From Enterobacter sp. 638 (lineage in GTDB: Bacteria > Pseudomonadota > Gammaproteobacteria > Enterobacterales > Enterobacteriaceae), in assembly GCF_000016325.1 (NCBI RefSeq), contig NC_009436.1:4092001-4156000 (forward strand): 64,000 nucleotides of DNA, given 5' to 3'. Made by a program: the position numbers and the translations under genes. Each line of letters opens with the position of its first letter. Position 1 is the stretch's first letter. Under the pieces are notes generated by a model. It saw only the letters and a list, made by a program, of their open reading frames with translations. It was not told the origin of the DNA and did not search any database. Shown piece by piece: positions 1 to 64,000 of the stretch.

Positions 1-525
1 ATCAGTCAGGGACAAATGTGGGCGATTCTGCCGCAAACCTGGGTCGGCAACCTGCTGGGTTCCGTCTTCGTGGCGTTGCTGTACAGCTGGGGCGGCGGAA
101 GCCTGCTGCCAGTAGATACCAGCATTGTGCATACCGTTGCGCTCGCCAAAACCACACAGCCGGCCATGACGCTGTTCTTTAAGGGCGTGCTGTGTAACTG
201 GCTGGTGTGCCTGGCAATCTGGATGGCAATCCGCACGGAAGGTGCCGCGAAATTCATCGCGATCTGGTGGTGTCTGCTGGCATTTATTGCCTCCGGCTAC
301 GAGCACTCCGTGGCAAACATGACGCTCTTCGCGCTCTCGTGGTTTGGCCATCACAGCGAGGCTTACACCCTTTCGGGCATCGGTCATAACCTGTTGTGGG
401 TAACTCTGGGCAATACCCTTTCGGGTGCAGTGTTTATGGGCTTAGGATACTGGTATGCTACTCCTAAAGCGGAGCGTCCGACTCCCGTCACCATCGCAAC
501 TGCACAGGCGAAAGCCAATTCCTAA
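1..525 (+). CDS. nirC: NirC nitrite transporter, 3' part (5' end outside the window)
   Basis: This is the C-terminal ~174 residues of NirC, an inner-membrane channel of the formate/nitrite transporter family that moves nitrite (and probably nitrous acid) for the cytoplasmic NADH nitrite reductase NirBD. The reading frame is open from base 1, so the ATG at 16 is internal. The family's full length is about 268 residues, so roughly 95 are missing. Seen: a run of hydrophobic segments, the family's [19 protein letters not shown] stretch and the [11 protein letters not shown] motif, nearly identical to E. coli NirC. The C-terminal tail ([14 protein letters not shown]) differs from E. coli. It lies 11 bp before cysG, as in the nirBDC-cysG operon, which couples nitrite uptake to siroheme supply. 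The family and identity are certain; only the start is out of view. Confidence 0.97.
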
Positions 526-536
526 GAGGTAATGTC

Positions 537-1910
537 GTGGATCACCTGCCGATTTTCTGTCAATTACGTCATCGCGACTGCCTGTTAGTGGGCGGTGGCG
601 ATGTCGCTGAGCGTAAAGCGCGTTTGCTGTTAGAAGCAGGTGCACGACTTACCGTGAATGCTTTGGCCTTCGATCCGCAATTTAACGTATGGGCGCAGGA
701 AGGCATGCTGACGCTGGTACAGGGCGAGTTTGACGAGTCCTTGCTCGATACGTGCTGGCTAACGATCGCCGCTACCGACGACGACGACGTGAACCAGCGC
801 GTCAGCGATGCCTGCGAAATCCGTCGTATATTCTGCAACGTGGTCGATGCGCCAAAAGAAGCCAGCTTCATTATGCCGTCGATCATTGACCGTTCCCCGC
901 TGATGGTCGCGGTCTCCTCGGGCGGCACGTCACCGGTGCTGGCGCGTTTATTGCGCGAAAAACTTGAAGCGATTTTACCCCAGCATTTGGGACAGGTAGC
1001 GCGCTATGCGGGCCAGCTTCGCGCCCGGGTGAAAACGACGTTTGCAACCATCGGCGAGCGCCGCCGTTTCTGGGAAAAATTCTTCGTCAATGACCGCCTG
1101 GCACAGTCGCTGGCGAATCAGGATCAACAGGCCGTTGAAGAGACGACCGAGCGCCTGCTGACTGAGCCGCTGAATCATCGCGGCGAAGTGGTGCTGGTGG
1201 GTGCAGGGCCAGGAGATGCCGGTCTTTTAACGCTGAAAGGATTACAGCAGATCCAGCAGGCGGATATCGTGGTGTATGACCGTCTGGTGTCTGATGACAT
1301 CATGAATCTGGTCCGCCGTGACGCAGACCGCGTATTCGTGGGCAAACGCGCGGGTTATCACTGCGTTCCGCAGGAAGAAATTAACCAGATCCTGCTGCGT
1401 GAAGCACTCAAAGGCAAACGCGTGGTGCGCCTGAAGGGCGGCGATCCGTTTATCTTTGGTCGCGGCGGTGAAGAGCTGGAAACGCTTTGCAACGCGGGTG
1501 TGCCGTTCTCAGTGGTGCCAGGAATCACTGCGGCTTCTGGCTGTTCTGCCTATTCCGGTATCCCCCTTACCCATCGTGATTATGCCCAAAGCGTGCGCCT
1601 GGTGACGGGCCATCTCAAAACGGGAAGTGAGCTGGACTGGCACAACCTGGCCGCTGAAAAGCAGACGCTGGTTTTCTACATGGGGCTGAATCAGGCGGCG
1701 ACCATTCAGGAAAAACTGCTGGAACACGGTATGCAGCACGATATGCCGGTGGCGCTGGTCGAGAATGGCACGGCGATTACCCAGCGCGTCGTGAGCGGCG
1801 TGCTCACGCAGCTCGGCGAGCTGGCGAAGCAGGTTGAAAGCCCGGCGCTGATCGTCGTGGGTCGCGTGGTTGAGCTACGTGAAAAACTGAACTGGTTCTC
1901 AAATCACTAA
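537..1910 (+). CDS. cysG: Siroheme synthase CysG (trifunctional)
   Basis: CysG makes siroheme, the cofactor of nitrite and sulfite reductases, from uroporphyrinogen III. The C-terminal half (about residues 216-457) is the SAM-dependent methyltransferase, with [14 protein letters not shown] and [17 protein letters not shown]. The N-terminal ~200 residues hold the NAD-dependent precorrin-2 dehydrogenase and ferrochelatase, with the Rossmann motif [10 protein letters not shown] at 18-27 and the [18 protein letters not shown] phosphoserine/catalytic segment. The length of 457 residues equals E. coli CysG. The start is a GTG at 537 preceded by an AAGAGG-like site at 523-529. An ATG at 532 is in another frame. 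It is the last gene of the nir operon and ends before a strong hairpin terminator. Confidence 0.98.
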
Positions 1911-1986
1911 ACCCTGTCGCTACGATGACGAAGAGTCCGGTGGTTATGATGCGGCAGCGGATCAGAAAGCGTTAATGCAGATATAA
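1911..1986 (+). other. Short open tail after cysG, possible gene remnant
   Basis: Between the cysG stop and the terminator lies a stretch open in the +1 frame that ends in TAA at 1984-1986. It would encode an acidic peptide ending DDEESGGYDAAADQKALMQI. There is no start codon with a ribosome site. In E. coli this position holds yhfL and further genes that are missing here. The composition looks coding-like, so it could be the 3' scrap of a deleted gene, but it is too short to assign. Confidence 0.2.
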
Positions 1987-2016
1987 AAAAACCGGGAATT
2001 TCCCGGTTTTTTTTGT
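1985..2016. terminator. Bidirectional intrinsic terminator between cysG and trpS
   Basis: The stem AAACCGGGAA/TTCCCGGTTT is followed by eight T on the plus strand and preceded by seven A, so it can serve cysG (+) and the convergent trpS cluster (-). Confidence 0.9.
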
Positions 2017-2033
2017 TTTTGGGTGAGTGCAGC

Positions 2034-2067
2034 TGGATGCCCTCACCCTCTCCCACAGGAGAGGGTA
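2034..2067. repeat. REP-like palindrome
   Basis: Contains GATGCCCTCACCC followed by CTCTCCCACAGGAGAG, the short form of the repeat seen at many gene ends in this window. Here it sits between the cysG terminator and the trpS stop codon. Confidence 0.75.
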
Positions 2068-2092
2068 CAGACGGTTACCGCTTTGCTTTTAC

Positions 2093-3097
2093 CTACGGTT
2101 TTGCCACAAAGCCAATCGCCTGGTATACCGCTTTCAGCGTTTCAGCGGCACGCGCGCTGGCTTTGTCCGCGCCGTCTCGCATGACCTGATTCAGCAGCGC
2201 TTCGTCGTTGCGGAAACGGTTATAACGCTCCTGCAGTTCAGTCAGCATGCCGGAAACCGCATCCGCCACTTCGCCTTTGAGATGGCCATACATTTTGCCT
2301 TCAAAGTGCTGTTCAAGCTCAGGAATACTCTGCCCGGTGACGCCAGAGAGAATATCCAGCAGGTTTGAAACGCCCGCTTTGTTCTGCACATCGTAACGCA
2401 CAACAGGCGGCTCGTCGGAATCTGTCACCGCGCGTTTCAGCTTTTTCACCACCGCTTTCGGATCTTCCAGCAGGCCGATAACGTTGTTGCGGTTATCGTC
2501 AGACTTGGACATCTTTTTGGTCGGTTCAAGCAGCGACATCACGCGTGCGCCCGATTTCGGGATAAACGGCTCTGGCACTTTAAAGACATCGCCGTAGATC
2601 GCATTGAAGCGCTGCGCGATGTCACGGCTCAATTCGAGGTGCTGTTTCTGGTCTTCGCCAACCGGTACCTGGTTGGTTTGATACAGCAGAATGTCAGCGG
2701 CCATCAGCACGGGATAGTCAAACAAACCGGCGTTGATGTTCTCGGAGTAGCGTGCGGATTTGTCTTTGAACTGGGTCATGCGGCTCAGTTCGCCGAAATA
2801 GGTGTAGCAGTTCAGCGCCCAACCCAGCTGTGCATGCTCTGGCACGTGCGATTGAACGAAGATGGTGCTTTTTTCCGGATCGATACCGCATGCCAGATAC
2901 AGTGCCAGCGTATCCAGCGTGGCTTTACGCAGTTTCTCAGGATCCTGGCGCGCGGTGATCGCATGCAAATCCACGATGCAGTAAATGCAGTGGTAATCAT
3001 CCTGCATGCCGACCCACTGACGCAACGCACCCATGTAGTTGCCAATGGTCAATTCGCCTGAAGGCTGCGCGCCACTAAATACGATGGGCTTAGTCAT
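2093..3097 (-). CDS. trpS: Tryptophanyl-tRNA synthetase TrpS
   Basis: A class I aminoacyl-tRNA synthetase that charges tRNA-Trp in the cytoplasm. It has 334 residues, the same as E. coli. The N-terminal [17 protein letters not shown] carries the HIGH-equivalent (TIGN) and [11 protein letters not shown] near residue 195 is the second ATP-binding signature. The frame is open for 28 more codons upstream, but [11 protein letters not shown] at 3097 is the conserved family start and overlaps the end of gph by 8 bp, as expected for translational coupling. It is the last gene of the dam-rpe-gph-trpS series and ends before the bidirectional terminator at 1985-2016. Confidence 0.98.
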
Positions 3098-3851
3098 TTT
3101 TCGATTCCTGATGTTCACTGTGCGAAAGCCCGAGTGCGGGCAGTAAATCTTTGAAGTGATCGAACACGGCGTCCGGTTCACTCAGCGTGATGGATTCACC
3201 GTAGTTATAGCCGTAGGTTAATCCCACAGACGGCGAACCTGCGGCTTTGGCGGCCAGAATATCATTACGCGAATCGCCGACAAAAAGCAGTTGTTCAGGC
3301 GTTAAGGATAATTTCCCTGCCACCAGCAATATCGGTTCCGGATGCGGCTTTTTATTCTGTACGTCATCACCGCCCACAATCACCGAGAAATATTTTGCGA
3401 TGTCGAGGGCTTCTAGCAACGGCGCCACAAACGGCGTCGGCTTGTTGGTGACCAGCGCCAGCGGCATGCCATGGGCATGCAACGCGCTCAGCGTATCGAC
3501 AACGTCCGGGAACAGAAAACTGCCCTCTTCCACGGTCTCTTCATAAAAACGGTTAAACAGTTTACGCAGAACGCGCAGTTGCTCATCCTGCGGGATATCA
3601 GCATGGTCAACGCCAGGTTTACCCTGTGCCGAACGCTGAATAGCGCGTTCCTGACGGGACCACGTCAACGCACGTTCCATCAGCACATCAGCACCGTTTC
3701 CAATCCAGGTTATCACCCGGTCTTCACCCGCAACGGGCAACTCCAGCGCATACAGCGCCTGATCGACGGCGCTGGTTAAACCCGGCGCGCTATCGACCAG
3801 CGTGCCATCAAGGTCAAACGCGACGCCGCGTATTGCCTGTAATTTATTCAT
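3090..3851 (-). CDS. gph: Phosphoglycolate phosphatase Gph
   Basis: A HAD-superfamily phosphatase that dephosphorylates 2-phosphoglycolate, which arises from repair of 3'-phosphoglycolate DNA ends. It has 253 residues (252 in E. coli). The nucleophile motif [10 protein letters not shown] sits at 12-21 with Asp13/Asp15; VTNKPTPF gives motif II; Lys and [16 protein letters not shown] give motifs III/IV. The insert between the first two motifs is a C1 cap. It overlaps rpe upstream and trpS downstream by 8 bp each, so the three genes are read as one coupled unit. Confidence 0.97.
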
Positions 3852-4521
3852 GACTTACCTTTGCCAGTTCACTGCGCATCTCATCAATGACTTTTTTGTA
3901 ATCCGGTTGGTCAAAAATGGCAGAGCCTGCCACGAACATATCGGCACCCGCCGCTGCGATTTCGCCAATGTTATTGACCTTCACGCCGCCATCCACTTCA
4001 AGGCGAATGTCATAGCCAGACTCGTCGATGCGACGGCGCACTTCACGCAGCTTGTCCAGCGTTTGCGGAATAAAGGATTGCCCACCAAAGCCCGGATTGA
4101 CGGACATCAGCAGAATCACGTCCAGCTTATCCATGACGTAATCCAGATAGCTCAGCGAGGTCGCTGGGTTAAACACCAGACCCGCCTTACAGCCATTCTC
4201 TTTGATGAGCTGCAACGTGCGATCGACATGCTCGGAGGCTTCAGGGTGGAAGGTGATAATGCTCGCGCCCGCTGCGGCAAAATCCGGCACGATGCGATCA
4301 ACCGGTTTGACCATCAGGTGAACATCAATCGGGGCGGTGATTCCGTAGTTACGTAGCGCTTTGAGCACCATCGGGCCGATGGTCAGATTAGGGACGTAGT
4401 GGTTATCCATCACATCGAAATGCACCACATCCGCACCAGCGGCCAGCGCGTTGGCCGTGTCTTCACCCAGGCGGGCAAAATCGGCCGACAGAATTGAGGG
4501 AGCAATCAAAAACTGTTTCAT
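3844..4521 (-). CDS. rpe: Ribulose-phosphate 3-epimerase Rpe
   Basis: Interconverts D-ribulose-5-phosphate and D-xylulose-5-phosphate in the pentose phosphate pathway. A TIM-barrel protein of 225 residues as in E. coli, with [16 protein letters not shown] at the N-terminus, [17 protein letters not shown] (metal and catalytic Asp), [20 protein letters not shown] and LEVDGGV. Two in-frame ATGs occur at 4527 and 4521. The second is chosen because AAGGAG lies 6 bases before it but directly abuts the first. It overlaps gph by 8 bp and follows dam by 41 bp. Confidence 0.97.
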
Positions 4522-4562
4522 CCGCATCTCCTTGAAATGTGTTTACCGGCGGGCGAAACGAC

Positions 4563-5378
4563 TCAGGGGCGATAAAGAGCCAGCAGTTCGTCCACCTTTT
4601 TACGTGTACCACCGTTACTGCTGATGCTGCGCCGCACCTGAACGACGTATCGGTGAGTCGCTAACTGATACCATTCGCGCGTCATTTCCGTATCGTGATT
4701 TGAAATCAGCACGGGAATACGCTTTTTCACCAGGCCCTCGGCGATCTCCGCCAGATGCACCTGCTCTTTCAAATTGAAACTGTTGGTGTGGTACGCCGTA
4801 AAGTTGGCCGTCGCCGTCAGCGGCGCATACGGCGGATCGCAGTACACGACCGACTGGTGATCCGCGCGCGCCATGCTGTCGGCGTAGGACTCGCAGATAA
4901 AGAGTGCATTCTGTGCTTTCTCAGCAAAGTGATACAACTCAGCCTGCGGGAAATAAGGGCGTTTATAGCGGCCAAACGGGACGTTGAATTCACCACGCAG
5001 ATTATACCGGCACAGGCCATTGTAGCCATGACGGTTAAGATACAAGAATAATAACGCCCGCCGGAAGGGATCGCTGCTTTGGTTAAATTCTACGCGAAGC
5101 TGATAGTAAACTTCAGACTGATTGGTCTCAGGCGTAAAGAGCTTACGCGCCTCGTCAACGTACTCGTCGGTACGATCTTTGACGATGTTATAGAGGCTAA
5201 TCAGATCGCTGTTGATATCCGCCAGGATATAACGAGAGAAGTCGGTGTTGAGAAACACGGACCCGGCACCCACAAAGGGCTCGATAAGGCACTCGCCCTT
5301 GGGCAGGTGTTTTTTAATATCGTCAAGCAGGGGGAATTTTCCCCCTGCCCATTTTAGAAAAGCGCGATTTTTTTTCAT
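4563..5378 (-). CDS. dam: DNA adenine methyltransferase Dam
   Basis: Methylates N6 of adenine in GATC, which directs mismatch repair, SeqA-controlled replication initiation and phase-variable promoters. The SAM-binding FxGxG-type segment is EPFVGAGSVF, the N-terminal FLKWAGGK is present, and the catalytic motif IV is DPPY in VVYCDPPYAPLTATANFTAYH. It has 271 residues. E. coli Dam has 278, and this protein ends at ALYRP, lacking the short C-terminal tail. The start MKKNRAFLKW at 5378 is the conserved one, although the frame is open 17 codons further up. It lies 66 bp after damX and 41 bp before rpe in the same direction. Confidence 0.98.
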   Translation of the reverse strand: MKKNRAFLKWAGGKFPLLDDIKKHLPKGECLIEPFVGAGSVFLNTDFSRYILADINSDLISLYNIVKDRTDEYVDEARKLFTPETNQSEVYYQLRVEFNQSSDPFRRALLFLYLNRHGYNGLCRYNLRGEFNVPFGRYKRPYFPQAELYHFAEKAQNALFICESYADSMARADHQSVVYCDPPYAPLTATANFTAYHTNSFNLKEQVHLAEIAEGLVKKRIPVLISNHDTEMTREWYQLATHRYVVQVRRSISSNGGTRKKVDELLALYRP

Positions 5379-5444
5379 GCTGACTAACTGATTACACCTT
5401 TTCCAGCTGTGGAAAAGCTCCGACAGCATTCTGCGCTTTAAACA

Positions 5445-6725
5445 TTACTTCAAGTCGGCCTGAACCTGATGAATCGGTTTCGCCCATGGGTTTTTCGCCT
5501 GAACGTCAGCAGGTAACGTTGCCACAGCGCGTTTCGCTTCGTCTTTAGAGGCGTAAACGCCGCTAACCAGCGTGTACCATGGCTGTCCGTTGCGAGTCGA
5601 CTGATAAACCACATAGTTTTTCAGGTTCGATTTCTTCGCCCAGTTATTCAGATTGTCGTAGTTAGACGAACTGCTCAACTGAAGCGTGTAATTATTAGAC
5701 GGTGCAGCCTTCATTGCCCCAACGTTACCCGCAGACTTACCTGATGCAGTGCCAGGCGCTGTTGCCGTCGCTGCAGGAGTCGGTGTTGCTGCAGTCACTT
5801 TCGGTGCTGCTGTGGCCGCTGGTGTTTTCACCGGCGCGCTGGTCGCGGTTTCCGTTGGCTTAGGCTGGGCAACCGGTTTGGCTTCAGTCGCTTTAGCAAC
5901 GGCCTGCGGTTTCGTTTCGCGCTTCGGCTCAATCACCGCTTTTTGACGCTCTGGACGCGAAGTGGCAGCCTGAGTTTGACGCGGTTTGGTTTCCGTTGCC
6001 GCGGTTTGCGGTTGAGCATTCCCGCCACGAATTGGCGCGACAGTTGCAGGTTCAGTTGGCAGCGTGGAATTAGCCACCACGTTATTCACCTGATCCGGGT
6101 TCTGCGTAAGCGCATTATTCAGATCGCCCTGAACTTCAACACGCTGCTGACCTTCAGGTGCCGCGCTTGCCTGGCCCTGAGTTGGCGTAGCCGAAACGGG
6201 TGGCAGGGAGACATCCTGCGGCGCATTCGTTGGATTGCCCGCGGTCTGTTCAGCAGAAGTGGTGCCTGGCGCAGGTTGCGCACCATTAGCCTGATCAGCT
6301 GCATCATTATTATTGCCCGAAAGATTGATGCTCTTTTCGGTTGAAGCGGTCTGCTCATTTGAGGGGGTAGACGGTGCTTTCAGCGCAGAACCGATGCCGA
6401 TAATCAGCAGCAGCAGGACAAAAACGCCAAGGCCCATCATAACGTACTGACGTGAAGCGGGTTTCGCCGCTACTTTTTTACGTTTGCGCGGGCGACGCTC
6501 TAGAGGCTCTTCGTCTAGTGATTCATCATCAGACTCATAATCCTCTTCTTCCCGCTCATCGCGCGCAGGGCGACTACGTGACGGACGACGATCGTCTGCA
6601 TCCAAATCAACATCATCAAAGTTGATTTGCGGCTCATTATCGCGTTCTGAAGATTGACGAGAACGACCAGTACGACGATCGCTGGGATCGGGTTTCAGCT
6701 CGTCTTCTGGTTTGAATTCATCCAT
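5445..6725 (-). CDS. damX: Cell division protein DamX (SPOR domain)
   Basis: A septal-ring membrane protein that binds denuded peptidoglycan at the division site. It has 426 residues in four parts: an acidic and Arg-rich cytoplasmic region (about 1-80), one transmembrane helix rich in Leu/Ile/Val (about 95-115), a long low-complexity Ala/Pro/Thr/Gln linker, and a C-terminal SPOR domain (about 345-426) with [17 protein letters not shown] and [20 protein letters not shown] basic [11 protein letters not shown] stretch lies just before the membrane helix, consistent with an N-in orientation. The gene follows aroB by 92 bp and precedes dam, the order known for enterobacteria. The linker is where sequence differs most from E. 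coli. Confidence 0.96.
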
Positions 6726-6817
6726 TTAACACCCCACTCAAAGGTTCATGCTTACGACGTTGCATTTCACCTGAAGCTAAATAGCTACCTGTAACAGTAG
6801 CCTGACCTTTCTAGTTG

Positions 6818-7906
6818 TTACGCCTGCTGGCAATCAGCAATAGCGCCAAGAACCACATCATGCGGCACTCCGCCGCGCACTTCACTCTTCCCTATTGCCA
6901 GCGGGAGCACTAAGCGCATCTCACCAGCCAAAACTTTTTTATCGCGCATCATGTGGGGTAAATACGCGTGCGAAGACATCTCGCGCGGCCCCGTTACCGG
7001 TAAGCCAGCACGCTCAAGCAGCGTGATGATGCGTTGAGTCTCTTCTTGCTTAAATTGACCCAGACGTTCAGAGGTACGCGCGGCCATAACCATGCCCGCT
7101 GCAACCGCTTCGCCATGAAGCCAATTGCCATAACCCATCTCCGCCTCAATCGCGTGACCGAACGTGTGCCCCAGATTCAGTAAAGCACGTAAGCCCGTTT
7201 CACGCTCGTCTGCTGCAACGACTTCGGCTTTCAGCTCACAACAACGGCGGATGCAGTAAGCCAGCGCTTTACCGTCAAGATTAAGCAACGCATCCATGTT
7301 GTCTTCCAGCCAGCTAAAGAATTCGCCGTCCAGAATAATGCCGTATTTGATCACTTCAGCCAGGCCTGAAGCCAATTCGCGCTGGGGCAACGTGTTCAGA
7401 CAGTCGAGATCCACCACCACCGATGCGGGCTGATAGAACGCGCCAATCATGTTTTTGCCAAGGGGATGGTTAACAGCCGTTTTGCCGCCAACCGAAGAAT
7501 CGACCTGTGATAAAAGCGTGGTAGGAATTTGAATAAAACGAACACCACGTTGATAACTTGCCGCAGCAAAACCCGTTAGATCGCCAACAACACCACCGCC
7601 CAGGGCAAGTAGTGTCGTATCGCGACCATGCGGTTTTTGCAGTAGTGCGGTAAAGACGGTCTCAAGTACCGCCAGGCTTTTATACTGCTCGCCATCAGGC
7701 AAAATCACACTGTCAACGTTCACACCTGCCTGTTCAAGCAGATGACGAATTTTGTCGAGATAAAGCGGAGCCAGCGTCTCGTTGGTGACAAGCATAGCTT
7801 GATCACCCGCTTTCAGTGGTAAGAAGGAAGCTGGGTCGTTAAACAAACCAGCCGCGATGGTGATAGGGTAACTACGTTCCCCGAGAGTAACTGTAATCCT
7901 CTCCAT
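6818..7906 (-). CDS. aroB: 3-dehydroquinate synthase AroB
   Basis: Second step of the shikimate pathway: converts DAHP to 3-dehydroquinate, using NAD and a divalent metal. It has 362 residues, the E. coli length. [19 protein letters not shown] (NAD/substrate loop), [18 protein letters not shown] and [18 protein letters not shown] (zinc-binding His) are all intact. It lies 57 bp after aroK with the same polarity, and the two usually form one operon reading on into damX-dam. Confidence 0.98.
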
Positions 7907-7963
7907 GACGCGACATCCACCTTAAATGCTATTACCCGTGGGCGAGTGTATATAAAGCCAGAA

Positions 7964-8485
7964 TCAGTTGCTTTCCAGCATATGAATAATCTGGTTTGCA
8001 ACGACTTTTGCGCTCTGATCGTCAGTACGAATCGTTACATCAGCAATTTCTTCGTACAGTGGATTGCGTTCACCAGCCAGGGCTTCAAGAACTTCACGCG
8101 GAGGCGTTTCAACCTGCAGTAACGGGCGCTTTTTATCACGCTGCGTACGTGCGAGTTGTTTCTCGATAGTCGTCTCAAGATAAACCACAACGCCGCGGGC
8201 CGAGAGACGGTTACGCGTTTCACGAGATTTTACAGAGCCGCCGCCAGTCGCCAGCACAATGCCCTGTTTTTCCGTAAGTTCATTGATAACTTTTTCTTCA
8301 CGGTCACGGAAACCTTCTTCACCTTCTACATCGAAGACCCAGCCCACATCAGCTCCGGTTCGTTTCTCAATCTCGTGATCAGAATCGTAAAATTCCATAT
8401 TGAGTTGTTGAGCTAACTGGCGCCCAATAGTGCTTTTGCCGGCACCCATAGGCCCAACCAGAAAGATATTGCGTTTCTCTGCCAT
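7964..8485 (-). CDS. aroK: Shikimate kinase 1 AroK
   Basis: Phosphorylates shikimate with ATP to shikimate-3-phosphate. A P-loop protein of 173 residues, identical in length to E. coli AroK. The Walker A motif GPMGAGKST lies at 11-19. The shikimate-binding DSD/R segments ([17 protein letters not shown]), the GGG of LATGGGSVK and the lid [17 protein letters not shown] are present. It is the first gene of the aroK-aroB-damX-dam-rpe-gph-trpS series. The ~300 bp before it (8486-8782) should hold the promoter. Confidence 0.98.
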
Positions 8486-8782
8486 TTTTTCGGTACTACT
8501 AAGACTATTCGTTAATGGTAATTCCAGCTTCGCGAGTACTCAACGTAGCAGGACATGAACTGAAACCTCATATGCGATAGTGCGAGAGTCAGACTAAAAA
8601 TTATCTCAGTAGTCCTGCTTGTTTGGCAACTGATTAAATCACCATGCCAAATGCTTAGAGCAACAAGAGGTAAGAATAAGAGAAGCTGAATCTCAAATCG
8701 GTACTCCTTGTATGCTAATTCATGCCTCACGTCAAACATCTGCAACAAACTGGGTGCAAAATCCTCGCGGAGATCGTTTCGA
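8486..8782. other. Intergenic region upstream of aroK, no gene recognised
   Basis: About 300 bp between the hofQ stop and the aroK start. An open frame on the minus strand (8512-8796) has no family resemblance and overlaps the end of hofQ, so it is not called. The region is AT-richer than its surroundings and must carry the aroK promoter. I could not fix a -35/-10 pair by eye. Confidence 0.5.
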
Positions 8783-10024
8783 TTACTGAATATCAATCAA
8801 ACGTGGCGTAATAAACACCACCAGCTCGCGGCGCTCGTTATCTTTGCCGTCATGGCGGAAAAACTGGCCCAACAGGGGAACATGCCCGAGACCCGGTACG
8901 CTATCGCTTGCCGTTTTATTCTTTTGAGAGAAAATACCGCCCAGTGCCAGCGTTTCTCCACTTTTCACTTCGACCTGCGTTTCGATCTCCTGCTTATCAA
9001 TCGCCAGCGTTTCACCGTCAGCCTGCTGTAAAACTTGCCCCGGCATATTTTCGCTGATACGCAGTTTTAAACGCACCCGACCGTTTGGAAGCACCACTGG
9101 CGTCACTTCCATGCCCAAAACCGCCTCTTTAAATTCTACCGATGTCGCCCCACTGTCCCCACTGGAAACCTGGTAAGGAATTTCGCTGCCCTGTTTAATG
9201 CTGGCTGGCTGCATGTGCGACGCCAACAGGCGCGGACTGGCAATGATCTCCAGCTGTTGCTTTTGCTCGAGGGCGGAAAGCTCCAGATCCAAAAGTCTGC
9301 CGTCGATTCGACCGATGTTGAATCCAACATGTGTCGTGGCATTGGCGACTGAAAGATCGGCACCCATCGTGGTGACTTGTCCCGGTGCCCCAGCACCTTG
9401 CGCCTCTGCAAGATTCCATTTCACGCCAAGCTCACGCAGGCTTTTTTCATTTATCGTGACGATATGCGCTTCCAACTGCACCTGAGCGATAGGCAGATCC
9501 ATCTCTTTCACCCACTGCTGAAAATTATCAAGCACTGCGGGAATATCGCGCACCAGCAATCGATTTGTGCGTTTGTCTACTGACAAACTCCCTTTTGGGC
9601 TCAGCTGTTTCTCGGCAGATTTCTGTAATTCGGTACCGTCGGCATAGGCCAGAGAATAGCCGCGCGAGACAAGCGGGACATCCAGTTTCAGCCTGGTTTT
9701 CTCCTCTTCATTACGCGCCTGCTGCTCACGTTGCCACGCCGCGGTGTTCACATAAAAAATACCGCGCTCCTCGCGCAACACCAGCCCAGCGCTGGTGACT
9801 ACGGTTTGTAGCGCCTGCCGCCAGGGCACGCGCGTTAAATGCAGCGACAGCGTACCGGTGACATCAGGCGAAACGATGAGGTTGCGGTTCTCCAGCTCGA
9901 CCAACGACTGCAGAACTTGAACAACCGGTACGTCATCAACGACCAGGGTCACTGGTTTTTGAGTGCTGCTCCAGGCCGACATGCTGAACAGCGCTAGCAG
10001 GCTGACTATCCTTGTTATTTTCAT
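8783..10024 (-). CDS. hofQ: HofQ secretin (DNA-uptake/type IV pilus outer-membrane pore)
   Basis: A PilQ/secretin-family protein; homologues form the outer-membrane ring used in competence and needed in E. coli for growth on DNA as nutrient. It has 413 residues, against 412 in E. coli. Order: a hydrophobic signal peptide (about 1-20), an STN-like segment (VVDDVPVVQVLQSL, ~30-95), an N1-type domain (LVRDIPAVLDNFQQWVKEMDLP), and the secretin core with QLEIIASPRLLASHMQPASIKQG, VEVKSGETLALGGIF and PGLGHVPLLGQFF. The start MKITRIVSLL at 10024 follows an AAGGA-type site. A longer frame exists to 10102 but would spoil the signal peptide. The start lies inside the end of hofP. Confidence 0.93.
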   Translation of the reverse strand: MKITRIVSLLALFSMSAWSSTQKPVTLVVDDVPVVQVLQSLVELENRNLIVSPDVTGTLSLHLTRVPWRQALQTVVTSAGLVLREERGIFYVNTAAWQREQQARNEEEKTRLKLDVPLVSRGYSLAYADGTELQKSAEKQLSPKGSLSVDKRTNRLLVRDIPAVLDNFQQWVKEMDLPIAQVQLEAHIVTINEKSLRELGVKWNLAEAQGAGAPGQVTTMGADLSVANATTHVGFNIGRIDGRLLDLELSALEQKQQLEIIASPRLLASHMQPASIKQGSEIPYQVSSGDSGATSVEFKEAVLGMEVTPVVLPNGRVRLKLRISENMPGQVLQQADGETLAIDKQEIETQVEVKSGETLALGGIFSQKNKTASDSVPGLGHVPLLGQFFRHDGKDNERRELVVFITPRLIDIQ

Positions 10025-10337
10025 CTTTCGTTCCTTCTCGTTTCCATCGCCATTCCTTCGGGTCACAACCATCACCGACCTCGACGACCATTTCAGCTTC
10101 ATTTATTGCCAGAACACGCCAGCCTGATGGCAGGTGATCGTCCTGATGGGCACGATGCCAGCGATCCTGCTCATCTTTCATAATGCCCACGACACCTGCA
10201 CTGCTGATGAGTCCCTGGTAGTGCCATTTGTCGAGTTTCCCGATGTCACAGCGATCCACGGGTGGGTGAAACGGATCGCGCATCCCAGTGAGGAAAACCA
10301 GTGAACACAGGACCAAACCGCGCAGCTCAGTTCGCAT
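9936..10337 (-). CDS. hofP: HofP, pilus assembly/DNA utilisation protein
   Basis: A small PilP-like protein of about 133 residues, expected at the inner membrane or in the periplasm as a partner of HofQ and HofO. The N-terminal hydrophobic stretch (MRTELRGLVLCSLVFLTG) is followed by MRDPFHPP, the conserved PilP/HofP box, and WHYQGLI. The rest is poorly conserved, with two Cys (CDIGKL; GDGCDPKEW) that also occur in E. coli HofP. The start at 10337 lies inside the end of hofO. The 3' end overlaps hofQ by 89 bp, longer than is typical of this operon. Confidence 0.85.
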   Translation of the reverse strand: MRTELRGLVLCSLVFLTGMRDPFHPPVDRCDIGKLDKWHYQGLISSAGVVGIMKDEQDRWHRAHQDDHLPSGWRVLAINEAEMVVEVGDGCDPKEWRWKREGTKDENNKDSQPASAVQHVGLEQHSKTSDPGR

Positions 10338-10788
10338 GTAGACTCTCCACCTGAACAATAAGCTTTAGTCGTGATTCTCCGGGTTCGACGGAAAAGGCCG
10401 TCACCCCCATTCCACGCTGCGCGATTGCGTCAAACAGAGCGGGAACCTGTATCCAGTCTGCCTCCAACGAGAGTTCACCTCCTTTCGCGCTCGGCAGCCA
10501 ACGCACTAACCGCACACCATGCGTTTGAAAATCCAGAGGCGAGAAAGCCTGCCGCGCAGAACTATCAGGTTGTCCTTCATCAAGGCCTCGGTGAGCCTCG
10601 CTCGCCCAAAGCGCTTTCACCACGGTGGCGATGTGCTCTCGCTTCATTTCAAGCTGTGAGACGTGCCGTATTGCCGGGCGCGCCAGCATGAGATACGCCG
10701 TCAAAAGTACGCTGCCCGAAATCAGACCCCAGCTCAGAATGCGCGTGCTCGAACCAAACACATACCAGCGTTCAAATAAGCTGTGCAC
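10327..10788 (-). CDS. hofO: HofO, pilus assembly-like inner-membrane protein
   Basis: A PilO-like protein of 153 residues (146 in E. coli). One N-terminal membrane helix (about 17-36, WGLISGSVLLTAYLMLA) is followed by a helical stretch and a C-terminal domain with FSPLDFQTHGVRLVRWLPSAKGGELSLEADW, the part best shared with E. coli HofO. By analogy with PilO it would pair with HofN to align the trans-envelope complex. It starts 3 bp after hofN ends and overlaps the hofP start by 11 bp. Confidence 0.88.
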   Translation of the reverse strand: MHSLFERWYVFGSSTRILSWGLISGSVLLTAYLMLARPAIRHVSQLEMKREHIATVVKALWASEAHRGLDEGQPDSSARQAFSPLDFQTHGVRLVRWLPSAKGGELSLEADWIQVPALFDAIAQRGMGVTAFSVEPGESRLKLIVQVESLHAN

Positions 10789-10791
10789 AGG

Positions 10792-11310
10792 TCACTCCTG
10801 ACGCTGGAGCGTGAAGCTGTACATCCATCGCCCCTGATTATCCTGCTGCAACTCACCTGCGGGCCCAAGCGTAAAACCAGCAAAGTGCTTCAATGAGTCA
10901 GTGAGTTTCTGAAGGGATAAAAGCGTAGTGGCATAGCCTTTCAATATCAGGCTGGATTGTTGAAATGACATTTGCGTGAGCCATGCCTGCTCCGGCAATG
11001 CCAGCGCCAGCGACACGAGCGTCGGCTGCCAGGCTTGCGTTTTACTCAGCAAAACAGCCGCTTGTTGAGTGAGTTGCTGTTGCTCATGTTGCGCTCGCCA
11101 CCGCGCGCGATGGGCCTCCAGCGTATGTTGAATCGACCTATCGCCCGCGAGATACATCTCCAGCGCGTGCGAACGTATCGCAAAGCGCGAACGCAGACTT
11201 GTCATCGCTGCGAGGGAAAGCAGTAACGAGCCGGCAAAGAGCAACGTCCAGAAACGCCAGCAACGCTGTTGTCGCCATTGCCGCCACGGCAAAAAGTTAA
11301 TCGTTTTCAT
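10792..11310 (-). CDS. hofN: HofN, PilN-like inner-membrane protein
   Basis: 172 residues starting MKTINFLPWRQWRQQRC, the short cytoplasmic signature of PilN proteins that docks on the PilM-type partner (here HofM). It is followed by one membrane helix (about 20-40) and a periplasmic coiled-coil/ferredoxin-like domain. The PilN N-terminal INFLPW motif is intact. It overlaps the hofM stop by 4 bp, so the two are translationally coupled. Confidence 0.9.
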   Translation of the reverse strand: MKTINFLPWRQWRQQRCWRFWTLLFAGSLLLSLAAMTSLRSRFAIRSHALEMYLAGDRSIQHTLEAHRARWRAQHEQQQLTQQAAVLLSKTQAWQPTLVSLALALPEQAWLTQMSFQQSSLILKGYATTLLSLQKLTDSLKHFAGFTLGPAGELQQDNQGRWMYSFTLQRQE

Positions 11311-12089
11311 TCAACGATGTCCCCCATTGCAAGGGCCAGAGCGACAGTAAAGTCCGCTCCCGAGTCGGGTAATGACGGTAAATTGCGTGAGACTAAAGTA
11401 AAAGGATCGAGATTATCGGCGGCGAAAAGAGCCATATCTTCAGGCTTAAGCGCCAGGATCGCCGACAGATCGGCCACCGTTCCCGCCTCGGTCAGCGGCT
11501 TACGGCCCCACTGGTGACGCGTTGCCCATAGCCAGTGATGGTCGTCGCGCCATACCGCGCAGTGGGCAGGAGGCGCAAGAAGCAGCAGCAAATTCACCAG
11601 CGCACCCGCATCCGGCGTAATCGCTGCGACATGCAGACGAAGCGTTTTTGCCAGCGTTAACAATGCCGCGACCTCTTTGTTTTGTGCAGCGGTCACATGA
11701 AAAGAGCGGGTCAAAGTGTCCTGAACATAGTCGAAGCACAGCGCATCGGGCGCCATCTCCAGCTCGCGTGACATGGCGGAAGCAATCCACGAGGCTTGCT
11801 CACTTTCACGTAGGTTCAGCGCCGGACAAGGAAGCGCTTTTTGCAACGTTCGTGCGGCAGGGAACGCGAGGAAAATCCGGTGATGCTGCGGTAAGACCTT
11901 GCTCCATGCACGAAGCGCTGCAACCAATTGTTCTGGCTCAATAATTTGTCCATCGCGAATAATTCCCGGATGCAGCGGAATTTGCCACCAACGGCGCAGA
12001 TTCCATCCGGTTCGCTCCTTTGTCAGACAGACGGCTAAAACCCTATCTTGTTGAATGTGAACACCTGTTCGCCACGTTTTGAAAGCCAT
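11307..12089 (-). CDS. hofM: HofM, PilM-like actin-fold protein
   Basis: A cytoplasmic PilM homologue of 260 residues, the first gene of hofMNOPQ. The N-terminal GVHIQQDRVLAVCL resembles the phosphate-1 region of actin-fold PilM proteins, but the nucleotide-binding motifs are degenerate. It probably anchors the HofN N-terminus beneath the membrane. It is divergent from mrcA with ~120 bp between starts. In E. coli the hof genes are needed to use external DNA as a nutrient; that role is carried over here by homology only. Confidence 0.88.
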   Translation of the reverse strand: MAFKTWRTGVHIQQDRVLAVCLTKERTGWNLRRWWQIPLHPGIIRDGQIIEPEQLVAALRAWSKVLPQHHRIFLAFPAARTLQKALPCPALNLRESEQASWIASAMSRELEMAPDALCFDYVQDTLTRSFHVTAAQNKEVAALLTLAKTLRLHVAAITPDAGALVNLLLLLAPPAHCAVWRDDHHWLWATRHQWGRKPLTEAGTVADLSAILALKPEDMALFAADNLDPFTLVSRNLPSLPDSGADFTVALALAMGDIVE

Positions 12090-12209
12090 GCTTCACGATC
12101 TCCTTATCGCCCGTCCGTTTGACGGCTATATCAATGATTCAGGCTTGCCTTTATACTACCGGCCGATTGTTTAGAAACTGCCCAAGTGAAACTAAATGGG
12201 AAATCTCCA

Positions 12210-14762
12210 GTGAAGTTCGTAAAGTATTTATTGATCCTTGCAGTCTGTTGCATTCTGCTGGGAGCAGGCTCGATTTATGGTTTGTACAAATATATTGAGC
12301 CGCAACTGCCTGATGTCGCCACGCTTCGCGATGTGCGCCTCCAAATCCCGATGCAGGTCTATAGCGCCGACGGTGAATTGATCGCTCAATATGGCGAAAA
12401 GCGCCGTATTCCGCTGACCTTAAACGAAATTCCTCCGGTGATGGTGAAAGCCTTTATCGCCACGGAAGACAGCCGTTTTTATGAACACCATGGCGTCGAT
12501 CCGGTGGGGATTTTCCGTGCCGCAAGCGTGGCATTGTTCTCCGGTCACGCTTCGCAGGGCGCGAGTACGATTACGCAGCAGTTGGCGCGTAACTTCTTCC
12601 TGAGCCCGGAAAAAACGCTGACGCGTAAGATCAAGGAAGTGTTCCTTGCTATTCGTATCGAGCAATTGCTGAGCAAAGACGAAATCCTCGAGCTTTATCT
12701 CAACAAGATCTATCTGGGCTATCGCGCGTACGGCGTGGGCGCGGCGGCACAGGTTTATTTCGGTAAGCCTGTCCAGGATCTGACCTTAAGCGAAATGGCG
12801 ACCATTGCGGGTCTGCCTAAAGCACCGTCGACGTTTAACCCACTTTATTCACTTGATCGTGCTACTGCGCGCCGTAACGTGGTGCTGTCACGGATGCTAA
12901 GCGAAGGCTATATCAGCCAGACGCAGTACGATCAGGCGCGAAATGATGTGATTGACGCCAACTATCACGCGCCGAAAATCGCCTTCTCGGCCCCGTATCT
13001 CACGGAAATGGTTCGCCAGGAGATGGTGAGTCGCTACGGTGAGCAGGCGTATGAAGACGGCTACCGCATCTACACGACTATCACGCGTAAAGTTCAGCAG
13101 GCGGCACAGCAGGCGGTACGTAACAATGTGATGGATTACGACATGCGTCACGGCTACCGTGGCCCGTCAAATGTGCTGTGGAAAGTGGGCGAAAGCGCAT
13201 GGGACAGCAAAAAAATCACGGATTCTCTGAAGGCACTGCCGACTTACGGCCCGCTGCTTCCAGCAGTTGTCACGGCAGCCGATCCGCAGGAAGCGACCGC
13301 AACGCTTGCAGACGGGACCTCGGTTTCTTTGCGCATGGACGGGATTCGCTGGGCTCGCCCGTATCGCTCTGATACATCGCAAGGCCCAACGCCGCGTAAA
13401 GTCACGGATGTGGTCCAAACCGGGCAGCAAATCTGGGTTCGTAAAGTCAACGACGCCTGGTGGCTGGCGCAGGTTCCGGATGTGAACTCAGCGTTAGTCT
13501 CCATCAACCCGCAGAATGGCGCGGTGATGGCACTGGTCGGCGGTTTTGATTTTAATCAGAGCAAATTTAACCGCGCCACGCAGGCTCTGCGTCAGGTCGG
13601 CTCCAACATCAAGCCATTCCTGTATACCGCGGCGATGGATAAAGGGCTGACGCTCGCCAGCATCCTCAACGATGTGCCGATCTCTCGCTGGGATGCGGGC
13701 GCAGGTTCCGACTGGCAGCCGAAGAACTCCCCGCCGGAGTATTCCGGTCCAATCCGTTTACGTCAGGGTCTGGGGCAGTCTAAAAACGTGGTCATGGTTC
13801 GCGCGATGCGGGCGATGGGCGTCGATTACGCAGCGGAATATCTGCAACGTTTCGGTTTCCCTGCACAAAATATCGTGCACACCGAATCGCTGGCTCTGGG
13901 TTCCGCATCCTTTACGCCATTGCAGGTGGCGCGCGGTTACTCGGTGATGGCGAACGGCGGCTTCCTGGTTGATCCGTACTTCATCAGTAAAATTGAAAAC
14001 GATCAGGGCGGCGTGATTTTTGAAGCGAAACCAAAAATCGCCTGTCCTGAATGTGATATTCCGGTGATTTACGGCGACACACCGAAATCGAACGTCCTGG
14101 AAAATAAAGACATGGAAGATGTCGCCCTGTCGCAGGAGCAACAGAATTCCACCGTTCCGCAACCGCAGCTGGAGCAGGCAAACCAGGCGCTGGTCGCGCA
14201 AAGCGGTGCGCAGGAATACGCTCCGCATGTGATTAACACGCCGCTCTCCTTCCTGATTAAGAGCGCCCTGAATACCAATATCTTTGGTGAACCGGGCTGG
14301 CAAGGCACAGGCTGGCGTGCGGGCCGTGATTTACAGCGGCGCGACATCGGCGGTAAAACCGGGACGACCAACAGTTCTAAAGACGCCTGGTTCTCCGGTT
14401 TCGGCCCTGGCGTAGTGACGTCCGTGTGGATCGGCTTTGACGATCACCGTCGCGATTTGGGCCGTACATCGGCATCGGGTGCGATTAAAGATCAGATTTC
14501 CGGTTACGAAGGCGGCGCGAAAAGCGCGCAGCCGGCCTGGGATGCTTATATGAAAGCGGTTCTGGAAGGCGTACCTGAACAGCCGCTCACGCCGCCGCCA
14601 GGTATTGTGACAGTCAATATCGACCGTAGTACCGGTCAGTTAGCCAACGGCGGAAACAGCCGTGAAGAGTTCTTCATCGAAGGCACGCAGCCGACAACGC
14701 AGGCGGTGCATGAGGTAGGGACTGAGCTGATTGATAACGGCGAGACGCACGAGCTGTTCTGA
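12210..14762 (+). CDS. mrcA: Penicillin-binding protein 1A (MrcA/PonA)
   Basis: A bifunctional class A PBP that polymerises and cross-links peptidoglycan during elongation. It has 850 residues from a GTG start at 12210 (VKFVKYLLILAVCC, read as Met), exactly the E. coli length; an in-frame GTG at 12186 is not favoured. Order: N-terminal membrane helix (about 4-24); GT51 glycosyltransferase with ATEDSRFYEHHGVD and GASTITQQLARN; OB-like insert; transpeptidase with Ser465 in SNIKPF, SKN and KTGTTN. It is divergent from hofM and followed by a strong terminator. Confidence 0.97.
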   Translation: MKFVKYLLILAVCCILLGAGSIYGLYKYIEPQLPDVATLRDVRLQIPMQVYSADGELIAQYGEKRRIPLTLNEIPPVMVKAFIATEDSRFYEHHGVDPVGIFRAASVALFSGHASQGASTITQQLARNFFLSPEKTLTRKIKEVFLAIRIEQLLSKDEILELYLNKIYLGYRAYGVGAAAQVYFGKPVQDLTLSEMATIAGLPKAPSTFNPLYSLDRATARRNVVLSRMLSEGYISQTQYDQARNDVIDANYHAPKIAFSAPYLTEMVRQEMVSRYGEQAYEDGYRIYTTITRKVQQAAQQAVRNNVMDYDMRHGYRGPSNVLWKVGESAWDSKKITDSLKALPTYGPLLPAVVTAADPQEATATLADGTSVSLRMDGIRWARPYRSDTSQGPTPRKVTDVVQTGQQIWVRKVNDAWWLAQVPDVNSALVSINPQNGAVMALVGGFDFNQSKFNRATQALRQVGSNIKPFLYTAAMDKGLTLASILNDVPISRWDAGAGSDWQPKNSPPEYSGPIRLRQGLGQSKNVVMVRAMRAMGVDYAAEYLQRFGFPAQNIVHTESLALGSASFTPLQVARGYSVMANGGFLVDPYFISKIENDQGGVIFEAKPKIACPECDIPVIYGDTPKSNVLENKDMEDVALSQEQQNSTVPQPQLEQANQALVAQSGAQEYAPHVINTPLSFLIKSALNTNIFGEPGWQGTGWRAGRDLQRRDIGGKTGTTNSSKDAWFSGFGPGVVTSVWIGFDDHRRDLGRTSASGAIKDQISGYEGGAKSAQPAWDAYMKAVLEGVPEQPLTPPPGIVTVNIDRSTGQLANGGNSREEFFIEGTQPTTQAVHEVGTELIDNGETHELF

Positions 14763-14787
14763 CGAAGCGCACTCGCTGAAACTCAAA

Positions 14788-14821
14788 GCAAAACGGTAAC
14801 CCTTGGGTTACCGTTTTTTTA
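14788..14821 (+). terminator. Intrinsic terminator of mrcA
   Basis: The stem AACGGTAACCC/GGGTTACCGTT with a two-base loop is followed by seven T. It lies 25 bp after the mrcA stop, and its A-rich left side could also act on the minus strand for nudE. Confidence 0.9.
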
Positions 14822-14869
14822 TGCGAGCTTTCACCTGATGCGAGCGAAACAAGGCAAACCGTCGAGGGC

Positions 14870-15430
14870 CTACAGCCGCCCTTGCCCTTTGAGCCATTCA
14901 CGCACCAGGAACAGCGCACTCACGTTGCGGGCCTCATGGAAATCAGGCTCTTCCAGCAAATCCATCAAATGTGCCAGCGGCCAGCGAACCTGCGGTAACG
15001 GCTCTGGCTCATCGCCTTCCAGCTTTTCGGGATAGAGATCTTCAGCAAGCACAATATTCATTTTGCTGGAGAAATAGGACGGTGCCATAGACAGCTTTTT
15101 CAGGAAGGTGAGTTCGTTTGCACCGAAACCGACTTCTTCTTTCAGCTCACGGTTCGCCGCTTCAAAAACGGATTCACCCGGATCGATCAACCCTTTAGAG
15201 AACCCCAGCTCGTAAGATTCCGTGCCCACCGCATATTCACGAATCAGGATAAGATGGTCATCAACAATCGGAACAATCATCACCGCTTCGCGCGTTGATG
15301 GGCGCATACGTTCATAAACACGACGCACGCCGTTGCTGAATTCCAGATCCACGCTCTCCACATTAAACAGCCGCGATTTGGCGATTGTTTCAACATTCAG
15401 AATAATGGGTTTTTGTAAGGGTTTGCTCAT
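14870..15430 (-). CDS. nudE: ADP compounds hydrolase NudE
   Basis: A Nudix hydrolase active on ADP-ribose, NADH and Ap3A. 186 residues, as in E. coli. The Nudix box GLIDPGESVFEAANRELKEE plus VGFG (GX5EX7REUXEEXGU) is intact. The start MSKPLQKPIILNVET at 15430 is conserved, although the frame is open 31 codons further up. It is convergent with mrcA and divergent from igaA. Confidence 0.96.
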   Translation of the reverse strand: MSKPLQKPIILNVETIAKSRLFNVESVDLEFSNGVRRVYERMRPSTREAVMIVPIVDDHLILIREYAVGTESYELGFSKGLIDPGESVFEAANRELKEEVGFGANELTFLKKLSMAPSYFSSKMNIVLAEDLYPEKLEGDEPEPLPQVRWPLAHLMDLLEEPDFHEARNVSALFLVREWLKGQGRL

Positions 15431-15750
15431 CTTGACGGGTCTTTGCTGGGTAAACTGAGTGCATTGTGCGATATGACGCACGGTTTCGGCAATGTCATTT
15501 GCCCTAAATTTACATTTTTGCAACTTATCCTAAATCAATTATTATTTCAAATTAAAAGTCAAGAGGTTGAAATAACTCCAGGAATTTGCTGATATTCCGC
15601 TTTGGTTGCCTTTGCTATCATTTTTGGTCACTGGGATGCGCTTCAGATTGCTCAAGTTCGACTCCATACTTGCCGATAGCCAACCACAGAGACGCATTCA
15701 CGGTAATAGGTGCGACTGACTACACCTGAAATAAGTAAGATGGGGAAAGC

Positions 15751-17889
15751 ATGAGCACCATTTTGATATTTTTCGCTGCTATGCTGGCCTGCGTATTCAT
15801 TGCAGGATGGTTACTCAGACGCCGGGCGCAACGTCGTTTACGACTGCCCTTTTTAAACGCCTTCGCCGGTGCGACTACCCGTACGCTGGCCCCCGATGAA
15901 CGCAGCGCCATTGAAAATTATCTCGATACGCTGAACCGCATCCTTCAGACGCCAGGGCCGACAGGAGCCACTGCTGCGCCTGTCACTCTGAATCTTAACG
16001 CACACAGCGACACCGTGCTGTGCGTGACGCGCTCGATCACGCGCTATGGCATCACCACCGACGATCCCAATAAATGGCGATACTATCTCGACTCCGTGGA
16101 AGTGCATTTGCCGCCGTTTTGGGAGCAATACATTAATGATGAAAATAGCGTCGAGCTGATCCATACCGATTCCATTCCGCTGGTTATCGCTCTGAATGGT
16201 CATACCCTGAGTGAATATGTTCAGGAAGCGCCGCGCTTTGCGCTCGAACGAGCGAGCTCCACGCAAGCCTCCATCCGCGGCGAAGAGACCGAACAGATTG
16301 AACTGCTCAATATCCGCCAGGAAACGCACGAAGAGCACGCGCTGAGCCGCCCGGACGGCATCCGTGAAGCGATTTTGATTGTCGCCGCCTTCCTGCTGTT
16401 TTTCCTGTGCCTGATGACGCCCGACGTCTTTGCCCCGTGGCTTGCGGGGGGGGCCGTTCTGTTGATCGCCGCAGGGCTGTGGGGGCTATTTGCTTCTCCG
16501 GCTAAAACGGCCTTGCGTGAAATCCACTGTTTACGCGGTACGCCAAAACGCTGGGGTTTGTTCGGTGAGAACGATCAGGAACATATCAACAATATTTCGC
16601 TCGGCATTATCGATCTTATTTATCCGCGTCACTGGCAGCCGTGGATTGCCCAGGATTTAGGGCAAAAAACCGATATTGATATCTATCTCGATCGCCAGGT
16701 GGTCCGCCAGGGGCGTTTTTTATCGCTGCATGATGAGGTGAAAAACTTCCCGCTCCAGCACTGGCTGCGCAGCACTATTATTGCTGGAGGCGCGGCGCTC
16801 GTCCTGGCGTTACTGATTTTCCTGGTTCCCCTTGATATGCCAATTAAATTCACCGTGTCGTGGATCAAAGGCGCACAAACCATTGAGGCCACCAGCGTTA
16901 ATCAGCTGGAAGAGGCTGGCGTTCGCGTGGGAGATACCCTGAAGCTGAAAGGTACTGGCATGTGTAATATTCACGCGCCGGGAACCTGGAATACGCGCCA
17001 GAATTCGCCGTTCACCCCATTCGATTGCTCGCAGATCATCTGGAATGACGCACCGCCGCTACCGTTGCCGGAATCCGATACCGTCAGTAAAGCGACGGCA
17101 TTGACGCAGGCGCTGAACCGCCAGTTGCATCCAAAACCCGACGAGAATTCACGTGTGAGCCAGTCTCTGCGCTCTGCCATTCAAAAATCTGGAATGGTAT
17201 TGCTGGATGATTTTGGCGACATCGTGATGAAAACGCAGGATTTGTGCTCAGCAGAAGATGAATGCGTGCGCCTCAAAAATGCGCTCGTGAACCTCGGGAA
17301 CAGCAAAGACTGGGAAGCGCTGGTCAAACGCGCCGAAGCAGGACGGCTGGACGGCGTGAACGTGCTGTTACGTCCGGTGAGCGCGGAGTCCCTGGAAAAT
17401 CTGGTCGCCACGTCAACCGCACCGTTCGTGATGCGTGAAACCTCTCGTGCGGCTCAGGCGCTTAACAGCCCGGCGCCAGGCGGTTTTGTGATTGCCAGCG
17501 ATGAGGGTAGCGACCTGGTTGATCAGCCGTATCCGCCTGTGGCGCTCTATGATTATCCGGCCCAGGAACAGTGGGGCGAGTTCCAGCGCCTGGCGCAAAT
17601 GTTGATGCAAACACCATTTAGCGCAGAAGGTATTGTTACCGGAATCTTTACCGACGCGAACGGCACGCGACACGTTGATCTTCATCGCATGCCGGACAGC
17701 GCCGGGCTGTGGCGTTACATCGGTACGACGCTGCTCATGATGGCCATGTTGATTTGTATCATCTGGAACGGTTTTGCGGCCCTGCGTCGCTATCAGCGCT
17801 CACGTACTCGTCTGGCCGAGATCCAGCAGTATTACGATAATTGCCTCAATCCTAAGCTTATCTCCGCGCCTGAGAGCCTGATCGGATAA
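15751..17889 (+). CDS. igaA: IgaA, membrane repressor of the Rcs phosphorelay
   Basis: An essential inner-membrane protein (yrfF in E. coli) that holds the RcsC-RcsD-RcsB envelope stress pathway off through RcsD and senses RcsF. 712 residues (711 in E. coli). The N-terminal membrane helix (about 3-20) is followed by a cytoplasmic domain, a pair of helices around 205-245 (ILIVAAFLLFFLCLM and WLAGGAVLLIAAGLWGLF), another near 340-360, a periplasmic domain with four Cys (CNIHAPG, DCSQI, LCSAEDEC), and a final helix near 655. It is monocistronic or leads into yrfG after a hairpin. Confidence 0.96.
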   Translation: MSTILIFFAAMLACVFIAGWLLRRRAQRRLRLPFLNAFAGATTRTLAPDERSAIENYLDTLNRILQTPGPTGATAAPVTLNLNAHSDTVLCVTRSITRYGITTDDPNKWRYYLDSVEVHLPPFWEQYINDENSVELIHTDSIPLVIALNGHTLSEYVQEAPRFALERASSTQASIRGEETEQIELLNIRQETHEEHALSRPDGIREAILIVAAFLLFFLCLMTPDVFAPWLAGGAVLLIAAGLWGLFASPAKTALREIHCLRGTPKRWGLFGENDQEHINNISLGIIDLIYPRHWQPWIAQDLGQKTDIDIYLDRQVVRQGRFLSLHDEVKNFPLQHWLRSTIIAGGAALVLALLIFLVPLDMPIKFTVSWIKGAQTIEATSVNQLEEAGVRVGDTLKLKGTGMCNIHAPGTWNTRQNSPFTPFDCSQIIWNDAPPLPLPESDTVSKATALTQALNRQLHPKPDENSRVSQSLRSAIQKSGMVLLDDFGDIVMKTQDLCSAEDECVRLKNALVNLGNSKDWEALVKRAEAGRLDGVNVLLRPVSAESLENLVATSTAPFVMRETSRAAQALNSPAPGGFVIASDEGSDLVDQPYPPVALYDYPAQEQWGEFQRLAQMLMQTPFSAEGIVTGIFTDANGTRHVDLHRMPDSAGLWRYIGTTLLMMAMLICIIWNGFAALRRYQRSRTRLAEIQQYYDNCLNPKLISAPESLIG

Positions 17890-17895
17890 CGCCTC

Positions 17896-17926
17896 TGCGC
17901 GACAAGTTGTGCTAACCTGTCGCGCA
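17896..17926. terminator. Inverted repeat between igaA and yrfG
   Basis: A perfect 9-base stem, TGCGCGACA/TGTCGCGCA, with a 13-base loop, 7 bp after the igaA stop and followed by CGTTTCTT. It could be a leaky terminator or an attenuating hairpin ahead of yrfG-hslR-hslO. Confidence 0.55.
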
Positions 17927-17955
17927 CGTTTCTTCTGGCTGGAGAGTTCCCCCTC

Positions 17956-18639
17956 ATGCATCTTGATATCGCCTGGCAGGACGTTGATACCGTTCTGCTG
18001 GATATGGACGGCACGCTGCTTGATCTCGCATTTGACACCCATTTCTGGCAAAAGCTGGTGCCCGAAACTTACGGCGCGCAGCAGGGCATCACTCCGTCAG
18101 AAGCGCAGGATTACATTCGTCAGCAGTATCACGCCGTGCAACATACGCTAAACTGGTACTGCCTGGATTACTGGAGCGACCGTCTTGGTCTGGATATTTG
18201 TGCCATGACCACCGCTCAGGGGCCGCACGCCGTTTTGCGTGAAGATACGGTGCCGTTTCTGGATGCTCTGAAGGCGAGCGGCAAACGACGTATTTTGCTG
18301 ACCAATGCGCATCCGCATAATCTGGCCGTGAAGCTTGAACATACTGGATTAGCGTCACACCTTGATTTATTACTTTCTACCCACACATTTGGGTATCCGA
18401 AAGAGGATCAGCGTTTATGGCAGGCCGTCACCGAGAAAACCGGTTTGCAGCCAGACAGAACCTTGTTCATTGATGACAGTGAACCGATTCTGGATGCAGC
18501 AGCAAAATTTGGTATTCGTTATTGCCTGGGCGTGACCAATCCCGATTCTGGACAAGCTGAAAAAAGCTATCAGCGGCATCCGGCGTTGAACGATTACCGT
18601 CGAATGATCCCCTCACTCAGCGTGAAGGAGAAGCCATGA
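17956..18639 (+). CDS. yrfG: GMP/IMP nucleotidase YrfG (HAD family)
   Basis: A cytoplasmic HAD phosphatase; the E. coli homologue dephosphorylates GMP and IMP. 227 residues against 222. Nucleophile motif VLLDMDGTLLDL (~16-27), motif II ILLTNAHPHN, and motifs III/IV KEDQRLW and FIDDSEPILDAA are all present. The start follows GGAGAG. The last 4 bp overlap the hslR start (ATGA), so it is coupled to the heat-shock gene pair hslR-hslO. Confidence 0.95.
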   Translation: MHLDIAWQDVDTVLLDMDGTLLDLAFDTHFWQKLVPETYGAQQGITPSEAQDYIRQQYHAVQHTLNWYCLDYWSDRLGLDICAMTTAQGPHAVLREDTVPFLDALKASGKRRILLTNAHPHNLAVKLEHTGLASHLDLLLSTHTFGYPKEDQRLWQAVTEKTGLQPDRTLFIDDSEPILDAAAKFGIRYCLGVTNPDSGQAEKSYQRHPALNDYRRMIPSLSVKEKP

Positions 18640-19037
18640 AAGAAAAACCCTCTGACGGGGTAAGGCTCGACAAATGGCTGTGGGCGGCCCGTTTTTATAA
18701 AACGCGCGCCCTCGCCCGCGAGATGGTTGACGGTGGCAAAGTGCATTACAACGGGCAGCGCAGCAAGCCGAGTAAGCTTGTTGAACTGAACGCCACTCTG
18801 ACATTACGTCAGGGAAACGATGAAAAAACGGTCGTGATCAAATCCATTACCGAGCAGCGTCGTCCGGCGACCGAAGCAACCGCAATGTATGAAGAAACGA
18901 CAGAAAGCGTCGAGAAGCGCGAGAAAGTGGCGCTGGCGCGCAAGATGAATGCGCTGACCATGCCGCACCCGGACAGACGACCGGACAAAAAAGAACGTCG
19001 CGATCTGATGAAATTTAAGCACGGCGAAATTGAATAA
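18636..19037 (+). CDS. hslR: Heat shock protein 15, HslR
   Basis: A small S4-domain RNA-binding protein that rescues 50S subunits carrying stranded peptidyl-tRNA after heat shock. 133 residues, as in E. coli. The S4 fold is RLDKWLWAARFYKTRALAREMVDGGKVHYNG (about 9-39), followed by a basic C-terminal helix (ALARKMNALTMPHPDRRPDKKERRDLMKF). It overlaps yrfG by 4 bp and precedes hslO by 23 bp. Confidence 0.97.
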   Translation: MKEKPSDGVRLDKWLWAARFYKTRALAREMVDGGKVHYNGQRSKPSKLVELNATLTLRQGNDEKTVVIKSITEQRRPATEATAMYEETTESVEKREKVALARKMNALTMPHPDRRPDKKERRDLMKFKHGEIE

Positions 19038-19060
19038 TCGTCGTTTGATGAGAGAAAATT

Positions 19061-19939
19061 ATGGCCCAACACGACCAATTACACCGCTATCTGTTTGAGC
19101 AATTTGCCGTTCGCGGTGAGCTGGTAACCGTCTCCGAAACCTGGAAACAGATTCTGGAGAACCACAATTATCCGCAGCCTGTTAAAAGAGTGCTGGGCGA
19201 ACTGCTGGTGGCGACAAGCCTGCTGACCGCAACGCTGAAATTTGCTGGCGATATCACCGTGCAGTTACAAGGTGACGGCCCAATGAACATGGCGGTCATT
19301 AACGGTAATAACCAACAGCAGATGCGCGGTGTGGCGCGCGTGCAGGGCGAGGTGCCAGAAGGCGCTGACCTGAAAACGCTGGTTGGCAACGGTTTCCTCG
19401 TGATTACCATTACGCCAGACGAAGGCGAGCGCTATCAGGGCGTGGTAGGTCTTGAAGGCGATACGCTGGCAGAGTGCCTGGAAGATTACTTCCTGCGTTC
19501 TGAGCAGTTGCCAACACGCCTGTTTATCCGCACCGGCGAAGTTGAAGGTCAACTGGCAGCGGGCGGCATGCTGCTGCAGGTCCTGCCTGCGCAAAATGCC
19601 CAGGGCAATGATTTTGAGCATCTGGCGACGCTGACCGAAACCATCAAAACCGAAGAACTCTTCACTCTGCCTGCGAATGAAGTGCTGTGGCGTCTGTACC
19701 ACGAAGAAGAAGTCACGCTTTACGATCCGCAGGACGTTGAGTTCAAATGTACCTGTTCTCGTGAACGCTGTGCGGGTGCGCTGAGAACGTTGCCGGACGA
19801 AGAGATCGACAGCATCATGGCAGAAGATGGTGAAATCGACATGAACTGCGACTACTGTGGTTCGCACTACGTCTTCAACGCCATGGACATCGCCGAGATC
19901 CGTAATAACGCTTCTCCGGCCGATCCACAAGTCCATTAA
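19061..19939 (+). CDS. hslO: Hsp33 redox-activated chaperone HslO
   Basis: A holdase chaperone switched on by oxidation and unfolding. 292 residues. The C-terminal zinc switch CTCSRERC ... CDYCG gives the C-X-C and C-X2-C pairs (near 232/234 and 265/268) that bind zinc when reduced. The N-terminal domain begins [18 protein letters not shown]. It sits last in the yrfG-hslR-hslO unit and ends before a strong shared terminator. Confidence 0.97.
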
Positions 19940-19946
19940 TCATTGT

Positions 19947-19979
19947 CAGAACGGCTCCCAAAGGAGCCGTTTTTTTCGC
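19947..19979. terminator. Bidirectional terminator between hslO and yhgE
   Basis: The stem ACGGCTCC/GGAGCCGT around CAAA is followed by a T run on the plus strand. The yhgE stop codon begins at 19979, so the same hairpin lies right at the end of the convergent gene. Confidence 0.88.
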
Positions 19980-21715
19980 TAATAATCGTAGTCTACCTTT
20001 ACGCGTTCCCCGAGAATCGTGATATCCGCCCAGGGCTTAACCGCCGTACCGACTTTGCCTTGCTCAAGCGCACGATCAAATTCATCCCGTGATAACGTTT
20101 CTGGCATCTTCCAGGACTCTCCCGCGAGAGACCAGTCTTTATCGTGACGGGTAAACACCAGAATCGCCCGATCAACGAACTGATAGACAACCGCCTCCGG
20201 TTGACCGTCACCGTTCAGATCCTGTGAAACCAGCAGACAAGCGCCCTTTTCAGTGGTGCAGGTCTCGAAACGGTATGTGTATTTCATCATCGCCTGCCAT
20301 AGCCCATTGTCCGGCGGCGGCGTCCCAGGCGCGAGCTGTACAACGTTCGCCAATATCGCCGCGGTCAATCCCTCTGCTTTCTCTTTTTGCCCTGCCAGCA
20401 TTCGATTCACATCCCGCCGACGTTTCGCATCTGACGTGAACTGCGGATCGTTTTGCAGCGCGACCAGCGCCTCGCGGCCTTTGCGTCCGGTTTGACTTAA
20501 CATGTGCAGACTCACCTGATCGGCGGTGATCCTGCCGTCATGATAACGTGCCATATGACTTGCTACGCTGATGCGCCACGGATCGAGAATCGGTGTGTGA
20601 ATCAGGATCAAAAACGCCAGCGAGAACAGGCCCACGGCCGGAGTAACGTAACGCTGCACCGTCAGCGGATTGCGCCGCGGATTGATCACGCTGATGCAAA
20701 AACCGACCGCCCAAACCAGCGCTACAATGGTGGTCAACACCGCGTATAACCGCTCCGGTGTCCAGCCGTATTGCCCGATACGCAGCCACAAGGCCCAGAT
20801 CGCTAACAGGGGATAAACCGGCGAGACCAGTAACGCCACCCGAACAAGCCAGCGCAGCGGGAACAGATAAGGAAGCAGAATACGCTGCTGACTCCAGACG
20901 ACGGTGGCCAGTATCAGCAGCAACATGCTCAGGCTCAGCAACAGCCCCGCCGCCGACGTTCGCGCAGAAATCGCGTCTAAACCCACAAACGGCAGCACGA
21001 CGATAAACAGTAGCGAAAGCAGCGCCACCAGCGGCAGCAGGCCGGTGGCAATCAATGTTAAGAGATTTTGCAACGCCTGGATTAATCGCACCTGCATTCT
21101 TGCGAGAATGGCCGCGCAGGCCGAAACCACGCCAATCGCAATCGCGATAAACCAGTCGGTATCAAAAAAGAGCGTGTTAAAGAAACGGATTCCGACCAGC
21201 TTGAACAACTCGGCCCACAGAAACAGCACCAGCCAGAACAGCCCGTTAGAGAGAAAAATGAGTGCCAGCGTTAAGGCGTTATGCCAGCTTCGGGTATGAA
21301 AATCGGTGTAGAAATCCTTCCCGGAAGTCGGTTGAAGCTTTCGCTGCAGCCATGGCAGCATCAGAAAGCTCATCAGCAGAAGGTTGAAGCCAAACAACAC
21401 CAGCGCGTCCCGGATACCCCACCGTTCGAGCCCGTGAATATTCCATTTTAGCCATGCGCCCATGCCTGCGACCGCCAACACGATCGCGGCCAGTGCCAGC
21501 CATAAACTACGCTGTTTGAACGAGGTGACCGACAGTGCAAGTGTGGTCGAGAGCACCACGGTGGCGGGCACGACGCATACCAGCCAAAAACTGTCGGCGG
21601 GAAGACCGGCGTAACCGATGTACCACGTCACCAAATAGCAGATAAAACCCTGTATCGCCCCAACCAGCACAATGCCTGCGCGCGTAGCAGGAGATAAGCT
21701 TTCAGTATTTTCCAT
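19979..21715 (-). CDS. yhgE: YhgE, DUF4153-type polytopic membrane protein
   Basis: An inner-membrane protein of unknown function, 578 residues. About ten hydrophobic segments fill residues 12-365, and a soluble C-terminal domain follows (about 370-578) with VSLHMLSQTGRKGREALVALQ and DLNGDGQPEAVVYQF, an EF-hand-like Asp loop seen also in the E. coli protein. The start MENTESLSPATRAG at 21715 is conserved; a longer frame begins at 21742. It is convergent with hslO and divergent from pckA. No enzymatic motif is recognised. Confidence 0.92.
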   Translation of the reverse strand: MENTESLSPATRAGIVLVGAIQGFICYLVTWYIGYAGLPADSFWLVCVVPATVVLSTTLALSVTSFKQRSLWLALAAIVLAVAGMGAWLKWNIHGLERWGIRDALVLFGFNLLLMSFLMLPWLQRKLQPTSGKDFYTDFHTRSWHNALTLALIFLSNGLFWLVLFLWAELFKLVGIRFFNTLFFDTDWFIAIAIGVVSACAAILARMQVRLIQALQNLLTLIATGLLPLVALLSLLFIVVLPFVGLDAISARTSAAGLLLSLSMLLLILATVVWSQQRILLPYLFPLRWLVRVALLVSPVYPLLAIWALWLRIGQYGWTPERLYAVLTTIVALVWAVGFCISVINPRRNPLTVQRYVTPAVGLFSLAFLILIHTPILDPWRISVASHMARYHDGRITADQVSLHMLSQTGRKGREALVALQNDPQFTSDAKRRRDVNRMLAGQKEKAEGLTAAILANVVQLAPGTPPPDNGLWQAMMKYTYRFETCTTEKGACLLVSQDLNGDGQPEAVVYQFVDRAILVFTRHDKDWSLAGESWKMPETLSRDEFDRALEQGKVGTAVKPWADITILGERVKVDYDY

Positions 21716-22097
21716 TTCACAGTCCCTGATTGGTAAGCGCACTTTATGCTTTCATCATAATCTCGCGGACGACTCACAACACTCTTCTCTTCCGGTCTTT
21801 TACTAAGAGATGTAGATCGATTATCAAGATGTAACTCTTACGTAACTTTCTTACATGTATGCGATTACATTCACATTACTCTGGTTAAATACACCAGCGT
21901 TTAACCTTTTCGGAACATTTTCCACAACTAAAATTCGATTCCTGCGATAATCCGCCCTGCTTCGTGACAGGAGTCACAGCGTTTTCCGTTAGTAAGGGTT
22001 TTCTCGAAATACGTAAATCTATGAGCCCCGTCGCGGTCAACAACCTCAGAAAAACCCTACAATTTTAGGCAGTACAAATTGGCTAAGGAGCAGTGAT
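21716..22097 (+). promoter_or_regulatory. pckA upstream region
   Basis: A 382 bp gap between the divergent yhgE and pckA starts. It is AT-rich around 21780-21960, contains a CRP-like site at 21857-21878, and ends with AAGGAG 9 bp before the pckA ATG. The first ~50 bp should carry the yhgE promoter. No RNA gene or other reading frame is seen. Confidence 0.7.
21857..21878. promoter_or_regulatory. CRP-binding site upstream of pckA
   Basis: TGCGA-N6-TCACA with core at 21860-21875 matches the TGTGA-N6-TCACA consensus at 9 of 10 positions. It fits the known catabolite control of E. coli pckA, which is induced when sugars run out. Confidence 0.75.
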
Positions 22098-23714
22098 ATG
22101 CGTGTTAACGATTTAACCCCGCAAGATCTCAAGGCTTATGGTATTAACGACGTCCAGGAACTCGTTTACAACCCCGATTACGATACGCTGTATCAGGAAG
22201 AGCTCAATCCAGCACTGGAAGGATACGAGCGAGGTGTGTTGACGAATACTGGTGCTATCGCCGTGGACACGGGTATTTTTACCGGCCGTTCGCCAAAAGA
22301 TAAGTATATCGTCCGTGACGACACCACCCGCGATACGCTGTGGTGGGCAGATAAAGGCAAAGGGAAGAACGACAACAAACCGCTCTCCCAGGAAACCTGG
22401 CAGCATCTGAAAGGTCTCGTCACTCAACAACTATCCGGCAAGCGCCTGTTTATTATCGACGCCTTCTGTGGCGCGAATGCCGACACCCGCCTTTCCGTTC
22501 GCTTTATCACTGAAGTTGCCTGGCAGGCACACTTCGTGAAGAACATGTTTATTCGCCCAACCGATGAAGAATTACAGGATTTCGAACCTGATTTCATCGT
22601 GATGAACGGCGCGAAATGCACGAACCCGCAGTGGAAAGAGCAGGGCCTGAATTCGGAAAACTTTATCGCATTCAACCTGACGGAGCGCATCCAGCTGATT
22701 GGCGGCACCTGGTACGGTGGCGAGATGAAGAAAGGGATGTTCTCGGTCATGAACTACCTGCTGCCGCTGCAGGGGATTGCCTCCATGCACTGCTCGGCGA
22801 ATGTCGGCGAAGAGGGCGACGTGGCGGTGTTCTTTGGTCTGTCCGGCACCGGTAAAACGACCCTTTCCACCGACCCGAAACGTCGCCTGATTGGCGATGA
22901 TGAGCACGGTTGGGATGATGACGGCGTGTTCAACTTTGAAGGCGGCTGCTACGCGAAAACCATTCGTCTGTCTGCCGAGGCCGAGCCAGACATTTTCCAC
23001 GCCATCCGTCGTGATGCGCTGCTGGAAAACGTCACCGTCCGTGCAGACGGCACGGTCGATTTTGATGATGCCTCTAAAACGGAAAACACCCGCGTCTCTT
23101 ATCCGATCTATCACATCGACAATATCGTGAAGCCGGTGTCAAAAGCGGGCCACGCTTCGAAGGTGATTTTCCTGACCGCTGACGCCTTTGGCGTTCTGCC
23201 GCCGGTGTCTCGCCTGACGGCCAGCCAGACGCAGTATCATTTCCTGTCCGGCTTTACCGCGAAATTGGCGGGCACCGAGCGTGGTGTCACAGAGCCTACA
23301 CCGACCTTCTCTGCCTGCTTTGGCGCAGCGTTCCTGTCGCTGCACCCAACGCAGTACGCAGAAGTGCTGGTGAAACGCATGCAGGCGGCGGGCGCGCAGG
23401 CTTATCTGGTGAATACTGGCTGGAACGGGACGGGCAAACGTATTTCGATTAAGGATACGCGCGCCATTATCGACGCCATTATTGATGGTTCACTGGATGA
23501 TGCAGAAACGTTCACTCTGCCCATGTTTGATCTTGCGATCCCGACCAAGCTGCCTGGCGTGGATACCCATATCCTCGACCCACGTAACACCTACGGTTCA
23601 CCTGAGCAATGGCAAGAGAAGGCCGAAGCGCTGGCGAAGCTGTTTATTGAGAACTTCGAGAAGTACACCGATACGCCAGCAGGCGCGGCATTGGTGAGTG
23701 CAGGTCCAAGGTAA
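22098..23714 (+). CDS. pckA: Phosphoenolpyruvate carboxykinase (ATP) PckA
   Basis: Converts oxaloacetate plus ATP to PEP and CO2, the entry to gluconeogenesis. 538 residues (540 in E. coli). The P-loop (kinase 1a) [13 protein letters not shown], kinase 2 [23 protein letters not shown] and the [16 protein letters not shown] substrate segment are all present. The start follows AAGGAG at good spacing. The last residues read SAGPR rather than the E. coli AAGPKL. Followed directly by a terminator. Confidence 0.98.
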
Positions 23715-23715
23715 A

Positions 23716-23747
23716 AACAAAAAGGCAACGCAAGTTGCCTTTTTTAA
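23716..23747. terminator. Terminator between pckA and envZ
   Basis: The stem AAAAGGCAACG/AAGTTGCCTTTT is followed by TT on the plus strand and by A-rich sequence on the other side. The GGCAAC/GTTGCC hairpin is the same type that recurs next to REP elements in this window. Confidence 0.85.
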
Positions 23748-23755
23748 TGTTTTCT

Positions 23756-23775
23756 CCCTCTCCGTGTGGAGAGGG
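23756..23775. repeat. REP-like palindrome after pckA
   Basis: CCCTCTCC-GTGT-GGAGAGGG, the core palindrome of the repeat family, between the pckA terminator and the convergent envZ stop. Confidence 0.7.
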
Positions 23776-23829
23776 CAGCAGACCGCTGAGACCGTATTTT
23801 TTCGGGTGGTGGCTGCTACCACCCATTTT

Positions 23830-25892
<2,063 letters not shown>

Positions 25893-26123
25893 ATGTGTAC
25901 TCCCAAAGGTCCGGATAGTATTTCAGTACGTATTCTAAAAAAGTGCGCGTTTACCACCAGCTAATTCTGGTATAAATTCTAGTCGAAATTGTTACAAAGC
26001 ATATTTAACAGCAGCTTATCTGCACATTTCATCACATAAATCATAATGCGTCCTGTCTGTTAAGCTATGTGGTACGTAATGTGCGCATTGTTTGCAACCG
26101 AGTCGAGTCGTATAGGTCATACC
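25893..26123. promoter_or_regulatory. Divergent ompR / greB promoter region
   Basis: A 231 bp AT-rich gap between two divergent starts. In E. coli the ompB promoter region here binds CRP and IHF. No site strong enough to call individually was found by eye. Confidence 0.5.
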
Positions 26124-26597
26124 ATGAAAACGCCGCTGATCACCCGTGAAGGGTACGAAAAACTGAAAAAAGAGATGGATTACCTGTGGCGTGAAGAGCG
26201 CCCGGAGGTGACCAAAAAGGTGACATGGGCGGCGAGCCTCGGCGATCGCAGTGAGAACGCTGACTACCAGTATAATAAGAAACGGCTGCGTGAAATTGAC
26301 CGCCGGGTGCGCTATCTCACCAAATGCCTTGAGTACCTGCGGATCGTGGATTATTCCCCTCAGCAGGAAGGAAAAGTCTTCTTTGGTGCCTGGGTTGAAA
26401 TCGAAAATGACGACGGCGATACCAAGCGTTTTCGCATTGTCGGCTACGATGAAATTTTTGGTCGTAAGGATTACATCTCTATCGACTCACCGATGGCCCG
26501 CGCGCTGCTGAAAAAGGAAGTCGGTGATTTAGCGATAGTTCAAACTCCGTCGGGCGAAGCGAGTTGGTACGTGAACGAAATTGAGTACGTAAAATAG
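26124..26597 (+). CDS. greB: Transcript cleavage factor GreB
   Basis: Enters the secondary channel of stalled, backtracked RNA polymerase and stimulates cleavage of the nascent RNA. 157 residues (158 in E. coli). The N-terminal coiled coil holds the acidic tip SLGDRSENADYQYNKKRLREID with Asp/Glu at the loop. The C-terminal FKBP-like domain follows (VEIENDDGD ... SPMARALLKKEVGD). The start MKTPLITREGYEKL at 26124 is the conserved one; an upstream in-frame ATG at 26067 would add 19 unrelated residues. Confidence 0.97.
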   Translation: MKTPLITREGYEKLKKEMDYLWREERPEVTKKVTWAASLGDRSENADYQYNKKRLREIDRRVRYLTKCLEYLRIVDYSPQQEGKVFFGAWVEIENDDGDTKRFRIVGYDEIFGRKDYISIDSPMARALLKKEVGDLAIVQTPSGEASWYVNEIEYVK

Positions 26598-26684
26598 TCC
26601 GAGAGCGCCCTCCACGACTGGCATTTTACCGTGTCAGTCCGTATAACTATCCCCCTAAATTTCGATCCTAAAGATGAAATAGCC

Positions 26685-29015
26685 ATGATGAAAGATTCGC
26701 TCTGCCGCATTATTGCGGGTGATATTCAGGCCAGGGCCGAACAGGTAGAAGCTGCCGTTCGCCTGCTTGACGAAGGGAACACCGTGCCGTTTATCGCACG
26801 TTATCGTAAGGAAATCACCGGCGGTCTGGATGACACGCAGTTACGTAACCTGGAAACCCGTCTGGGCTACCTGCGCGAGCTGGAAGACCGTCGTCAGGCC
26901 ATTCTCAAGTCCATTGGCGAACAGGGCAAATTGACCGAGGCGCTGGCGGGTGCCATCAACGGTACGATGAGCAAAACCGAGCTTGAAGACCTCTATCTGC
27001 CGTATAAACCGAAACGCCGTACTCGCGGGCAGATCGCGATTGAAGCGGGCCTTGAGCCGCTGGCCGATCTGCTGTGGAACACCCCGTCGCACGATCCTGA
27101 AACGGAAGCCGCGAAATTCATCGACACTGACAAAGGCGTAGCGGACACCAAAGCCGCCCTCGATGGCGCCCGTTATATTCTGATGGAACGCTTCGCCGAA
27201 GACGCGGCGCTACTGTCAAAAGTGCGTGATTATCTGTGGAAGAACGCGCATATCGTCGCGAAAGTTGTCAGCGGCAAAGAAGAGGAAGGCGCGAAATTCC
27301 GCGACTACTTCGATCATCACGAACCGATTTCTACCGCGCCATCGCACCGTGCGCTGGCGATGTTCCGTGGCCGTAACGAAGGCATCCTGCAGCTTTCTCT
27401 CAATGCCGATCCGCAGTTTGATGAGCCGCCGAAAGAGAGCTATTGCGAGCAGATCATTACCGACCATCTTGGCCTGCGCCTGAATAACGCGCCTGCTGAT
27501 AGCTGGCGTAAAGGCGTGGTGAGCTGGACGTGGCGTATCAAAGTGCTGATGCACCTTGAAACTGAACTGATGGGCACCGTGCGCGAACGCGCTGAAGACG
27601 AAGCCATCAATGTCTTTGCCCGTAACCTGCATGACTTGCTGATGGCCGCCCCAGCGGGCCTGCGCGCCACGATGGGTCTCGATCCCGGCCTGCGTACCGG
27701 CGTGAAAGTGGCTGTCGTTGACGCCACCGGCAAACTGGTCGCCACCGACACGATTTATCCGCACACCGGTCAGGCCGCAAAAGCCGCCGTTGCCGTGGCG
27801 GCACTTTGCGAAAAACATAACGTCGAGCTGGTGGCGATTGGTAACGGTACTGCATCGCGTGAAACCGAGCGTTTCTTCCTGGACGTGCAGGAGCAGTTCC
27901 CGAAAGTCACCGCGCAGAAAGTCATCGTGAGCGAAGCGGGTGCGTCGGTCTATTCCGCGTCCGAACTGGCGGCGCTCGAATTCCCGGATCTGGACGTTTC
28001 CATTCGCGGCGCTGTCTCTATTGCCCGCCGTTTGCAGGATCCGCTGGCCGAGTTGGTGAAGATCGACCCGAAATCTATCGGTGTGGGTCAGTACCAGCAT
28101 GACGTCAGCCAGACTCAGCTGGCGCGTAGGCTGGATGCGGTCGTGGAGGACTGCGTGAACGCCGTTGGCGTGGATCTGAACACCGCGTCCGTCGCGCTGC
28201 TCACCCGTGTGGCTGGGCTGACGCGCATGATGGCGCAAAATATCGTCTCGTGGCGTGATGAGAACGGACAGTTCCAGAACCGTCAGCAGTTACTCAAAGT
28301 CAGCCGTCTCGGGCCAAAAGCCTTTGAACAGTGCGCGGGCTTCCTGCGTATCAACCACGGCGATAACCCGCTGGACGCCTCAACGGTTCACCCGGAAACG
28401 TATCCTGTGGTGGAACGTATTTTGGCCGTCACGCAGCAAGCGCTGAAAGATCTGATGGGCAACAGCGCGGAACTGCGCAACCTGAAGGCCGTCGATTTCA
28501 CCGATGAGCAATTCGGTATCCCAACCGTCACAGACATCATCAAAGAGCTGGAAAAGCCAGGCCGCGACCCGCGTCCTGAGTTTAAAACGGCGAAATTTGC
28601 CGAAGGTGTTGAGACGATGAAAGACCTGCTGCCTGGCATGGTGCTGGAAGGCGCGGTCACGAACGTCACCAACTTTGGCGCGTTTGTCGATATCGGCGTG
28701 CATCAGGACGGTCTGGTCCATATTTCGTCACTGGCAGATAAATTTGTTCAGGATCCGCATACCGTGGTGAAAGCGGGCGACATCGTGAAGGTCAAAGTGC
28801 TCGAAGTGGATATGCCCCGCAAGCGTATCGCGCTGACGATGCGTCTGGACGAGCAGCCAGGCGAAACCAACGCACGTCGTGGTAACAGCGGCGGTGCACG
28901 CGAGCAGGCACGCCCGGCGGCAAAACCGGCGCAACCGCGCGGTCGCGAAGCACAGCCTGCAGGCAACAGCGCCATGATGGATGCGCTGGCTGCGGCGATG
29001 GGTAAAAAACGTTAA
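26685..29015 (+). CDS. yhgF: Tex-family RNA-binding protein YhgF
   Basis: A cytoplasmic nucleic-acid-binding protein related to Bordetella Tex and eukaryotic Spt6, linked to transcription. 776 residues (773 in E. coli). Domains in order: N-terminal helical Tex-N, a YqgF/RNase H-like domain ([20 protein letters not shown], ~325-345), helix-hairpin-helix repeats ([38 protein letters not shown]), and a C-terminal S1 domain ([30 protein letters not shown], about 650-680). A variable low-complexity tail ends [16 protein letters not shown]. The start [12 protein letters not shown] fits the family; the frame is open to 26631. Confidence 0.95.
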
Positions 29016-29156
29016 TTCTGCCTCTCACCCTCCTCCTGAAAAGGCGGAGGGTTATTTATTCAGTGTGGAACCGATTGCATATCCGTATTTAAACCAGCAA
29101 GTATCACTTCGTTAACAAATAAGTCATTTCCCTCTCACCTGCAAAATCATTAAATA

Positions 29157-29170
29157 TTGAGCAAGGTCAA
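29157..29170. promoter_or_regulatory. FNR-binding site upstream of feoA
   Basis: TTGA-GCAAGG-TCAA, symmetrical and matching the FNR consensus TTGAT-N4-ATCAA at eight of the ten conserved positions. It suggests induction of ferrous iron uptake when oxygen is absent, as in E. coli. Confidence 0.75.
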
Positions 29171-29230
29171 ACTGTCCGCTAATTAATAGCCATAACAACA
29201 TTACGTCACATTTTAAATATTGCTGGTAGA

Positions 29231-29250
29231 AACCATTCTCATTATCATTG
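29231..29250. promoter_or_regulatory. Fur box upstream of feoA
   Basis: On the minus strand, three successive hexamers AATGAT-AATGAG-AATGGT match the Fur NATWAT repeat pattern (GATAATGAT class). Repression by Fe2+-Fur is expected. Confidence 0.75.
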
Positions 29251-29289
29251 CATCTGTTGATTATTTAACCTTCGGTGAAAGTGGTGTCT

Positions 29290-29517
29290 ATGCAATTCAC
29301 ACCAGACAGTGCCTGGAAAATTACCGGTTTTTCCCGTGAAATTAGCCCGGCGTATCGTCAGAAACTGCTGTCATTAGGCATGTTGCCTGGTTCGTCCTTT
29401 CAGGTCGTTCGCATTGCGCCGTTGGGCGATCCTGTTCATATCGAAACCCGACGCGTCAATCTGGTACTGCGCAAAAAAGACCTCGCCTTATTAGAAGTCG
29501 AAGCCTTAACCCGATAA
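29290..29517 (+). CDS. feoA: FeoA, ferrous iron transport accessory protein
   Basis: A small SH3-like cytoplasmic protein needed for FeoB transport. 75 residues, as in E. coli, starting [18 protein letters not shown]. The core [24 protein letters not shown] is conserved. A GTG at 29275 extends the frame by five codons, but the ATG at 29290 matches the family. First gene of feoABC. Confidence 0.96.
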
Positions 29518-29547
29518 ATCGCCAGTCGTTATTCCGAGTCTACAACA

Positions 29548-31866
29548 ATGAAAAAATTAACCATTGGCTTAATTGGTAATCCTAATTCCGGCAAGACCAC
29601 GTTATTTAATCAGTTAACAGGCGCACGTCAGCGCGTGGGAAACTGGGCAGGCGTCACGGTCGAACGTAAAGAAGGTCATTTTTCAACGACAGATAATCTT
29701 GTCACGCTCGTTGATCTGCCCGGCACCTATTCATTAACCACGATTTCGTCTCAGACCTCGCTTGATGAACAAATTGCCTGTCACTACATTCTGAGCGGCG
29801 ACGCGGATTTGCTGATTAACGTCGTCGACGCGTCCAATCTCGAACGTAATCTTTACCTGACGCTGCAGTTGCTTGAGCTGGGCATTCCGTGCATCGTTGC
29901 GCTAAACATGCTCGACCTGGCGGAAAAACAACAAATTCGCATCGACATCGACGCGCTTTCCGCCCGCCTCGGCTGCCCGGTTGTGCCGCTGGTATCGACC
30001 CGCGCACGGGGTATTGATGCCTTAAAGCTGGCCGTCGATCGTCACTCGCAAAATACCGATCTCGAGCTGGTGCATTATGCCAAACCACTCTTGCAAGAAG
30101 CCGATCATCTGGCGCAGGAAATGGCGCAGACGATGCCGGAAAAACAGCGCCGCTGGCTTGGCCTGCAAATGCTGGAAGGCGATATTTATAGCCGTCGCTA
30201 CGCTGGCGATGCCGCACAGAAGCTGGATATTTCTCTGGCGCGACTCAATGAAGAACTCGATGATCCGGCACTGCATATCGCCGATGCACGCTATCAAAGT
30301 ATTGCCGCGATTTGCGAAGTGGTCAGTAACTCGCTGACGGCGGAACCCAGCCGTTTCACGGCGGCAGTCGATAGAATCATTCTGAATCGTTTTCTCGGCC
30401 TGCCGGTATTCCTGCTGGTGATGTATTTGATGTTCCTGCTGGCCATTAACATTGGCGGGGCGTTACAGCCGCTGTTTGATGTAGGATCCGTAGCTATCTT
30501 TATTCACGGTTTGCAATGGGTAGGCTACACGTTGCATTTCCCGGAATGGCTGACCATTTTCCTGGCACAGGGGATTGGCGGCGGGGTGAATACCGTTCTG
30601 CCGTTGGTGCCGCAAATTGGCATGATGTATCTGTTCCTCTCTTTCCTTGAGGATTCGGGTTACATGGCCCGCGCGGCGTTCGTCATGGATCGTCTGATGC
30701 AAGCGCTCGGTTTACCGGGTAAATCCTTCGTTCCGCTGATTGTCGGCTTTGGCTGTAACGTGCCGTCGGTGATGGGCGCACGTACGCTGGATGCGCCTCG
30801 CGAACGTTTGATGACCATCATGATGGCACCGTTTATGTCTTGCGGGGCGCGCCTGGCCATCTTTGCCGTATTTGCTGCGGCCTTCTTCGGCCAGCAAGGC
30901 GCGCTGGCGGTCTTCTCGCTGTATGTGCTCGGCATTGTAATGGCAATCCTCACGGGCCTGATGCTCAAGCACACCATCATGCGCGGCGAAGCGTCACCGT
31001 TTGTGATGGAGCTGCCGGTCTACCACGTTCCGCACGTGAAAAGCCTGCTCATCCAAACCTGGCAGCGCCTGAAAGGCTTTGTTTTACGTGCCGGTAAAGT
31101 GATCGTCATTGTCAGCATTTTCCTCAGCGCGCTGAACAGCTTTACGCTTGAGGGCAACGCTGCGGATAACATCAACGACTCCGCACTGGCCTCCGTCAGC
31201 CGTGTGATTACCCCATTGTTCAAACCGATTGGCGTCCACGAAGACAACTGGCAAGCAACCGTGGGGTTGTTCACCGGTGCGATGGCGAAAGAGGTGGTCG
31301 TCGGTACGCTGAACACGCTCTACACGGCCGAAAACATTCAGGAACAGGAGTTCAATCCAGCGGAATTCCATCTCGGAGATGAACTGCTCGGGGCGGTGGA
31401 TGAAACCTGGCAGAGTCTGAAAGGCACCTTCAGCCTGAGCGTACTGGCCAACCCTATCGAAGCCAGCAAAGGCGACGGCGAAATGGCAACAGGCGCGATG
31501 GGCGTGATGAGCGAGAAATTTGGCAGCGCGTCGGCGGCTTACAGCTACCTGATTTTTGTGTTGCTCTACATTCCATGTATCTCAGTGATGGGTGCGATAG
31601 CGCGCGAATCCAGCCGCGGCTGGATGGGCTTCTCGGTTTTGTGGGGGCTGAACATTGCCTACTCGCTCTCTACCGTTTTCTATCAAGCGACCAATTTTAG
31701 CCAGCATCCGCGCTACAGTCTGGTGTGCATTCTGGCAGTGGTGTTGTTTAACGTGGTCCTGCTTGGCCTGCTGCGCCGGGCGCGTAGTCGCGTTGACGTG
31801 AACCTGCTGGCCACCAATAAGACAGTCGCGAATTGTTGTAACAGCCCGGCTGGCGATTGCCACTAA
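29548..31866 (+). CDS. feoB: Ferrous iron transporter FeoB
   Basis: A large inner-membrane Fe2+ transporter with a cytoplasmic G domain. 772 residues (773 in E. coli). N-terminal GTPase: G1 GNPNSGKT at 10-17, G3 DLPGTYS, G4 NMLD; a GDI helical domain to about 270; then paired Gate motifs with multiple membrane helices (VPQIGMMYLFLSFLEDSGYMARAAF; FVPLIVGFGCNVPS; GAMAKEVVVGTLNTLY). The C-terminus CCNSPAGDCH keeps the Cys cluster of E. coli FeoB. Lies between feoA (30 bp) and feoC (9 bp). Confidence 0.98.
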   Translation: MKKLTIGLIGNPNSGKTTLFNQLTGARQRVGNWAGVTVERKEGHFSTTDNLVTLVDLPGTYSLTTISSQTSLDEQIACHYILSGDADLLINVVDASNLERNLYLTLQLLELGIPCIVALNMLDLAEKQQIRIDIDALSARLGCPVVPLVSTRARGIDALKLAVDRHSQNTDLELVHYAKPLLQEADHLAQEMAQTMPEKQRRWLGLQMLEGDIYSRRYAGDAAQKLDISLARLNEELDDPALHIADARYQSIAAICEVVSNSLTAEPSRFTAAVDRIILNRFLGLPVFLLVMYLMFLLAINIGGALQPLFDVGSVAIFIHGLQWVGYTLHFPEWLTIFLAQGIGGGVNTVLPLVPQIGMMYLFLSFLEDSGYMARAAFVMDRLMQALGLPGKSFVPLIVGFGCNVPSVMGARTLDAPRERLMTIMMAPFMSCGARLAIFAVFAAAFFGQQGALAVFSLYVLGIVMAILTGLMLKHTIMRGEASPFVMELPVYHVPHVKSLLIQTWQRLKGFVLRAGKVIVIVSIFLSALNSFTLEGNAADNINDSALASVSRVITPLFKPIGVHEDNWQATVGLFTGAMAKEVVVGTLNTLYTAENIQEQEFNPAEFHLGDELLGAVDETWQSLKGTFSLSVLANPIEASKGDGEMATGAMGVMSEKFGSASAAYSYLIFVLLYIPCISVMGAIARESSRGWMGFSVLWGLNIAYSLSTVFYQATNFSQHPRYSLVCILAVVLFNVVLLGLLRRARSRVDVNLLATNKTVANCCNSPAGDCH

Positions 31867-31875
31867 GAGGTCAAT

Positions 31876-32112
31876 ATGGCATCCATGATTGAGGTGAGAG
31901 ATTTACTGGCGCTGCAGGGGCGTATGGAGGCAAAACAGTTGAGCCTCTCTTTGCACACGCCACAGCCGTTGATCGATGCCATGCTCGAAAGAATGGAAGC
32001 AATGGGGAGAGCCCAACGTATTCAAGAAGATGCCGACGGTTGTCTCACGGGGAGTTGCAAGAGTTGCCCGGAAGGTAAGGCCTGCCTGAAGGAGTGGTGG
32101 GCACTGCGATAA
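31876..32112 (+). CDS. feoC: FeoC, Fe-S winged-helix protein
   Basis: A small cytoplasmic winged-helix protein that binds FeoB and protects it from FtsH proteolysis; its Fe-S cluster may sense oxygen. 78 residues, as in E. coli. The winged helix (residues ~1-50) is followed by [15 protein letters not shown], the four-Cys cluster motif. It is coupled to feoB and closed by a GC-rich hairpin. Confidence 0.96.
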
Positions 32113-32119
32113 GCAAACA

Positions 32120-32150
32120 TGCCGGGGGCATTTCGCCCCCGGCGTGTTGT
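32120..32150. terminator. Hairpin after feoC
   Basis: The stem GCCGGGGGC/GCCCCCGGC around ATTTC, 9 bp after the feoC stop, followed by GTGTTGTCATTATTT. It is strong in GC but the T tract is broken. It separates feoC from the convergent DUF1471 gene. Confidence 0.7.
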
Positions 32151-32152
32151 CA

Positions 32153-32422
32153 TTATTTATAAACGTCAGCTGTGGCGTGAACAGATTTCTCGTTCTTGTT
32201 CGCGCTGGTAATCACGTAGTAAGTGCCGCCCAGCTCATCCGCCTTTTTCGACAGCTCTTTTTTGGCATCCATCGGAGCCGTGGTATCTGAAGTCGTGATA
32301 TCACCGATCTTCGTCAAATTCATGCCTGCCACTTTATCTTTCTCCAGCTCTTGCGCTGCGAATACACTGAAAGACAAAGACCCAATAACCAAAGAGGCAA
32401 CAATACCTGAAACAAGCTTCAT
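32153..32422 (-). CDS. DUF1471 (YhcN/BhsA-type) small periplasmic protein
   Basis: 89 residues. A signal peptide (1-22, MKLVSGIVASLVIGSLSFSVFA, cut before AQ) is followed by a ~65-residue DUF1471 domain with KIGDITTSDTTAPMDAKKELSKKADELGGTYYVITSANKNEKSVHATADVY. The Enterobacteriaceae carry many such paralogues (YhcN, BhsA, YdgH, YjfN), tied to acid, peroxide, biofilm or envelope stress. The start at 32422 is chosen because it gives a proper signal peptide; the frame extends five codons further. The place between feoC and bioH holds a different gene in E. coli K-12, so this copy is an accessory feature. The exact paralogue is not assigned. Confidence 0.88.
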   Translation of the reverse strand: MKLVSGIVASLVIGSLSFSVFAAQELEKDKVAGMNLTKIGDITTSDTTAPMDAKKELSKKADELGGTYYVITSANKNEKSVHATADVYK

Positions 32423-32469
32423 AGCTATCACTCCCATAAATTGTAGTTTTGATTATCGTCGGCTGAATC

Positions 32470-32500
32470 GCCGCAACGACATTTGAAGTATTGTTGCGGC
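32470..32500. repeat. Perfect inverted repeat between bioH and the DUF1471 gene
   Basis: GCCGCAAC/GTTGCGGC, an eight-base stem with a 15-base loop, about 30 bp after the bioH stop. No U tract follows on either strand. It may end bioH transcription or sit in the leader of the downstream DUF1471 gene. Confidence 0.5.
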
Positions 32501-32530
32501 ACATGACTTTTGCCAGGTTGAGGATAAAAA

Positions 32531-33304
32531 TCAGTTGAAACGTTGACTTAACGCAACCAGCGCGGCACAAAATTCACCGGGATGCGAGATAAACGGCGCA
32601 TGTGCGGCTTTAGCAATTACCTGCGATTCGCTCTGCGGCCACAGCGCATCCAGTAGCGGGACCACTTTGCGTGGCACCAGCCCGTCAAGATAGCCATAAA
32701 TCCGCAGGTGGGGCACATCAAGCGTTGCCAGCGGTTCGCGCAGATCGACCGTTTTCAGGATCTCAAGCCCGCCGTTGAGCACGTCAACGTCCGGCATCGG
32801 CAACGACAGCACCGTACTTTTCAGCATCCGCGCATCCTGACGCGCAGTTTCAGTTCCCATCGTTTGCAGCGCCAGAAAACGCTCCACCGTACGCTGAAAA
32901 TCTTCGCTTAGCTGTTGCTGAAAATTGGCTAATACGTCTGGCCTGATGCCCGGCCATTCTTCACGCGCGCTAAAACAGGGCGACGAAGCCACGGTGACCA
33001 GCGCCTGAACACGCTCCGGATGCTGCAATGCAATCTGACTTGCCACCAGCCCGCCGAGACTCCAGCCGAGCCAGACGGCTTTTTGCGGCGCGTGTTCCAG
33101 AACCTGCAGCGCCATCTCATCAAGCGTCATGGCACCAAAATCACGGCTGCGCCCAAAACCAGGTAGATCAACCAGATGCAGCGTGAAATGCGAGGCCAAT
33201 TCCTCCTGAATGCAATGCCACACTTCGGCGTTCAGCCCCCATCCGTGCAGCAGCACAAGATGACAATTTCCTGTGCCGACGGCCTGCCACCAAAGATTCT
33301 TCAT
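32531..33304 (-). CDS. bioH: Pimeloyl-ACP methyl ester carboxylesterase BioH
   Basis: Removes the methyl group from pimeloyl-ACP methyl ester, fixing the chain length for biotin synthesis. An alpha/beta hydrolase of 257 residues (256 in E. coli). Oxyanion region [12 protein letters not shown]; nucleophile elbow GWSLGG with Ser near 82; Asp in GYLDGLVP; catalytic His in [10 protein letters not shown]. Divergent from gntX with only ~35 bp between starts, so the two promoters overlap. Confidence 0.97.
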
Positions 33305-33339
33305 CGGTTATGGTTCTCTCTTTAACAAGGAAGTTACTC

Positions 33340-34023
33340 ATGCTAACAGTGCCTGGCTTGTGCTGGCTATGCCGAATGCCGCTCATGATGAGCCGTTGGG
33401 GCATATGTTCGGTCTGTACGCGATCGTTCAACACCCGTCACCCTTGCTGTCCGCAATGCGGTTTACCGGCGATGAGCATGAAGATGCCTTGCGGGAGATG
33501 CCTGCAACAGCCGCCGCCGTGGTGCGCTCTGGTGGCGGTCGATGATTATGTCCAGCCGCTGAGCGGCCTGATCCACAAACTGAAGTTTACGGGTCAGAGC
33601 CAACTGGCCTGGCCGCTTGCCCGTCTGTTAGTGCTTGCGGTTTTACACGCCAGGCGATCGCGGGCGTTGCCGAAAGTCGATCTCATTATCAACGTACCGC
33701 TGCATTCCCGCCGCCACTGGCGTCGCGGGTATAATCAAAGCGATTTATTGTGCCGTCCGCTCGCGTGTTGGCTCGGCTGTGCTTACTTCTCTGGCGCGTT
33801 GAAGCGCGTGCACGCCACGGCAGTACAACACCAGCTCAACGCGCGACTGCGCAAAAGAAACCTTAAAAATGCCTTTCACCTTGAATTGTCGGTGAAAGGT
33901 CGCCATATCGCGATTGTGGATGATGTCGTCACTACGGGCAGCACCGTGGCCGAACTTTCCCGACTGCTTTTGCAAAGCGGCGCGGCGTCGGTTCAGGTAT
34001 GGTGTTTGTGTCGTACCTTGTAG
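33340..34023 (+). CDS. gntX: GntX/ComF-family phosphoribosyltransferase-like protein
   Basis: 227 residues, as in E. coli, where loss is reported to affect gluconate use or growth on DNA. The N-terminal zinc-ribbon-like Cys pairs (LCWLCRMPL; GICSVCTR; CCPQCGLPA; CGRCLQ) are followed by a type I PRTase fold with the PRPP motif IVDDVVTTGSTVAE near 200. This is the ComF architecture of competence proteins, which is notable because the hof DNA-uptake genes lie elsewhere in the window. The start MLTVPGLCWLC at 33340 follows AAGGA; an upstream in-frame ATG at 33310 is not conserved. Confidence 0.95.
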   Translation: MLTVPGLCWLCRMPLMMSRWGICSVCTRSFNTRHPCCPQCGLPAMSMKMPCGRCLQQPPPWCALVAVDDYVQPLSGLIHKLKFTGQSQLAWPLARLLVLAVLHARRSRALPKVDLIINVPLHSRRHWRRGYNQSDLLCRPLACWLGCAYFSGALKRVHATAVQHQLNARLRKRNLKNAFHLELSVKGRHIAIVDDVVTTGSTVAELSRLLLQSGAASVQVWCLCRTL

Positions 34024-34084
34024 CCCTTTTCCGATGGGCGTATAATAATACCCAAGTATTTTAGTCAACTATTAGGCCAAAGCT

Positions 34085-34660
34085 ATGATCCGTATTTCCG
34101 ATTCTGCACAAGCGCACTTTGCCAAACTGCTGGCAAATCAGGAAGAAGGGACGCAGATCCGCGTGTTTGTGATCAATCCAGGCACTCCGAATGCAGAATG
34201 CGGTGTTTCTTATTGTCCTCCGGACGCTGTGGAAGCATCTGACACTGCCCTTAAATTTGAGCTGCTCACCGCCTATGTCGATGAGTTGAGCGCACCGTAT
34301 CTTGACGATGCGGAAATCGATTTTGTTACCGACCAGCTCGGTTCTCAGCTGACGCTGAAAGCGCCAAACGCCAAAATGCGTAAAGTGTCTGACGATGCGC
34401 CGCTGATGGAACGTGTGGAATATCTGCTGCAATCGCAGATTAACCCACAGCTGGCGGGCCACGGTGGTCGTGTAACGCTGATGGAAATCACCGAAGACGG
34501 CTTAGCGATCCTGCAGTTTGGCGGCGGCTGTAACGGCTGTTCCATGGTCGACGTGACCCTCAAAGAAGGCATCGAGAAGCAGATGCTGAATGAGTTCCCG
34601 GAGCTGAAAGGCGTTCGCGACCTCACCGAACACCAGCGCGGCGAGCACTCCTACTACTAA
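34085..34660 (+). CDS. nfuA: Fe-S biogenesis carrier NfuA
   Basis: Delivers 4Fe-4S clusters to targets such as aconitase under iron starvation and oxidative stress. 191 residues, as in E. coli. The N-terminal A-type-like domain lacks the usual three Cys set. The C-terminal Nfu domain carries the cluster ligands CNGC near 149-152 in [15 protein letters not shown]. It is followed by a GCCCGGCA/TGCCGGGC hairpin (34677-34702) that may end the transcript. Confidence 0.97.
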
Positions 34661-34782
34661 GCTCCCGTCTGTCTCAGCCCGGCAATCTCCCCCCTGCCGG
34701 GCCGCATTTCCCCTTCCCGCTATAACATGACCTGTGTCTCATAATTCAAATTTTGCCCCCCAGGGTGATTCTCAATCGATAG

Positions 34783-34798
34783 ATGTTACCCGTATCAT
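34783..34798. promoter_or_regulatory. GntR operator 1 of gntT
   Basis: ATGTTACCCGTATCAT, an imperfect palindrome of the GntR/IdnR class (ATGTTA-N4-TAACAT). E. coli gntT has an operator at the matching place. It would be released by gluconate. Confidence 0.75.
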
Positions 34799-34923
34799 TC
34801 GCCCAAGCACTAAGCGCCCTCATAACAGCCGACTAAACTTAATGGTTTCGCAGGCAATCAGTATTAGTGCCGTAACCACTCTGTTCCCAGTTGGGACAAT
34901 CGGAAAGTGTCGTTGAAACAATG

Positions 34924-34939
34924 ACGTTACCCATAACAA
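34924..34939. promoter_or_regulatory. GntR operator 2 of gntT
   Basis: ACGTTACCCATAACAA, a second GTTA-N4-TAAC palindrome, ~20 bp before the gntT start. Two operators ~140 bp apart would allow looping by a LacI-family repressor. Confidence 0.65.
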
Positions 34940-34958
34940 ATCATAGGCCAGGTCAATC

Positions 34959-36275
34959 ATGCCATTAGTTATCGTCGCTATCGGTGTTGTCTTATTACTG
35001 CTCTTGATGATCCGTTTCAAACTGAACGGGTTCATCGCTCTGGTTCTGGTGGCACTCGCAGTCGGTTTGATGCAAGGGATGCCGCTGGTAAAAGTTATTA
35101 GCTCAATCAAAGCAGGTGTGGGCGGAACGCTCGGCAGCCTGGCGCTGATTATGGGCTTCGGCGCCATGCTCGGCAAAATGCTGGCAGACTGCGGCGGTGC
35201 GCAGCGTATCGCCACCACGTTGATTGCCAAATTCGGCAAACAGCACATCCAGTGGGCCGTGGTATTAACCGGCTTCACGGTGGGATTTGCGTTGTTCTAC
35301 GAAGTGGGCTTCGTGCTGATGCTGCCGCTGGTCTTCACCATCGCGGCTGCCGCTAACATTCCGCTGCTGTATGTTGGGGTGCCGATGGCCGCTGCGCTGT
35401 CTGTCACCCACGGCTTCCTGCCCCCTCATCCGGGTCCAACCGCGATCGCGACCATTTTCCATGCAGATATGGGTAAAACCCTGCTGTTCGGTACGATTCT
35501 GGCGATCCCAACCGTTATTCTGGCCGGCCCGGTATTTGCTCGCTGCCTGAAAGGCATCGACAAGCCGATTCCTGAAGGCCTGTACAGCGCGAAAACCTTC
35601 ACTGAAGAAGAGATGCCAAGCTTTGGCGTCAGCGTCTGGACCTCGCTGGTACCGGTTGTTCTGATGGCGATGCGTGCGGTTGCCGAGATGATTCTGCCAA
35701 AAGGCCATCCGTTCCTGTCCGTTGCGGAATTCCTGGGTGACCCGGTCATGGCGACGCTGATTGCGGTGCTGATTGCCCTGTTTACCTTTGGTCTGAATCG
35801 TGGCCGCAATATGGATCAGATCAACGAAACGCTGACCTCTTCCATCAAAATCATTGCCATGATGCTGTTGATCATCGGCGGTGGCGGTGCGTTCAAACAG
35901 GTTCTGGTCGACAGCGGCGTGGACAAATACATCGCCTCCATGATGCATTCCACCAATATTTCTCCGCTGCTGATGGCCTGGTCGATTGCTGCGGTTCTGC
36001 GTATCGCGCTGGGTTCTGCGACCGTGGCGGCGATTACTGCAGGCGGCATCGCGGCTCCGCTGATTGCGACAACCGGCGTAAGCCCAGAGCTGATGGTTAT
36101 CGCGGTCGGTTCCGGTAGCGTGATTTTCTCCCACGTGAACGATCCAGGCTTCTGGCTGTTCAAGGAATACTTCAACCTGACTATCGGCGAGACCATCAAG
36201 TCCTGGTCAGTGCTGGAAACCATTATCTCAGTGTGCGGCCTTATCGGGGTTCTGCTGCTGAACATGGTGATTTAA
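34959..36275 (+). CDS. gntT: High-affinity gluconate:H+ symporter GntT
   Basis: An inner-membrane permease of the GntP family importing gluconate. 438 residues, as in E. coli, with about 12-14 hydrophobic segments. Family signatures: ALFYEVGFVLMLPLVF, HGFLPPHPGPTAIATIF, LLIIGGGGAFKQVLVDSG and GSGSVIFSHVNDPGFWLFKEYF. Controlled by the GntR-like operators upstream. Ends at a terminator shared with malQ. A paralogue, gntU, lies at the other end of the window. Confidence 0.97.
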   Translation: MPLVIVAIGVVLLLLLMIRFKLNGFIALVLVALAVGLMQGMPLVKVISSIKAGVGGTLGSLALIMGFGAMLGKMLADCGGAQRIATTLIAKFGKQHIQWAVVLTGFTVGFALFYEVGFVLMLPLVFTIAAAANIPLLYVGVPMAAALSVTHGFLPPHPGPTAIATIFHADMGKTLLFGTILAIPTVILAGPVFARCLKGIDKPIPEGLYSAKTFTEEEMPSFGVSVWTSLVPVVLMAMRAVAEMILPKGHPFLSVAEFLGDPVMATLIAVLIALFTFGLNRGRNMDQINETLTSSIKIIAMMLLIIGGGGAFKQVLVDSGVDKYIASMMHSTNISPLLMAWSIAAVLRIALGSATVAAITAGGIAAPLIATTGVSPELMVIAVGSGSVIFSHVNDPGFWLFKEYFNLTIGETIKSWSVLETIISVCGLIGVLLLNMVI

Positions 36276-36276
36276 A

Positions 36277-36309
36277 AGAAAAAACCCGCCGATTGGCGGG
36301 TTTTTTTAT
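36277..36309. terminator. Bidirectional terminator between gntT and malQ
   Basis: AAAACCCGCC/GGCGGGTTTT with a GATT loop is flanked by A on the left and seven T on the right. The malQ stop codon lies inside the right flank (36306-36308). Confidence 0.92.
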
Positions 36310-38393
36310 TTCTTTTTGACGACGGCCTTTCTGCGTTTATCCAAATCTTTAATCAGCTTGTTCACCCCTTCATCGGCAAACATCTTTTCAAGCGTTGTGG
36401 ACAGTTTGCGCCGCCAGTTTTTGTACTGATAACTGGTGCCCGGTATGTTCACCGGCTCCGCCATGCCTAGCCAGTCTTCCGGCTGAAGCCCAAGCAACGC
36501 GCTGTTGCTGTCGGCGATGTAACGCTGCATTCCACGATTTAACGTCGCGGTCATCGACATCAACGAGGCCTTATGCCCGGTACGCTTTGGCAAACAGCCA
36601 TGCTTACGCAACGCATCCAGCAGACCCTGTTTTGCCAGTTCGCGATCCTGATACAGACCGCGCAGCACCACGTCGTCAGGATACAGGCCTAGCGTTTTGC
36701 CAAGCGTGAGATCGCCGCTTTCCCAATAGCCTCGCAGCGTAGGAAGATCATGCGTTGTCGCGACAGCCATTGATTGTTCAGGGTACGCTTTCGGCGAACG
36801 GAACGTCTTCTCATGATCACTCTCGAAATACAGTACTTTGTAAGAATAGACGCCACTGTCGCGTAATTTGCTGACGATTTCAACCGGCACGGTGCCAAGA
36901 TCCTCGCCAATCACCATGCAGTGGTGACGCTTGCTTTCGAGCGCGAGGATGGACAGCAGATCGTCCACCGGATATTGCACATACGCGCCATGGTCAGCCG
37001 TTTCGCCGTAGGGGATCCACCATAAACGCAACACCGACATCACATGGTCGATACGCAATGCCCCGCAGTTTTGCATGTTAGCGCGCAGCAGATCGATAAA
37101 CGGTTCGTAAGCCCGCGCGACCATCACATGCGGGTCCATCGGCGGCAACCCCCAGTTTTGCCCTAGCGGCCCCAGAATATCCGGCGGCGCGCCAACCGAC
37201 GCTTTCAGGCAGTAAAGCTCGCGGTCACACCAGGTTTCCGCCCCGCCTTCCGCCACGCCGACGGCCAGATCGCGATACAGGCCAATCGGCATGTTATCGC
37301 CCTGACTTTGCTGCCAGCAGGCCGCAAACTGGCTATACGCCAGCCATTGCAGCCACAGGAAAAAGTCCACCTCATCAGCGTGCTTTTTGCAGAACGCTTT
37401 CACTTCTGGAGAATCGACGGACTGATACGCCTCTGGCCACACCGGCCAGCCCCAGCGCATTTCGTCCTCTTTCACCTGATACGCATGCAGCGCATCAAAC
37501 GCCGCTTGCCAGTAGAGGCTTTCGCCTTCCTGGGCGATAAAATGACGAAAGGCCGTCATCTGGTCGTCATCGCGCGTTGAGAAGCCTTTCCACGCCAGAC
37601 GCAGCGCCGCCATTTTGAGCGACGTGACGGTTGAATAATCAACCCAATCCGCGTCACGCGCTTGCTTCAGCATCTGCTGCGTAGTGCTGAGTTTCCACCA
37701 CGCCTGCGCGTCTTTGCTCTTTTTGAAATCATCCAGCGCGTTAACGTCAATATAAATCACGTTCATCCAGCGACGGGACGACGGGCTGTACGGGCTGGCG
37801 CTTTCCGGGTTGGCCGGATAAAGCGCGTGAATCGGGTTCAGGCCGATAAACGCGCCGCCGCGTTTACCCACTTCTCCCAGCATCTTTTTCAGATCGCCAA
37901 AATCGCCGATGCCCCAGTTATCGTCCGAACGCAGGGTATAAAGCTGCACGCAAGCGCCCCACAGCTTTTTACCTTCGAGCAACTCCTGCGGTTCATAGCA
38001 GCGTTTCGGCGCGACAATCACCCGACACGCGAAGCGTTGGCTGTCCTGAGTGAGCGTCAGGGTGTGGTAGCCCTCCGGCAGTTTTGCCGGAAGAGTCAGC
38101 GTTTTACCGCCCGTGGCGTGGCCGTTATGCTGGTGACCGTCTTCAGTAGTCAGATCCCAGCTAAATTCTCCTTTGCCTTCAATCGGTAACGGCATTTTTT
38201 TGCCATGGGTATACACCATGACGACAGGAACCGGGCTTACCGCCGCTTTCGCGACGGGTTTTGCCTTGTGCATGGCATCCAGCAAACGTCTTTTGGTTTC
38301 AGCGCCAATTGACTGTGGTTTGCCGTGAGCATTGATATAACTGGGGCTGATCCCCGCCGCCAGCGCGGCATTATCCAGACGTTTGCTATCCAT
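36306..38393 (-). CDS. malQ: 4-alpha-glucanotransferase (amylomaltase) MalQ
   Basis: Transfers glucan chains between maltodextrins, releasing glucose and building longer chains for MalP. GH77 family, 695 residues. Conserved segments: WGIGDFGDLKKMLGEVGKRG, IGLNPIHALYPANPESASPYSPSSRRW, the nucleophile region GALRIDHVMSVLRLWWIPYG, IGEDLGTVP and ATHDLPTLRGYW. The ~150-residue N-terminal domain is typical of the enterobacterial branch. It follows malP by 9 bp in the MalT-activated malPQ operon. The last codon run is basic (RKAVVKKK). Confidence 0.97.
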   Translation of the reverse strand: MDSKRLDNAALAAGISPSYINAHGKPQSIGAETKRRLLDAMHKAKPVAKAAVSPVPVVMVYTHGKKMPLPIEGKGEFSWDLTTEDGHQHNGHATGGKTLTLPAKLPEGYHTLTLTQDSQRFACRVIVAPKRCYEPQELLEGKKLWGACVQLYTLRSDDNWGIGDFGDLKKMLGEVGKRGGAFIGLNPIHALYPANPESASPYSPSSRRWMNVIYIDVNALDDFKKSKDAQAWWKLSTTQQMLKQARDADWVDYSTVTSLKMAALRLAWKGFSTRDDDQMTAFRHFIAQEGESLYWQAAFDALHAYQVKEDEMRWGWPVWPEAYQSVDSPEVKAFCKKHADEVDFFLWLQWLAYSQFAACWQQSQGDNMPIGLYRDLAVGVAEGGAETWCDRELYCLKASVGAPPDILGPLGQNWGLPPMDPHVMVARAYEPFIDLLRANMQNCGALRIDHVMSVLRLWWIPYGETADHGAYVQYPVDDLLSILALESKRHHCMVIGEDLGTVPVEIVSKLRDSGVYSYKVLYFESDHEKTFRSPKAYPEQSMAVATTHDLPTLRGYWESGDLTLGKTLGLYPDDVVLRGLYQDRELAKQGLLDALRKHGCLPKRTGHKASLMSMTATLNRGMQRYIADSNSALLGLQPEDWLGMAEPVNIPGTSYQYKNWRRKLSTTLEKMFADEGVNKLIKDLDKRRKAVVKKK

Positions 38394-38402
38394 CGCGCTT
38401 CC

Positions 38403-40796
38403 TTAGCGTTTTGCCTGCCAGATACGGGCCTGATAATCACGGATTGAGCGGTCAGAACTGAACATCCCGCAGCGCGCGGTGTTCAGAATGCACGCACGGG
38501 TCCAGGCGTCCTGGTCGCGGTACAGCACATCAACCTGCTTTTGCGCGTCAACGTAAGCGGTAAAATCGGCCATCACCAGATACGGGTCACCGCCCTGTTT
38601 GCCGATGCTGTGCAGCATCTGGTCAAACGCGTGCTTGTCGCCATCGCTGTATTTACCGCTTTCCAGCTCTTTGAGTACCGCATCCAGCACTTTGTCTTTT
38701 TTACGCCATTTCAGCGGATCGTAGCCTTTGGCTTTGAGCGCTTTCACCTGCTCTACGGTATGACCGAAGATAAAGATATTTTCTTCGCCCACCTGTTCGG
38801 CGATTTCGACGTTCGCACCGTCCAGCGTGCCCACGGTCAATGCCCCGTTCAGCGCCAGCTTCATGTTGCCGGTACCAGACGCTTCTTTGCCCGCCGTAGA
38901 AATCTGCTCGGAGACATCCGCCGCCGGAATCAGCAGCTCAGCGGCAGAGACGCAATAATCCGGCAGGAACACCACTTTGAGCTTATCGCCCACGGCAGGA
39001 TCGTTATTGACTGCTTCTGCCACTTTATTGATGGCGAGGATAATGTTTTTCGCCAGGTAGTAACCCGGTGCGGCTTTCGCGCCAAACAGGAACACGCGCG
39101 GCACGCGTTCGGCGCTCGGGTTCTCGCGAATCTCTTTGTACAGCGCCAGAATGTGCAGCAGGTTCAGGTGCTGGCGTTTGTATTCATGCAGACGTTTAAT
39201 CTGGATATCGAAAATTGCGTTCGGATTGATTTCAACGCCCGTGCGGACTTTAACAAACTCTGCCAGACGGACTTTGTTATCCAACTTAATCGCGCGGTAT
39301 TTGGCACGGAATTTTGCGTCGTCGGCCTGTTTTTCCAGATTGATGAGCTGGTCGAGATCGTTGGCCCACTCTTTTTTCAGCGTTTTATCCAGCAGCGCGG
39401 CGAGCGCCGGGTTGCACTGTTTGATCCAGCGACGCGGCGTGATGCCGTTAGTCACGTTATGGAATTTGTTTGGCCACAGCTGGTGATATTCCGGGAACAG
39501 ATCTTTGACCACCAGATCGGAGTGCAGCGCCGCCACACCGTTCACCGCAAAGCCGCTGACCACGCACATATTAGCCATACGGACCTGTTTGTCATGCACC
39601 ACGGCCAGCTTCGCCCAGACATCTTTGTCGCCCGGCCAGGTTTTCTTCACCAGCACTTTAAACTGGTCGTTGATCTGATTGATTATCTGCATGTGACGCG
39701 GCAGCAGCGCTTTCACCAGCTTCTCATCCCAACACTCCAGCGCCTCTGGCATCAGGGTATGGTTGGTGTACGCGAAGGTACGGCTGGTGATCGCCCAGGC
39801 AGCGTCCCAGCTCAGCTGGTGCTCATCGAGCAGCACACGCAGCAGCTCAGGAATCGCAATTGTCGGGTGCGTGTCGTTCAACTGAATCACTTCGTAATCC
39901 GGCAGTTCCGCCAGCTTGCGTCCTTCCAGATGATGGCGACGCAAAATGTCGGCTACGGAGCAGGCGCACTGGAAATACTGCTGCATCAGGCGCAGCTTTT
40001 TGCCAGCCAGATGGTTGTCGTTCGGGTAGAGCACTTTGGTCAGTTTTTCTGCGTCGATACCCTGCTGCTCAGCGCGCAGGAAATCGCCGTCGTTAAATTT
40101 GGTCAGGTTAAACGGATGCGCGTGCTTCGCCTGCCACAGGCGCAGCGGCTGCGCAACGCCATTGCGGTAGCCCAGAACTGGCAGATCCCAGGCTTCGCCG
40201 GTAATGACAAAATCCGGTACCCAATGGCCCTGCTTCGAGACTTTTCCGCCGATCCCCACCTGCACGTCGAGCTGCGCATTGTGGCGGAACCACGGATAGG
40301 TACCGCGATGCCAGTCGTCCGGCGCTTCAATCTGATGACCATCCGCAAAAGACTGGCGGAATAAGCCGTACTGATAGTTCAGGCCATAGCCGGTCGCGGA
40401 TTGCCCCACGGTTGCCATGGAATCCAGGAAACACGCTGCCAGACGCCCCAGACCGCCATTACCAAGACCGGGATCGGTCTCTTCTTCCAGCAGATCCGTC
40501 AGATGGATATTGTGCTCATTGAGCACCTCGCTTACCTCCTGATACCAGCCAAGGTTCAGCAGGTTATTCCCGGTCAAACGACCAATCAGGAACTCCATGG
40601 AGATGTAGTTGACGTGACGCTGGTTTTTCACCGGCTTCGCCACGGGCTGCGCGCTGAGCAATTCAGCCAGCGCACCGCTCACCGCCTGCCACCACTGATG
40701 AGGTGTCATGTCTTCTGCCGCGTGCAAACCAAAACGCTGCCACTGACGCGTCAGGGCTGCCTGAAAGTGATCTTTATTGAAGGTAGGCTGTGACAT
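38403..40796 (-). CDS. malP: Maltodextrin phosphorylase MalP
   Basis: A PLP-dependent phosphorylase that releases glucose-1-phosphate from maltodextrins. 797 residues, as in E. coli. The PLP-lysine motif [28 protein letters not shown] is near 640, with [37 protein letters not shown] and [14 protein letters not shown]. It lacks the N-terminal regulatory extension of animal enzymes. It is paralogous to GlgP at 48-50 kb. Transcribed away from malT, under MalT boxes just upstream. Confidence 0.98.
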
Positions 40797-40863
40797 AGGG
40801 AATCGGCATCCTGTAGATAAAGTAAAGATATTGGCGCTAGTGTGCCTGGCTCATGTTATCTCT

Positions 40864-40909
40864 TCCTCCTCCTGACGGGGTTTAGACAGGGAGGAGTAGC
40901 AGGGATGAG
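40864..40909. promoter_or_regulatory. MalT boxes of the malPQ promoter
   Basis: GGAGGA at 40890-40895 and GGATGA at 40903-40908 are direct repeats 13 bp apart on the plus strand. TCCTCC at 40864-40869 (or 40867-40872) is the same hexamer on the minus strand. They match the MalT core GGA(T/G)GA and lie 70-110 bp before malP, as in E. coli. Confidence 0.65.
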
Positions 40910-41140
40910 CGCTAAAGTGTGATCAAGGCCACTCTTGAGCATAGAACGAGTGTGCCCATTCGGCGTCAGGATAAATCGGAAGAGTGTCAAAAAAATGAAA
41001 TGCAGTTTCGGATGAAATTAAATGAACCAGAAATAAATGTTTACGTGAAATAATATTTATGACTTTTGTAATTATTCAGGCGCGTTATTTTATTACCGCT
41101 CCGGCACAGAAAATTTATTACGTTGACGCGTATCAGGCAG

Positions 41141-41158
41141 ACTGAAACCGATTTCAGT
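41141..41158. repeat. Perfect hairpin in the malP-malT gap
   Basis: ACTGAAA and TTTCAGT around a four-base CCGA loop. No T tract follows at once. It may be an operator half-site pair or a small transcript end; nothing nearby decides. Confidence 0.45.
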
Positions 41159-41239
41159 TTAACCGCACTAAATGCATACAAGCCAGCATCCACGCGGTTT
41201 ATAGGGCATATCGAAAAGTTCCCACCCCGATCGAAATAA

Positions 41240-41261
41240 AATTGTGACAGAGTGCAAATTA
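41240..41261. promoter_or_regulatory. CRP-binding site of the malT promoter
   Basis: AATTGTGACAGAGTGCAAAT: TGTGA-N6 followed by GCAAA. This is essentially the E. coli malT CRP site, whose weak right half is also conserved. It lies ~120 bp before the malT ATG. Confidence 0.8.
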
Positions 41262-41375
41262 AGGCACAGAAAAGTCGGACATAACTTGCAATAGTTCTCT
41301 TTCTGGCCGACCTTATATCTATTAATTACGAAGCCCAAAAAAAATCGATTTCCTCGTTTCCCCACAGTGAAGTGA

Positions 41376-44087
<2,712 letters not shown>

Positions 44088-44093
44088 GGGAAT

Positions 44094-44178
44094 GCGGCCT
44101 GATGCCCTCACCCCAGCCCTCTCACACAGGGAAAGGGAGCAAACACTAAAACGGCAACTGAGTTGCCGTTCTGTTTTT
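44094..44178. repeat. REP-plus-hairpin element between malT and glpR
   Basis: TGATGCCCTCACCCCAGCCC, then CTCTCACACAGGGAAAG (imperfect core), AGCAAACACTAAA, and the hairpin ACGGCAACTGAGTTGCCGT (44151-44169) with CTGTTTTT. This is the composite unit described at 60960-61320. The hairpin serves as the malT and/or glpR terminator. Confidence 0.8.
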
Positions 44179-44181
44179 ACT

Positions 44182-44940
44182 TCAGCACAGTTCTAGCTGC
44201 ACGTTGTTATCGTTGATCACCTGCAATACGCCCGCTGGTGGCATCACATCGGTATACACCGCATTCACCATGCTGATACTGCCCATGTTCACCATCGCGT
44301 TACGCCCAAACTTGGAGTGATCCACCACCAGCATAACGTGGCGGGAATTGTCGATAATCGCGCGTTTGGTGCGGACTTCGTGATAATCAAACTCCAGCAA
44401 TGAACCATCGCTGTCGATACCGCTGATCCCCAGAATGCCGAAATCGAGGCGAAACTGAGAGATAAAGTCGAGCGTTGCCTCACCGATAATTCCGCCGTCA
44501 CGGCTACGCAATTCGCCGCCTGCCAGAATGATGCGAAAATCTTCTTTCTGCATCAGAGTGTTGGCCACGTTCAGGTTGTTGGTCACGATGCGCAGATTTT
44601 CATGGTTGAGCAGCGCATGCGCCACCGCTTCTGGCGTGGTCCCGATATCGATAAACAGCGTCGCACCGTTAGGAATTTGGCTCGCTACTTTATGGGCAAT
44701 ACGTTCTTTCTCGGCCGTTTGCGTCGCTTTACGATCGTGCCAGGACGTATTCACCGAGCTGGACGGCAAGGCCGCGCCGCCATGATGGCGCAAAATGCGG
44801 TTCTGGTCGGCCAGATCGTTTAAATCACGGCGAATGGTCTGCGGGCTAACGGCAAATTGCTCAACCAACTCTTCAGTGCTGACGTATCCCTGTTTTTTAA
44901 CCAGTTCGATAATGGCGTCATGTCGCTGTGTCTGTTTCAT
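44182..44940 (-). CDS. glpR: Glycerol-3-phosphate regulon repressor GlpR
   Basis: A DeoR-family repressor of the glp genes, released by glycerol-3-phosphate. 252 residues, as in E. coli. The N-terminal HTH GYVSTEELVEQFAVSPQTIRR (about 18-39) is followed by a sugar-phosphate isomerase-like effector domain with LFIDIGTTPEAVAHALL and LDFGILGISGIDSDGSLLEFD. Last gene of glpE-glpG-glpR. In E. coli rtc genes separate it from malT; here they are absent. Confidence 0.98.
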   Translation of the reverse strand: MKQTQRHDAIIELVKKQGYVSTEELVEQFAVSPQTIRRDLNDLADQNRILRHHGGAALPSSSVNTSWHDRKATQTAEKERIAHKVASQIPNGATLFIDIGTTPEAVAHALLNHENLRIVTNNLNVANTLMQKEDFRIILAGGELRSRDGGIIGEATLDFISQFRLDFGILGISGIDSDGSLLEFDYHEVRTKRAIIDNSRHVMLVVDHSKFGRNAMVNMGSISMVNAVYTDVMPPAGVLQVINDNNVQLELC

Positions 44941-44955
44941 GAAATATCCCTGGAA

Positions 44956-45786
44956 TTATGTTCGTTTTCGCGCATTCAGCGTATCGGCAAAGGCCATCGC
45001 CAGCCCAACGGCCAGCCCGGTGACATGTGCGCCGTTCGCGATAGACATACCAAACAGATCAAACCATCCGGCAATTAACCATAGTAATGCAAAGGTTATC
45101 AAACCGCGCTGCATATAAATGCCGCTTTCCGGGTCGCGCTCACCGCGAAGCCAGGCATATCCCATCAAGGCGTACACCACGCCCGACAACCCGCCAAACC
45201 ACGGCCCGCTAAATTTGTGCTGCACATAACCGCTGAGTAGTGCGCTAATAATGGTGATCACAATCAGCTTGCCGCTGCCGAGACGTTTCTCAACCGCCCC
45301 GCCGAGATACCACCACCACAGCAGGTTAAACAGAATATGCAGAACCGAGAAATGCATCAGCGCGTGGGTAAAGTAGCGCCAGACGTCGTATTGCACCGCC
45401 GGACCGTACGGCCACGCCAGGGCAATCATCACACGTTGATCGCCGACCACGTTCATGATGATAAACACCAGAATGCAGGCCGCCATCAGCAACAGCGTAA
45501 ACGGCCCTGCGCGTTCGCGCACGGTGGCAAAGAAAGGGAAGCGCTGGTAGTGCAATCCACTGTCCATGTGGCCGTTGGTCCAGCTCGCAGCCAGATAACG
45601 CGGGTCGCCAGGATTCTCAAGAAAACGCGCCAGCTCAGCATTCACCCGTTCGGCCTGGCTTTCATCCGCCAGCCAGACGTCAGTTTGCGTATGCTGCTGG
45701 AGAGTCAGAACGACGCCCTGCGTCGCCATGTAATCGACAAACGCCTGAGCGACGCGCGGATTGGTAAAAGAGGTAATCATCAACAT
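44956..45786 (-). CDS. glpG: Rhomboid intramembrane protease GlpG
   Basis: An intramembrane serine protease. 276 residues, as in E. coli. The N-terminal cytoplasmic domain (1-~90) is followed by six membrane helices. Catalytic Ser is in [13 protein letters not shown] (near 201) and His in [15 protein letters not shown] (near 254); [23 protein letters not shown] is the family loop/helix. The start MLMITSF at 45786 is chosen over a nine-codon extension. Lies 47 bp after glpE and 15 bp before glpR. Confidence 0.97.
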
Positions 45787-45833
45787 GGGCGGCAGTCGCT
45801 TAGTTCCACACAAAGGGGGACAGTATAGAGGTT

Positions 45834-46166
45834 TTAGCCCCCAAACGCGTGCTCAACTTCCGCCGGGAAATGGCGATGCCACGCATCAAAGCCGCCATCA
45901 ACGCTATAGACCGCATCGTAACCCTGCTGGAGCAGATACTGTGCCGCGCCTTTGCTGCTGTTGCCGTGATAGCACATCACCATCACCGGCGTTTCAAAAT
46001 CGTTATCGCGCATAAACGTGCCCAGAGTGTCGTTCGTCAGGTGGAACGCGCCCGGCGTGTGTCCCATCGCGTAGCTTTGCGGATCGCGGATATCCACCAA
46101 CACCGCCTTTCCCTGATGCATTTTCTGATGGGCTTCTTCGACATTAATGCATTCAAATTGATCCAT
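45834..46166 (-). CDS. glpE: Thiosulfate sulfurtransferase GlpE
   Basis: A single-domain rhodanese. 110 residues (108 in E. coli). The active Cys65 lies in the loop CYHGNSS, with the rhodanese start [15 protein letters not shown]. First gene of glpEGR; its cellular role is unclear. The C-terminus EVEHAFGG is slightly longer than in E. coli. Confidence 0.97.
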
Positions 46167-46251
46167 GGTTTTCTCTTTTCACTATTTAGGTTGGTGCGAC
46201 GTTTCCCTCTCTTTCGGACAGAAAAATTACCCCAGGGTGAGGAAATCTGCC

Positions 46252-46296
46252 CCCTCTCCCCATGGGAGAGGGCTGGGGCGAGGGTATCAGGCCGCA
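46252..46296. repeat. REP element, inverted orientation
   Basis: CCCTCTCCCCATGGGAGAGGG then CTGGGGCGAGGGTATCAGGCCGCA, the reverse complement of the unit seen elsewhere, without an attached GGCAAC hairpin. Confidence 0.8.
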
Positions 46297-46404
46297 CTAT
46301 TTTACCGCGTAGTGTACGTCCTGGCGGCGGCTAAACGCCATTATGTTATCTCTATCACTCAAAATTGTTTTTTTGATGTTACCAAAAACGCGTTCCTTTG
46401 CTAT

Positions 46405-46444
46405 TATGAGCGATATCGAACATTTATGAGCTTTAACGAAAGTG
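46405..46444. promoter_or_regulatory. Two tandem GlpR operators before glpD
   Basis: TATGAGCGATATCGAACATT (46405-46424) followed directly by TATGAGCTTTAACGAAAGTG (46425-46444). Both fit the GlpR 20-mer WATGTTCGWTAWCGAACATW, with the right or central parts best kept. E. coli glpD has the same tandem pair. The second ends 12 bp before the glpD ATG, overlapping the leader. Confidence 0.8.
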
Positions 46445-46456
46445 CATGAGGGTGAC

Positions 46457-47965
46457 ATGGAAACCAAAGATCTGATTGTGATAGGCGGCGGCATCAACGG
46501 TGCCGGCATCGCGGCAGATGCCGCAGGACGCGGTTTATCTGTATTGATGCTGGAAGCCAACGATCTCGCCTGTGCGACATCGTCCGCCAGCTCCAAACTG
46601 ATCCACGGCGGCCTGCGCTACCTGGAACACTACGAATTTCGTCTGGTCAGCGAAGCGCTGGCCGAGCGCGAAGTTTTACTGAAAATGGCTCCGCATCTGG
46701 CGATTCCGATGCGTTTCCGCCTGCCTCATCGCCCGCATTTGCGTCCCGCGTGGATGATTCGTATCGGTCTGTTTATGTACGATCATCTGGGTAAACGCAC
46801 CAGCCTTCCCGCGTCTACCGGTTTGCGTTTTGGCGCAGATTCGGTGCTGAAGCCGGAAATCGTGCGCGGTTTCGAATATTCTGACTGCTGGGTGGACGAT
46901 GCCCGCCTCGTTCTGGCAAATGCGCAGATGGTGGTGAAGAAAGAGGGCGAAGTGAAAACCCGCACGCGAGCGACCGCCGCACGCCGTGAAAACGGCCTGT
47001 GGATTGTGGACGCCGAAGACATTGATACCGGCGAGAAATTCAGCTGGCAGGCGCGCGGTCTGGTCAACGCTACCGGCCCATGGGTGAAACAGTTCTTTGA
47101 CGAAGGCATGCATCTGCCCTCTCCGTACGGGATTCGCCTGATTAAAGGCAGCCACATCGTCGTTCCACGTGCGCATACCCAGAAACAGGCTTACATCCTG
47201 CAAAACGAAGATAAGCGCATCGTGTTTGTTATTCCGTGGATGGATGATTTCTCGATCATTGGTACCACTGACGTGGAGTACAACGGCGATCCGAAAAACG
47301 TCGAGATCGACGAGAACGAAATTAGCTATTTATTGAAGGTGTATAACGCGCACTTCAAGAAACAGTTGGGGCGCGATGACGTGGTCTGGACTTACTCTGG
47401 CGTGCGTCCGCTGTGCGATGATGAGTCAGATTCACCGCAGGCTATCACCCGCGACTACACGCTGGATATTCACGACGTGAATGGTCAAGCGCCGCTGCTG
47501 TCAGTATTTGGCGGGAAACTGACGACCTACCGTAAGCTGGCTGAACATGCGCTGGAAAAACTGACGCCGTACTACAAAAATATCGGTCCGGCCTGGACGA
47601 AAGGCGCCACGCTGCCTGGCGGTGATATCGGTAGTAACCGTGATGATTACGCCGCAAAACTGCGCCGCCGCTATCCGTTCATTACCGAATCGATGGCCCG
47701 CCACTTCGCGCGCACCTATGGCAGCAACACCGAGCTGATCCTCGGTGAAGCACAAAGCATTGCCGATCTGGGCGAGCATTTTGGGCACGAACTGTATGAA
47801 GCGGAACTGCGGTATCTGGTTGAGCACGAATGGGTGCGTCGCCTTGACGATGCAATCTGGCGTCGTACGAAAGAAGGGATGTGGCTGGACGCCGAGCAGC
47901 AGTCTCGCGTAGCGCAATGGCTGGCGCAAAATGCGGGAAAGCGTGAGCTGTCATTAGCGTCCTGA
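46457..47965 (+). CDS. glpD: Aerobic glycerol-3-phosphate dehydrogenase GlpD
   Basis: A peripheral inner-membrane FAD enzyme that oxidises glycerol-3-phosphate to DHAP and reduces ubiquinone. 502 residues (501 in E. coli). The FAD-binding Rossmann motif IVIGGGINGAGIAADAAGRG lies at 8-27, with SSASSKLIHGGLRYLE, GSHIVVPR and VFGGKLTTYRKLAEHAL. Start METKDLIVIGGG at 46457; five extra in-frame codons upstream are within the operator. Repressed by GlpR. Confidence 0.98.
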   Translation: METKDLIVIGGGINGAGIAADAAGRGLSVLMLEANDLACATSSASSKLIHGGLRYLEHYEFRLVSEALAEREVLLKMAPHLAIPMRFRLPHRPHLRPAWMIRIGLFMYDHLGKRTSLPASTGLRFGADSVLKPEIVRGFEYSDCWVDDARLVLANAQMVVKKEGEVKTRTRATAARRENGLWIVDAEDIDTGEKFSWQARGLVNATGPWVKQFFDEGMHLPSPYGIRLIKGSHIVVPRAHTQKQAYILQNEDKRIVFVIPWMDDFSIIGTTDVEYNGDPKNVEIDENEISYLLKVYNAHFKKQLGRDDVVWTYSGVRPLCDDESDSPQAITRDYTLDIHDVNGQAPLLSVFGGKLTTYRKLAEHALEKLTPYYKNIGPAWTKGATLPGGDIGSNRDDYAAKLRRRYPFITESMARHFARTYGSNTELILGEAQSIADLGEHFGHELYEAELRYLVEHEWVRRLDDAIWRRTKEGMWLDAEQQSRVAQWLAQNAGKRELSLAS

Positions 47966-47970
47966 GTCCG

Positions 47971-48158
47971 TGCGGTCTGATGCCCTCACCCCAACCCTCT
48001 CCCACGGGAGAGGGAGCAAATACTAAAAAGGCAACGTGCGTTGCCTTTTGCTTTTACCTTGTGCGGTCTGATGCCCTCACCCCGACCCTCTCCCACAGGG
48101 AGAGGGAGAAAACATCAAAAAAGGCAACTTACGTTGCCTTTTTGCTTTTGCTTCAGTG
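47971..48158. repeat. Two tandem REP-plus-hairpin units after glpD
   Basis: Units at 47971-48061 and 48062-48158 (91 bp period) each read TGCGGTCTGATGCCCTCACC, then CTCTCCC/GGGAGAG, an A-rich spacer and a GGCAAC/GTTGCC hairpin with T run (48027-48049; 48117-48143). The hairpins can act as glpD terminators. Confidence 0.85.
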
Positions 48159-48190
48159 CGATGTGCCAGCCCTATAAAACTGCTTGGGGC

Positions 48191-48223
48191 AGTCCCCTCT
48201 CCCTGTGGGAGAGGGTGAGGGGT
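48191..48223. repeat. REP element, opposite orientation, at the glgP end
   Basis: GTCCCCTCTCCC-TGT-GGGAGAGGGTGAGGGG, inverted relative to the pair at 47971-48158, ending 2 bp before the glgP stop codon. Confidence 0.75.
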
Positions 48224-48224
48224 T

Positions 48225-50687
<2,463 letters not shown>

Positions 50688-52124
50688 TTACGACTTCAAG
50701 CGTTGATAAAGATCGCGGTAGGACTGCGCCGCAACGTGCCAACTAAAATCCATCGCCATCGCCTGGCGTTGCACGAAACGCCACAAAGAGGGACGCGACC
50801 ATAATACAAATGCTCGCCGAATCGCGCGTAGCAGCGACCAGGCATTGCTGTCTTCAAACGCAAATCCGGTGGCGATGCCGTCCGCCAGATTCTCAAGCGA
50901 GGTGTCGGACACCGTATCCGCCAGCCCACCCGTGCGTCGTACTAACGGCAGCGTGCCGTATTTCAATCCGTAGAGTTGCGTTAAACCGCACGGTTCAAAG
51001 CGGCTTGGCACAAGAATCACGTCGGAACCGCCCATAAGACGGTGCGAGAATGCCTCGTGATACCCAATCTGCACACCGACTTGCCCCGGATGTTCCGCGG
51101 CGGCAGCAAGGAAACCTTCCTGCAACACCGGGTCGCCTGCGCCGAGAAGCGCCAGTTGGCCGCCCTGCTCCAGTAATCCGGGCAGCGCTTCGAGCACCAA
51201 ATCCAGCCCTTTCTGGCTGGTGAGACGGCTGACGACGGCAAACAGCGGGACTTTGTCGTTCACTTTGAGTCCCATCGCCACTTGCAGCTGTCGCTTGTTC
51301 TCGGCCTTATCTTCGACCGAATCACGGCTAAATCGCGATGCCAGCAGAAGATCGGTTTCCGGGTTCCAGATTTTTTCGTCAACACCATTCAGAATGCCCG
51401 TCAGGCGTCCCTCACGCTGGCGTTGACGCAGTAACCCTTCCATCCCGTACCCAAACTCAGGCTCGGTGATTTCGCGGGCATACGTCGGGCTGACCGCCGT
51501 AATATGATCGGCGTAATACAGCCCGGCCTTCAGGAACGAAATCTGCCCGTTAAACTCCAGGCCGTGCATGTTATAGAACGACCATGGCAGATCGATTTCA
51601 TTCATGTGATGGGCATAATACATGCCCTGATACGCCAGATTGTGCACCGTAAAGACTGACTTTGCCGGATGGCCGCGCGCCGCCAGGTAAGCCGGTGCAA
51701 GACCGGCGTGCCAGTCGTGCGCGTGGACAATATCCGGACGCCAGAACGGATCCAGACCGGTTGCCATTTCCGCCCCGACCCAACCGAGCAGCGCAAAACG
51801 CAGCACGTTGTCGGTGTAAGCGAATAAGTTCGTGTCGTGGTACGGACTCCCTGGACGATCGTAAAGATGAGGGGCGTCAATCAGGTAAATGCCGACGCCA
51901 TTGTAATGTCCAAACAGCAGGGTGATGCGCCCGGCGAACGTGTCGCGACGGCTGACCACCTGAGCGTCGGGGATGCCACGACGAATATCAGGGAAAGCGG
52001 GCAATAACACGCGCGTGTCGATGCCCTCTGCAATTTGTGCCGCTGGTAATGCGCCGAGTACATCCGCCAACCCGCCCGTTTTCAGCAGCGGGAACATCTC
52101 TGAACATACATGTAAAACCTGCAT
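50688..52124 (-). CDS. glgA: Glycogen synthase GlgA
   Basis: A GT5 glycosyltransferase that adds glucose from ADP-glucose to glycogen. 478 residues from the chosen start (477 in E. coli). The N-terminal [13 protein letters not shown] is the ADP-glucose-binding Kx[18 protein letters not shown] and the C-terminal [19 protein letters not shown] are family signatures. Two adjacent ATGs occur (52127, 52124). The second gives better spacing from GGAG and the conserved [13 protein letters not shown] start. It touches the glgC stop. Confidence 0.97.
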
Positions 52125-53419
52125 CATCGCTCCTGTTTGATCTGCAGTTTGCGCAGCATTTCACGCGTGACCAGTACGATGCCCTCTTCAGAACGGTAGA
52201 AACGACGCGCGTCTTCTTCCGCATTTTCGCCAATCACCATGCCTTCTGGGATAATACAGGCGCGGTCAATCACGCAGCGACGCAAGCGGCACGAACGCCC
52301 GATCCACACATCCGGTAGCAATACTGACGAATCAATATTGCAGAAGGAATTTATCCGCACACGCGGGAACAGCACCGATTGCACAACGACTGAACCCGAA
52401 ATAATACAGCCCCCCGACACCAGCGAGTTCAGGGTCATGCCGTGGCTTCCGGAACGGTCCTGCACAAATTTCGCGGGCGGGAGCGATTCCATGTGCGTGC
52501 GAATCGGCCAGTTCTGGTCATACATATCCAGCTCAGGCGTCACAGACGCTAAATCCAGGTTCGCTTTCCAGTACGCTTCAAGCGTGCCGACGTCGCGCCA
52601 GTACGGTTCTGCCGTTGGGTCAGACTGCACACAGGACAACGGGAAGGGATGTGCATAAGCCATGCCAGCTTTGGTAATTTTCGGGATGATGTCTTTGCCA
52701 AAGTCGTGGCTGGAGTTCTCGTCTTTGTCATCCTCTTCCAGCAGGTCGTAAAGGTATTCTGCATCAAAGATATAGATACCCATGCTGGCGAGCGACTTGG
52801 TTGGGTCTGACGGCATGGTCGGCGGATTCGCCGGTTTTTCGACGAAATCAATAATCAGATCGTTTTCGTCCACGTCCATGACGCCAAACGCCGCCGCTTC
52901 AGCAACGGGCACCGGCAGACACGCCACGGTGCAACGCGCTCCTTTTTCGACATGGTCGATAAGCATGTGCGAGTAGTCTTGCTTATAAATATGGTCGCCC
53001 GCGAGGATCACGATGTATTCCGCGCCGTAGCGACGAATGATGTCGAGGTTTTGCGTGACCGCATCCGCCGTGCCGCGATACCAGTTTTCACCGTGAACGC
53101 GCTGCTGGGCCGGAAGCAGATCGACAAACTCGTTCATCTCTTCGCTGAAGAATGACCAGCCGCGCTGAATGTGCTGCACCAGCGTGTGCGACTGATACTG
53201 AGTGATGACACCGATACGGCGGATGCCGGAGTTAAGGCAGTTCGACAACGCAAAATCAATAATGCGGAACTTACCACCAAAGTGAACGGCAGGCTTAGCA
53301 CGCTTGATGGTCAAATCTTTAAGACGGGTACCACGTCCACCGGCAAGAATGAGCGCAACCGTTTTTAAGGGTAACTGGCGCGCTAACATCAAGGGATCGT
53401 TCTTCTCTAATCTAACCAT
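52124..53419 (-). CDS. glgC: Glucose-1-phosphate adenylyltransferase GlgC
   Basis: Makes ADP-glucose from ATP and glucose-1-phosphate, the controlled step of glycogen synthesis; E. coli GlgC is activated by fructose-1,6-bisphosphate and inhibited by AMP. 431 residues, as in E. coli. The nucleotide-binding [23 protein letters not shown] and effector-site Lys39 region are intact, as are [25 protein letters not shown] and EFVEK-type VEKPANP; a left-handed beta-helix lies near the C-terminus. Start [10 protein letters not shown] at 53419; a GTG twelve codons upstream would overlap glgX. Confidence 0.97.
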
Positions 53420-53436
53420 GACTAACTCCTTTTTTA

Positions 53437-55410
53437 TCATCTTTGGAATACACACACTCCGTGTGCAGGCCCGTGCCAGACAGCCACCACCACCGGATTA
53501 TCCTCTCCAGCAAAAGGAGGAATGGCGCGCCACTCCCCGTCAGGTAAAACAATCTCAACGACATCTTGCGTCGCGTTAAACGTGATGAGCCAGTTATCCG
53601 AAAGCAGGATTTGCAGACATGGCATACCGTTCTGCCACTCTTGCGCGCTCAACGGTTGCGCATCTTTATTCAACCAGCGGACGTTGCCGTCGCCCTCTTC
53701 CCACCACGTATCCGCAGTGAGCGCGGGAATGCGCTGGCGAAGCTGAATCAGAGCAGCCGTGAAATGCGTCAGTCCGCTGTTCGCCTGTTCCCAGTCGAGC
53801 CAGGTTAAGGGGTTATCCTGGCAGTACGCATTGTTGTTGCCGTGCTGACTGTGACCATGTTCATCACCGGCCAACAACATTGGCGTCCCCTGTGAAAGCA
53901 GCAATGTTGTCAAAAGCGCATGGACGCTGGCGCGTCGCCGCTCGATGACATCCTGACTGCCGCCTAACCCTTCTATACCATGATTGAAACTGTGGTTGTT
54001 GTTAGTGCCATCGCGATTTTCCTCACCATTCGCCTCATTGTGTTTCTGATTGAAACAAACGCAGTCGCGAAGGGTAAATCCGTCGTGCGCCGTCACCAGA
54101 TTGACAGTGGAAAACGGTTTTCGCCCCTGACGCTTAAACACATCGCTGGACGCGGAAAATCGTCCAGCAAACTCACCCAGCGACAAACTTTTTTCGAGCC
54201 AAAAGCGGCGCGTCGCGTCGCGGTAATGATCATTCCACTCCGCAAACGGCGGCGGGAAATTCCCCACCTGATAGCCGCCTTCACCAATATCCCACGGCTC
54301 GGCGATCAGCTTCACACGCGAGAGCACCGGACAGTTTTTGATCGCCTCAAGCAACGGCGCCTGTTGGCTGAACGCTGGCGTTCTGCCCATCACCGAAGCC
54401 AGATCGAAGCGGAAACCGTCGATATGGAACGTTTCAACCCAGTATTTCAGGCACGCGTGCGCATACTCGGCCACCGCCGGATGACTGAGATTGAGGGTGT
54501 TACCGCAGCCGGTCCAGTTGTGATAATCGCCATCTTCCCTAATCCAATAATAGCTACGGTTATCGATTCCGCGCAGGGAGAGCGTGGGTCCGTCGAGATC
54601 CAGTTCCGCACTGTGGTTAAGCACCACGTCCAGAATCACTTCAATGCCTGCCTGATGCAGCGCTTTTACGGCATCACGAAACTCGTCCCGCGCTCTCTCT
54701 GGATGCGAGGCGTAGCGCGGATCAAGGGCAAACATCGCCAGCGGGTTATAGCCCCAGTAATTGGTCAGCCCAAGCCGCTGCAAACGCGGTTCGCTGGCAA
54801 AATGCCAGATCGGTAAAAGCTCAAGCGAAGTGATACCAAGATGCTTGAGGTAGGCAATCATCACCGGATGACCGAGCGCCTTGTAGGTGCCGCGAATCTC
54901 TTTCGGGATCGCCGGATGGAGATACGTCAGCCCTTTGACGTGGGCTTCGTAAATCACCGTGTTGCCCCAGGGAATATCAGGTGAGCTATCCCCTTCCCAG
55001 TCATACACATCACTCACAACCACGCTTCGGGGCGCAATGGCTGCGCTATCGCGGGGATCGGGCTGTTGCTCACCATCAAGGAAAAGGGGATCGTCTTTGA
55101 CATCGCCGTCCACGCGCAGCGCGCAGGGGTCAATCAGTAATTTGGCCGGATTGAAGCGCAGCCCGTACTCAGGCTGCCAGGGGCCATGGACGCGAAAACC
55201 GTAACGCAACCCTGGCTTGCCGTCTTCAAGATAGCCGTGCCAAATATCCCCTTCGCGCGCAGGCAGATCGTAGCGATACTCGTTGCCTTCGCGGTCAAAC
55301 ACACAGAGTTCTACCCGCTCCGCATGGGCGGAAAAGAGGGTGAAATTCACCCCTTTGCCGTCAAAACTGGCACCGAGCGGTGCGGGTTTTCCTGCCGTGA
55401 GTTGGGTCAT
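53437..55410 (-). CDS. glgX: Glycogen debranching enzyme GlgX
   Basis: A GH13 isoamylase that cuts alpha-1,6 branches of glycogen trimmed by GlgP. 657 residues, as in E. coli. The N-terminal CBM48 ([20 protein letters not shown]) is followed by the catalytic barrel with [40 protein letters not shown] and [15 protein letters not shown], and a C-terminal beta domain. Overlaps the glgB stop by 4 bp, 17 bp before glgC. Confidence 0.97.
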
Positions 55411-57593
55411 TCACCCTCCCGGACGAGCCAGATGGTGGACAGCGGTGGCAGCGTGAGGCTTAACGAGTGGGGTCGGCCATGGCTTTCGTGTTCATCGCTC
55501 TGAACCGCGCCCGCATTACCCGCGTTGCTGCCGTGATAATGGCTGGAATCGGTATTGAGGATTTCGCGCCATTTACCCGGCTGATTAATGCCAAAGCGAT
55601 AATGCGGACGCGGTACAGGCGTAAAGTTACTGGCCACAATGATTTCATTGCCCGCACTGTCGCGACGGACAAAAACAAACACCGAGCGCTCGTGGTCATC
55701 CACCACCAGCCATTCAAACCCGTACGAGTCAAAATCCATCTCGTGCAGCGCTTTATGATGGCGATAGGTCAGGTTGAGGTCGCGCACCAAACGCTGCACG
55801 CCGTGATGCCAGTTGTCGCCGCCTTCCAGCAGATGCCAGTCGAGGCTGGAGTCGTGATTCCACTCGCGCCCCTGCGCAAATTCATTGCCCATAAACAGCA
55901 GTTTTTTACCGGGGAAGGCAAACATCCAGCCGTAGTAGGCGCGCAGGTTGGCAAATTTTTGCCACGCGTCGCCCGGCATGCGGTCGAGAATCGATTTCTT
56001 ACCGTGGACCACTTCGTCGTGCGACAGCGGCAGCACGAAGTTTTCGGTGTTGTTGTAGAGCATCCCGAAAGTGAGTTTGTCGTGGTGATACTTACGGAAC
56101 ACCGGGTCGAGCTTGAAATAATCCAGCGTGTCGTGCATCCAGCCAAGATTCCACTTGTACCAGAAGCCCAGACCGCCCATTGACGGCGGACGCGACACGC
56201 CTGGGAAATCGGTCGACTCTTCCGCCATCGTCACCGCGCCGGGAACCTGCTCGCCGAGAATGCGGTTGGTGTTGCGCAGAAACTCAATGGCTTCGAGGTT
56301 TTCGCGACCGCCGTACTCATTCGGGATCCACTCGCCCTCTTTGCGGCTATAATCGCGATAAATCATCGACGCCACCGCATCCACGCGCAATGCGTCGATG
56401 CCAAAGCGTTCAATCCAGTACAGCGCATTGCCGACCAGATAGTTCGCCACTTCGCGACGCCCGTAGTTATAAATCAGGGTATTCCAGTCCTGATGATAGC
56501 CTTCGCGCGGATCGCTGTGTTCGTACAAATCAGTGCCGTCGAATTCAGAAAGACCAAAATCATCGGACGGGAAATGGCCCGGCACCCAGTCGAGAATGAC
56601 GCTCAACCCGGCGGCGTGGGCGGCATTAATGAAATAGCGGAAGTCATCGCGCGTCCCGAAACGGCGCGTTGGCGCATACAGCCCCGTTGGCTGATAGCCC
56701 CAGCTACCGTCAAACGGGTGTTCATTAATCGGCAGCAGTTCGATATGGGTAAAGCCCATCCATTTGGCATACGGCACCAGCTGATCGGCCAGTTCCCGAT
56801 AGCTCAGCCAGAAATTATTGTCGGTATGACGACGCCATGAGCCGAGATGCACTTCGTAAATCGAAATCGGCGCATCAAAATTATTCGCCTGTTTGCGCTC
56901 CTCGCTCTGAACGACTTTTTCCGGTAGACCGCAAATCAGCGAGGCGGTGGCCGGGCGCATTTGCGCTTCGAAGGCATACGGATCGGCTTTGACGCGCAGT
57001 TTGCCGTGGGCATCGATCATCTCAAACTTATAGAGCTGACCGTTGTGCGCGCCGGGGATAAACAGCTCCCAGATGCCGGACTCACGACGCAGACGCATCG
57101 GGTGGCGGCGACCATCCCAGTAGTTGAACTGCCCCACAACTGAGACGCGCTGTGCGTTGGGTGCCCACACGGAAAAACGCGTTCCGGTGATGCCGTCCAT
57201 CGTATCGGCATGTGCGCCCAGCGTTTCGTAGGGACGTAAATGGGTGCCTTCGGACAGCAGCCAGGCGTCCATTTCCTGGATTAGGGGGCCAAAGCTGTAG
57301 GGATCGTCAATCAGGTTTTCTTGCCCATGCCAGAGCACGGCGAGTTGATAACGGAAGATATTTTTACGGCGGGGAATCACGCCTGAAAAGAAACCGCGCG
57401 AGTCGAGGCATTCAAGCTTGCCCACTTTGCGTCCGGTTTTGGGTTCAATGACCCACACTTCGGTGGCATCCGGTAACAACGCACGGACTTCTACCCCCGC
57501 TTCTGTTGGGTGCATACCCAGCACAGAAAATGGGTCGGAAAAATGACCTGCAATTAGCGCATTTATCACGTCTCTATCAATACGATCGGACAT
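55407..57593 (-). CDS. glgB: 1,4-alpha-glucan branching enzyme GlgB
   Basis: A GH13 enzyme forming alpha-1,6 branches in glycogen. 728 residues, as in E. coli. N1/N2 CBM48-type domains (1-~220) precede the barrel, with catalytic Asp405 in [13 protein letters not shown], Glu458 in TMAEEST and Asp526 in [10 protein letters not shown]. First gene of glgBXCAP. Two ATGs lie at 57602 and 57593. AGGA is 8 bases before the second and abuts the first, so MSDRIDRDV is chosen. Confidence 0.97.
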
Positions 57594-57838
57594 GGTATTC
57601 ATCCTGTTTTTTTAATGTCGCCCTATTTAAGCGCTCCGGAACGACTTTTAATGTGACCTGAACGATGCAGCAAAATTGTCCAATCTGCTCCGTCCCACCC
57701 TCAGGTAAGAATTCAATCTCCCTTAAAGCATAGCCAACGCTCTACATGACTCCCGATAAAAAATAAGACATCCGCGTTTTACTCCGTGTAGTACGCAAAA
57801 AAAGGGGTGAATATTCACCCCTGAGATTTAACAAATTA
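57594..57838 (-). promoter_or_regulatory. Gap between asd and glgB
   Basis: 245 bp. It holds the asd terminator (57797-57822) and, left of it, AT-rich DNA that should carry the glgB promoter. No other structure is evident. Confidence 0.6.
57796..57823 (-). terminator. Intrinsic terminator of asd
   Basis: A nearly perfect palindrome AGGGGTGAA/TTCACCCCT followed on the minus strand by seven T. About 15 bp past the asd stop. Confidence 0.88.
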
Positions 57839-58945
57839 TTACGCCAGCTGGCGTAGCATGCGGCGTAGCGGCTCGGCGGCGCCCCACAAGAGCTGGTCGC
57901 CGACCGTGAAGGCCGATAAATACTCCGGCCCCATGTTTAGCTTACGCAGACGGCCCACCGGGGTAGTCAGCGTGCCAGTAACAGCCGCAGGCGTCAGTTC
58001 GCGAATGGTGATGTCGCGATCGTTTGGCACCACTTTCGCCCACGGGTTGTGCGCAGCCAGCAGTTCTTCCACGGTCGGGATCGACACATCTTTTTTCAGT
58101 TTGATGGTGAATGCCTGGCTGTGGCAGCGCAGCGCACCGACGCGAACGCACAGACCATCAACCGGGATCGCCGTGGCGGTATTGAGAATTTTGTTGGTCT
58201 CCGCCTGGCCTTTCCACTCTTCACGGCTCTGGCCGTTATCAAGCTGTTTGTCGATCCACGGGATCAGGCTGCCCGCCAGCGGGACGCCAAAGTTATCGAC
58301 CGGCAAATCGCCGCTGCGGCTCAGCTGAGTCACTTTACGTTCGATATCCAGAATGGCTGAAGCCGGGTTCGCCAGCTCGTCCGCCACGTGATGATGCAAC
58401 TGGCCCATCTGCGCCAGCAGTTCACGCATGTGGCGCGCGCCGCCACCAGAAGCGGCTTGATACGTTGCAACGGAAACCCAATCAACCAGATCCTGCGCGA
58501 ACAGGCCACCCAGCGACATCAGCATCAGGCTGACGGTACAGTTGCCGCCCACAAAGGTTTTCACGCCGTTGTTCAGGCCGTCGGTGATCACGCCCTGGTT
58601 AACCGGGTCGAGAATAATGATGGCATCGTCTTTCATGCGCAGCGAAGACGCCGCGTCAATCCAGTAGCCCTGCCAGCCGCTTTCACGCAGCTTTGGATAA
58701 ATTTCGTTGGTATAATCGCCGCCCTGGCACGTCACGATAATGTCGAGCGCCTTCAGCGCTTCCAGATTAAAGGCGTCCTGAAGCGTGCCCGTAGACGCGC
58801 CGCCGAACGCGGGGGCAGTTTGCCCGAACTGGGAAGTGGAGAAGAAGACCGGGCGGATGGCGTCAAAATCGCGCTCTTCAACCATGCGTTGCATGAGAAC
58901 AGAGCCGACCATACCGCGCCAGCCGATAAAACCAACGTTTTTCAT
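57839..58945 (-). CDS. asd: Aspartate-semialdehyde dehydrogenase Asd
   Basis: Reduces aspartyl phosphate to aspartate semialdehyde with NADPH, feeding lysine/DAP, threonine and methionine synthesis. 368 residues (367 in E. coli). NADP motif [18 protein letters not shown] at 4-21, active Cys in [17 protein letters not shown] near 135, and catalytic His in [10 protein letters not shown]. The start [11 protein letters not shown] is conserved; the frame extends 17 codons more. Divergent from yhgN. Confidence 0.98.
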
Positions 58946-59121
58946 ATCTATTATTTCCTGCAGAGGTGTGTGCTGTTTGTGCAAACCAGTATTCAACTGG
59001 GATATGCTTCACATTACAAAATGCTGCCAAAGTCGCAAGCGAAATTAATCGATGATGGCGCTGCGATCAGTAATACCACTAATTACAATAGAAACCACAG
59101 GCTTTATCAGGGATAAAAATA

Positions 59122-59715
59122 ATGACTGAAATCATTTCCGCAGCGGTGCTATTGATCCTGATTATGGATCCACTCGGCAACCTGCCCATCTTTATGTCGG
59201 TGCTGAAACACACTGAACCCAAGCGCCGTCGGGCGATCATGATCCGCGAGCTGCTTATCGCGCTGCTGGTGATGTTTATCTTCCTGTTCGCCGGTGAAAA
59301 AATCCTCGCGTTCCTGAACCTGCGTGCTGAAACGGTTTCAATCTCCGGCGGCATTATTCTGTTTCTGATCGCCATTAAGATGATTTTCCCAAGCGCCGAA
59401 GGCAGCAGCAGCGGCCTGCCTGCGGGTGAAGAGCCGTTTATCGTGCCGCTGGCGATCCCGTTGGTCGCCGGCCCGACGATTCTTGCCACGTTGATGCTGC
59501 TGTCACATCAGTACCCTAATCAGATGAGCCATCTGGTGATCGCCCTGCTGATCGCATGGGGCGGGACGTTTATCATCTTGCTGCAATCGTCGCTGTTCCT
59601 GCGCCTGCTCGGCGAGAAAGGGGTGAACGCGCTGGAGCGCCTGATGGGGTTAATTCTGGTGATGATGGCGACGCAGATGTTCCTGGATGGGATCCGGGCG
59701 TGGATGAAAGGATAG
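59122..59715 (+). CDS. yhgN: MarC-family membrane protein YhgN
   Basis: An inner-membrane protein of the MarC/UPF0056 family with six predicted membrane helices, function unknown. 197 residues, as in E. coli. Signature VLLILIMDPLGNLPIFMSVLK near the N-terminus and PFIVPLAIPLVAGPTILATLMLL in the middle are the internal-repeat motifs of the family. Divergent from asd; followed by two hairpins and then the accessory segment. Confidence 0.95.
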   Translation: MTEIISAAVLLILIMDPLGNLPIFMSVLKHTEPKRRRAIMIRELLIALLVMFIFLFAGEKILAFLNLRAETVSISGGIILFLIAIKMIFPSAEGSSSGLPAGEEPFIVPLAIPLVAGPTILATLMLLSHQYPNQMSHLVIALLIAWGGTFIILLQSSLFLRLLGEKGVNALERLMGLILVMMATQMFLDGIRAWMKG

Positions 59716-59816
59716 GTAAAAGCAAAAGGCAACGTCAGTTGCCTTTTTAGTGTTTGCTCCCTCAAGGTAAAAGCAAAATGGCCACGTCAGTGGTCATTTT
59801 TAGTGTTTGCTCCCTC
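59715..59816. repeat. Tandem hairpin unit after yhgN (two ~51 bp copies)
   Basis: GGTAAAAGCAAAAGGCAACG... at 59715-59763 and GGTAAAAGCAAAATGGCCAC... at 59766-59816. Each has a hairpin, a T tract and TAGTGTTTGCTCCCTC. Copy 1 stem is GGCAAC/GTTGCC. Copy 2 stem is ATGGCCAC/GTGGTCAT, changed on both sides so that pairing (one G-U) is kept. Both can terminate yhgN. Confidence 0.8.
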
Positions 59817-59852
59817 TCCCGTGGGAGAGGGTTGGGGTGAGGGCATCAGCCC
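59811..59852. repeat. REP element after yhgN, inverted orientation
   Basis: CCCTCTCCCGTGGGAGAGGG then TTGGGGTGAGGGCATCAGCC, the reverse complement of the common repeat, directly joined to the hairpin pair. Confidence 0.8.
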
Positions 59853-59955
59853 GCACGATCAGAGTACCCTAACCCCGTAGCCGAGCGGAACATGCGACTC
59901 CGAACCCTGTTCCGTTCACCTTACGAACTCAGTTCCTCTGTTAATACCATAACTG

Positions 59956-60354
59956 GTGAACGTGTTAACGGGGCTATCGCCGCTCCCCCGGCTCCCGGCA
60001 AGAAAATCGCCTCTTCGCGATACCTTCGTCTTATTCCTTACAGCCATCGGGGACGGGCGCTGCAACGTCCCTGTAAATGCGCCCTCGCCGCGCATCCATG
60101 CGCGTCGCCCCTGCCTTCAGTCAACGACTCAGCGATTTACAGCCGGACCAGATCGTCGCTGCCAGATAATGCTTAACTTACTGTCTCCATTGCTGAAGTT
60201 TAATTTCAGTTTCTGCGAGCCGCTTTCCAGAGCCTCTCTTGCCAGCCAATCAGCAAAGCAGTATCTTCTCGCCACGCCTGCAAAATCAGGCGTCGGGATT
60301 AGCCTCCTGAACTACTTCTTCGGTGACACAAGTACTTTTGTGTCGCGCGCTTAG
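59956..60354 (+). CDS. Possible leader protein upstream of the C4-like RNA
   Basis: A 132-codon frame starting with GTG, rich in Arg, Ser, Pro and Leu (LPARKSPLRDTFVLFLTAIG in the middle). The DTFVLFLTAIGDGRC stretch is faintly like leader or Ash-type frames of P4-class phages, but I cannot confirm this. There is no clear ribosome site. It covers the first target box and the inverted repeat, which suggests either a leader peptide or non-coding RNA that happens to be open. A competing frame (59892-60176) overlaps it. Confidence 0.25.
   Translation: MNVLTGLSPLPRLPARKSPLRDTFVLFLTAIGDGRCNVPVNAPSPRIHARRPCLQSTTQRFTAGPDRRCQIMLNLLSPLLKFNFSFCEPLSRASLASQSAKQYLLATPAKSGVGISLLNYFFGDTSTFVSRA
60297..60305 (+). 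promoter_or_regulatory. C4 RNA target box 1
   Basis: GATTAGCCT, followed by CC; seven bases (TTAGCCT) pair perfectly with AGGCTAA of the antisense RNA. It lies ~60 nt before the RNA, in the place of the upstream target of P1/P4 systems. Confidence 0.6.
60325..60344. terminator. Hairpin before the C4-like RNA
   Basis: GACACAA-GTACTT-TTGTGTC, a perfect seven-base stem, between the first target box and the RNA. It may be a processing or attenuation structure of the leader transcript. Confidence 0.5.
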
Positions 60355-60361
60355 CTACACT

Positions 60362-60446
60362 CCAATGGTGGGCCGAGCGGGGGCGTCGCAAGACGCGCCG
60401 GTATCCGAAGAGGCCGGTAAGGCTAACCCTGTTCGGTTCCACCGCC
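60362..60446 (+). ncRNA. C4/CI-type antisense RNA
   Basis: An ~85 nt region with the three-stem fold of phage C4 RNAs. The outer stem pairs TGGTGGGCCGA (60366-60376) with TCGGTTCCACC (60433-60443). An inner hairpin is GCGTC-GCAA-GACGC. Another is CCGG...CCGG around TATCCGAAGAGG. The single-stranded AAGGCTAACC (60419-60428) is complementary to TTAGCCT in both flanking boxes. In P1 and P4 such RNAs pair with the leader and stop expression of the next gene. Family assignment rests on recalled C4 architecture, not on a search. Confidence 0.75.
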
Positions 60447-60451
60447 AGCGA

Positions 60452-60472
60452 GATTAGCCTCTCCAGTGGTGG
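60452..60472 (+). promoter_or_regulatory. C4 RNA target box 2, before the 148-residue gene
   Basis: GATTAGCCT (60452-60460) again, followed by CTCCAGTGGTGG, whose GGTGG also matches the CCACC of the antisense RNA. It lies ~30 nt before the ribosome site of the next gene, so pairing could block its translation or stop transcription. Confidence 0.6.
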
Positions 60473-60500
60473 ATAAAAACAACTCTTTGGAGGCTGTCAT

Positions 60501-60947
60501 ATGACAACGACCCTTAGCTATTCTCATTCTTTATTTACCGTTCCATTCGATAGCAACACCGATTTCACCGAGCTGGCCGACAACTGCGAGCGGTTTGTCG
60601 ACGTGCTGGTTGAATGCGAAGACCCGACACAAAAAATGGCACTGTGCGGACGGCTCTCTGCCTGCCTCGACCTGCTTCAGCCAACGCTGCTGGAACCGGT
60701 GCCTGAACATTTAAAAGCGAGCCTGACGGTCGATGATCTGCCGCTGGACGTGCCAGTCTTCGAGCCGGAAGTGGATCAACTGGGACGGTATTGCCAGCTG
60801 TTAACGCAACTGCTGTTGACTCGTTCGCTGTCGGAAAGTGACGAAAGAGTGGCGGGAGATTTTCTGCAGGATTTGGTCGGGTTTTACAGCGATACGCTAA
60901 AAGCGCCGCGTTGGTTGCGTACTAACGAGGGTGTGGTGCTGATGTAA
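60501..60947 (+). CDS. Small acidic protein of the satellite-phage-like module, function unknown
   Basis: 148 residues, no membrane segment or signal peptide. It is acidic and Leu-rich (CERFVDVLVECEDPTQKMALCGRL; LPLDVPVFEPEVDQL; DFLQDLVGFYSDTL), with a basic C-terminal APRWLRTNEG and three Cys. It reads as a compact helical protein. Strong GGAGG at 60489-60493 lies 7 bp before the ATG, which sits in the palindrome TGTCATATGACA. Its place after a C4-like RNA is that of the small toxic or derepression genes of P4 (kil, orf151, epsilon) or P1 (icd). I recall similar proteins in P4-type satellites but cannot name the family; a host-directed or regulatory role is inference. Confidence 0.8.
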   Translation: MTTTLSYSHSLFTVPFDSNTDFTELADNCERFVDVLVECEDPTQKMALCGRLSACLDLLQPTLLEPVPEHLKASLTVDDLPLDVPVFEPEVDQLGRYCQLLTQLLLTRSLSESDERVAGDFLQDLVGFYSDTLKAPRWLRTNEGVVLM

Positions 60948-60959
60948 AAAGAGGGATTT

Positions 60960-61320
60960 TGCGGTTTGATGCCCTCACCCCAGCCCTCTCCCACAGGAGA
61001 GGGAGAACACATTAAAAACGACAACTCTTGTTGTCGTTTTGCTTTGAGATTGTGCGGTTTGATGCCCCCGGACCGTACACCCGTGGGGAGAGTGAGAAAA
61101 CACTAAAAACGACAACTCTTGTTGTCGTTTTTCTTTGAGCTTGTGCGGCCTGGTGCCCTCACCCCGCCCTCTCCCACAGGAGAGGGAGAACACATTAAAA
61201 ACGACAACTGTTGTTGTCGTTTTACTTTGAGCTTGTGCGGCCTGATGCCCTCACCTCAGCCCTCTGCCACAGGGAGAGGGCGAGAAATTTAAAAAGGCAA
61301 CTGACGTTGCCTTTTGCTTT
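60960..61320. repeat. Array of four ~92 bp REP-plus-hairpin units
   Basis: Units start at 60960, 61053, 61144 and 61236 (spacing 93, 91, 92). Each reads TGCGG(T/C)(T/C)TGATGCCCTCACC, a CTCTCCC/GGGAGAG palindrome, an A-rich spacer and a hairpin with T tract. Units 1-3 carry the hairpin CGACAACTCTTGTTGTCG or a near match. Unit 4 carries GGCAACTGACGTTGCC, the type seen elsewhere in the window. In unit 2 the REP half has drifted (CCCCCGGACCGTACACCCGTGGGGAG). The hairpins can terminate both the upstream phage-like gene and convergent gntU. Confidence 0.88.
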
Positions 61321-61328
61321 TACCTTGT

Positions 61329-62669
61329 CTAGCTCAACAGCGTAAACGCAATCATCCCGACAATCGCACCTGTTGTGCCGAGGATGGTTTCCATCAGCGT
61401 CCAGGTTTTCAGGGTTTGCGCTTCGGTCGCACCGGTAAATTTACCGAACAGCCAGAAGCCTGCGTCGTTGACGTGGGAGACCACAATCGAACCGCCCGCG
61501 ATACAGATAGACAGTGCTGCCATCTGCGCGCCGGAGTAGTTCAGCTGTTCAATCACCGGCATCACCAGGCCCACAGCAGTCAGACACGCCACGGTTGCGG
61601 AGCCCTGGATAATGCGCACCGCGGCCGCCAGCACGAAGCACGTCACGGCGATCGGCAAGCCCATCCCGGTCAGCGCTTCGCCCAGTGCGGGACCCACACC
61701 GGAATCTACCAGCACCTGCTTGAACACGCCGCCTGCACCGATCACCAGCAGAATGATACCCGCTGGCTGTAGCGCAGCACCGCAAATCTCCATGACTCTG
61801 TCTTTCGGCATGCCCTGACGTATCGCCAGGCCGTAAATCGCCACCAGACACGCCACCAGGATCGCGGTAAACGGATGGCCAATAAACTCGAACCATTCGT
61901 AGGTGCTGGAACCGACCGGCACAAAGCGTGCGGCGATGGTTTTCAGACCGACCAACACCAGCGGCAGCAGGATCAGCGCCAGGCTAAACCCGAAGGAAGG
62001 CATTTTGCCTTCGCCAAGGTGCGGCTCGGTGATGTCGTCAGGGATGTGCAACTCAACGTAGCGACTGATGAAATTGCCCCACAGCGGCCCGGCGATAATC
62101 ATCCCCGGAATTGCGGCGCAAAGACCAATCAGGATCATCCAGCCAAAATCAGCGTGCATCTGGGATGCCAGGAGCATCGGCGCGGGCCCTGGCAGCAGGA
62201 ACGCCGCCGCGGCCGCAACGCCCGCAAACAGCGGGATCACCAGCTTCACGAGGTTGGTTCCGGTATGACGCGCCATCGAGAACGCCACGCTAATCAGCAG
62301 CACCACGGCCACTTCAAAGAACAGCGGCAGCGCGCAAATCAGACCGGCCAGACCAATCGCATAATGCGCGCGGCTGTGACCGAAGGATTTGAGCATCTTG
62401 ACCGCAATCTGATCGACCGCGCCCGTTTCATGCAAAATCTTGCCAAACATCGCGCCGAGCGCGACCACAATCGCCAGGAAACCCAGCGTGCCTCCCATCC
62501 CTTTTTCCATGGTCGCTGCGATTTTGTCGAGCGGCATTCCAGAAAAGAGACCTGCGCCAATAGAAACCACCATCAAAGCAACAAAGGCGTGCATACGCGC
62601 TTTCATCACTAAAAACAGCAGCAGCAAAACGGAGCCGACTGCTGTCAAAACTAACGTTAATGTACTCAA
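61329..62669 (-). CDS. gntU: Low-affinity gluconate transporter GntU
   Basis: An inner-membrane permease of the GntP family. 446 residues, with 12-14 hydrophobic segments. Signatures: ICALPLFFEVAVVLLISVAF, LFAGVAAAAAFLLPGPAPMLLA, GIILLVIGAGGVFKQVLVDSG and GGSIVVSHVNDAGFWLFGKF, parallel to those of GntT at 35-36 kb. It starts 3 bp after gntK ends, so it is co-transcribed. In E. coli this pair gives low-affinity uptake plus kinase. Confidence 0.97.
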   Translation of the reverse strand: MSTLTLVLTAVGSVLLLLFLVMKARMHAFVALMVVSIGAGLFSGMPLDKIAATMEKGMGGTLGFLAIVVALGAMFGKILHETGAVDQIAVKMLKSFGHSRAHYAIGLAGLICALPLFFEVAVVLLISVAFSMARHTGTNLVKLVIPLFAGVAAAAAFLLPGPAPMLLASQMHADFGWMILIGLCAAIPGMIIAGPLWGNFISRYVELHIPDDITEPHLGEGKMPSFGFSLALILLPLVLVGLKTIAARFVPVGSSTYEWFEFIGHPFTAILVACLVAIYGLAIRQGMPKDRVMEICGAALQPAGIILLVIGAGGVFKQVLVDSGVGPALGEALTGMGLPIAVTCFVLAAAVRIIQGSATVACLTAVGLVMPVIEQLNYSGAQMAALSICIAGGSIVVSHVNDAGFWLFGKFTGATEAQTLKTWTLMETILGTTGAIVGMIAFTLLS

Positions 62670-62672
62670 AAC

Positions 62673-63200
62673 TTACTGCCTTTTAGTAATGACCTCGATG
62701 GTGCTGGCAACAACACCGTCCAGCGGCTGATCGATATCCACAATCAGTACATCCGCTTCGTCCGCGCCCGGTTCCTGCAACGCGTCAAACTGAGTGACCA
62801 GCATCTGGGTTTTGAAGAAGTGGCCTTTACGCGCTTTCAGACGGCTTTCAATCACCTCGAAATCGCCTTTCAGATAGATGAAAGAGAGATTCGGATTGCC
62901 GTCACGCAGCAGGTCACGGTAGGTCTTTTTCAGCGCGGAACAGACGATCAACGACACTTTATTGGTGCGCTGCATGGCAAACGCGGCATCATTCAGCGCC
63001 TGCAACCAGGGCTTGCGGTCATCATCGTTCAGCGGTTCGCCAGCGGCCATTTTGGTGATGTTGCTGCGCGGATGAAGGAAGTCGCCATCAAGAAATGCGG
63101 CCTGAAGTTGATGCGCCACTTCGCTGGCAACGGCGGATTTACCGCTACCGGAAACGCCCATCAGGACGTAAACGTGGTGATCGAGATTCGTCGTGCTCAA
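62673..63200 (-). CDS. gntK: Thermoresistant gluconokinase GntK
   Basis: Phosphorylates gluconate to 6-phosphogluconate for the Entner-Doudoroff and pentose phosphate routes. 175 residues from the chosen start, as in E. coli. The P-loop GVSGSGKS lies at 15-22, followed by FLDGDFLHPRSNITKMAAG and ICSALKKTYRDLLR. No ATG fits the N-terminus. TTG at 63200 with GAGGGA upstream restores the family start (M)STTN; another TTG lies at 63218. First gene of gntKU. Confidence 0.95.
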   Translation of the reverse strand: MSTTNLDHHVYVLMGVSGSGKSAVASEVAHQLQAAFLDGDFLHPRSNITKMAAGEPLNDDDRKPWLQALNDAAFAMQRTNKVSLIVCSALKKTYRDLLRDGNPNLSFIYLKGDFEVIESRLKARKGHFFKTQMLVTQFDALQEPGADEADVLIVDIDQPLDGVVASTIEVITKRQ

Positions 63201-63326
63201 AGGGAGTCCCTCAGTCAATTGTTACGGGTAACAGTTATCGGTAACATTGTCCTGCCGGGGCAAAAGAGAAGCAATATCCAAACGTGCGCGAAGTGAATAA
63301 GTGTGAGCTAGTTCAAACTTGTCAGA
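63201..63326 (-). promoter_or_regulatory. gntK promoter region: two GntR operators and a CRP site
   Basis: GTTACGGGTAAC (63221-63232) and GTTATCGGTAAC (63234-63245) are adjacent GTTA-N4-TAAC palindromes of the GntR type near the start of gntK. A CRP-like TGTGA-GCTAGT-TCAAA lies at 63302-63317, close to the end of gntR. Together they give gluconate induction and catabolite control, as in E. coli. Confidence 0.78.
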
Positions 63327-64000
63327 CTAAATTGATCCACCTGGTGACAAGGTGAAACCTAAATCTAACATTTTCGGCGTCACCACTTCTCCCCGAATGC
63401 GCGCCAGCAGGCGTTCCGCACCGATGCGGCCCATGCGTTCACGCGGCGTCAGGACGCTCGCCAGTCGCGGCTCCATCACCTGGCCGATATCGTGGCCGTG
63501 GAAACCAGCAATCGCGATGTCGTCAGGGATTTTCAGCCCCAGACGCTGGCATTCAAACGCAGCGCCAACCGCCAGGTCATCGTTGGTACAGAAGATGCCA
63601 TCGAGCTGCGGGTATTCGCGACGCGCCTGACGCATCAGCTCAATGCCGGACGAGTAGGAAGACGATTGCTCCACCATCACGCTGTACGGCGTTAAGTTCG
63701 CGTCGATCATTGCCTGCTCGTAGCCCTTCTGTTTGATGATAGTACGTTCATCCAGACGTGCGCCAAGATAGGCAACGTGGCGATGCCCACGCGCAAGTAT
63801 GGCGGCGGTCATCTGGCGGGCGGCCTCAAAGTTGTCGAACCCGACGGCGATATCCAGACACGGGGACTGGCTGTCCATCAGCTCAACGACCGGAATACCG
63901 GCGACTTCAATCATTTTGAGCGTGCGAGGAGTGTGAGTACGTTCCGTTAAAATCAGACCGTCAATGTTCCAGGAAAGCATGGATTCAAGACGTTCTTCTT
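63327..64000 (-). CDS. gntR: Gluconate repressor GntR, C-terminal part (5' end outside the window)
   Basis: The effector-binding ~224 residues of a LacI-family repressor that is released by gluconate. The frame is open to base 64000, so about 105 N-terminal residues with the DNA-binding HTH are missing; the ATG at 63980 is internal. Seen: SWNIDGLILTERTHTPRTLK, DNFEAARQMTAAILARGHRH, IFCTNDDLAVGAAFECQRLG and the C-terminal LDLGFTLSPGGSI, nearly identical to E. coli GntR. Its operators are visible at gntK and gntT in this window. Confidence 0.97.
   Translation of the reverse strand, partial: EERLESMLSWNIDGLILTERTHTPRTLKMIEVAGIPVVELMDSQSPCLDIAVGFDNFEAARQMTAAILARGHRHVAYLGARLDERTIIKQKGYEQAMIDANLTPYSVMVEQSSSYSSGIELMRQARREYPQLDGIFCTNDDLAVGAAFECQRLGLKIPDDIAIAGFHGHDIGQVMEPRLASVLTPRERMGRIGAERLLARIRGEVVTPKMLDLGFTLSPGGSI

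Follow-up and report, generated by a model that had tools for sequence, protein, structure and literature searches.

Between yhgN and gntU, the chromosome of Enterobacter sp. 638 carries a compact cassette in which an antisense RNA of the C4 type, flanked by its own target boxes, precedes a gene for a small protein of 148 residues (ORF148). This cassette probably acts as a self-contained C4-type antisense switch, solitary in the chromosome, that represses ORF148. The window analyzed here is a stretch of 64,000 nucleotides of contig NC_009436.1 (positions 4,092,001 to 4,156,000), in which positions are counted from the first letter. In E. coli K-12, yhgN and gntU are separated by only 56 bp and no insert, so that about 1.6 kb of the interval is extra in the window. 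As the first-pass annotation had claimed, the RNA stands there without the rest of a phage: the interval contains ORF148 and short frames only, and neither an integrase nor a P4-type primase lies beside the RNA, whose neighbors are yhgN and gntU. Four of five interval frames have no Pfam match and the fifth (Phage_ASH) scores below the cut-off. The fold of the RNA, the matches of its loops to their targets and the co-variation of both, the selection acting on ORF148, the solitary placement and the exchange of RNA blocks between copies are read directly from the compared sequences. The parts of the locus are the following.

59122-59715, plus strand: yhgN (NCBIfam equivalog)
60203-60950, plus strand: stretch conserved between genomes at yhgN-gntU (blastn against the same interval in relatives)
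60239-60267, plus strand: promoter-like site TTGCCA-17-TATCTT, putative in function, the only promoter-like match in 59700-61330
60274-60341, plus strand: isrK-like leader RNA (Rfam isrK, RF01394, 45.7 bits, below the cut-off of 50)
60299-60305, plus strand: target box a1 (TTAGCCT), within a hairpin, complement of loop I
60317-60323, plus strand: target box b1 (TCTTCGG), in the leader, 7 nt of Watson-Crick complementarity with loop II
60361-60449, plus strand: C4 antisense RNA (RF01695, 68.2 bits)
60404-60412, plus strand: C4 loop II (b'), UCCGAAGAG, apical loop of the second hairpin (Rfam consensus), predicted to pair with b1 and b2, changing with them across loci
60420-60426, plus strand: C4 loop I (a'), AGGCUAA, unpaired in the Rfam consensus and the minimum-energy fold, predicted to pair with a1 and a2, changing with them across loci
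60454-60460, plus strand: target box a2 (TTAGCCT), complement of loop I, beginning 5 nt past the C4 RNA
60483-60491, plus strand: target box b2 (CTCTTTGGA), matching loop II over 9 nt including one G-U and extending into the Shine-Dalgarno-like GGAGG (60489-60493)
60501-60947, plus strand: ORF148, encoding a small 148-aa protein predicted to form a helical bundle and, at its C-terminus, a beta hairpin
61329-62669, minus strand: gntU (95% identity to the annotated K-12 gene)

C4 RNAs are known parts of phage immunity systems. A C4-type RNA of about 85 nt with three stems had been proposed for this interval from the letters alone, and it is recovered by Infernal with the Rfam C4 model: the match at 60361-60449 (E 4e-11) exceeds the gathering cut-off of 45 bits and is the sole Rfam gathering match in the entire window. 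The predicted fold has the three stems of the family, with an energy of -47.8 kcal/mol (z -3.96) that none of 200 shuffles equalled. Across 29 C4 loci representing 28 distinct sequences, both sides have changed in 14 of the 26 stem pairs and 98.8% of cells are paired. A GGT at 60367-60369 agrees with the GGW motif described in a passage of PMC5320573, and the RNA may be processed by RNase P. The leader at 60274-60360 is also predicted to be structured (-31.1 kcal/mol, z -3.47, equalled by one of 200 shuffles). It resembles the isrK RNA of the Gifsy-1 locus, yet stays below the family cut-off as given above, and the c4-a1b1 family (RF03163) scores 39.8 bits at the a1 leader, below its cut-off of 46.7. 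A 44-codon frame running over the C4 RNA (60323-60457) gives the Phage_ASH score (Pfam, 24.2 bits against a cut-off of 26), and an 'ash family protein' is annotated at the equivalent position in E. coli records. This frame is possibly the C4 RNA read as a protein.

The window holds a complete C4 antisense-target module, since across the compared loci each of the two loops fits the targets beside it much more closely than those of other loci. Loop I has 7 nt of complementarity to each of a1 and a2. The two TTAGCCT boxes that had been noticed around a single-stranded AGGCTAA are real, and the alignment of 39 C4 loci revealed a second pair, loop II with b1 and b2, that was absent from the earlier reading. 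Both loops vary between these loci, and the boxes vary along with them. Over distinct loops (12 loop I and 21 loop II sequences), the match to the own target averages 7.2 nt downstream and 7.1 nt upstream for loop I, and 8.3 and 8.0 nt for loop II, against means of 4.6-4.9 nt with the targets of other loci. In each of the four tests, the own-target sum was reached in 0 of 20,000 permutations over the 39 loci. Loop I has at least 7 nt in 37/39 loci downstream (the misses are L014 and L003) and in 38/39 upstream (the miss is P4). The downstream match of loop II reaches at least 7 nt of Watson-Crick pairs in 31/39 loci, and in two of the passing loci (L022 and L030) it lies away from the usual position. 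The window is among the eight that miss: its loop II-b2 match includes the one G-U, and b2 was not selected by the scan for Watson-Crick pairs only. A second set comprised 41 C4s from seven genomes, 40 newly fetched and one being the yhgN-site copy of G022; 37 are new relative to the 39-locus test and four yhgN-site copies are common to both. There, loop I matches its own downstream target over at least 7 nt in 40/41, and both loops do so in 30/41. The eight loop II misses and the 11/41 that fail the two-loop test count against the proposed two-loop switch. The switch may also be more complex than simple pairing suggests, because the minimum-energy fold adds two pairs inside loop II and the Shine-Dalgarno region of the window can alternatively pair with the a2 region (z -1.43, equalled by 17 of 200 shuffles).

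The protein encoded by ORF148 has no match in Pfam, PHROG, NCBIfam or PADLOC families up to E 1, and its structure model has a mean pLDDT of 87.2. A profile search returned 912 proteins at E 0.001. Among named sequences, its best matches are proteins of Lelliottia amnigena (97% identity). Outside chromosomes it is rare, with matches in one of 50,697 deposited phage records (tblastn) and in seven of 72,556 plasmid records. At the yhgN site, the median dN/dS is 0.146 (range 0.054-0.278; 105 pairs among 15 copies), and at six other solitary sites the ratio is 0.00-0.23, the zero coming from one near-identical pair; yhgN itself gives 0.011. These ratios indicate that ORF148 is under purifying selection. 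As a guess, it could have been inherited from satellite islands as a regulator or as an effector of mild, toxin-like action.

In the proposed mechanism, the promoter at 60239-60267 would give rise to a single transcript comprising a1/b1, the C4 RNA, a2/b2 and ORF148. The C4 RNA would be released from it, presumably by RNase P, and its loop I would pair with a2 and its loop II with b2. Since the loop II-b2 pairing would cover the Shine-Dalgarno sequence of ORF148, the gene would be silent except when C4 is scarce. The nascent transcript may in addition be halted or titrated through pairing with a1/b1. We infer that the cassette is transcribed, that RNase P processes the RNA and that ORF148 is repressed, and any benefit to the cell is likewise inferred. 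Of the functions suggested in the first-pass annotation, that of an off-switch for the next protein agrees best with the data: loop II can pair with the ribosome-binding region of ORF148, and the two vary together from locus to locus. The promoter match is no evidence alone, as shuffles of 59700-61330 yield 0.6 such matches on average (sd 0.9), and being no better than chance it weighs against the scheme; a similar sequence is found at the same place in most of the yhgN-site copies compared.

This layout has precedents. In the c4 system of P1/P7, as described in passages of PMC5320573, the same fold presents loops a' and b', the latter directed at a ribosome-binding site. The window C4 differs in the gene after it, ORF148 in place of an antirepressor, in its solitary chromosomal position, and in the many copies with differing loops that the genus contains. 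The c4 system is reviewed in PMC12197685, isrK is described in PMC4825925, and C4 and c4-a1b1 are listed in PMC2864571, each as far as the consulted portions of these sources go. In the CI RNA region of satellite P4, a model built here finds a C4 RNA in X51522 at 8420-8507 on the minus strand (76.7 bits). Its loops I and II match boxes downstream, as in the window. P4 differs by an Icd-like protein after the C4 RNA (NF033153, 76.1 bits), by other loops and by the presence of the full satellite. The tested P4 stretch has no matching a1 or b1, a further point against the proposed scheme. Passages of PMC5320573 also describe many C4-like RNAs (Group 1) with a variable loop region in each Acinetobacter baumannii chromosome, for which phages or host mRNAs were proposed as targets. 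Multiple copies and a variable loop are common to both cases, whereas here each C4 matches its adjacent gene.

The yhgN-gntU interval was surveyed in 61 genomes, of which 46 had a readable interval, the window included, and 15 had gntU outside the fetched stretch. An ORF148 match was found in 21 of the 46 and a C4 RNA in 15; 25 have no ORF148 match. Sixteen yhgN-site copies are open over at least 146 codons. In two copies (L087 and L094) an in-register ATG was not found by the script, and L105 has an altered ORF148 end. Most full copies align by blastn from about 60203-60211 to about 60950, some extending upstream. The 15 yhgN-gntU copies in the protein tree form one clade (98/98), which is explained most simply by a single insertion here. 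The cassette is found in either orientation, reversed in L087, L103, L120, L129 and L131 and in the remnant L132; recombination between inverted REP-like repeats could have flipped it. Further insertions have occurred in the interval, which contains transposase-like frames in L112 (read by eye) and reaches 6.0 kb in L105 and 8.7 kb in L134. C4 RNA and gene do not always go together. Two copies (L079 and L097) keep the C4 RNA with a truncated ORF148, and three (L112, L128 and L137) have lost the C4 RNA and one box while ORF148 remains open. Both combinations speak against the antisense switch, and the latter implies that control by C4 is not strictly required.

The same survey bears on the possibility that C4 RNA and ORF148 form an RNA-antitoxin/toxin pair, a harmful ORF148 and its antitoxin keeping the cassette in the chromosome. 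Other C4 modules do precede such genes, namely the Icd-like division inhibitor in P4 and a homologue of the SymE toxin in two IMG/VR contigs, L242 (PF08845, 64.5 bits) and L247 (by eye), where the C4 carries the loop I of the window and the homologue takes the place of ORF148. A toxin pair is nevertheless rather unlikely: the C4-less copies with an open ORF148, present in three genomes, argue against strong toxicity, more than half of the readable intervals lack the gene, and ORF148 matches no toxin family. The variety of genes fits with C4 being a portable off-switch with exchangeable cargo (Icd-like protein, SymE homologue or ORF148), which leaves room for a growth effect of ORF148.

The loops themselves have been exchanged at the yhgN site. 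Two versions of leader and C4 RNA exist there, with loop I AGGCTAA or GGACCAA, and each forms one clade in the leader and C4 tree (96/96 and 100/100). On the ORF148 tree, in which three C4-less copies were typed from their single remaining box, loop I type changes at least six times, three of the changes being forced by well-supported branches. Loop I type is not clustered on this tree, since the number of changes was no higher in 441 or 445 of 500 draws with shuffled type labels. Identities were compared in nine pairs chosen among 11 yhgN-site copies. Between L120 and L129, the promoter is 87% identical and the ORF 89-95%, with only 70-72% in the RNA block between them, and between the window and L080 successive stretches are 92%, then 72-82%, then 82-89% identical. 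The pair L120 and L117 shows the reverse pattern, 96-100% in the RNA block against 77-93% in the ORF and 34% in the promoter stretch. The transcribed RNA block has been exchanged whole, with its loops and boxes, between copies whose promoters and ORFs are alike. Such swaps at one locus raise the question whether selection favors a new address, and if so which selection.

Repeated switching of loop I type is one point in favor of a domesticated superinfection immunity device, in which the C4 of the chromosome would act in trans to silence an arriving satellite or island that has the same a2/b2. In P1/P7, C4 acts in this way according to the consulted parts of PMC5320573 and PMC12197685, and loop I AGGCTAA is common to the E. 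coli island L035 and to L242 and L247. These three have other loop II sequences, though, and the exact pattern of both window boxes occurs in no viral contig searched. P4 and the P4-like satellite resident in the same genome carry other loops and boxes, and the cassette retains a target gene that is under selection, although immunity by itself would not call for one. Protection against related satellites, as suggested initially, is so far unsupported and remains unlikely in comparison with an antisense switch acting on the adjacent ORF148.

That switch belongs to a dispersed family. C4 matches were found in 56 of the 61 genus genomes examined, with one to ten in each, and in none of 14 control genomes; the reading of the locus as a lone oddity was rejected on this count, and the stand-alone phage RNA, which the initial description called unusual, has many solitary counterparts in the genus. 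By tblastn, ORF148 has matches in 36 of 60 genomes including that of the window, all 36 being of the genus and many having several. A count over E. coli genomes (4,993/5,426) was set aside because its query contained REP-like repeats. Solitary C4-ORF148 cassettes occupy about ten chromosomal sites, and common flanks sort them into several of these, for example beside glyS or beside mtn-like genes (names read from sequence). In the genome of the window, a solitary C4 with a distant ORF148 relative and other loops lies at about 1.205 Mb of C2 (L209), and the C4 of the resident P4-like satellite, which has a P4-type primase and other loops, at about 3.381 Mb (L210).

Islands of E. coli and Enterobacter (L035, L036, L037, L039 and L159) also have a C4 RNA followed by ORF148, and the order of parts is the same in islands and at solitary sites, and in P4 too except for a1. 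The islands differ from the solitary copies by an HTH gene and two integrase genes, and three of the five (L037, L039 and L159) lie beside a tRNA gene. In the four E. coli islands L035, L036, L037 and L039, an EFASI RNA (RF02957) lies just 5' of an integrase-domain gene. Twenty further ORF148 copies were searched with the proteins of three E. coli islands and with ARAGORN. The HTH and integrase proteins and tRNA genes were found only near L159, and the other 19 copies and L046-L048 have neither, the surroundings of L142 being limited to a 4.5 kb contig. By eye, genes resembling those of restriction-modification systems and a tRNA-like stretch adjoin L141, and transposase-like frames lie close to L152. 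When the protein tree is rooted with a distant ORF148 subfamily, 37 solitary copies from the Enterobacter group, Kosakonia and Citrobacter form one clade (100/100); the five island copies fall outside it and the solitary E. coli copy L038 is next to it (85/82).

Loss is common, as judged from the counts at the glyS site. Among 20 genomes, eight have an ORF148 match there, three of them full length in one piece and the others (L163, L164, L165, L167 and L176) partial or broken. Tiny remnants were seen by eye in three (L170, L171 and L174), six have an empty gap of 20 bp and three were not resolved. Together with the yhgN-gntU remnants L103, L132 and L133 and the many intervals empty of ORF148, this would suit a decaying, non-functional relic of a satellite or island. 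Such a relic is quite improbable given the dN/dS of 0.05-0.28 at yhgN-gntU, the loop-target co-variation and the single well-supported clade of solitary copies. No clean target-site duplication could be made out at either yhgN-gntU or glyS, both of which are crowded with repeats.

Co-resident cassettes were compared in seven genomes, with 8 of 10 C4s used in G079, 7/9 in G069, 6/7 in each of G022, G084 and G083, and 4/7 in each of G063 and G062. None of the 212 ordered pairs within genomes matches via both loops at 7 nt or more and 26 match via loop I, against 30 of 1,428 between-genome pairs that match via both. The difference is suggestive only, because orthologous sites are among the between-genome pairs, and because G083 and G084 have five C4s that are nearly identical. 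The two loops may thus form a private address: the compared cassettes of one chromosome have a different sequence in one loop or both, and could therefore be regulated separately. It is conceivable, if short of probable, that Enterobacter-group chromosomes hold dispersed solitary C4-ORF148 loci at fixed sites, each with a private two-loop address free of cross-reaction within the genome, and that the address is changed by replacement of the whole RNA block while promoter and gene are kept. If so, they would form a multi-locus RNA-addressed system for regulation or incompatibility, free of its satellite ancestors and either maintained by the host or spreading as an independent minimal element. 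From the two-loop rule one can predict which cassettes would cross-talk, and natural variants thereby allow a direct test of antisense specificity. It is highly improbable that the C4 RNA is redirected in trans to other host mRNAs, as proposed for the multi-copy A. baumannii Group 1 RNAs in passages of PMC5320573, since the loops track their own cis targets and an exact two-box search of the genome outside the cassette gave one mismatch-free match (C2:3904524-3904560).

The C4 module paired with ORF148 is detached from phages, multi-copy in most genus genomes examined and matched to a conserved uncharacterized protein family. Multi-copy C4-like RNAs were already known from A. baumannii; the dispersed solitary C4-ORF148 family with matched, apparently separate addresses is a novel variation on this known type. 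No description of solitary C4-ORF cassettes in Enterobacterales was found in the titles and abstract openings of the papers that searches of an openly licensed PubMed Central library brought up.

The flanks of the cassettes are rich in repeats. Inverted REP-like repeats and terminator-like hairpins cluster on both sides of the window cassette, at 59724-59860 and 60960-61320. A repeat of about 320 bp at 59884-60207, with weak likeness to TwoAYGGAY on the minus strand (30.2 bits against a cut-off of 43), is found immediately upstream of solitary cassettes at several sites and also alone, in either orientation. The left end of many solitary cassettes carries a GCGAGGCGGCTTCC-like motif, which is inverted in L155 and L158 and, less clearly, in L157, where it lies upstream of the leader hairpin.
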